NCBI GenBank assembly: GCA_008373095.1
Contig: RQOP01000052.1
Span: forward strand, 1 to 38,136
Direction of reading: 5' to 3'
From: SAR202 cluster bacterium
Lineage (GTDB): Bacteria; Chloroflexota; Dehalococcoidia; Lucifugimonadales; UBA826
Length of the DNA: 38,136 nt
Shown: positions 1 to 38,136 of the stretch, one piece after another
Numbering within the stretch: the stretch's first letter is position 1
Layout of the letters: each line of letters opens with the position of its first letter
The notes under the pieces: generated by a model
The model's input: the letters and a program-made list of their open reading frames with translations, nothing else
Database searches by the model: none
What the model was told of the DNA's origin: nothing
Translations under genes and position numbers: made by a program

Positions 1-1312
1 TTTGTTCCTGCAGCGTGGTATTCATGGTGGCCAAAGCCTGGTTCTTCTGATCCACTTGGCCTCTGAGACCTTCAATCTCTGCAATAATCTGGCTTCGCTG
101 GGCAGCAGAATCATTTGTGCTTCCTGCTTCCAAGTTTTGTAACGATTGCTTGAGTTGGTCAAGTTTAGCTTCGTTGAAAGCGATTTGCTCTTGATAATTA
201 AGATTTATCTGATCAATATCCAGTTGGGCATTATTCGCATCCCCGACCGCAGTGCTTGCGTCATATGACTGATGTCGTTTCTGCTCAGCCTTCTCCAATT
301 CCTGATCATAGTCAGCCCATATTTGGTCAGTCCGTACAGCATGATTATCCCAATCTAATTGGGTTGCAACTGCCTGGTTTTGCTGCTCACTGTCAGTAGC
401 TGAACGCAACTGGCTGTACAAATCTTCCAGTTTTGCATGCTGTTCGTCGATGAGGTCCTCACTACTTTTGGCGTTAGTACCAGCAGCAGCGGCCAACAAA
501 TTTGGATCAGTATCCCATATATCTCTTTCTCTTTTCCTAAGTTCTTCAGCTTCTTCCTCCAGAGGTCTTACCATGTCGTGTAATTCCATTCTGGACTCTT
601 CTATTTGCATTTGTTCTACATCAATTTCAAAATAAGCATCGTCTATATCTTTCCAGGCCTGATGTATGGCCTCCATTTCCTGATTAAATGGATTATTTTC
701 CTCATATTCGTTTCTCATATCCTCGACTTGGCGATGAGCGTCATCTCTCTCCTCATCCCATGCTCGCCACATAGCCTTAGACACATTCTGAGCTTCCTCT
801 TCCCTGGCCCTCATCTCAAATTCAAGATTCTCCCAGGTGCTCTGCCCATTCTCCTCCATCTCAGATCTTCTCTGCTGAATTGATTCCTCTAATTCATCAT
901 GAAGTCTTTCCTTCTCATCCTTTAGAGCTCTCTGCCTCTCTTCCAGCTCCTGAAACCTAGCATCTATTTGACGTTTGTATTCTTCTCTTGCCTGATCCCC
1001 CTCCATATACACGGTGTCAAAACGCTCCCGCATCTCTTCGTCAAATTCGTTACCAATTTCTTCGGCCTGTTGGTAAAGACCTTCCTTCTGCCTTTCCAAA
1101 GCCTCTATTTCAGCTTCAATCGGGGCCACTTGCTCTTCGATAGCATTGATCTGCTCAACAAGCGGATCAACCTCATTAGTCTGTATTTCAAGTATTCTCG
1201 CTCGTAAGTCGACCACTCCTTGAGCCTGTTCCACATCGACAACACCACAAGCAGCAAAGGCTGCTCCAATAATCCCAATAACCGACATTTTCATCAGGGC
1301 TTTCTTGAACAT
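1..1312 (-). CDS. Partial (C-terminus outside window) long coiled-coil lipoprotein, function unknown
   Basis: Open minus frame from CAT at 1310-1312 to the window edge, no stop. Translation begins MFKKALMKMSVIGIIGAAFAACGVVDVEQAQ, a signal peptide with a lipobox-like AFAAC, followed by E/Q/R-rich heptad-like sequence. Not in the ORF track because it is truncated. Confidence 0.8.
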   Translation of the reverse strand, partial: MFKKALMKMSVIGIIGAAFAACGVVDVEQAQGVVDLRARILEIQTNEVDPLVEQINAIEEQVAPIEAEIEALERQKEGLYQQAEEIGNEFDEEMRERFDTVYMEGDQAREEYKRQIDARFQELEERQRALKDEKERLHDELEESIQQRRSEMEENGQSTWENLEFEMRAREEEAQNVSKAMWRAWDEERDDAHRQVEDMRNEYEENNPFNQEMEAIHQAWKDIDDAYFEIDVEQMQIEESRMELHDMVRPLEEEAEELRKRERDIWDTDPNLLAAAAGTNAKSSEDLIDEQHAKLEDLYSQLRSATDSEQQNQAVATQLDWDNHAVRTDQIWADYDQELEKAEQKRHQSYDASTAVGDANNAQLDIDQINLNYQEQIAFNEAKLDQLKQSLQNLEAGSTNDSAAQRSQIIAEIEGLRGQVDQKNQALATMNTTLQEQ

Positions 1313-1471
1313 TTTTTAAAGTCCCCCAGCAATTTCTCTCATTTTTGAAGACGATCCGTTGTATTTTACTACTTTACGGTGATTTCTTGAACGGGTTAAC
1401 CGGAAACATACCGACAATTACCCAAACTAAATCTAATTTACTAAATTAAAACATATATTCAGACTAGATTC

Positions 1472-2044
1472 ATGAGTGTTGCCACGTTACTATGGCAAGT
1501 GGTTTCACCTGATTTCAATCGTCTTAGATTGGGACCTTGGAATAACCTGAGCAAATCCCTCTATTCCATCTCAAATAACAAAAATATGCAAACAGGCAAT
1601 CAAATGAGCAAAGATAACTTTAAATTTAAGCATACCCTGCGAGTTCGATGGAAGGAATGTGACGTGCAAGGGATAGCGTACTATGGAAGTTATTTGGATT
1701 TCATAGATGTGGCTCAAGCAGAATATTTTCGTAGCTTAGGCATTCTTACTCATCACCCCGAGAAGAGAGAAACTTTTGACTTAGCGGCAGTAAAAGTAAT
1801 TTTGGAATACAAAAGTCCTGCAAAAATAGACGAACTTATAGATGTGTTTTTTAGAGTAGAAAAAATTGGAAATTCCAGCCTCGACAAAAGATCAGAAATC
1901 TACCAAAGTGGTACAGAAGAATTGCTCTGCAGCGGGCAATTAATTTCTGTGAATTTTGATTCAAACCTAGGTACGTCCCGTAACGTTCCCAGCGAAATAA
2001 AGGATATAATCGAAAAGTTCGAATCAACAGGACAAGAAAATTAA
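1472..2044 (+). CDS. Acyl-CoA thioesterase, hotdog fold (4-hydroxybenzoyl-CoA thioesterase/YbgC-like); true start probably ATG 1604
   Basis: RVRWKECDVQGIAYYGSYLDFIDVAQAEYFRSLG resembles the YbgC/4HBT signature. The N-terminal 44 aa are not family-like. Confidence 0.8.
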   Translation: MSVATLLWQVVSPDFNRLRLGPWNNLSKSLYSISNNKNMQTGNQMSKDNFKFKHTLRVRWKECDVQGIAYYGSYLDFIDVAQAEYFRSLGILTHHPEKRETFDLAAVKVILEYKSPAKIDELIDVFFRVEKIGNSSLDKRSEIYQSGTEELLCSGQLISVNFDSNLGTSRNVPSEIKDIIEKFESTGQEN

Positions 2045-2066
2045 TAATTAATTTAAAGGTCAAATA

Positions 2067-2594
2067 ATGAGCGATAAAACCTACAGCCAGCCTCCAGAAT
2101 TTAGCCTAGACCCCGAAAAAAATTATAAGGCCATAATTGAAATGGATAATGGAAATAAAATCACCATCGATTTACTATCCAAAGAGGCTCCCAAAACAGT
2201 AAATAATTTCGTTTTCCTAGCGAGAGACGGCTATTACGACGGTATAACCTTCCATAGAGTAATACCTGGATTTATGGCACAGTCAGGTGACCCAACCGGA
2301 ACAGGTTCCGGTGGTCCCGGCTATAACTTTGACGACGAATTCCACAACGATGCAAAGCATGATTCTGCAGGAATCCTATCCATGGCAAACCGTGGAGTAG
2401 TTAACGGAATGGGAACAAATGGGAGTCAGTTCTTTATAACATTTGCCCCGACCCCTCATCTTGACGGAAATCACAGCGTATTTGGAAAAGTATCTGACGG
2501 AATGGAAGCAGTTCTCGCTATCAGTGAAAGAGACCCTGGAAGAGCTACCAGCCCTGGTGACGCAATGAAATCTGTAACCATAGTTGAAGAATAG
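2067..2594 (+). CDS. Peptidyl-prolyl cis-trans isomerase, cyclophilin type
   Basis: Cyclophilin motifs [41 protein letters not shown] and [24 protein letters not shown]. Confidence 0.95.
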
Positions 2595-2866
2595 ACGAAC
2601 CCATTTGAAAGCTAATAATCAACAACTAGACGATTAGTACGTTTAACCAAAAATATAAAAACAGCTAAAATAAGCCAACTAATATAGGTCGTACAATCCC
2701 GTTCTCATCGATTATTAGGGCGAGCGGGAAAGGCGTTATGCCAAAAAGTTCAATCCTAAAGGCTGACTAGGTTATGACGAGATCTTTTAATTTTGCTGAC
2801 GAATAAAAGACAGAATTACAAACCCGTTGTATACCCATACTCTCCTCTGATCTCTAGTATTCAAAG

Positions 2867-4042
2867 TTAATCTATTACAAATTCCGCAATTTGGTATTTC
2901 CCTACTCCTTCCCAATCATATTCCACTCCCAAGCCTGGACCTTGAGGTAAACCAACACAACCATCAGAATCAATTGATTCCAATTGGTCCGAATAATCAC
3001 ATTTATAGACAGGAGGGTTAGCTATATTGGAAAGCTTCGGGTGAACCAATCCCATCTCGTAAAAGTTTGAGTTCCTCATACTAGCCATACAGTGCCTCTG
3101 AGCGGGTCCAGCAATATGCAGCTCTAGGTCCATACCAAAGCCTTCGGCAGCATTGGCTATTTTCATAACCCCAGTAATTCCACCATCGTATTCAGGATCT
3201 GCTCTCCAAAAGTCAGTCGATTCGGCAATGGCCATATCAACATGAGCCTCTACTAAATGGATATGTTCACCTTGAAGTAATGGAGTCGAAAGCATCTTCC
3301 TCAATTGTTTGTGAGCAAATAAAGACACTCCTCCATCTCTCATTGGGTCCTCGTACCAGAAGAATTGTTGCTCGTCACAGGCACGTCCTACCGCTAGAGC
3401 CTCTGCGAAAGTGTCATAAACACAACAAGGGTCAATCATTAAGGCCATTTTTCCGCCAACTCTATTACCAACAGAATTTACGGTATCTATTTCTCTCTGT
3501 ATATTCGACTCCGCCCAAGAGTGAATTTTAAAACCCTTATATCCCATAGAAAGACATTGTTCCGCAAAATCAGCATACGCTTCAGGTGAATTCAGCCCAC
3601 CTTTGGTTCTATCAGCATGATAGGTACTTGCATAAGCTGGCAGGCGATCTCTATACCCCCCAAGAAGCCTATAAATAGGGGATTCATGTACCTTGCCAGC
3701 CAGGTCCCATAAAGCTATATCAATAGGGCCGATGCCCATTCGGTCTTGCTTGCGCAATATTGACTTCGCTTGGTTGTATATTAACTCTCGTTCTAGGCCA
3801 TTCTTACCAATCAAAAAAGGGCCAAATGATTGAATTTGTTCAAAGGTTCCAGGTGCAATACTCATGTATTCCCCGGTAATTCCAGCGTCGGTATATATGC
3901 GAATACCCAGAACAGTTCGAAATCCCTTACCACCTGGTTCATAGAAAGGTCCCATAGCGAAAGACAGGTCATGGCCAACATCATCAAATGGAAACCTATA
4001 CCTAGTTAACTGGATCTTCCTAATGACTGGTGTACTACTCAT
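2867..4042 (-). CDS. Mandelate racemase/muconate-lactonizing enzyme (enolase superfamily) protein
   Basis: Barrel motifs GFKIHSW (KxH), MIDPCC, WYEDPM, QGEHIH, LHIAGP; capping domain IALWDLAGK. Confidence 0.9.
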   Translation of the reverse strand: MSSTPVIRKIQLTRYRFPFDDVGHDLSFAMGPFYEPGGKGFRTVLGIRIYTDAGITGEYMSIAPGTFEQIQSFGPFLIGKNGLERELIYNQAKSILRKQDRMGIGPIDIALWDLAGKVHESPIYRLLGGYRDRLPAYASTYHADRTKGGLNSPEAYADFAEQCLSMGYKGFKIHSWAESNIQREIDTVNSVGNRVGGKMALMIDPCCVYDTFAEALAVGRACDEQQFFWYEDPMRDGGVSLFAHKQLRKMLSTPLLQGEHIHLVEAHVDMAIAESTDFWRADPEYDGGITGVMKIANAAEGFGMDLELHIAGPAQRHCMASMRNSNFYEMGLVHPKLSNIANPPVYKCDYSDQLESIDSDGCVGLPQGPGLGVEYDWEGVGKYQIAEFVID

Positions 4043-4118
4043 TTATAAACTCCATCTATTCTGTCTTAATTTATCTATCCGTAATACTGGAAATTTAATT
4101 TTTTCTGTGCATTCAATT

Positions 4119-4943
4119 CTAATTTGTTCTATCGAACTCAGTCAGGCTAAGATCTGTCCATTTTAAATTAGCTCCGAGTAATATCGCTCCTCTTAAATCG
4201 GATTCTGTAAGATCCGCCAAAGTTAAATCCGCTTCCTGAAAGTCTGTAAAAACAAGATTCGCCTTTATAAGTTTTGCCATTTGCAAACTAGCGCCCCTGA
4301 ACATACACCTTCTTAAACTCGCCTCAGTTAAATCAGCGCTATCTAGGCGAGCAAATTCCAATTTGGATGAATTCAAAACAGCATTAGCCAATGTGGCGCC
4401 TGTAAGATTTATTCGGGTCATATCTGAGCCATTCAAAGAAGCTGATGTGAAATCAGAAGAACTTGCGTCAGCACCTATCAATTTGACGCTCCTCAAAGTA
4501 GCCATAGTCAAATCTGTATTTTGAATTACCGCACCAGACAAATCAGCTCCGCGTAGATTAGAACTAACTAAAGAAGAGTTCGATAGATTTACTCCTCCGG
4601 TCATAAATGCACCGCTCATATTGGACCCTGTTAGGTCACAATTAGATAGATCGGAAGCATATAAGCGAGCTTCCATCAAATAAGTATCGCTAAGGTCAGA
4701 ACCACTTAGATCTGAATCCCTTAGATTTGCTTCCGCTAAAATACCTTCAGATGATTTAACATTGGACAAATTAGAGCCGCTTAAATTAGCTCCCCTAAAA
4801 TTAATCCCACGAATGTCAGCGCCAGACAGATCGACACCACTTAAAACTGCTCTGTGTAAATTTAAGCCTGTCAGGTCTTGACCAGAAAGACTTCCGCCTT
4901 CATCAAAAATCTCTAATACTTCTTTCTCAGTGAGCTTAGACAC
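4119..4943 (-). CDS. Pentapeptide-repeat protein (GTG start)
   Basis: Nearly the entire 274 aa is A(D/N)LXX/SxLSG-type five-residue repeats (DLSGADIRGINFRGANLSGSNLSN...). Confidence 0.92.
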   Translation of the reverse strand: MSKLTEKEVLEIFDEGGSLSGQDLTGLNLHRAVLSGVDLSGADIRGINFRGANLSGSNLSNVKSSEGILAEANLRDSDLSGSDLSDTYLMEARLYASDLSNCDLTGSNMSGAFMTGGVNLSNSSLVSSNLRGADLSGAVIQNTDLTMATLRSVKLIGADASSSDFTSASLNGSDMTRINLTGATLANAVLNSSKLEFARLDSADLTEASLRRCMFRGASLQMAKLIKANLVFTDFQEADLTLADLTESDLRGAILLGANLKWTDLSLTEFDRTN

Positions 4944-5056
4944 AAATTCTATTTACCGTTTTTCTTATATAAATGTTAATTTAGGAATAATATTTTAATT
5001 TAATGAAAAATTATAATAATCTGCAAATAATTTCTTAGATACCAATTAATCTTAAA

Positions 5057-5362
5057 GTGAGGGTAAATGTGTTAATTGTCCAACGAACCTACACTCCTAA
5101 GCCTGGTAAAGGAGGTCTAACAGATCTTCTAAAAATGGTAAACAAAAACACCATTGCAATCGGCCTTCCTGAAATGAAAGTCTATAGAAAATTCTTGGGG
5201 CCACATGGGACTGTGGTTACTACTCAAGAATGGGAATCTATTGAGAATTACAATAATTCTAGGGATATAGTCAGACAAACCAAGGAAATAACCTCTATAT
5301 TCGAAAAAATATATCCGCTTTTGGATAACACACATATCACTGAAATTCTAGAATCCGCTTAA
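5057..5362 (+). CDS. Small protein, possible dimeric alpha/beta-barrel (NIPSNAP/ABM-like)
   Basis: 101 aa directly upstream of the GMC oxidoreductase. Start uncertain (GTG 5057 or GTG 5069). Confidence 0.55.
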   Translation: MRVNVLIVQRTYTPKPGKGGLTDLLKMVNKNTIAIGLPEMKVYRKFLGPHGTVVTTQEWESIENYNNSRDIVRQTKEITSIFEKIYPLLDNTHITEILESA

Positions 5363-5406
5363 ATATCCAACTCCTGACATATTTTAAAACTCAGAAGGAG
5401 ACCCGA

Positions 5407-6999
5407 TTGGACATTGAAAATAATAAGGTAGACGTTCTGGTAATAGGGGCAGGGGCCTCGGGTGCGGCATTCTCTTGGAAATTAGCAAAATCTGGAATCA
5501 AGGTGATGTGTCTGGAACAAGGTGATTGGTTAGACCCATTAACTGACTATTCAACTTCAAACTCTGATTGGGAAATACACAGACAAACGGACTTTAATCC
5601 TAATCCTAATTTTAGATCTATGAAGGTAGATTATCCGATTAACGATACCGAAAGCCCCATAGCACCATTAATGTACAACGCGGTAGGGGGTAGCACCATT
5701 CATTGGTCTGCTCACTTCCCTCGATTAAAACCGTCTGATTTCAGGGTCAAAACTCTAGATCATGTCGCCGATGATTGGCCTATTTCATACTTTGAACTTG
5801 AACCGTATTTTGATTTGAATGACAAGATGATGGGAGTAGCAGGTATCATTGGTGATCCTGCATACCCGCCTAAATCCCCAAGGCAAACCCCTCCTGTAGG
5901 GCTAGGCAAATTGGGGGATAAAATAACCCATGGATTCGACAAATTAGGTTGGCATTGGTGGCCTTCCGACTCAGCAATAAATACTGTGGATTACGATGGG
6001 CGGCCAGGCTGTAACAATTGCGGACCCTGTGATCTGGGATGCTCTATAAAAGCCAAATCGAGTACGGATGTTACCTACTGGCCCAAAGCGATTAAGCTAG
6101 GTGCACGATTAGTCACCAACGCTCGAGTTAGGGAAATCACCGTGGATAGGTATGGTAAAGCAAAAAGCGCAATATACTATGACTCCGATGGCAATATCCA
6201 AGAGCAATATGCTTCAACCATTGTGTTAGCGGCAAATGGTATTGGAACCCCTCGAATTCTGCTGAATTCAACCTCAACCAAATTTCCTGAAGGTTTAGCG
6301 AATTCAAGCGGTCTTGTCGGAAAAAATTTGATGTTTCATCCTTACTCTATTGTGACCGGTATATTTGACGAAGATTTGGAAGGACACAAAGGTCCGACAC
6401 CATTAAATATAATATGCTCAGAATTTTATGAGACAGACCATTCTAGAGATTTCGTGAGGGGATATGCATATCAAGTGGTACGTTCTTCTGCACCTTTAGC
6501 AACGGCTCTCAGTGGTCACGTACCTTGGGGTGAAAAACACCACGAAGCTTTCAAAAAACGATTTAACCGAACTATTACATTCGCTGTGATAGGAGAAGAC
6601 CTACCAGAAACACATAATAAAGTAACTATAGATCCAAATCTTTCTGACTCATTCGGTATCCCATCCCCAAAAATTGCATACCGACTAAGTGATAATAGTC
6701 GCAAAATGTTGGGACACGGGGTGAAAACAGCAACTCAAGTTATGAAAGCAGCAGGTGCAACAGAAGTTACACATGATCCCCTAAAAAGAGAAGCTGGATG
6801 GCACCTGATGGGCACCACAAAAATGGGTGCCGATCCAAAGGATTCGGTCGTAAATAAGTATGGTCAAACTCATGATGTAGATAATCTATTCGTTATAGAC
6901 GGAAGCATATTCGTCACAGCCGGAGCGGTTAATCCAACCTCAACCATTCAGGCCTTAGCATTGCATGTTGCAGATCATGTCATCTCAAAATCAAAATGA
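5407..6999 (+). CDS. GMC-family FAD-dependent oxidoreductase (TTG start)
   Basis: VDVLVIGAGASGAAFSWKLAKSG dinucleotide-binding motif; Cys-rich CNNCGPCDLGCSIKAKSSTD; C-terminal GWHLMGTTKMGADP...VNPTSTIQALALHVAD; SD-like aaggag upstream of TTG. Confidence 0.93.
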   Translation: MDIENNKVDVLVIGAGASGAAFSWKLAKSGIKVMCLEQGDWLDPLTDYSTSNSDWEIHRQTDFNPNPNFRSMKVDYPINDTESPIAPLMYNAVGGSTIHWSAHFPRLKPSDFRVKTLDHVADDWPISYFELEPYFDLNDKMMGVAGIIGDPAYPPKSPRQTPPVGLGKLGDKITHGFDKLGWHWWPSDSAINTVDYDGRPGCNNCGPCDLGCSIKAKSSTDVTYWPKAIKLGARLVTNARVREITVDRYGKAKSAIYYDSDGNIQEQYASTIVLAANGIGTPRILLNSTSTKFPEGLANSSGLVGKNLMFHPYSIVTGIFDEDLEGHKGPTPLNIICSEFYETDHSRDFVRGYAYQVVRSSAPLATALSGHVPWGEKHHEAFKKRFNRTITFAVIGEDLPETHNKVTIDPNLSDSFGIPSPKIAYRLSDNSRKMLGHGVKTATQVMKAAGATEVTHDPLKREAGWHLMGTTKMGADPKDSVVNKYGQTHDVDNLFVIDGSIFVTAGAVNPTSTIQALALHVADHVISKSK

Positions 7000-7038
7000 C
7001 CCCTACCTGGGAGTCAGAACTAAATTAGGAATATTCTC

Positions 7039-7473
7039 ATGAGAACATTATCTAAAAGCAATTCAGACACTTTAACTGTCATAGTAGACCTTTTAATACC
7101 AAAAAAAGGTAGCCTTCCTTCACCTTCCGATATTAACGTTGTGGAACACATTGACGATACAATTTCTGATGCCCCCCAATTGATGAGATTGTTTGTGGAA
7201 GGTCTCAGGGATATCAACGACAAAGATTTTTTGTCACTCCAAGAGAAAGAACAAATTGACTTACTACAAAAATATGAATGTTCCAACAGCCTTTTTTTTG
7301 CCGAACTTATTCGCCATACCTATAACGGATACTACACGAACCCTATAGTCGTCAGAGCAATCGGAATGACAGGTCACCCCCCTCAACCAAAAGGGTATAA
7401 CTTGGAACAAGGAAACAACTTCAAATTGTTGGAAAAAGTTAGGGAACGGGGCCAAATTTGGAGAAATCCTTAG
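7039..7473 (+). CDS. Gluconate 2-dehydrogenase subunit 3-like protein (partner of the GMC subunit)
   Basis: Adjacent to the GMC gene; C-terminal LFFAELIRHTYNGYYTNPIVVRAIGMTGHPPQPKGY is typical of the family. Confidence 0.75.
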   Translation: MRTLSKSNSDTLTVIVDLLIPKKGSLPSPSDINVVEHIDDTISDAPQLMRLFVEGLRDINDKDFLSLQEKEQIDLLQKYECSNSLFFAELIRHTYNGYYTNPIVVRAIGMTGHPPQPKGYNLEQGNNFKLLEKVRERGQIWRNP

Positions 7474-7481
7474 GTAAATAT

Positions 7482-8918
7482 TTAGAATCCTTCCCAAAAT
7501 TTTTCAAAAGGGGCCAAATTATCTCCATACGCCTCACGAGCCTCCTGCATTTTCCTCCTCAGTTCAACCACTCTTTCTATAAAGCCAGCGTCTCCCGATA
7601 GATCATGTATCTCGTCTGGATCTTCAGAAATGTTGAATAATTGGGTGGATCGAACTCCATTTACGTTGTATTCGATCAATTTCCAACCCTGATACGTTAC
7701 TGCTCTTTGAACATCCTTATAAACATAGTACAAATAGTCGCGGGTTGAAATTTCTTTTTCTTTTATGATCTTCATCATACTTTTACCTAAGACGCTTTCC
7801 GGAATTTCAATGCCAGCCATTTCACATAAGGTAGGGTATATATCGGCTGTATAAACTAATGAATCTCTCGAAGTCTGGCTGGGAATTCCGGGGCCACAAA
7901 ATATCATGGGAATATGAATACTGTGATCATAAAGATTCTGTTTACCAAAAAGACCATGTCTTCCTAAGGCAAGTCCATTATCACCAGCAAGCACTATGAT
8001 GGTATTACTAATTTGATTTGATTCTTTGAGAGCATCCAAAATCAACCCTACTTGCGAATCAAGATGAGAGACCATAGCGTAATACTCTGCTATATGATTT
8101 TTTACTTCTAATTCTTCCCTAGGAACTGCAGCTAAAAGCTCGTCTCTAGCATCAAGTTCACCGTTGTCGAAAGGATGCTCAGTCATAAAATTTTCTTCGA
8201 TATCAAAGTCATCTGCAGAATACATATCGTAAAATTTTTGTGGGGTAGTCCTTGGGTCATGAGGGGCCATAAAAGCGACATACGCAAAAAACGGATCATC
8301 TTTTTCGTAGTTAGAAATAAATTCCGCAGCTTGGTCAGCAAATAGGTTAGTAGAATGTCGCCCGGAATGGATATGATTAGCAATTTTTTCTTCCGGTAAG
8401 GCAGGGACTCGGTATGATTGAACCCGACTTTTATAGGTTTCTATCGGCTCATATTCATGCAAAGGAACCATATCTCTTGATATTCGACCTAGATATTGTT
8501 GAGATGGGTCGTAAGAATGCACTGGTACCATCCAATGATCATATCCTCCACCAAAATAGATATCGGCACCATCTTGGAAATTTCGAATGTACGATTCAGT
8601 GCCGTTATGCCATTTACCGGTACCCCAACAGTGATAACCAGATTTACGAAGGGTTTCTCCCAACATAACATGGTCCTTGGGTATGGTCTCGCCAGAATCC
8701 ACAAGATGGAAAAGTGTTCGCCCAGTCATCAACATAGCTCTGCTAGGCATGCATACAGCTGTATTTGTCCCACCCATGATGTAGGCGTTGGTTAGAGCGG
8801 TACCATTTTCAACTAGCCAATCCATATTTGGAGTCGATATTTTATCGTTACCTAGCGCATGAACAGTATCGAATCGCTGATCATCAGTAAATATGACCAA
8901 TATATTTGGTTTTGACAT
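7482..8918 (-). CDS. Sulfatase (type I, formylglycine-dependent)
   Basis: N-terminal PNILVIFTDDQRFDT metal-site motif; active-site signature CMPSRAMLMTGRT; LAGDNGLALGRHGLFGKQNLYDHSI. Confidence 0.95.
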   Translation of the reverse strand: MSKPNILVIFTDDQRFDTVHALGNDKISTPNMDWLVENGTALTNAYIMGGTNTAVCMPSRAMLMTGRTLFHLVDSGETIPKDHVMLGETLRKSGYHCWGTGKWHNGTESYIRNFQDGADIYFGGGYDHWMVPVHSYDPSQQYLGRISRDMVPLHEYEPIETYKSRVQSYRVPALPEEKIANHIHSGRHSTNLFADQAAEFISNYEKDDPFFAYVAFMAPHDPRTTPQKFYDMYSADDFDIEENFMTEHPFDNGELDARDELLAAVPREELEVKNHIAEYYAMVSHLDSQVGLILDALKESNQISNTIIVLAGDNGLALGRHGLFGKQNLYDHSIHIPMIFCGPGIPSQTSRDSLVYTADIYPTLCEMAGIEIPESVLGKSMMKIIKEKEISTRDYLYYVYKDVQRAVTYQGWKLIEYNVNGVRSTQLFNISEDPDEIHDLSGDAGFIERVVELRRKMQEAREAYGDNLAPFEKFWEGF

Positions 8919-9721
8919 TATTTACCTATATATTTAGGCTTTCTTTTTTCCAAAAAAGCTCTAACCGCTTCTTTTTGATCTTCAGTGTCATAAAGCATTT
9001 CTCCAGCCGAATCCTCATCAGAAATTATTTGATGCCAGTCCTCCATTCGAACCCGAAGCAACTGTTTAGTTTGCCTTACAGCTAACGGCGGATTAGCAGC
9101 GATTTCCCTAGCTACTTCCATACACTTATCCAATAAACTTGCCGGACCCACAACCTCATTTACAAGGCCTTTGGACAGTGCCCATTCAGCATCATATATT
9201 TTGCCAGTTAATGACATTTCTGCCGCAATTCCGTGACCCGCTATAGCTTTTATTGTGGCAGAAGCAGCTGTATCGGGTACTAAACCTCTTTTAACAAAAA
9301 TAGCGGAGAATCTAGCTTTTTCGGTGGCGATTCTTATGTCAGTAGCTAAAGCAATAGACAACCCTGCCCCTACTGCGGCTCCATTTATCGCCGATACCAC
9401 AGGCTGAGGTAAATTTCTTATTGCAGGGGCAAGTTCTTGTATCCGTCTGCGACTCTGATCAGATCTATCTCTATTCCTCCTATTCTCGGATCCTGAAGCA
9501 CCCATCCTTGATAAATCAGCACCTGAACAAAATGCCTTTCCATTACCAGTAATAACTAGGACTCTAATTTCCGGAAATTTTCCTGGCAACTCATCCAGAA
9601 GTTCATGAAATTCCAGCGTCAATTCTCGATTTAAGGCATTCATCACCTCTGGCCTATCAAGAGTTAATAATCCAATATGATCATCTACGCGAAAAGATAG
9701 ATTTTTATAATTTTTCATCAA
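8918..9721 (-). CDS. Enoyl-CoA hydratase/isomerase family protein
   Basis: Crotonase motifs VLVITGNGKAFCSGADLSRMG and PVVSAINGAAVGAGLSIALATDIRIATEKARFS. Confidence 0.95.
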   Translation of the reverse strand: MMKNYKNLSFRVDDHIGLLTLDRPEVMNALNRELTLEFHELLDELPGKFPEIRVLVITGNGKAFCSGADLSRMGASGSENRRNRDRSDQSRRRIQELAPAIRNLPQPVVSAINGAAVGAGLSIALATDIRIATEKARFSAIFVKRGLVPDTAASATIKAIAGHGIAAEMSLTGKIYDAEWALSKGLVNEVVGPASLLDKCMEVAREIAANPPLAVRQTKQLLRVRMEDWHQIISDEDSAGEMLYDTEDQKEAVRAFLEKRKPKYIGK

Positions 9722-9790
9722 AGTCTCCTTTCGCTACCAGGGTGAATCAGGTAAATCCAATCCACATCTGATGCCTGAATTTCAACATCG

Positions 9791-10774
9791 TTAATTGGAA
9801 TTTGCCAAAACCAAATTTAAGGCCCTTTCTAAATATGTCTGGGCCAGGTGCAATTTATATCCATTTTGCCCCATAACCTTTGCATCATTAAAGACACCTG
9901 AACAGAGCGACTCAATATCCACATCCTCTTTTTTCATCCCCACTAATTTACTTTCCAGAGTATTCAGCTTCCAGGGTACAGGTGCAACACCGCCAACAGC
10001 TAAACCAACTTGACTGATTATTTCATTTTCAATCTTGACCATGGAAGCAACACTCACGATAGCAAAATCCATAGATTTCCGCTCTTTTGCTTTCAAAAAA
10101 ACACTGCTACCTGCCATAGATTCATTTGGTATGTGAATAGAAATCAGAATATCTCCTGGTTCCAAAATGTTCTCCCGAGTTACATCTATTTCTGGGCCAG
10201 TGAAAAAATCAACTATCGGGATGATGATTCTTTGAGATTTCCTGTAAATTTCTACTTTAGCATTCAAAGCCACTAGGGCAGTTCCAGAATCGGAAGGATG
10301 AACAATATAGCAAGAATGACCCCCTAATATTGCATGATATTTGTCGGATCCCCCCACCGCAAAACACTTTGCACCACCCTTCTTCAAACAATCAAATCTT
10401 GAATTTCTATAGTACCAACACCGCGGTCTCTGGCATAAATTTCCTCCCAATGTGGCAATATTTCGTATCTGCGGGGTAGCAATGGAGCCAGTTGCCTGAA
10501 CCAGACTCTTGAGCTTGATTTTCATACTTTCACTGTTCGCAATATCGCTGAGGGTAACCATAGAGCCAATCTTCACCCCAAACTGATCCCACTCTATGTA
10601 GCACATCTCTTTAATCTGGGAAGTACTAACCAGCAAATGCGGTTCAATGATCCCTTGCTTCATCTCTGTTACGAGATCTGTACCACCTGCCAGAATATAA
10701 CCTCCAGAGCCATCTCTTAAAAAGTCAGATGCCTGCTCTAATTCAGATGGTTCCTTAAATGTAAAGCCTTTCAT
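9791..10774 (-). CDS. Molybdenum hydroxylase FAD-binding (medium) subunit with Cys-rich insertion, PaoB/HcrB-like
   Basis: YILAGGTDLVTEMK, IRNIATLGGNLCQRPRCWYYRNSRFDCLKKGGAKCFAVGGSDKYHAILGGHSCYIVHPSD; ATGA overlap with the large subunit. Confidence 0.92.
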   Translation of the reverse strand: MKGFTFKEPSELEQASDFLRDGSGGYILAGGTDLVTEMKQGIIEPHLLVSTSQIKEMCYIEWDQFGVKIGSMVTLSDIANSESMKIKLKSLVQATGSIATPQIRNIATLGGNLCQRPRCWYYRNSRFDCLKKGGAKCFAVGGSDKYHAILGGHSCYIVHPSDSGTALVALNAKVEIYRKSQRIIIPIVDFFTGPEIDVTRENILEPGDILISIHIPNESMAGSSVFLKAKERKSMDFAIVSVASMVKIENEIISQVGLAVGGVAPVPWKLNTLESKLVGMKKEDVDIESLCSGVFNDAKVMGQNGYKLHLAQTYLERALNLVLANSN

Positions 10775-13032
10775 AGTAAATTTTTCATCGCTAATAACAC
10801 ACTATCTGGTGTAAGCGGCAAATCATTTATTCTTACCCCAGTAGCGTGATACAAGGCATTGGCGATGGTTGGTGCTGGGGCAATACAAGGTGGTTCACCA
10901 AGGGACTTCGCCCCGAATGGTCCAATAGGGTCGATCGAGTCAGCAAAAATTACCTCAATCTCAGGATACTCCATTATTGTCGGACTTTTATGTTCTAAAA
11001 AACTAGCATTCAAAGCAACGCCACTATGAGGATCAATTTCCATATCTTCAAGAAATGTAAACCCCATCATCTGAGAAACACCACCACGAACCTGCCCTTC
11101 GGCCAGTCTTGGGTTTATTATCCTGCCTGAATCGTGCACCGCAATATATTTAATTATTTCTATATGCCCAGTCTCTGTATCTACCTCAATTTCTGCAAAA
11201 TGGGCCCCGAACGAATTAACAATGTAATCTTTGCTACCAGGAGTTACGGAAGCCAGAGTTTTAATAGGGCCTGCATTATGGACTATATCCAAGAAACTAA
11301 TACTTTCTCCACATTTCGACTTCACCCCATTTGGTGTTAGATACAGACCTTCCGAATCACCTAAACCAATTAACTTCAAGCTAGCATTGATGATAGCGTC
11401 CTTTAGGTCTTTAGCAGCTTGCATGGCTGCATGACCAGCTGAAAAAGTGAGAGTCGAACCTGCGGTCATCGGAGATTCTGGTGTTTTATCGGTGTGCCCA
11501 CCATTGATTCTAACCATTGCAGGGGGTATGCCTAAAGTGTCTGCTGCCATTTGTATGACTACTGTCGAACTACCTTCTCCAACATCCATAAACCCTACAT
11601 TTAAAGTAAAAAGTCCATCCTGATCCAGAGATATTTCGGCATTTGATTGCCCCCCGGGTCCTCCTCGGTAAATAAACATACTCATGCCTATTCCTCTTCT
11701 GATAGGTCCGGCCGCATTTTCAATATAATCCCTTCTATCCCATCCAATAGCCTCGGCACCAAGCTTTAGACACTGGCGCAATTCATTACTGGAAAAAGGA
11801 ACCCCACCTTCTACTGGCTGCGTATCAATTATCTGGTTTCTCGGTGTTGTGCGTTCACCAGGTTGTCCTTCAGGGCCAACATGATTTTTAAAACGAAATT
11901 CCAATGGGTCCATATTTAATATCTCTGAGGCCTTATCTGATAAAGATTCAAGAGCAAAATGTCCTTGGGGTGCACCTAGAGCCCGATAGGAGCCAGCTGT
12001 TGGGGTATTTGTATATACCAGCTGACCTTCATATTTCACATTTGCACATTTATAAAGGTAGAGGATACCTTGACCCGCTCTTCTTACTACACCAGGACCT
12101 GAGGAAAGATATGCACCTGTATCCATAATCGTCTTCGCATGCACCGCGGTTATCGTGCCATCTTTTTTAAGACCCATCTTTATTTCTGTATAAGTGGAGT
12201 GCCTCCTTCTTCCAGCTAAAAATTCTTCTTCTCTATCCAATTCAAGTTTCACAGGTCTACCCGTTCTAATGGAAAGTAAAGCTGCCATTACGGAGGTTCG
12301 AGTTTCGTCTTTACTGCCATAACCAGCACCCATAGCAGGTCCCACCACTGCGATGTTATTGGGGCTCAAACCCAATGCAGAAGCTAAAATATTCTTATCT
12401 GCATGGATACCTCTACTGGGTTTCCATACTGTTAACCTAGTACCGTCCCATGAAGCGAGTGCTGCACGTGGCTCTAAAGATGCTGGATGATGATCTGGAG
12501 TAGTAAATGAATCTTCAACAACATAATCTGCTTGATCAAATCCTTCTTTTATACTTCCGCGCGATTCTATTAGTGGGCCACCATTAACCAAATTGCCTTC
12601 CGAATGGATTGGAAAACTCGCAGAATTCAAAGAATCGTGAACATTCGTAGAAAACGGTAAGACCTCATAGCAAACATCAATCAGGTCAATGGCTGCCTTG
12701 GCTTGATCAATATCAACTGCTGCTACCACTGCGACTTCGTCCCCTACAAAACGAACCCTGCTATCTAAAATCGGAACGTCAGGAGCGACTTTTCCTTCAG
12801 GTACATTGAAAGGGGTCAACACATCGAAAACACCATCCAATTTCGTAGCGCTGCCTATTTCGATACCCAAAATGTTTGCGTGGGGATGAGGGCTTCTGAG
12901 AACGCGAGCATGCAACATATTAGGCAAAGCTATATCCGCCGTATACTCAGCCGTGCCTAGAACTTTACCTTCCAAATCAGTACGAATGTAAGACGTGCCA
13001 ACTGCTGGAGTATGGGTGCTTTGTTCACTCAT
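10771..13032 (-). CDS. Xanthine dehydrogenase-family molybdopterin-binding (large) subunit
   Basis: Family motifs HPHANILGIEIG, GAGYGSKDETRTS, AGSYRALGAPQGHFALES and GAKSLGEPPCIAPAPTIANALYHATG. Confidence 0.95.
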   Translation of the reverse strand: MSEQSTHTPAVGTSYIRTDLEGKVLGTAEYTADIALPNMLHARVLRSPHPHANILGIEIGSATKLDGVFDVLTPFNVPEGKVAPDVPILDSRVRFVGDEVAVVAAVDIDQAKAAIDLIDVCYEVLPFSTNVHDSLNSASFPIHSEGNLVNGGPLIESRGSIKEGFDQADYVVEDSFTTPDHHPASLEPRAALASWDGTRLTVWKPSRGIHADKNILASALGLSPNNIAVVGPAMGAGYGSKDETRTSVMAALLSIRTGRPVKLELDREEEFLAGRRRHSTYTEIKMGLKKDGTITAVHAKTIMDTGAYLSSGPGVVRRAGQGILYLYKCANVKYEGQLVYTNTPTAGSYRALGAPQGHFALESLSDKASEILNMDPLEFRFKNHVGPEGQPGERTTPRNQIIDTQPVEGGVPFSSNELRQCLKLGAEAIGWDRRDYIENAAGPIRRGIGMSMFIYRGGPGGQSNAEISLDQDGLFTLNVGFMDVGEGSSTVVIQMAADTLGIPPAMVRINGGHTDKTPESPMTAGSTLTFSAGHAAMQAAKDLKDAIINASLKLIGLGDSEGLYLTPNGVKSKCGESISFLDIVHNAGPIKTLASVTPGSKDYIVNSFGAHFAEIEVDTETGHIEIIKYIAVHDSGRIINPRLAEGQVRGGVSQMMGFTFLEDMEIDPHSGVALNASFLEHKSPTIMEYPEIEVIFADSIDPIGPFGAKSLGEPPCIAPAPTIANALYHATGVRINDLPLTPDSVLLAMKNLL

Positions 13033-13540
13033 TAGTTTTTATTTCCAAAGCATAGGCAACTGAATCAATTATTGAACCGTAAGCATTACATCTACACAGA
13101 TTTCCAGCTAAAGACAATTTTATTTCTTCTGTAGATAGCTCTTCCTCTGACTCAAAAAGCGGGTATGCCGCCATGATAAAACCAGGCGTACAGTAACCAC
13201 ATTGACCTCCGTCATTTTCAATAAATGCAAGCTGTAGAGGATGTAATGTTTCGTTTTGAGACAATCCTTCAACAGTCCTGATATCTTTATCTTTGATTCT
13301 GGCCGCGAGAATCTGGCAAGAATTAACAACCTTGCCGTCAAGGAGAACCGTACAAGCCCCACACTCACCTAAATCGCACCCTTTTTTGGCACCAGTTAGT
13401 CTAAGATGATCTCGTAATATATCCAACAGAGTGTATCTGTTATCTATTTTCAGGCTATATTCTCGTCCGTTGACAATAAACTTTGTGGTTGTCTCGTTAT
13501 CGTCCATATCTACTCTGTCACTGGTAAGATGAGAATCCAC
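13025..13540 (-). CDS. [2Fe-2S] small subunit of molybdenum hydroxylase; likely start ATG 13507
   Basis: GCDLGECGACTVLLDG, GQCGYCTPGFIMAA and NLCRCNAYGSI cluster motifs. MDDNETTTKF begins 2 nt after the lactonase stop. Confidence 0.95.
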   Translation of the reverse strand: MDSHLTSDRVDMDDNETTTKFIVNGREYSLKIDNRYTLLDILRDHLRLTGAKKGCDLGECGACTVLLDGKVVNSCQILAARIKDKDIRTVEGLSQNETLHPLQLAFIENDGGQCGYCTPGFIMAAYPLFESEEELSTEEIKLSLAGNLCRCNAYGSIIDSVAYALEIKTNE

Positions 13541-14523
13541 ATCGGCTCTTCCCCGACCTCAAATCTATCTATAAACTCCAAAGACCCGTCATTTTTTATT
13601 TTGAACACAGATATATAACCAGTATCAAGTCCCGCAGAGTATAAGAAATTTCCATTTTTATCGATATCCAAAACTCTTGGCATGGCTTCTGTTTGGGTTC
13701 TGCCATTCATATTTAGCTCACCGGTATTAGAATCAACTGAAAATCCGGCTATCGAATTGTGTCCTCTATTTGGGGCATATATATATTTACCATCAGGGGT
13801 GATTTTTATCTGGGCACAAGTGTTCACACCTCCGTAATGAGCAGGCAAGGTAGATAATGTCTGCAACTCATCCAAATTACCTTTCTGATATCCATACGCA
13901 GTTACACTACTCTCTTGCTCATTTGAAAAAAACACATAATTTCCATTGGGGTGAAAGGTATAGTGCCTTGGCCCTCTGTTGTCCGGCTGAGATAAGGAAG
14001 GGATATCCATAGGGTCGAGATTTCCCGTAGTCTGATTAAACGAATACTTAAGAATTTTGTTAATACCCTTTTCCCCTGCAATATGTGGGACAAGTGCATA
14101 TGAATTATCTGCATCGGTTAAAACGCAATGAGCTCCGTTTCCAGTCGTCTTCCATACTTTCTCGTCACCAAAAACACCATTGTCAACTGAATGCACAGAA
14201 ACAGCTCCGGCTTCATAATAGGCCGACAGAATATAGTTATTAGTTTTATCAAGTGAAATATAGCAAGGATCTCCTTCAAGCGTAGGTCCATCTGATAAAT
14301 GAATTAGCTCACCACTCGAACTATCAAATTTATAAGATGACACACATGGAAGATCTCTTCTCCCTACATAGAGGATCGAATTTTGAATATCAGCAGCCAA
14401 TGGAGCAGGTCTTTCACTTACTTTTGTGTCCGCAAGATGTTCTAATTTTCCATCGTTGCTATTAATCGACCAACAACTAATTCGATTTTCTCCCGCCAAA
14501 GAAACGTACAAAATTTGCCTCAA
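13510..14523 (-). CDS. Lactonase family beta-propeller protein (6-phosphogluconolactonase-like)
   Basis: Repeated propeller units: YVGRRDLPCVSSYKFDSSSGEL, HYTFHPNGNYVFFSNEQESSVTAYGY, KITPDGKYIYAPNRGHNSIAGFSVDSNTGEL, VLDIDKNGNFLYSAG. Confidence 0.9.
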   Translation of the reverse strand: MRQILYVSLAGENRISCWSINSNDGKLEHLADTKVSERPAPLAADIQNSILYVGRRDLPCVSSYKFDSSSGELIHLSDGPTLEGDPCYISLDKTNNYILSAYYEAGAVSVHSVDNGVFGDEKVWKTTGNGAHCVLTDADNSYALVPHIAGEKGINKILKYSFNQTTGNLDPMDIPSLSQPDNRGPRHYTFHPNGNYVFFSNEQESSVTAYGYQKGNLDELQTLSTLPAHYGGVNTCAQIKITPDGKYIYAPNRGHNSIAGFSVDSNTGELNMNGRTQTEAMPRVLDIDKNGNFLYSAGLDTGYISVFKIKNDGSLEFIDRFEVGEEPMWILILPVTE

Positions 14524-14705
14524 TGGTATCTCCTTAAATGTTGAGTTAGTGCCAGATAATTAGTTTATCAGCACCTATAAATCGTTGCCCAGTTCGATAT
14601 AGTGCCCACTTTAATGTAAAAATTGATAGTTCACATTCCGACCACCTTGAAGATAAACTTATTTGGCTACCGTTTTCGATATTTCAGCTTTGGGAGTAGA
14701 TCAAC

Positions 14706-16115
14706 CTGACTTTAACCGACCTTAAATCCGCTTTTTCACAACGGTGGCACCAGGAAAACGGATATTTCCATGTCCTTAATATCGCATTCCCCTTGATTTT
14801 GAGTACCGGGTCCTGGTCCGTACAACAATTCATAGACCGAATGTTTTTGTCTTGGTATTCACCAGAAGCTCTAGCGGCAGCCTTACCCACTGGAATCCTA
14901 AGTTTCACTTTGATTAGTCTATTTATGGGTACATCAGGTTACGTAAGTACTTTCATAGCCCAATATATAGGAGCCTCACGGCCCGAAAGAGTGGGACCAG
15001 CAATGTGGCAAGGAATGTATTTTGCCCTTATTGGTGGACTCTTACTCGCATGCACCGCATTGTTTTCAAAACCAATATTTTCTTTTATAGGACACAGTCC
15101 AGAAGTACAAATTTTAGAGTCAGAGTACTGGATATTTCTTACTTTGGGAGGAATATTTCCCATAGCACAGGCAACGTTGGCTGGATTTTTCAGTGGTCGT
15201 GGCAAAACATACCCAGTTATGTGGGCAAGTTTTGCGGCAACTGCAGTGAATATTGTCCTCAATTATCTACTTATTTTTGGGAATCTAGGAATGCCTGAAA
15301 TGGGAATAAGGGGAGCAGGTCTGTCAACATTCATATCTGGAATGATCAATTTTCTAATACTAGCTTATTTAGCTTTTTCCAAGGAAAACAACTCAAAATA
15401 CAAAACTATATCTGGCTGGAAATTCGAACTGAATCTCTTTAAGAGACTAATCAGATATGGATTACCCAATGGAGTCCAATTTTTCCTCGATATAGCAGCC
15501 TTTTCAGCCTTCATATTACTTATTGGTAGACTTGGTGATACTGAATTGGCAGCTTCAAACATAGCATTTAACATAAGTATGTTGGCCTTTATGCCTATGA
15601 TAGGCTTAGGAATAACAGTATCTATTTTAGTAGGACAATCCTTAGGTGCTAATCATCCGGCGAAAGCAAAAATTGCCACTTTTTCTGCCCTGCAAATGTC
15701 ATTTACATACATGACAATCCTTGCTTTGCTATACCTTCTGATACCTACGGTGTTTATCTACCCGTTTTCTGCAAAAGCCGACCCCAACGAGTTTGAATCC
15801 ATAAAAAGTCTTGCACTAGTTGCTATGAGATTTCTGGCCCTATGGTCAATATTTGATTCCTTCGCAATAATATGTTCCTCTGCTCTTAAAGGGGCCGGAG
15901 ACACCGCCTTTATCATGCTTACTATATGTATCACAGCCTCACTAGTGTTGATAGCACCTACTTTTTTAATAATAGAAGTCTTTGATTTAGGTCTAAATGC
16001 GGCTTGGACTTCCGGTCTCGCCTACATCACATGCCTTGGATTTATTTATTCTCTCCGATTTAAATCGGGCAAATGGGAAAGTATGAGAGTTATAGAACCC
16101 GAAAAGAAACCATAG
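14706..16115 (+). CDS. MATE-family multidrug/cation exporter; the track starts at TTG 14793, but family-like sequence extends upstream to a probable CTG start at 14706
   Basis: Upstream in-frame translation ...SAFSQRWHQENGYFHVLNIAFPLILSTGSWSVQQFIDRMFLSWYS resembles a MATE N-terminus. No ATG/GTG/TTG between the in-frame stop TAG (14697) and 14793. GGGAG lies 9 nt before CTG 14706. Confidence 0.85.
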   Translation: MTLTDLKSAFSQRWHQENGYFHVLNIAFPLILSTGSWSVQQFIDRMFLSWYSPEALAAALPTGILSFTLISLFMGTSGYVSTFIAQYIGASRPERVGPAMWQGMYFALIGGLLLACTALFSKPIFSFIGHSPEVQILESEYWIFLTLGGIFPIAQATLAGFFSGRGKTYPVMWASFAATAVNIVLNYLLIFGNLGMPEMGIRGAGLSTFISGMINFLILAYLAFSKENNSKYKTISGWKFELNLFKRLIRYGLPNGVQFFLDIAAFSAFILLIGRLGDTELAASNIAFNISMLAFMPMIGLGITVSILVGQSLGANHPAKAKIATFSALQMSFTYMTILALLYLLIPTVFIYPFSAKADPNEFESIKSLALVAMRFLALWSIFDSFAIICSSALKGAGDTAFIMLTICITASLVLIAPTFLIIEVFDLGLNAAWTSGLAYITCLGFIYSLRFKSGKWESMRVIEPEKKP

Positions 16116-16193
16116 CTTTTAATACAAATTCGATATGTAAGTCAAAACCGGTTACCATAAATGTTCTGTGCCTTATTTCCAATCAACTAATTA

Positions 16194-17561
16194 ATGACTT
16201 CTAAAGTTAGAACAAATATGCCCGGTGACAAAAACCAAAAGATGATTCTAGGTGCTTTCATGCAAGCTGCAAATTGTTCCAATTATGCCGCTTCTTGGAG
16301 GCATCCTGAAACAATGTCAGATTTCCTGAACGCTGAATATTTTCAGCGAATAGCCAGAATTCTAGAAGATGGGAAATTTCATTTTGCCTTCATTGATGAT
16401 CGTCTGGCGATGCCTGGGATCTATAAAGATTCTGTAAAAGATTCATTGTTGCACGGAGTAAGGGTTGTAAAATTTGATCTTATCCCCATTGTTATGGCTA
16501 TGGCTATGTCAACTAAAAACCTCGGAATTGGGGCGACCTATTCAACCACCTATCATGAGCCTTTTCATATAGCCCGGTTATTCGCTACTTTGGACCACAT
16601 GACGAATGGAAGAGTTGGATGGAACGTCGTAACTTCCCTCAATGACGAAGAGGCCCAAAATTTTGGTTTGGAAAACCACCTGGACCACGATCAACGTTAC
16701 GATCAGGCTGATGAGGTAATGGAAGCGATAGAAGGCCTATGGGACACGTGGGCAGATGACGCAATAATACTGGACAAAGACAAGGGAATATTTGCAGATC
16801 CAAATAAAGTTCGGAGGCTCGAGTATGAGGGATCATACGTAAAATCTAGAGGCCCTCTGACTGTGCCTCGGCCGCCCCAAGGTCACCCTGTTGTTATGCA
16901 GGCTGGTCAAAGTTCTAGAGGCAGAGACTTTGCTGCCAAATGGGGAGAGGTTATTTTCGCGATTTTCAAAACCCCAGAAGAAGGCAAAAGTATTGGGAAA
17001 GATATACGGAGAAGAGCTGAAAAATTTGGTAGAGACCCTAAAGACATAAAAATAGTTACAGCAGCCTATGCAATTCCTGGTACTACCCCAGAATCAGCGA
17101 CAAAGAAAATGGAATTGATTGAAAGCCTAGCAACCACCACCGATAAATTAACCCTTTTGTCAGAACTTCTTAACTTTGATTTTGGAACCTATGAAATGGA
17201 TCATAAGCTTACCCCTGAAGAACTTGACGGCATATCTGGTTCAAGAGGACTCGCGGAGCACTTCATGCGGGGCGACAAGGAACCCACAGTTTCTGAATTC
17301 ATAGAAGCTAGCAACAGAGGAACCATTCAAGAACTACCTGTTTTTTGTGGCACTCCTGATAATATTGCAGAAGATATGTCAGAATGGTTTACAGAAGGTG
17401 CTTGCGATGGATTTATGATAGCAGCCACTCATATACCTGGTGCATACGAAGATTTCGTCCAAATGGTAGTCCCGCAACTTCAAAACATGGGAATTGTTCA
17501 AAGTGAATACACAACTACCACAATGAGAGAAAATCTAGGATTGCCAAAGCCATTGAGATAA
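16194..17561 (+). CDS. LLM-class flavin-dependent monooxygenase (NtaA/SnaA/DszA type)
   Basis: LGIGATYSTTYHEPFHIARLFATLDHMTNGRVGWNVVTSLNDEEAQNFGLE; HPVVMQAGQSSRGRDFAAKWGEVIF. Confidence 0.93.
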   Translation: MTSKVRTNMPGDKNQKMILGAFMQAANCSNYAASWRHPETMSDFLNAEYFQRIARILEDGKFHFAFIDDRLAMPGIYKDSVKDSLLHGVRVVKFDLIPIVMAMAMSTKNLGIGATYSTTYHEPFHIARLFATLDHMTNGRVGWNVVTSLNDEEAQNFGLENHLDHDQRYDQADEVMEAIEGLWDTWADDAIILDKDKGIFADPNKVRRLEYEGSYVKSRGPLTVPRPPQGHPVVMQAGQSSRGRDFAAKWGEVIFAIFKTPEEGKSIGKDIRRRAEKFGRDPKDIKIVTAAYAIPGTTPESATKKMELIESLATTTDKLTLLSELLNFDFGTYEMDHKLTPEELDGISGSRGLAEHFMRGDKEPTVSEFIEASNRGTIQELPVFCGTPDNIAEDMSEWFTEGACDGFMIAATHIPGAYEDFVQMVVPQLQNMGIVQSEYTTTTMRENLGLPKPLR

Positions 17562-17608
17562 TCATTAGACCAATACTTCAATTTGAAAACGAGTAAAGTA
17601 GGAAACCT

Positions 17609-18928
17609 ATGTCAAAGCAACCAAATATAGTTTTAATAATGTCAGATGATTTGGGATATGAAGTAATCGGGGCAAACGGTGGCACCTCATATAAAACCCC
17701 TTTCATTGATTCTATGGCGGAAAAAGGTATGCGGTTTGAAAACGCTCACGTTATGCCACTCTGTACTCCTACGAGACTGTCATTAATGACCGGTAAATAT
17801 AATTTCAGGAATTACATCGGCTTCGGCTTAATAAAACCAGATGAAGTAACTTTTGGTCATCTTCTTACTGATGCCGGTTACAACACATGCATCTCAGGAA
17901 AATGGCAACTCTACTCCTACAACCCACCAGATCAATTCCCAGAAGAACGATCTTCCGGACAGCAAATAGAAGACGCAGGCTTTGATGAATTTTGTGTATG
18001 GCACCCTCACCATACAGAGGACAAAGGTTCCAGATATAAAGACCCGGTAATATATGAAAACGGCGCATTTAGAACCGATACCAAAGGCAAATACGGGGAA
18101 GATATATTCTGCGATTACATCATAGATTTCATAGAAAGGAAAAAAGACGACGATAAACCATTTTTCGTGTACTGGCCGATGGCAGCTACACACAAACCAC
18201 ATGAACCAACACCAGATAGTCCTGAATGGGACTCTTTTAATCCTCCTTCTAACCGTTCGCTAGGTGCAAAAACCTGGGCAGAACTAGAAGATGGATCTTG
18301 GCAAGATGACCCCAAATTTTACAGAGACATGGTGGAATACCACGATAAAGTTATCGGCAGGTTAATGGAATATCTAGAAAGCCAAGGACTCCAACAAGAC
18401 ACCTTGGTTATATATCTTGGAGACAATGGAAGCCCAGACGACGTTTGCTCCATGATGCATGAACACAATGAGATATGTGGAGGTAAAGGAAAAACCAATG
18501 ACAGAGGTACCCATGTACCTCTTATTTGCTTAATGCCAGGCACAATTCCTGCTGAAACTGTTCAAACTGATTTGATTGAAGCCACCGATTTCCTACCAAC
18601 TATTTTTGAAGCTGCCGGGTTAAATTTCCCAGAAGGATACCTAATTGATGGAAGATCATTTTTTCCTCAATTACAGGGAGATAAAGGAACCCCCCGAGAC
18701 TGGATGTTCTTCCATTATGAACCCATGAACAGAAGGCACGGGCTAAATGATGTAAGAAAAATAAGGTTTCTTCGGGATCACAGATGGAAGTTATACGAAA
18801 CTGGTGAACTGCACGATCTAGAGTCAGACCCCGATGAAAATGTTCCCATTTATGAATCTGAAGACTCTAAATCCCAAGGTGACGCAAGGAACAAACTAAA
18901 ACCAATATTCTCCCAAATGATCAATTGA
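17609..18928 (+). CDS. Sulfatase (type I, arylsulfatase A-like)
   Basis: NIVLIMSDDLGYEVIGANGG; active-site CTPTRLSLMTGKYNFRN; YLGDNGSPDDV. Confidence 0.94.
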   Translation: MSKQPNIVLIMSDDLGYEVIGANGGTSYKTPFIDSMAEKGMRFENAHVMPLCTPTRLSLMTGKYNFRNYIGFGLIKPDEVTFGHLLTDAGYNTCISGKWQLYSYNPPDQFPEERSSGQQIEDAGFDEFCVWHPHHTEDKGSRYKDPVIYENGAFRTDTKGKYGEDIFCDYIIDFIERKKDDDKPFFVYWPMAATHKPHEPTPDSPEWDSFNPPSNRSLGAKTWAELEDGSWQDDPKFYRDMVEYHDKVIGRLMEYLESQGLQQDTLVIYLGDNGSPDDVCSMMHEHNEICGGKGKTNDRGTHVPLICLMPGTIPAETVQTDLIEATDFLPTIFEAAGLNFPEGYLIDGRSFFPQLQGDKGTPRDWMFFHYEPMNRRHGLNDVRKIRFLRDHRWKLYETGELHDLESDPDENVPIYESEDSKSQGDARNKLKPIFSQMIN

Positions 18929-18936
18929 TCCTAAGG

Positions 18937-19329
18937 CTATTCTTCCTTTCTAAGGTCCAAAGAGGCTGAATTTATACAATATCGCAGTCCAGTAGGATCA
19001 GGACCATCTGGAAAAACATGCCCAAGATGGGCTCCGCATGATTTACAAGTAACCTCAGTACGGACCATACCCAAAGTTGTATCTACATCTTCCTCTATCT
19101 GTTCTTCAACTAGTGGCTGATAGAAACTTGGCCATCCACACATCGAATCATATTTGGTATCAGATGAGAATAATTCCTCGCCACAGCATACACACAGATA
19201 GGTGCCATCATCCGTAGTGTTCCAATATTCTCCTGTAAAGGCTCTTTCTGTTGCCTTATTACGAGTAACTTCATATTGCATTGGCGTGAGCTTGTCCCGA
19301 TATTGTTCATCGTCTCTTAAATCAGCCAT
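18937..19329 (-). CDS. msrB: Peptide-methionine (R)-S-oxide reductase
   Basis: CVCCGEELF...CGWPSF...[34 protein letters not shown]: zinc CxxC pairs plus catalytic RYCIN. Confidence 0.96.
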
Positions 19330-19451
19330 CTATCCTTCTCCCAGTAATTCAGTAGTTCCACATAACACAGATGATTATATAGCTAGTATTATATCGATCT
19401 ACAAATCTTTCAGTTGATCTAAATAACTGGAAACAAAGTTAGGAGATTTAA

Positions 19452-20585
19452 TTGACACTCGAATTTGGCGTTTTTGATCATATAGAACCGGTTTCAAACA
19501 TGGCACTAAAGGAAGTCTACCGACTTAGGATGCAGCAAATAGAGCTTTTGGATCAAAAGGGATTTTATGCATACCACTTAGCCGAGCATCACACCCCAGC
19601 TGTACACAGCCTAGCCCCTTCCCAAAACGTCTTTTTGGCAGCTGCATCACAGCGAACATCGCAAATAAAGCTCGCTCCTTGTGTCTATGTATTACCGCTA
19701 CACCACCCGCTCAGGTTGATCGAAGAAATTAGCATGCTGGATCACTTAAGCAACGGCCGAGTAGAAATCGGGGTCGGTAGAGGAGGAGTGATGGAGGCTT
19801 TTTTCTGGGGACAGGATGACGATTCCGATAAAAACTACCAGAGATACGTTGAAACTCTCGAAGTAGTAAAAGAAGGGTTGAGTTCGGAAAATCTGACATA
19901 CCAAGGTCAATTTCACCAATATGACAATTTACCAATGAGACTGGAGCCTGTTCAAAAACCATTTCCTCCCATGTGGTACATGAGGAACGCTGAAACAGCC
20001 GCCTTGGAAGGGATGAACACCGTGATTGTAGGGACTCTGGAAAGCCTTAAAACTGAAACAAAGCGATATAAGGATGTCTGGAACAAAACTCATGGCGAAG
20101 GTTCCCTAACCCAACAGGGCCAAAATCCTAAAATTGGCCTTGTTGTACACATGGTTGTTGCTGATACGGATGAGGAAGCGATAAGTTTAGCCACCCCCGC
20201 CTGGGAAAAATATAAGTGGAATTTAGCAGCTCCTAGGCGTATAGAAGCCGAAAAAAGGGGATTGGAACAGTTCCAATCTTCAAAGGATGGTTCATTCGGG
20301 TTCGTGGGCGATAGACCAGCCAATCTTCCAAACAGGGAAACCAGAAAGGATATCGAGGCGGAAATAGAGAGATTCGACCAGCAATCAAATAGGATAGACC
20401 CTACTAGATTAGGGGGCGTAGCTTTGGCCGGATCCCCAAAATCAGTGGAGCGTTATTTGCAAGAGTACATTGAAACTGGTGCCAATTATTTTGTATGTTC
20501 ATTTCAATGGGGAGATATCGACCACAAAACTGCTATGAACTCGATTAATCTATTTTCAGAACATATACTGCCGCAATACATTTAG
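19452..20585 (+). CDS. LLM-class flavin-dependent oxidoreductase (luciferase-like; TTG start)
   Basis: YHLAEHHTPAVHSLAPSQNVFLAAASQRTSQIKLAPCVYVLPLHHPLRLIEEISMLDHLSNGRVEIGVGRGG. Confidence 0.94.
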   Translation: MTLEFGVFDHIEPVSNMALKEVYRLRMQQIELLDQKGFYAYHLAEHHTPAVHSLAPSQNVFLAAASQRTSQIKLAPCVYVLPLHHPLRLIEEISMLDHLSNGRVEIGVGRGGVMEAFFWGQDDDSDKNYQRYVETLEVVKEGLSSENLTYQGQFHQYDNLPMRLEPVQKPFPPMWYMRNAETAALEGMNTVIVGTLESLKTETKRYKDVWNKTHGEGSLTQQGQNPKIGLVVHMVVADTDEEAISLATPAWEKYKWNLAAPRRIEAEKRGLEQFQSSKDGSFGFVGDRPANLPNRETRKDIEAEIERFDQQSNRIDPTRLGGVALAGSPKSVERYLQEYIETGANYFVCSFQWGDIDHKTAMNSINLFSEHILPQYI

Positions 20586-20603
20586 ATAATTTAGGATAAA
20601 TTT

Positions 20604-21731
20604 GTGGAACTTGAAATAATCGGAATGATTGGCGCAGTAAGAGAAGGTACTGGAAGTAAAGGTGCAGAGGTTCATGTTATCGGCGGCGGCGTGGATGGAG
20701 ATTATATCTCTGATTTTGCCAAAGCTCATGAAAATAGTGGCTTCGATAAAGTTTTGGTGGGATACACATCTTCATCTGCGGACGGATTTATTGTCGCGAT
20801 GCATGCAGCAGCCAATACTGAAAACCTTGGATTCCTAGTCGCTCATCGCCCTGGATTTGTAAGTCCAACAGTTTTGAGCAGAAAAGCAGCTACTGTTGAT
20901 CAATTAACACAGGGAAGAATTGCTCTACACATCATAAGCGGGGGCGGAGACTTGGAACAAAGACGTGATGGTGATTTTCTGGATCATGATGCCAGATATA
21001 GAAGGTCAGGAGAATTTATGAATATTCTTAGAACCTTATGGACATCAAAGGTACCCGTCGACCACAAGGGTGAATTCTATAATTTTGAACAAGCGAAAAG
21101 TGATTTTGACTGCTTCCAGCAACCACATATTCCTTTGTATTTTGGTGGAGCCTCTGAGGCTGCATTAGAAGTGGGCGCGAAGGAATGCAACGTATATGCT
21201 ATGTGGGGAGAACCTCTCAAAGAAGTCGAAAAAAAAATTAAATTATTCACCGACAGAGTAAGAAGAGTTGGAAGAAATCCAAAATCTGTAAAATTTTCCG
21301 TTTCGACGAGACCAATAGTGGCTGATACTGAATCCGAAGCTTGGGATATTGCTCATTCCACTCTAGAAAATGTTTTGAAAACCAACCAGAATTCAATGCA
21401 TGGTATGGGAAAGGAAAGATTGGAATCTGTAGGGTCTCAGCGCCTTGTAGACTTCGCAAAAGATGGAGAAATCTTGGATGATCGGCTTTACACTCCCATC
21501 GCGGCGGCTACTGGAGGTGCAGGAAATACCACAGCACTCGTAGGCACCGCAGAACAAGTATCTGATTCACTTTTGAAGTACTACAAATTAGGATGTTCTA
21601 CGTTATTAGTACGAGGCTTTGATGCATATAACGACGCCGTTTATTGGGGTAAAGAACTAATTCCTCATTTGAAAGAATCGGTCGATAATTATCATAAAAG
21701 AAATGTAGTGACTGGAAAACACCTGTTATGA
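20604..21731 (+). CDS. LLM-class monooxygenase, SsuD-like (GTG start)
   Basis: FDKVLVGYTSSSADGFIVAMHAAANTENLGFLVAHRPGFVSPTVLSRKAATVDQLTQGRIALHIISGGGDLEQRRDGDFLDHDARYRRSGEFM. Confidence 0.93.
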   Translation: MELEIIGMIGAVREGTGSKGAEVHVIGGGVDGDYISDFAKAHENSGFDKVLVGYTSSSADGFIVAMHAAANTENLGFLVAHRPGFVSPTVLSRKAATVDQLTQGRIALHIISGGGDLEQRRDGDFLDHDARYRRSGEFMNILRTLWTSKVPVDHKGEFYNFEQAKSDFDCFQQPHIPLYFGGASEAALEVGAKECNVYAMWGEPLKEVEKKIKLFTDRVRRVGRNPKSVKFSVSTRPIVADTESEAWDIAHSTLENVLKTNQNSMHGMGKERLESVGSQRLVDFAKDGEILDDRLYTPIAAATGGAGNTTALVGTAEQVSDSLLKYYKLGCSTLLVRGFDAYNDAVYWGKELIPHLKESVDNYHKRNVVTGKHLL

Positions 21732-22240
21732 AAATATTATCCACGGTATTGGGAAGCCCCTTTCCAGGTTCATCATCTGAAAAAATAGCACATCTTTTTA
21801 TCGATAGGCTCCCCAAACAACATTGGGACACAACAATGGTGGATTTATCCAAGATTTCGTCAAGTGCACTGTTGTTAAGAAGTAAAGATGAAACATTAAA
21901 TGCTTCCATCGAACACGTCCTTAATTCCAATGTGATCATAGCTGCCACACCAACCTACAGAGCCACCTATACAGGTTTAATAAAAACGTTTTTTGATCAA
22001 TTTCCGGAAAATTCCCTGTCCGGTAAGCTGGTATTACCTATCCAAACTGGAGGATCTGCAGCACACACTTTATCAGTTGAGCATGGGTTAGCTCCAATGA
22101 TCAGAACCTTAGGAGCCGATGTCGCCACCAAGTCAATTTACTCTTGGGGAGACCATTGGAATGAAGATGGAACTCCTAGCGAAACTTTAAAAGAACTGAT
22201 TGATCAATCAGTGAATGAAATCATCAGTAAGTCTGCTTAA
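21728..22240 (+). CDS. NAD(P)H-dependent FMN reductase, SsuE-like
   Basis: STVLGSPFPGSSSEKIAHLF flavodoxin-like fold and IIAATPTYRATYTGLIKTFFDQFPENSLSGKLVLPIQTGGSAAH; ATGA overlap with the upstream SsuD-like gene. Confidence 0.88.
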   Translation: MKILSTVLGSPFPGSSSEKIAHLFIDRLPKQHWDTTMVDLSKISSSALLLRSKDETLNASIEHVLNSNVIIAATPTYRATYTGLIKTFFDQFPENSLSGKLVLPIQTGGSAAHTLSVEHGLAPMIRTLGADVATKSIYSWGDHWNEDGTPSETLKELIDQSVNEIISKSA

Positions 22241-23142
22241 TCATCCAACAAACCTAAGGCACGAGCCATATCAAGCATCTCCAAAGCCGTCTTCTCATGG
22301 GCAATATCAACCATTCCCCCTTGGAAGGAAACAGCAGCTCCACCGCGCTCTCTAATTTCCTTCATTGATGCAACTAAGCCCTGCCACTCACTTATCTCCT
22401 CTTCGCTGGGGGAGAATATTTCATTCACTATTGGAACATGAGATGGATGTATAACTGTCATTCCGTTATAACCTAACTCTCTTGAATGTTGGGCAAAGGC
22501 CCTTAATCCTTCATGATCATGTATATCCTGCCACAGCCCAGTCAATGGGTAAGGCACCCCCGCTGCCCGAGCATCAAGCAGTACTTTGGAACGAATAAAT
22601 AGAGTTTCTGTGCCTTCAGGAGTCCATTGGTATCCTACAGCTCTAGCTATGTCTCCTCCCCTACCACCGCCTGCCCCCATATGCGCGATTCGGTCAGATG
22701 AGGTTCCTACTTCGTAAGCAAATCGGAGCCCTGTAGCTGTTTCCAAGCCAGGGTCAATCAGTATTTGCCCCGAATCTATACCTTTATTCTTTTCTTCACT
22801 AGAAATAAGGGCATCAAGTGTTTTTACATCTGAGGGTCCTTTTACCATTGGGAGGGTAATGGCATAAAGGCCTTCTTGAACTGCGTAAGCCACATCTTCG
22901 CCAGTAAGTCCTGTATCAATGTCATTAACTCTCACCAATACTGTTATACCCTGGGCAGCCAATTCAGGAACCATTCTAGATACAATTTCCCGTGCGTTTT
23001 GCTTCTCATCCAAAGGCACAGAATCTTCAATATCTAATATGAGAGCATCCGCACCGTATTTTGGTGCTTTCCTAACCCAATCTTCCTTGTTAGCAGGCAC
23101 ATAGAGCATGGTCCGCAAAGGTTTAGCTTGATCTCTCATCAA
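22237..23142 (-). CDS. HpcH/HpaI aldolase/citrate lyase family CoA-ester lyase (CitE/Mcl-like)
   Basis: PLRTMLYVPANKEDWVRKAPKYGADALILDIEDSVPLDEKQNAREIV; MGAGGGRGGDIARAVGYQWTPEGTE; GYNGMTVIHPSHVPIVNEIFSPS. Confidence 0.93.
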   Translation of the reverse strand: MMRDQAKPLRTMLYVPANKEDWVRKAPKYGADALILDIEDSVPLDEKQNAREIVSRMVPELAAQGITVLVRVNDIDTGLTGEDVAYAVQEGLYAITLPMVKGPSDVKTLDALISSEEKNKGIDSGQILIDPGLETATGLRFAYEVGTSSDRIAHMGAGGGRGGDIARAVGYQWTPEGTETLFIRSKVLLDARAAGVPYPLTGLWQDIHDHEGLRAFAQHSRELGYNGMTVIHPSHVPIVNEIFSPSEEEISEWQGLVASMKEIRERGGAAVSFQGGMVDIAHEKTALEMLDMARALGLLDD

Positions 23143-23163
23143 TTCCTCACTTTTTAATTAATT

Positions 23164-24411
23164 TCAAATAATTCCATTTCGTTCATATTCTTCAAGATCT
23201 TCCGAGCTAATTCCAAGAACATCATGATATATCTCATGGTTGTGCTCCCCTAACATAGGAGCACCTTTTGACTGAGGCAATTCACCACCAGAAAAATGAA
23301 CGGGAAATCCTGACGCGATTCCCGGAACGGCATCAGAAAAAGCTGAACTTTTCATTGGTTGAAGAGTTCCTCGATCCCAAAAATGTGAATCTTCTATTAC
23401 TTCCGGCACAGTTCTTACCAACCCACAAGGAACTTTATTTTCCTCTAATAATTCTATCGCCTCACTTCTAGTGTAGCGATCAAGTAGTCTCTGCACTTCC
23501 GCTCTAGCCTCAACAACATTTCGATTTCGTTCAATAAAGGTCGAAAATTTAGGATTTACCATCAAATCCGGAGCCTCTAACGCTTTGGCCAATCTATTCC
23601 ACTGATCATCACTAGCAACGGTTAAAGTGATATCTCCATCCTTAGTGTGATAGAGTCCCATCGGACCTCCACGACTATTATTTCCCTGCCTAAGTGGTTC
23701 ACCATACATAATGGCCTCCTCTAAGTTTTCCATAAACATTAGAGAGGTTAATGAATCCATCATGGACACATCCAAATATTGACCATGTCCGGTCCTATCT
23801 TTTTCTCTGAGCGCCGCAAGGACCGAGTAGCAGGCAAAAAGAGGTGTTACCAAATCTCCAATATAGAACCCAACTCTAGTGGGCGGTTCACTCTCTGATC
23901 CGTTTATATCCATAAGACCACTCATGCCTTGAATTTGTGGATCATGAGCCTTTCGATGCGAATGCGGACCAGATTGACCGTATCCTGAAATGGAAGTGTA
24001 AATAATTCCGGGGTTAACTTTTATTACTTCCTCGTATCCCAAACCTAATCTTTTCATAGCACCTGGCGACAAATTTTCGACTAGTACATCAGACTTTTTC
24101 GCCAACTCCATGAACATTTCCAAGCCTTTTGGATCTTTTAAATTCAAAGTAACGCTTTTAAGACCTTGGGCCCTTTTGAGAAACCGAGTGGAAAGATGCT
24201 TTTCAGACTCCTGGGTTTCCACATACCCGTCAGGAGAGGCAAAGGGTCCATTTCCTCTAGATGGATCTCCCACACCAGGCATTTCTACTTTTACACAATC
24301 GGCCCCCAGTCTAGCTAAATTCATCATCGCAAACGGCCCTGCAAGATAGACAGTCACGCCAAGTACCCGAAGGCCGGACAAGGGAGACATCGATTTTTTA
24401 ACTTCGGCCAA
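23164..24411 (-). CDS. CaiB/BaiF family CoA-transferase
   Basis: LSGLRVLGVTVYLAGPFAMMNLARLGADCVKVEMPG; FYIGDLVTPLFACYSVLAALREKDRTGHGQYLDVSMMDS (candidate catalytic Asp). Confidence 0.95.
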   Translation of the reverse strand: MAEVKKSMSPLSGLRVLGVTVYLAGPFAMMNLARLGADCVKVEMPGVGDPSRGNGPFASPDGYVETQESEKHLSTRFLKRAQGLKSVTLNLKDPKGLEMFMELAKKSDVLVENLSPGAMKRLGLGYEEVIKVNPGIIYTSISGYGQSGPHSHRKAHDPQIQGMSGLMDINGSESEPPTRVGFYIGDLVTPLFACYSVLAALREKDRTGHGQYLDVSMMDSLTSLMFMENLEEAIMYGEPLRQGNNSRGGPMGLYHTKDGDITLTVASDDQWNRLAKALEAPDLMVNPKFSTFIERNRNVVEARAEVQRLLDRYTRSEAIELLEENKVPCGLVRTVPEVIEDSHFWDRGTLQPMKSSAFSDAVPGIASGFPVHFSGGELPQSKGAPMLGEHNHEIYHDVLGISSEDLEEYERNGII

Positions 24412-24560
24412 AATTAACCTCTTCTCTAAAATATTTGTATAAGTAAATTAATCTGCAATTACATGCCCTCATGTTATGTTCGCCTGAAGGTACGGTCAAT
24501 TGATGTGTTATATTCCAGCGTGGACCATACCTCCCAAATAACTCTATAGGAGATATTGAC

Positions 24561-25481
24561 ATGAAAATCGCGATAATAGGACAGGCTGCCTTTGGCAAAG
24601 ATGTCTTAAATGCACTGGTTGATAAAAATGAAAATGTAGTGGCTGTACTTTGTCCACCGGACAATCCCGGTAGACCTGAAGACCCCATAAAATCTGCGGC
24701 CATAGAAAATCAAATACCCGTATTTCAATACAAAAGAATGCGAGATAAAGAAGCAATTGCCGAATTTTTATCACTAAACATAGATCTATGTGTGATGGCG
24801 TTCGTCACCGATATAGTCCCAGATGAAATACTGGAAGCACCTCGTTTCGGAACTATCCAGTATCATCCATCTCTACTCCCAGAACATAGAGGACCTAGTT
24901 CAATTAATTGGCCCATTATACAAGGGAAATCAAAAACTGGACTCACCGTTTTCTGGCCAGACAAAGGCCTAGACACAGGGCCAATACTTTTACAAAAGGA
25001 ATTCGAAATTACAAAAACAGACACTTTGGGATCCGTTTATTTTGGCAAACTCTACCCTGCTGGAGTGGAGGCAATGGTCGAAGCAGTAGAAATGGTTAAA
25101 AACGGTACCGCTCCCAAAATTGAGCAAGACCACAGCAAAGCCACATATGAGGGCTGGTGTAGGTCAAGTGATGTAATGATCGACTGGAATAACCCCGGTG
25201 TGGAAATCTATAATCTAATCAGAGGGTCTGATCCTAGTCCTGGGGCCAATACATTGTGGAACCAAAAGTCTATTTACTTGTTCAGCACATCTTTTGAATC
25301 TTCTAATCATGATAACCCTCCTGGAACCGTAACAAAAATATCGGATGAGTCATTCAGTTTGTCGGTCTCAGGCGGCATCATCACTATAGGCAGGGTCAAA
25401 GTAGATCGAGAAGCAAAAATCATGGCCGCAGATTTTGTAAAATCCCATAAATTGAAAATAGGAGACAGATTCGGACTTTAG
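24561..25481 (+). CDS. Formyltransferase-fold protein similar to the N-terminal hydrolase domain of 10-formyl-THF dehydrogenase
   Basis: MKIAIIGQAAFGKDV, APRFGTIQYHPSLLPEHRGPSSINWPIIQGKSKTGLTVFWPDKGLDTGPILLQKE, KATYEGWCRSSDVMIDWNNPGVEIYNLIRG. Confidence 0.88.
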   Translation: MKIAIIGQAAFGKDVLNALVDKNENVVAVLCPPDNPGRPEDPIKSAAIENQIPVFQYKRMRDKEAIAEFLSLNIDLCVMAFVTDIVPDEILEAPRFGTIQYHPSLLPEHRGPSSINWPIIQGKSKTGLTVFWPDKGLDTGPILLQKEFEITKTDTLGSVYFGKLYPAGVEAMVEAVEMVKNGTAPKIEQDHSKATYEGWCRSSDVMIDWNNPGVEIYNLIRGSDPSPGANTLWNQKSIYLFSTSFESSNHDNPPGTVTKISDESFSLSVSGGIITIGRVKVDREAKIMAADFVKSHKLKIGDRFGL

Positions 25482-25528
25482 ACATTTATTAACCTTTATT
25501 AATTTTATCTAGCCAAAGGAGTTAGCAA

Positions 25529-25876
25529 ATGAATGGAAAATACTATTTCTCAGCTGCAATGGATGTGCCCCAAGACAAGGAGGCTCTATTTGATGAGGTC
25601 TACGACAAAGAACATATACCCTACCTGTCCGAGGTACCCGGAGTATTAGCTATAGCTAGGTTTACCACAGAGCCATTGAAAATGGTAATCGGAGGAGTAG
25701 AACAGGAAATAATTATAGAAAACCAACCGAAACACACAGCAATATATGAAATAGAGGATCCAAAGGTTCTGACATCCCCAGAATGGGCTGCAGCAGTGGA
25801 TAAAGGTAGATGGGCTACTGAAGTCAGACAACACACCTTCAACAGAAGACACGTATTGCTAAAAAATAAAAATTAG
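25529..25876 (+). CDS. Small dimeric alpha/beta-barrel-like protein (EthD-like)
   Basis: 115 aa; EEVYDKEHIPYLSEVPGVLAIARF-like segment (DEVYDKEHIPYLSEVPGV) typical of the fold; ORF between two same-strand genes with SD-like aaaggag. Confidence 0.65.
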   Translation: MNGKYYFSAAMDVPQDKEALFDEVYDKEHIPYLSEVPGVLAIARFTTEPLKMVIGGVEQEIIIENQPKHTAIYEIEDPKVLTSPEWAAAVDKGRWATEVRQHTFNRRHVLLKNKN

Positions 25877-25885
25877 GTGTAGAAA

Positions 25886-26701
25886 ATGTTGTTCAGGAAA
25901 ATAAGAGAAATGGAATTCCCTGCCGTTGGTATGGGAACCTCGAGGACTTTTGATGTAGATGATGCGAATCCGGAAGTTTTCTCCGTTCGAAATAAGATAG
26001 TCACGGAATGTCAAAGTCATGGAGTAACTCTTGTCGATTCCTCACCAATGTATGGCAACGCTGAAAAAGTCCTAGGTCTAGCAATTCAAAAAAATGATCC
26101 CTCAAAATTTCAAATAGCTACAAAAGTGTGGACGACAGGTTATCAATCTGGTTTAGACCAAATTAATAACTCATTTTTATTGCTGAAAACTGAGTATATT
26201 CATATATTCCAAATACATAATTTAGTGGATTGGAAAACACACCTACCAACTCTTACCAACCTGAAAAATGAAGGCAAGATAGGGTTAGTGGGTCTAACCT
26301 GTATGACTCCTAGTGACTACCCAGAAATGATGAGCATTATGAAAACCGGCAAAATTGATTCAATCCAAATTCCCTACAACGTTATTAACACACGAGTGGA
26401 ATCTGACATACTCCCGTTAGCTCAATCAATGGGAATAGGAGTCCTGGTAATGGAACCGCTGCAAAAAGGGAAATACGTGAAAGATCTTCGGCTAAGTCCT
26501 GACTTGAGCCCTTTATCCGATTTAGGCATCAAAACTTGGGCCCAAGCCTTGTTATCTTGGGTTATATCAAATGAGGTTATAACATCAGCAATACCAGCAA
26601 CATCTAACCCAAAAAGGATAAAAGAGAATTCCTTAGGTGCAATACAAATGCCAAAAGAATTGAGAGATTTTGTCAGACGTGAGACTGAAAGGTGTATTTA
26701 G
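25886..26701 (+). CDS. Aldo/keto reductase family protein
   Basis: GVTLVDSSPMYGNAEKVLGLAI, IHIFQIHNLVDW, KIGLVGLTC, WAQALLSWVISNEVITSAIPATSNPKRIKEN. Confidence 0.92.
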   Translation: MLFRKIREMEFPAVGMGTSRTFDVDDANPEVFSVRNKIVTECQSHGVTLVDSSPMYGNAEKVLGLAIQKNDPSKFQIATKVWTTGYQSGLDQINNSFLLLKTEYIHIFQIHNLVDWKTHLPTLTNLKNEGKIGLVGLTCMTPSDYPEMMSIMKTGKIDSIQIPYNVINTRVESDILPLAQSMGIGVLVMEPLQKGKYVKDLRLSPDLSPLSDLGIKTWAQALLSWVISNEVITSAIPATSNPKRIKENSLGAIQMPKELRDFVRRETERCI

Positions 26702-27648
26702 TTCCTCTGGCCGGTATCATTTCCATCATCCTCGAACCGCTCACCCATCTCATTGAGGAAATCTTGAACATCCGACGACAGGTTAATCTCCACGTCCTCT
26801 TCACTTGAATTTTCCGAATCCTCTTCTCCTTCAGATCGACTAAGGACTCTATCAAAGTAGGTTTCCAATTGTTTTATTAAAGTTCCCACCTCTCCTCCAT
26901 AATCTATCGCTCGCTCAATGTCTTTATACTGTTGATCTCCCTTACTTTTCTCTGCTAGGTCCGCGGGAAAACCATAGACAGCACACAAAACCTCCAACAA
27001 CCTCGAGGCGCCTAAATGATCCTCATCCAACTGAACGTATTGTGGCAAATGTGCCATCAAAGTGGTGTTTTGAACACCTTGCTCAGTCAAATCTTCATTA
27101 ACCTGATTAATTATGGATGTAGGTCCTTGGTAGGTACTACGACGGGGATTCAGCAAAGACCCTGCCTTACCTTCTTGTTCTTCTGTCATGGAGCCAGTCA
27201 CTAAAATTGGTCTGGTATGCGGAACGGAGTCATACATACCACCAATTCGACAATATTCGGTCACATTGCAATGATTAAACAACTCAACTATGGAATCAGT
27301 ATATTCCTCTCCAAAATTATGTGGTTCCCTTATGTGGATGAAAATGTAATCTTGACCTGAATATTGGTCTTTAGCGTGATGAACAATGGTGTTTGGTTTG
27401 GTGAAAACTCGTTTGCCGTTTGTGATACGCATTCTTGGACGATATCGAGTGAAATCAAAAAATTTTCCGGGTTTTGCTAACCGACCGAGTTCCTTTGCGC
27501 CAAGATATTGTTCCAATTTCCTCAATGATAAGGTGCCAACTCTTCCCACATCTACCCAGGGACGTAACATACCGATAGCCACGGTATTATTCATCTCAGG
27601 CACAGGATCAACTAGTTCAAATTCACCAACTCTCATAAACCTGTTCAA
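26698..27648 (-). CDS. PAC2 family (proteasome assembly chaperone-like) protein with acidic C-terminal tail
   Basis: Resembles the PAC2 family in MLRPWVDVGRVGTLSLRKLEQYLGAKELGRLAKPGKFFDFTRYRPRM; SVPHTRPILVTGS; TLMAHLPQYVQ; acidic tail SEGEEDSENSSEEDVE. Confidence 0.8.
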   Translation of the reverse strand: MNRFMRVGEFELVDPVPEMNNTVAIGMLRPWVDVGRVGTLSLRKLEQYLGAKELGRLAKPGKFFDFTRYRPRMRITNGKRVFTKPNTIVHHAKDQYSGQDYIFIHIREPHNFGEEYTDSIVELFNHCNVTEYCRIGGMYDSVPHTRPILVTGSMTEEQEGKAGSLLNPRRSTYQGPTSIINQVNEDLTEQGVQNTTLMAHLPQYVQLDEDHLGASRLLEVLCAVYGFPADLAEKSKGDQQYKDIERAIDYGGEVGTLIKQLETYFDRVLSRSEGEEDSENSSEEDVEINLSSDVQDFLNEMGERFEDDGNDTGQRN

Positions 27649-27755
27649 CCACCAAAATGAAAAACTTACTTAGATAACATCATGCTATAGGCTCGGAATT
27701 ATACACCAGCCTTATTATTGATATCAGACTCAAAACAGAAAATTATCCCTGTATA

Positions 27756-29045
27756 ATGCCCAAAAATCCTATACGAGCAAAAGAGGAAGATCAGATTAAC
27801 GTGCAAGAAAAACCACTCAGTAAAAATGCATTGGATGGGGTAAGGGTCATAGATTTATCTTGGATCGTAGCTGGGCCACAATGCACGAGGTTACTCGCAG
27901 ATTTTGGAGCAGAAGTTATAAAAGTAGAAAATGAGGCTGCTCTTGATTACTGCAGAAATATCCTATCAATCGATAATGAAGGTTCGCCAAATAGAAGCGG
28001 TTTGTTTAACACCCTTAACCGTAACAAAAAGAGTGTGACACTAAATGTGATGCATCCAACCGGTATGGAAAAACTGAAGGAACTAATTTCTGTTTCTGAC
28101 GTAATTGTGGAAAACTTTAGTTCTAGGGTCCTGGAAAAATGGGGCCTCAGTTACGAGGATCAAAAAAAGATACGCCCAGATATCATATATTGCAGCATGT
28201 CGGGATTCGGACACAGCGGAAGAGATAGAGATTATGTAACTTGGGGTCCAACAGCACAGGCTCTTTCAGGTCTAACATATATGTCGGGTCTACCTGGTGA
28301 GGAATCGGCCGGTTGGGGTTTTTCGTATATGGATCACACAGGAGGGTTCTATGGTGCATTGGCAATATTAATGGCCCTAAAACATAGAAATTCAACTGGT
28401 GAGGGACAACATTTAGATTTATCTCAAGTCGAGGCTGGTATAGGAATGACTGGCACTTCTATACTTGATTACACAGTAAACAGCAGACCTTTCAGAAGAG
28501 AAGGAATGCCACCGGGAAACACAGCCCCAGACAAAAAGATTGCTCCCCATAATTCTTACAGGTGCAAAGGCAAAGACCGTTGGTGCGTAATTACAGTTAA
28601 CAATGAAGGGGAATGGAATGCCTTGTCAAAAGCAATTAACAACCCTCCTTGGATAAATAGCGAAAAGTTTTCCACGATGGAATTACGTTACGAAAATCAA
28701 GATGAATTAGATCAGCACATCGAAACTTGGACAAGCAACAGGACTCCACATGAAGTAATGCATCATCTCCAAAGCTATGGTGTTCCTGCAGGTGCAGTTC
28801 AAACACCCAGAGAAAGGGTTGAAGAAGACCCACAACTTAAGGAAAGAAATTTTCTACCCACGATTAAACATGGAGAACTAGGAGATACCAAAGTGGAAGC
28901 TATGCCAATGAAAATGTCAGAAACCCCTTGGGAACTCAAATCGGCCTCTCCTCTACTCAGTGAACATTCTGCGGAGATCTACATGGAATTGCTTGGAACC
29001 TCAGGAGAAGATTTTGCTTCCTTTCTAGAACAGGGAATAGCATGA
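27756..29045 (+). CDS. CaiB/BaiF family CoA-transferase (first of a tandem pair)
   Basis: LDGVRVIDLSWIVAGPQCTRLLADFGAEVIKVE; MDHTGGFYGALAILMALKHRNSTGEGQHLDLSQVEAG. GTG 27801 is an alternative start. Confidence 0.95.
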   Translation: MPKNPIRAKEEDQINVQEKPLSKNALDGVRVIDLSWIVAGPQCTRLLADFGAEVIKVENEAALDYCRNILSIDNEGSPNRSGLFNTLNRNKKSVTLNVMHPTGMEKLKELISVSDVIVENFSSRVLEKWGLSYEDQKKIRPDIIYCSMSGFGHSGRDRDYVTWGPTAQALSGLTYMSGLPGEESAGWGFSYMDHTGGFYGALAILMALKHRNSTGEGQHLDLSQVEAGIGMTGTSILDYTVNSRPFRREGMPPGNTAPDKKIAPHNSYRCKGKDRWCVITVNNEGEWNALSKAINNPPWINSEKFSTMELRYENQDELDQHIETWTSNRTPHEVMHHLQSYGVPAGAVQTPRERVEEDPQLKERNFLPTIKHGELGDTKVEAMPMKMSETPWELKSASPLLSEHSAEIYMELLGTSGEDFASFLEQGIA

Positions 29046-30298
29046 CTGCTCTTGGTGGATTGCTTGTCGTCGAATTATGCGGAGAACGAGGGCAATACAT
29101 GGGGAAACTTATGGGCGATATGGGTGCCAGAGTGATAAAAATAGAACCAATAGACGGTTCTCCAGAAAGAAATATCGGTCCTTTCAAGGACGACGTTCCT
29201 GATCCGAATTCTAGTCTTTATTTTTGGGCTAGAAACACCTCCAAAGAAAGCCTTTGTGTTGATTTAGAATCCCCACAAGGCATTTCCGCAGTAAAAAAAC
29301 TACTTGCAAAGGCAGACGTATTTTTAGAAGACCGTGATCCCGGTTTTCTAAAAACAATAGGTTTAGACTATGAAGTATTAAAACAAACCAACAAGAAATT
29401 AGTGATGACCTCATTGACTGCTTTCGGCCAAGACGGTCCTTATAAGGATTACAGATCTAACGATCTGGTCGCCCTTGCAATGGGGGGAATAATGCATTCG
29501 TGTGGCTACGATGACGTACCAAACAGCCCTCCTATCAGACCAAGTGGCGGGCATGGAGACTTCATATCCGCTCACTATGGTCTAATTGGAACAATGTCAG
29601 CACTTTTTTCCAGGGATTTTACAGGTGTCGGACAATATTTGGATGTTTCAGCTCATGAGGCCTGTTCCTCGACTACAGAGGCGTCAATTCCCACATATTT
29701 GTTCCTCAATAAAGAAGTTTTCCGCCAAACAGGAAGGCATCAAGGAGCGACACCAACCCCAAAAACCCTTTGCAAAACCATCGACGGTAAATACATAATC
29801 GTCTTCCAACTTTTCAACAATCTCAATTCCTGGATGTCACTAGTAAAATGGATGTCTGAGAAAGGAATGTCAGAAGATTTGGAAGATGAAAAATACAAAG
29901 ACATGGCTAGGCACAGAACTTCGAATACAGAAGACTCTGATCATGCATTTGAAGTAGTCAGAAATTTTATATTGAATCACACAGCAGATGAGATATATCG
30001 AGGGGCACAAGAGTTGAAATACCCATGGGGAATTGTCAGGTCTCCAGAAGAAAATCTAGATGATCCCCATTTCTTGGAAGACAGGGGCATGTTCGAAGAC
30101 ATTCCCCATACTGAATTCGGAGATGAGGTAACCTATAAATACGCTGGTCGACCTTACAGATTTAAAGGCACTCCTTGGAATGCTTTCAGGCCACCACTGA
30201 TAGGCGAACATACGGCCTATATTTTGAACCAAGACCTAGAATACTCTGAACAAGAAATAGAAAACTTGCGATTAACCGGAATCATCCCTTCCGAATAG
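29042..30298 (+). CDS. CaiB/BaiF family CoA-transferase (second of a tandem pair)
   Basis: LGGLLVVELCGERGQYMGKLMGDMGARVIKIEPIDGSPERNIGPF; GGHGDFISAHYGLIGTMSALFSRDFTGVGQYLDVSAHEA; ATGA overlap with the upstream gene. Confidence 0.95.
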   Translation: MTALGGLLVVELCGERGQYMGKLMGDMGARVIKIEPIDGSPERNIGPFKDDVPDPNSSLYFWARNTSKESLCVDLESPQGISAVKKLLAKADVFLEDRDPGFLKTIGLDYEVLKQTNKKLVMTSLTAFGQDGPYKDYRSNDLVALAMGGIMHSCGYDDVPNSPPIRPSGGHGDFISAHYGLIGTMSALFSRDFTGVGQYLDVSAHEACSSTTEASIPTYLFLNKEVFRQTGRHQGATPTPKTLCKTIDGKYIIVFQLFNNLNSWMSLVKWMSEKGMSEDLEDEKYKDMARHRTSNTEDSDHAFEVVRNFILNHTADEIYRGAQELKYPWGIVRSPEENLDDPHFLEDRGMFEDIPHTEFGDEVTYKYAGRPYRFKGTPWNAFRPPLIGEHTAYILNQDLEYSEQEIENLRLTGIIPSE

Positions 30299-30398
30299 TT
30301 TTGAAAAACACCATGAACAGATACGGTAAAGAGATGACATATTTACAAAACCGTCAAAGATTTCCAACGTATCTAGAACATTGGATTTTTTATAAATA

Positions 30399-30572
30399 AT
30401 GAGCCGGCCTGAAAATTCTCATAACCTAGTAGACGTTAACCTCTCAGAGGGAGGGAAATCTAAAGGATTCCATTTCACTTGGAGAACGGGGTGCCTGGGG
30501 TGCCTAATACCAGTAATAATAATTTTTCTATTGTTTTTCTTCCTAGTTCGAGCTTCTTTCGTCCTAGGTTAA
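30399..30572 (+). CDS. Candidate 57-aa single-pass membrane mini-protein
   Basis: ATG 30399 to TAA 30572: MSRPENSHNLVDVNLSEGGKSKGFHFTWRTGCLGCLIPVIIIFLLFFFLVRASFVLG. Basic/Cys-containing segment then a strongly hydrophobic helix. Below the track length cutoff. Confidence 0.6.
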   Translation: MSRPENSHNLVDVNLSEGGKSKGFHFTWRTGCLGCLIPVIIIFLLFFFLVRASFVLG

Positions 30573-30617
30573 GAAATATTTCATACAAATATGATTTGAA
30601 ATGAAAGGAGTATTAAG

Positions 30618-31652
30618 GTGAAAGCTGCTTTTTATAATGGGAATGGAACTATGATCGTAAAAGATTATCCTGATTTAACTCCTGGGCCAGGAGAAGCTCT
30701 AATAAAAGTCAGATCAACAGGAATTTGTGGGTCCGATTTAAATATGAATTTAGATAAATCGGGGCCTGACTCAGACCCTGCCGGCCACGAAGTAGCGGGT
30801 GAAATAGTATCTGTTGGAGACGGTGTAGAGGAAAAACACATTGGTTCCCGGGTAGCTGTAGAGGTATTGGGTAGTGGAAGAGCTTGCCAAAACTGTTGGT
30901 ATTGCAGACAGGGACAATATATTCACTGTCCTAATAGAAGCTCTGGTATGAGTGGCGGGTTTGCTGAATATATTACCCGTAAAATTGAAGGCTGCTATCT
31001 CTTATCGGACCATATGACGTGGGATGAAGGAGCACTAGTAGAACCTCTAGCTGTCTCAATACATGGAGTCCGAATAGGGAAAATGGCGGGAGGAGAAACT
31101 GTCTCAATACTTGGTTCTGGAACTATAGGACTAACGGCTGTAGCAGCTGCCAAGGCTCTTGGAGCTGGCAAAATATTTGCTACTGCAAGACATCCCCAAC
31201 AAAAAAAAGCTGCGTTAGCCTTGGGTGCGGATGCAGTAAGTATCACCACAGAAAATAACTTTGAAGAAATGGTACTAGATGCAACCAACGGAAGAGGAGC
31301 AGATTTAACTATAGAAACTGTGGGAGGTAGCAAGGGCGATACTTTAACACAAGCTATACAAGTAACAAGAAGGCAGGGCCGTATAGTTATATTGGGGGTA
31401 TTTTATGGACAGCATGAGATAGATTGGACAGGTCCGGTTTTAAAGGAACAAACTATTCAAGGGTCAATCTGTTACGGAATAATAGACGGGAGACACGATT
31501 TCGAAAGTGCAGTAGAGATATTGTCTGATGACGATTGCAACCTTAGTCAAATAGTAACTCATAGATATTCCCTAGATGAAATAGACGCCGGGTTCAAAAC
31601 AGCATATGACAAATCATCAGGTTCAATAAAAGTTCAAATACACCAAAGTTGA
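30618..31652 (+). CDS. Zinc-dependent alcohol dehydrogenase (MDR superfamily; GTG start)
   Basis: STGICGSDLNMN, AGHEVAGEIVSVGDGV, CQNCWYCRQGQYIHC structural-zinc-like region, GSGTIGLTAVAAAKALGA; SD aaaggag. Confidence 0.94.
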   Translation: MKAAFYNGNGTMIVKDYPDLTPGPGEALIKVRSTGICGSDLNMNLDKSGPDSDPAGHEVAGEIVSVGDGVEEKHIGSRVAVEVLGSGRACQNCWYCRQGQYIHCPNRSSGMSGGFAEYITRKIEGCYLLSDHMTWDEGALVEPLAVSIHGVRIGKMAGGETVSILGSGTIGLTAVAAAKALGAGKIFATARHPQQKKAALALGADAVSITTENNFEEMVLDATNGRGADLTIETVGGSKGDTLTQAIQVTRRQGRIVILGVFYGQHEIDWTGPVLKEQTIQGSICYGIIDGRHDFESAVEILSDDDCNLSQIVTHRYSLDEIDAGFKTAYDKSSGSIKVQIHQS

Positions 31653-31691
31653 TACGAGACCAAGCTCCAGTTTTATCTAGTTGTAATTTTC

Positions 31692-31720
31692 TTGACTAGA
31701 GAGTCTCCGTAAAAGACAAT
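31692..31720 (+). promoter_or_regulatory. Possible promoter for tRNA-Asn (TTGACT-17 nt-GACAAT)
   Basis: -35-like TTGACT 31692-31697, 17-nt spacer, weak -10-like GACAAT 31715-31720, about 70 nt upstream of the tRNA. Confidence 0.3.
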
Positions 31721-31791
31721 TACGGGCGCTGATTTTACTAGAAAGTGGCTTGAGAAACCGATAACCTACATTCTTAACAAACTACAAACGT

Positions 31792-31866
31792 TCCGCAGTA
31801 GCTCAGTGGTAGAGCAATCGGCTGTTAACCGATCGGTCGCTGGTTCGAATCCAGCCTGCGGAGCCA
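31792..31866 (+). tRNA. tRNA-Asn (anticodon GTT), encoded CCA
   Basis: Cloverleaf TCCGCAG TA GCTC AGTGGTA GAGC A ATCGG CTGTTAA CCGAT CGGTC GCTGG TTCGAAT CCAGC CTGCGGA G CCA. Confidence 0.97.
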
Positions 31867-31929
31867 AAACACTTAGATTATTGATATTTTCCGTAACATC
31901 CCAAATACCTTCATAAAGCTGGTGCAAAA

Positions 31930-32523
31930 GTGACCAATGAGCAAAACAACAATAGTTCTGACGAAACTGACAAAGACGATCTGACTTCCAATCAAGGAAG
32001 CAATACTGATGAACAGGAAGAAAGTACAGAGAGTTCAAAACAGACTAATGACACTCTGCAAGTAGAAAGTATTCCAGAACATGCGGTTATATTCAGACAA
32101 TCTCATCTCTCTTGGTTGATGCCGTCAGCTATATGGATAATTGGCCTAGTTATCGTAGACCTACAAATCGGGCTGTTAGGCGGACTAGGCATACTTTTAG
32201 CACCACTGATAGCAGCTCCTAGATATCTGAGATGGCGGCAAACGGTATACCATCTTTCCGATGATTCTCTATATCTCACCATGGCCGGGCTTCCCGTTAT
32301 ACAAAAAAGCAAAATCTACCGAGTTAAATTCGATACGATGATGGAAATGGCAGTCCGGCACGGATTTTTTGGTAAGACCCTCGGGTATGGAGAAGTCAAC
32401 ATAATTTTCGATGATAAAAGAGTCGCTCGACTTTCATATATATCAGCCTATCAATCTTTTATGGATCACATTAATTCAAAAGCAGACCTGCCGGGTGCTC
32501 CCGCTGAAGAAGACGCAAATTAG
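31930..32523 (+). CDS. PH domain-containing membrane protein (bPH2/YdbS-like); GTG 31930 or ATG 31936 start
   Basis: Acidic N-terminus, hydrophobic segment WLMPSAIWIIGLVIVDLQIGLLGGLGILLAPLIAA, then YHLSDDSLYLTMAGLPVIQKSKIYRVKFDTM...GYGEVNIIF typical of a bacterial PH fold. Confidence 0.75.
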   Translation: MTNEQNNNSSDETDKDDLTSNQGSNTDEQEESTESSKQTNDTLQVESIPEHAVIFRQSHLSWLMPSAIWIIGLVIVDLQIGLLGGLGILLAPLIAAPRYLRWRQTVYHLSDDSLYLTMAGLPVIQKSKIYRVKFDTMMEMAVRHGFFGKTLGYGEVNIIFDDKRVARLSYISAYQSFMDHINSKADLPGAPAEEDAN

Positions 32524-33326
32524 TTGTTAGTCCCATCTGGCTCAATGATATTGATACCAAGACTTTTGATCATTCCTAAATTCTTAGTAAGAAGGTAATT
32601 GGTATTTAAAACAGAAAATATTTGGATATCATCAGATGGAACAGTTTTTGATAGCACTAAATTCCAGGATATCCCCTCTCCTTCGTGCTTTAAACAATAC
32701 CATCCACGACTGATTTTTTCTGTCTCTGGAATCATTTCATCCGAACATACAACCAAAATTCGGTGTTCGGTTCTAACGATAGATAGAAATACTCCATTTT
32801 GAACCCAACTGGGAAGATTAGTATCCAGTTCAAAGAAGCAGGCAGCGAAAGTCCCTGCAAGCAATTCAAGCTGAGTATCTCCATCACTATGGGAGGCATC
32901 TGACAAAATAGACCAGTCTGAACCCGGTATTCCCAATAAATCCATATGATCATTAACGACAAACTTATTAGATAACATTGTGATGACACTATCCAAATAA
33001 TGTGGGTACATCTGTTTAACACGTAACCACCACCTCACACGTCTGACAGAGGGACTATAAGCCTCAAAGGGAATTAATCTAGCAATCAGATCTGCATACT
33101 CCCAGGATATTGAAAACATATCCATATCCCGCCATTCAAATTGCTGCTCTAAACGGAGGTTGTCGCCGGGAACTTCCCTATACTTGGTAATCCAGTTACC
33201 TAACGTTCTTACACTTGGTCTAGATTTGTCAGGAAAAGCCTTCAGAATTGATGCACGCCGATACCCTCTGGCATACATTTCGAAACCTATAGAAATTTGT
33301 GCGATATTAGAAAAAGGCCTACCCAT
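32520..33326 (-). CDS. Unknown protein with N-terminal helix-turn-helix-like segment
   Basis: 268 aa; N-terminus IGFEMYARGYRRASILKAFPDKSRPSVRTLGNWITKY looks like a homeodomain-type HTH; the remaining ~200 aa match nothing I recognise. Confidence 0.65.
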   Translation of the reverse strand: MGRPFSNIAQISIGFEMYARGYRRASILKAFPDKSRPSVRTLGNWITKYREVPGDNLRLEQQFEWRDMDMFSISWEYADLIARLIPFEAYSPSVRRVRWWLRVKQMYPHYLDSVITMLSNKFVVNDHMDLLGIPGSDWSILSDASHSDGDTQLELLAGTFAACFFELDTNLPSWVQNGVFLSIVRTEHRILVVCSDEMIPETEKISRGWYCLKHEGEGISWNLVLSKTVPSDDIQIFSVLNTNYLLTKNLGMIKSLGINIIEPDGTNN

Positions 33327-33349
33327 ATTTAATTCCTTTTTCTATTCTA

Positions 33350-33410
33350 TTACTGCCTAATTATCACCACTAGTAGAATTTATTGCCTATTTATAATAAT
33401 TTATTACCTT
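33350..33410. repeat. Three short direct repeats upstream of the HTH-like gene (possible operator array)
   Basis: TTACTGCCTA (33350), TTATTGCCTA (33380), TTATTACCTT (33401) in the AT-rich region upstream of the minus-strand start at 33326. Confidence 0.4.
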
Positions 33411-33533
33411 CTATATTAAAAACATACTCTTGCGTGGAAATTTTGTGCGAGTTATCAGCGAAATTACGTAAATTAAACTAAAAAGGGGGAAGATAAAATT
33501 CAACGAATAATTTTCATTGTTTCTAAAGCTAGG

Positions 33534-33773
33534 CTAAATCAGTCCCACTGATTTAGCTGCCCTCTTCACATCATCCACCCGGAAAGCTCTCAATATCTGC
33601 TTAACTTCAGTACCACTTTTCTCCAAGTCCACTAACCTAGAAACGCGGTCTGGTTTATTACCGGTGGTTGGCAATTCCAGCGACTTAAGAGCATGTGAAA
33701 GGTCATCAGACCTAAAGTGTTGGAGAAACTCTTCAAAATCCATAGACTTATCTCCAATTTGGCTCACAGCCAT
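33534..33773 (-). CDS. Small SAP-like domain protein with an internal half-repeat
   Basis: FRSDDLSHALKSLELPTTGNKPDRVSRLVDL resembles a SAP motif; the second FRVDDVKRAAKSVGLI repeats its first half. Confidence 0.65.
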   Translation of the reverse strand: MAVSQIGDKSMDFEEFLQHFRSDDLSHALKSLELPTTGNKPDRVSRLVDLEKSGTEVKQILRAFRVDDVKRAAKSVGLI

Positions 33774-33893
33774 AAAAAATATTTTGCCCGATTATACATA
33801 CACTTGGTCATATTAGTAAGACAAAACCAAGATTTCCAATTTTTACAAGTTAATTAGCGTAGAATGTCGTTTATTTAGGAACGGTGAATAATA

Positions 33894-34739
33894 ATGGCGA
33901 TAAAAGTAGTCACGGACAGTACTTCGGACCTAGACTCGGCTATTGCAGAAGACCTTGGAATAACAATAGTCCCATTAAACGTCCATTTTGGTGAAACGGT
34001 GTTTAAAGATGGAATCGATTTAAATACTGATCAATTTTTCGATAAGTTGATTAATGGAAATGTTTTTCCTTCTACTTCACAGCCCTCGTTGGGTGAATTT
34101 GTAGACGTGTACAAGGAAATAAGCCAGCCAGGGGATGTAATCATTTCAGTACATGTCTCGTCAAAACTTAGTGGAACTATAAATTCAGCGCAACAGGCAG
34201 CTAATACACTATCTGGTACCGTGGACGTGAGAATTGTCGATACCCAACAGGTATCAATGACTGTCGGGCTCTCAGCTGTTGGTGCCGCTCAAGCAGCCCA
34301 AGAAGGCAAATCTGCAGAAGAATGCATAGCTATAGCGGAATCAGTAGCCAAAAGAAGTAACTTTTTTGCTTTATTTGACACCCTTGAGTACTTAGAAAAA
34401 GGTGGAAGAATAGGTAAAGCCAGATCCTTAATCGGAGGCCTTCTAAAAATACGCCCCATACTAAGAGTAGAAGATGGTGAAATTGGTCAATTCAGCAAAG
34501 CCAGATCAAGAAATATGGGCATGCTGAAATTAGAGCAAGCCGTGAGGGAACTTGGGAAGTTGGATGATATCGCTATAGTTTACAGCACTGATGGAAGTGA
34601 TGCAGAAAAATTAGCAGCTACAGTCAAAGAATTACTACCTGATGGCAAATCCCCTTTCTTGACCAGAGTCGGCCCAGTTATTGGAACTCATGCGGGTCCA
34701 AATCTGGTTGCTATTGCGGCCATCACGTCAGATTCCTGA
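33894..34739 (+). CDS. DegV family (fatty-acid-binding) protein
   Basis: IKVVTDSTSDLDSAIAEDLGITIVPLNVHFGETVFKDGIDL; STSQPSLGEFVDVY; VSSKLSGTINSAQQA; LEYLEKGGRIGKA. Confidence 0.96.
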   Translation: MAIKVVTDSTSDLDSAIAEDLGITIVPLNVHFGETVFKDGIDLNTDQFFDKLINGNVFPSTSQPSLGEFVDVYKEISQPGDVIISVHVSSKLSGTINSAQQAANTLSGTVDVRIVDTQQVSMTVGLSAVGAAQAAQEGKSAEECIAIAESVAKRSNFFALFDTLEYLEKGGRIGKARSLIGGLLKIRPILRVEDGEIGQFSKARSRNMGMLKLEQAVRELGKLDDIAIVYSTDGSDAEKLAATVKELLPDGKSPFLTRVGPVIGTHAGPNLVAIAAITSDS

Positions 34740-34789
34740 TAAATTGACTAAAAATTTCAGACTAGAGCTATCTACCGAAACATAAAATA

Positions 34790-34818
34790 TTGTACGATTG
34801 GGCTACTTCCAATATAAA
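34790..34818 (+). promoter_or_regulatory. Possible promoter for the DUF1326/DUF2182 pair
   Basis: TTGTAC-17 nt-TATAAA with the -10 at 34813-34818, about 30 nt upstream of the ATG at 34852; the -35 match is weak. Confidence 0.3.
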
Positions 34819-34851
34819 GGCTTATGTATAAAGATAGATTAGGAGTAATTT

Positions 34852-35481
34852 ATGACAACATCAGCAGAGTGGAAAATAAGCGGCGATTATTTTGAAAATT
34901 GTAATTGCGACTATGTTTGCCCGTGCATACTTACCAATATGGCTGCAGAACCCACACATGGTACTTGCAAGGCAGGATTGGCAATGTCCATCAATGATGG
35001 CCATTTCGGCAATGTGTCATTAAATGGCGTGAAATTTATGGTAATGATCCTCACCGAGGGCCCGATGGGCGACGGTAATTGGACTGTTGGTCTCATAATT
35101 GATGAATCAGCTAGTGACCAGCAAGTAGAAGCAATAGGGGCAATTTGCTCAGGTGATGCTGGGGGACCGATGGAAATGGCATCAGCTTTGGTTGGAAATT
35201 TTGCAGGGATAGAAAGAGCAAAAATAAATGTGGACCATGCCAGTATGTCATTCACGGTTACTGCAGGAGAATTGGCTGCCATAGGCGCTGAAATGACGCC
35301 TTCTATGGTTGATGCCGAACAACCTCTATATATAGATAATGCAGGGCATCCCGCAAATACAAGACTCGCCATGGGTACAGCCACAAATACCTCTTTTGAT
35401 GTTTTCGGCATCACTTGGGATAGTAGTAACGGTGGTAATAACGGACATATGGCACCATTTGACTGGAACGGTACCGCCTAA
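34852..35481 (+). CDS. DUF1326 domain-containing protein
   Basis: N-terminal EWKISGDYFENCNCDYVCPCILTNMAAEPTHGTCKAGLAMSINDGHFGNVSLNG is characteristic. Confidence 0.88.
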   Translation: MTTSAEWKISGDYFENCNCDYVCPCILTNMAAEPTHGTCKAGLAMSINDGHFGNVSLNGVKFMVMILTEGPMGDGNWTVGLIIDESASDQQVEAIGAICSGDAGGPMEMASALVGNFAGIERAKINVDHASMSFTVTAGELAAIGAEMTPSMVDAEQPLYIDNAGHPANTRLAMGTATNTSFDVFGITWDSSNGGNNGHMAPFDWNGTA

Positions 35482-35493
35482 TCCTCAAAAATA

Positions 35494-36282
35494 ATGAGTC
35501 AAAAATTTTCTTCTAAAAGCCCGACCCTCGCTGCAATCAAGAGAGATAGATTCATCATAGTTGGGGGAGTAGCCGTAATCACGACCCTAGCTTGGATATG
35601 GCTTGCAAATATGGCTCTCGATATGCCTTCTGGGAATATGATGAGCATGGCCTCAATGGACCCATGGGCATCAAGCGAACTGTATTCGATGCTAGTGATG
35701 TGGGTAATTATGATGGTCGGAATGATGTTACCAAGCGCGACTCCGATGATATTAATTTACACTCGTGCCGTACAGAAAAAAAACAGTGGGACAGATGCAA
35801 AAATATTATCCGCGATTTTCATAACAGGATACCTACTCATATGGACTCTTTTTAGTGTAGGTGCAACACTTTTACAGGCGGGACTCCAAGATTTTAATCT
35901 AATATCTGCCATGCTGGAATCAAATAGTGATTCCCTAGCGGGCATCCTCTTCGTAATGGCTGGACTCTACCAAATAACTCCCCTAAAGCGAGCATGCTTG
36001 AATGGATGCAGATCACCATTGAACTTCATATTAAATAGTTGGAGGCCCGGTAGAACAGGTGGATTACTGATGGGATTGGAACATGGTTTACTTTGCGTAG
36101 GCTGCTGCTGGATGATGATGTTATTGCTCTTTGCTATTGGCGTCATGAACCTTTTTTGGGTGGCATCACTGGCAGTACTTGTGCTGATAGAAAAAGCCTT
36201 CCCGAGGGGAGAATGGACTGCTCGGATAGGCGGCATTTCCATGTTGTGCGCCGGCGTATATTTTTTATCTCGTTTAGTTTGA
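35494..36282 (+). CDS. DUF2182 domain-containing multi-pass membrane protein
   Basis: MLVMWVIMMVGMMLPSATPMILIYTRAVQKK, AGLYQITPLKRACLNGCRSP, GLEHGLLCVGCCWMMMLLLFAIGVMNLFW. Confidence 0.9.
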   Translation: MSQKFSSKSPTLAAIKRDRFIIVGGVAVITTLAWIWLANMALDMPSGNMMSMASMDPWASSELYSMLVMWVIMMVGMMLPSATPMILIYTRAVQKKNSGTDAKILSAIFITGYLLIWTLFSVGATLLQAGLQDFNLISAMLESNSDSLAGILFVMAGLYQITPLKRACLNGCRSPLNFILNSWRPGRTGGLLMGLEHGLLCVGCCWMMMLLLFAIGVMNLFWVASLAVLVLIEKAFPRGEWTARIGGISMLCAGVYFLSRLV

Positions 36283-36366
36283 ATTTATCGAACCCTTAGT
36301 GAGCACATTTAGTTATCAAAATATATAGAAATGCTCATGATATGTGCTTTGGAGGAGAAATTTATA

Positions 36367-36381
36367 ATAACCTAAGGTTAT
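36367..36381. promoter_or_regulatory. 15-bp perfect inverted repeat, possible operator
   Basis: ATAACCT-A-AGGTTAT, 50 nt upstream of the ATG at 36431. Confidence 0.4.
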
Positions 36382-36430
36382 ACTGTTGGTTCTTAAATGA
36401 TTGATGTTGTGAATCATAGGAGGTTAATGC

Positions 36431-37543
36431 ATGAGCCTTAGAGGAAGAGGAGCTATCGTTGGAATCGGTGAGGTGCCAACTCGCCGTATCTATGAAGGAA
36501 GAAGCATGTACGGCCTGTGTGCGGAAGCTGCCGGCATGGCAATAGCAGATGCAGGCATAACAAAAGATGATATTGACGGGTTAGTAACAGATGGGGTTGC
36601 ACTTCCTCCTGCCATAGCTGAATATCTCGACATCAAACCCAATTTTGCAACAGGGGTTTCCATGCAAGGCGCCAGTGGCGCCACAGCTACCATGGTAGCA
36701 ACATCCGCCGTCAGCAGTGGTATATGCAATACCGTACTCGTGGTAATGGGGAATTCCCGACAAGATGCTGAAAGAGCGGGACGTCCAGCAGGTCGAGGAG
36801 CAGCCGGCCCAAGTGTGAGGTCAGAATGGGAAGAGCCTCATGGTATGGCCCCCGGGGCCAATACGGGATATGGCCTTATGTATCGAAGACATATACACGA
36901 ATATGGCACTACAGAAGACCAACTGGCCAAAATGGCTGCAGATCAGAGGTTTAACGCTTTAGAAAACGAAAACGCAGTCTTCAACGGACAGCCCATAAGC
37001 AAAGAAGACGTTCTGAATTCAAGATACATAAACGAGCCATTAAAATTGCTCGAATCAGTCATGCCCTGTGATGGTGCCGCAGCTCTAATTATTACTACGC
37101 CAGAGCGAGCAAAAAACATGAAGAACAAACCCGCATACGTACTTGGGGTAGGGCTGAAACAAGGCGAAGCTAATATTTGGCAAAGAGATAAGTTCACGGA
37201 AACACCGGCGGTTGACTCTGTTCGAAGAGCCTTGGAAATGTCTGGCTATACTCCTAGCGATATAGAATTCGCAGAATTTTATGACTGCTACACCATCTTG
37301 GCTGCAATGTGCATAGAAGATGCTGGGTTGGTAGAGAAAGGAGAAATTGGCCCTTTTTACGAAGAGACGGACACCACATACAAAGGCGATTTCCCTATAA
37401 ATACTGATGGAGGCCAGCTTTCAGGTGGACAACCTGGATTAGCGGGAGGGTTTAGACACGTTATCGAAGGCGCACGGCAAATAATGGGCAAGGCTGGGTC
37501 CCGTCAGGTGGAAAAAAGCGACCTGTGCCTGGTCAACGGTTGA
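36431..37543 (+). CDS. Thiolase-like/lipid-transfer protein; family-like sequence continues in frame past TGA 37541-37543 to TAA 37598-37600
   Basis: GAIVGIGEVPTRRIYEGRSMYGLCAEAAGMAIADAG; YDCYTILAAMCIEDAGL; NTDGGQLSGGQPGLAGGFRHVIEGARQIMG; SD AGGAGG. Confidence 0.93.
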   Translation: MSLRGRGAIVGIGEVPTRRIYEGRSMYGLCAEAAGMAIADAGITKDDIDGLVTDGVALPPAIAEYLDIKPNFATGVSMQGASGATATMVATSAVSSGICNTVLVVMGNSRQDAERAGRPAGRGAAGPSVRSEWEEPHGMAPGANTGYGLMYRRHIHEYGTTEDQLAKMAADQRFNALENENAVFNGQPISKEDVLNSRYINEPLKLLESVMPCDGAAALIITTPERAKNMKNKPAYVLGVGLKQGEANIWQRDKFTETPAVDSVRRALEMSGYTPSDIEFAEFYDCYTILAAMCIEDAGLVEKGEIGPFYEETDTTYKGDFPINTDGGQLSGGQPGLAGGFRHVIEGARQIMGKAGSRQVEKSDLCLVNG

Positions 37544-37630
37544 GGGGGCACTGCGAGCGAAATGTGCTCGTTAGTTCTCGGGTCCGAGAACACACTCTAA
37601 ATCACAAAATACAAATATTGAGGTTTTAAG

Positions 37631-38047
37631 ATGACTTCAGCATATGACAAACCTGTACCTATTCCTGCAAACGAAGATTTAACTAGGCCTTTTTGGGAAG
37701 CCGCTAAACGCAGGGAATTGATCATTCCATATTGTAATTCATGCTCCAACCTATTTTTTTACCCAAGGGAAGTGTGCCCGAACTGCTTTTCCAAAGATTT
37801 AGCTTGGAAAACAATGTCTGGTAAGGGTAGCGTGTATACATACACCCACGTGAGACAGTCAGTACACCCATCGTTTCAGTCAGCAAATGGTCACATTTAC
37901 GCGATAATAGAGTTAGCTGAAGGACCAAGGATGCCGTCCGGAATAGTCGGCTGTGAACCTGAAGAAGTATATGTAGATATGCCCGTGTCCGTGGTTTTTG
38001 AGGACATAACCGAAGAGTCTACACTGGTCCAATTCCAAAAATCATAA
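37631..38047 (+). CDS. DUF35 Zn-ribbon/OB-fold protein, thiolase partner
   Basis: [58 protein letters not shown]: rubredoxin-like CxxC...CxxC plus OB fold. Confidence 0.95.
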
Positions 38048-38060
38048 CAAGCAAGGAATA

Positions 38061-38135
38061 TGGAGCGGAAGACGGGATTCGAACCCGCGACCTTCTCCTT
38101 GGCAAGGAGATGCTCTACCACTGAGCCACTTCCGC
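38061..38135 (-). tRNA. tRNA-Gly (anticodon GCC), encoded CCA
   Basis: Reverse complement GCGGAAG TG GCTC AGTGGTAGA GC A TCTCC TTGCCAA GGAGA AGGTC GCGGG TTCGAAT CCCGT CTTCCGC T CCA. Confidence 0.97.
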
Positions 38136-38136
38136 T

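Follow-up and report, generated by a model that had tools for sequence, protein, structure and literature searches.

Does the thiolase-like gene near one end of the window (the whole stretch of DNA analysed, 38,136 nucleotides from a SAR202 cluster bacterium) stop at its in-frame TGA, or is that codon read? As called from its translation, the ORF at 36431-37543 encodes 370 amino acids and ends ...LCLVNG-TGA, the TGA lying at 37541-37543; after it the same frame reads GGTASEMCSLVLGSENTL-TAA (37544-37600), i.e. 18 further codons and a TAA at 37598-37600, and the next gene starts at 37631. The original prediction proposed recoding of the TGA, and its coordinates for the TGA, the continuation, the next gene and two downstream hairpins were all confirmed. 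By comparative genomics, we conclude with a probability of about 0.94 that TGA 37541-37543 is a selenocysteine (Sec) codon. The features of the locus are as follows:

36431 to 37600, + strand: complete CDS of the predicted selenoprotein, 389 residues plus TAA, with a thiolase fold and Sal/Ltp2-like (from the ORF, Pfam, AF2/Foldseek and orthologs)
37286 to 37288, + strand: TGC codon of Cys286 in the YDCY motif, aligned with catalytic Cys304 of the aldolase CtSal; TGA (Sec) in 29/66 orthologs
37541 to 37543, + strand: TGA, the predicted Sec371 codon, present in 66/66 distinct full-length orthologs
37547 to 37549, + strand: codon of Gly373, aligned with the oxyanion-hole Gly391 of CtSal
37554 to 37570, + strand: H1, proximal SECIS candidate hairpin, CGAGC(GAAATGT)GCTCG, extendable by a few pairs, with its loop ~16-18 nt after the UGA in relatives
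37574 to 37591, + strand: H2, distal SECIS candidate hairpin, GTTCTCG(GGTC)CGAGAAC, whose GGUC apical loop starts 37 nt after the UGA
37631 to 38047, + strand: DUF35 protein (zinc ribbon and OB fold, ChsH2-like), a probable partner, directly downstream in most orthologous loci

Conservation of the codon bears directly on whether the TGA is simply the end of the gene. A scan of species genomes recovered 15 loci extending across the site, from SAR202, Dehalococcoidia or Chloroflexi assemblies and at 52-100% identity, and all 15 carried the TGA with a closely similar continuation. The ortholog set was then widened by searching 250 genomes of the order, together with samples of the phylum (400) and of the class (393); TGA at codon 371 and the same 18-codon continuation were present in every one of the 66 distinct full-length orthologs, which came from SAR202 and other Dehalococcoidia. 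Homologs without the TGA run straight through with a sense codon, mostly for Asn, Ser or Thr (Asn in loci L158, L159, L126-L130 and L133-L135; Ser in L105-L107). A genuine stop, whether created by a nonsense mutation or an assembly error or terminating a functional truncated protein, would agree with the use of TGA as an ordinary stop by other ORFs of the window, but we regard it as exceedingly improbable: the TGA and its continuation are kept in many independent assemblies, down to ~52% identity, homologs lacking the TGA are uninterrupted, and truncation would cost the protein its oxyanion-hole Gly373 and the final strand of its fold. The single-base nonsense mutation, sequencing error and shortened protein that the original prediction listed as alternatives are contradicted by this conservation across orthologs. 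It had also allowed that relatives might carry a sense codon and unconserved hairpins; instead, all orthologs have the TGA and their hairpins are conserved, and recoding is strongly supported by the conserved codon, continuation and hairpins together. Judged by inspection only, the extensions past the TGA of other window ORFs of at least 90 amino acids were not coding-like, and we rejected a genome-wide reassignment of TGA, as had been argued before from its use as an ordinary stop.

Two of the homologs with Asn at position 371 (L158 and L159) are nested within the Sec clade, and in L158 the SECIS-like DNA is degraded too; both are apparent Sec-to-Asn reversions. No Cys was found at this position (site 2) among the loci read from the order (250 genomes), the phylum sample (400) and the class sample (393), and a Sec site whose homologs offer no Cys alternative is unusual.

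Many orthologs contain a second in-frame TGA, at residue 286 (site 1), the Cys of YDCY, which is Sec/TGA in 29 and Cys in 37 of the 66 full-length orthologs. Among full-length copies, Sec286 never occurred without Sec371, and Sec371 was always accompanied by Cys or Sec at 286. On a tree for which the two Sec positions were masked, Sec371 requires three changes, most simply one gain and two losses to Asn, and Sec286 requires about ten between Sec and non-Sec residues (mostly Cys). Repeated exchange between Sec and Cys, the typical partner of Sec, is the usual signature of a selenoprotein; it was seen at site 1, whereas homologs at site 2 show Asn, Ser and Thr, among others. Tandem copies of the Sec gene were observed at four loci (L018, L143, L144 and L156), and the L018 tandem consists of a double-Sec copy followed by a Cys286/Sec371 copy.

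Stem-loops placed behind a stop codon are known to favour read-through. In the window, the stems of H1 and H2 pair perfectly, and the RNA following the TGA is more stable than its synonymous-codon shuffles (z -2.1, p 0.015), with z reaching -5.1 in close relatives; at site 2, the more distant ‘ILGTE’ group gave no significant difference in this comparison of folding energy, and at site 1 most comparisons gave none either. More was learned from codon conservation and compensatory changes than from the folding energy of the whole region. Synonymous identity beyond each gene's own codon usage was scored over the 187 codon columns that allowed it; of the 12 with the greatest excess, 10 belong to the 22 columns that follow the two TGA sites (hypergeometric p ~3e-9). 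The excess was highest at codons 375 (GCG), 376 (AGC), 385 (TCC) and 383 (CTC); codons 370, 379 and 373 were also among the top 12, as were 295, 292 and 296 behind site 1. Codons 290-296 held ranks 1, 3, 5, 6 and 9 in copies with TGA at site 1 and showed no excess in copies with Cys; the RNA element therefore goes with the TGA.

In double-Sec orthologs, the site-1 hairpin (CUCGAGGC-CGUGU-GCCUCGAAG) places its loop 17 nt downstream of the UGA, and a G-C pair is exchanged for C-G in three sequences. The distal GGUC/GGUU hairpin of site 2 is 98% paired over 28 sequences, one compensatory pair being U-A in 14 of them and C-G in 12. Both hairpins exceeded slid controls in the cells paired and shuffled controls in the cells changed on both sides; neither exceeded the control for the number of pairs changed on both sides, because few pairs vary. 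The proximal hairpin of site 2 occurs in several registers, and in the ‘ILGTE’ group it is strong and the distal one weak. In the published model of the bacterial SECIS element (bSECIS), the loop lies 16-37 nt after the UGA and has a G among its first two positions (PMC13188914), an arrangement found both in H2 of the window, with its GGUC loop at 37 nt, and in the CGUGU loop at 17 nt behind site 1 of double-Sec orthologs. The distance of ~37 nt, which the original prediction had held against Sec, lies inside this range, and the folding and covariation analysis it suggested for the region after the TGA bore out a structured RNA (p 0.015 in the window, and the compensatory U-A/C-G exchange in H2).

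The genome to which the window belongs is 94% complete and contains the whole set of Sec genes: selA (535 bits), selB (343 bits) and the tRNA-Sec gene selC (UCA anticodon, 65.5 bits), which had been named beforehand as the genes to look for, and selD (389 bits) in addition. Across the order, selA was detected in 201 of 250 genomes and a tRNA-Sec above cut-off in 54 of the 60 sampled, and on these gene counts Sec use looks widespread in this marine order. Genomes of the order with the TGA gene had selA in 25 of 30 cases, and the five with no selA detected are 67-87% complete; this co-occurrence is consistent with Sec decoding, but not discriminating, given how common selA is across the order. 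SelD is a selenoprotein in many bacteria, and that of the window's genome is probably one too, since its gene (L072; C91:32173-33096, minus strand) has an in-frame TGA near the N-terminus (LTELASCAG-U-ASKLSP). In the same genome (C51, L067:7771-13012), selB lies ~1.8 kb upstream of another thiolase-like/DUF35-type pair, with YDSF and GTGG motifs and no Sec. Two ordinary tRNA genes were identified in the window with Rfam, at 31792-31863 (+) and 38064-38135 (-), the latter just behind the DUF35 gene.

The layout of a stop followed by stem-loops would also suit read-through by an ordinary near-cognate tRNA (e.g. for Trp), in which the stem-loops would promote the synthesis of small amounts of a selenium-free extended protein. 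We consider this very unlikely, given that Trp never occupies either site in homologs, that the second TGA has exchanged with Cys about ten times on the tree, that the genome carries all four Sec genes, and that the hairpins conform to the bSECIS model. Selenocysteine, ranked as less likely in the original prediction, is instead the best explanation in light of the Sec machinery, the hairpins and the Sec/Cys exchange at site 1. With the TGA conserved, SECIS-like hairpins behind it and the machinery encoded, the gene is therefore predicted to encode a 389-residue selenoprotein. SelB and Sec-tRNA(Sec) would decode the TGA, aided by a bacterial SECIS formed by the hairpin or hairpins directly downstream, and translation would stop at the TAA at 37598-37600.

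What kind of enzyme would carry this residue? The Pfam domain Thiolase_C_1 spans the TGA, reaching residue 384, and the AF2 model has a pLDDT of 88 and a pTM of 0.90. By both sequence and fold, the closest solved structure is CtSal (PDB 9MYR), a bile-acid side-chain aldolase of Comamonas testosteroni (Foldseek: 38% identity over the alignment, TM 0.87). Catalysis in CtSal relies on Tyr302 and Cys304 of a YDCY motif, and the main-chain nitrogen of Gly391 has been proposed to contribute to its oxyanion hole (PMC12329534). In an ungapped alignment, Tyr284 coincides with Tyr302, Cys286 with Cys304 and Gly373 with Gly391, and Sec371 falls at Thr389, two positions ahead of Gly391. Alignment to a classical thiolase of the same genome with hhalign gave a weak score and agrees with this mapping, pairing the CxG cysteine with Sec371 and the nucleophile with a Gly (QGASG against QCSSG). 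The TGA, previously described as not an obvious catalytic Cys position, thus aligns with the CxG cysteine and stands next but one to the oxyanion-hole glycine of CtSal. A thiolase (acetyl-CoA acetyltransferase) has its nucleophilic Cys in the CxS region, where this protein has Gly, and a normal thiolase function is therefore unlikely. Y284-D-C286-Y287 is invariant in sequence set A1. The DUF35 gene, with Pfam matches to both ChsH2 domains, directly follows in the window, as it does in most of the orthologous loci long enough to show it. On fold, the YDCY and Gly residues and the adjacent DUF35 gene, the product is predicted to be a DUF35-linked aldolase-like enzyme of the Sal/Ltp2 type.

CtSal, which acts with the DUF35 domain of Shy, has in common with the SAR202 enzyme the YDCY motif, the Gly at the nucleophile position, a DUF35 partner (a probable one in SAR202) and a GxGG loop with the oxyanion-hole Gly (PMC12329534). 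It differs in carrying Thr389 at the position of Sec371 in the window, and Cys304 at a position occupied by Sec in many orthologs, and in that its DUF35 domain is fused to a hydratase, whereas in SAR202 it is encoded by a separate gene. The steroid aldolase Ltp2-ChsH2(DUF35) (PDB 6OK1) has the same fold and the same DUF35 partnership, but YDHF and a second catalytic Tyr in contrast to YDCY (PMC12329534).

In the proposed chemistry, Sec371 would take the place of the CxG cysteine, on the loop that also supplies the glycine of the oxyanion hole, with Cys286 (in many orthologs Sec286) expected on the opposite side of the substrate; we infer this spatial pairing, with both residues lining the same CoA-thioester substrate. 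Cleavage of the acyl-CoA C-C bond could then rely on Tyr284 as the base, with the Cys/Sec286-Sec371 pair protonating the enolate, a selenol of low pKa serving as the acid. Given Sec decoding, we put a direct catalytic role for Sec371 at even odds. Sec371 might otherwise be half of a redox switch, or of a protective selenenyl-sulfide or diselenide with Cys/Sec286 that guards the essential Cys286 from irreversible oxidation. The presence of Cys or Sec at 286 in every full-length Sec371 ortholog fits such a bond, but the closest characterised relatives, aldolases and thiolases, are non-redox enzymes, CtSal depends for catalysis on its counterpart of residue 286, and the two nested lineages with Asn at 371 would be incapable of forming the bond; given Sec decoding, we hold this role to be possible, at somewhat short of an even chance.

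The predicted use of a UGA-Sec codon with a bSECIS directly downstream, the SelA/B/C/D machinery and the Sec/Cys exchange at site 1 are shared with known prokaryotic selenoproteins; the SAR202 enzyme departs from them in that a thiolase-fold enzyme would carry a single Sec or a pair of them in its predicted active site, and in that site 2 exchanges with Asn, not Cys (PMC13188914). The 119 prokaryotic selenoprotein (sub)families of the 2026 catalogue, a review whose table includes the families of Haft and Tolstoy 2025, contain no thiolase-fold enzyme or acyl-CoA C-C lyase (PMC13188914). NCBIfam (June 2026) has no model for this selenoprotein, only generic thiolase-domain models that score below their cut-offs. 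Among the titles and abstracts of open-access literature searched (thiolase, SAR202 or Chloroflexi with selenoprotein), nothing concerned this enzyme, although an unlisted report is possible, and SAR202 and selenoproteins were not mentioned together. The TGA almost certainly encodes a Sec in the predicted active site of an enzyme family for which selenium is so far unreported. A fuller proposal, whose chances we see as evenly balanced, is that the thiolase superfamily would gain its first selenoenzyme, a non-redox lyase of acyl-CoA C-C bonds with one or two active-site Sec as acid catalysts, widespread in SAR202 and its class, and with a site-2 Sec that arose from a non-Cys residue (Asn/Ser/Thr) and can revert to Asn.

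SAR202 are abundant deep-ocean bacteria, and the locus indicates selenium use in this group. To the known selenoproteins it would add an unlisted fold and a predicted non-redox reaction. Automatic annotation would end these genes at the TGA, after residue 370 or, in double-Sec forms, after residue 285, and so the enzyme would stay hidden. The natural series of orthologs with Sec/Sec, Cys/Sec and Cys/Asn at the two sites lets the role of each Sec be tested, and the pairing of TGA copies that have a SECIS with Cys copies that have none offers a clean natural experiment on the function of bacterial SECIS elements.
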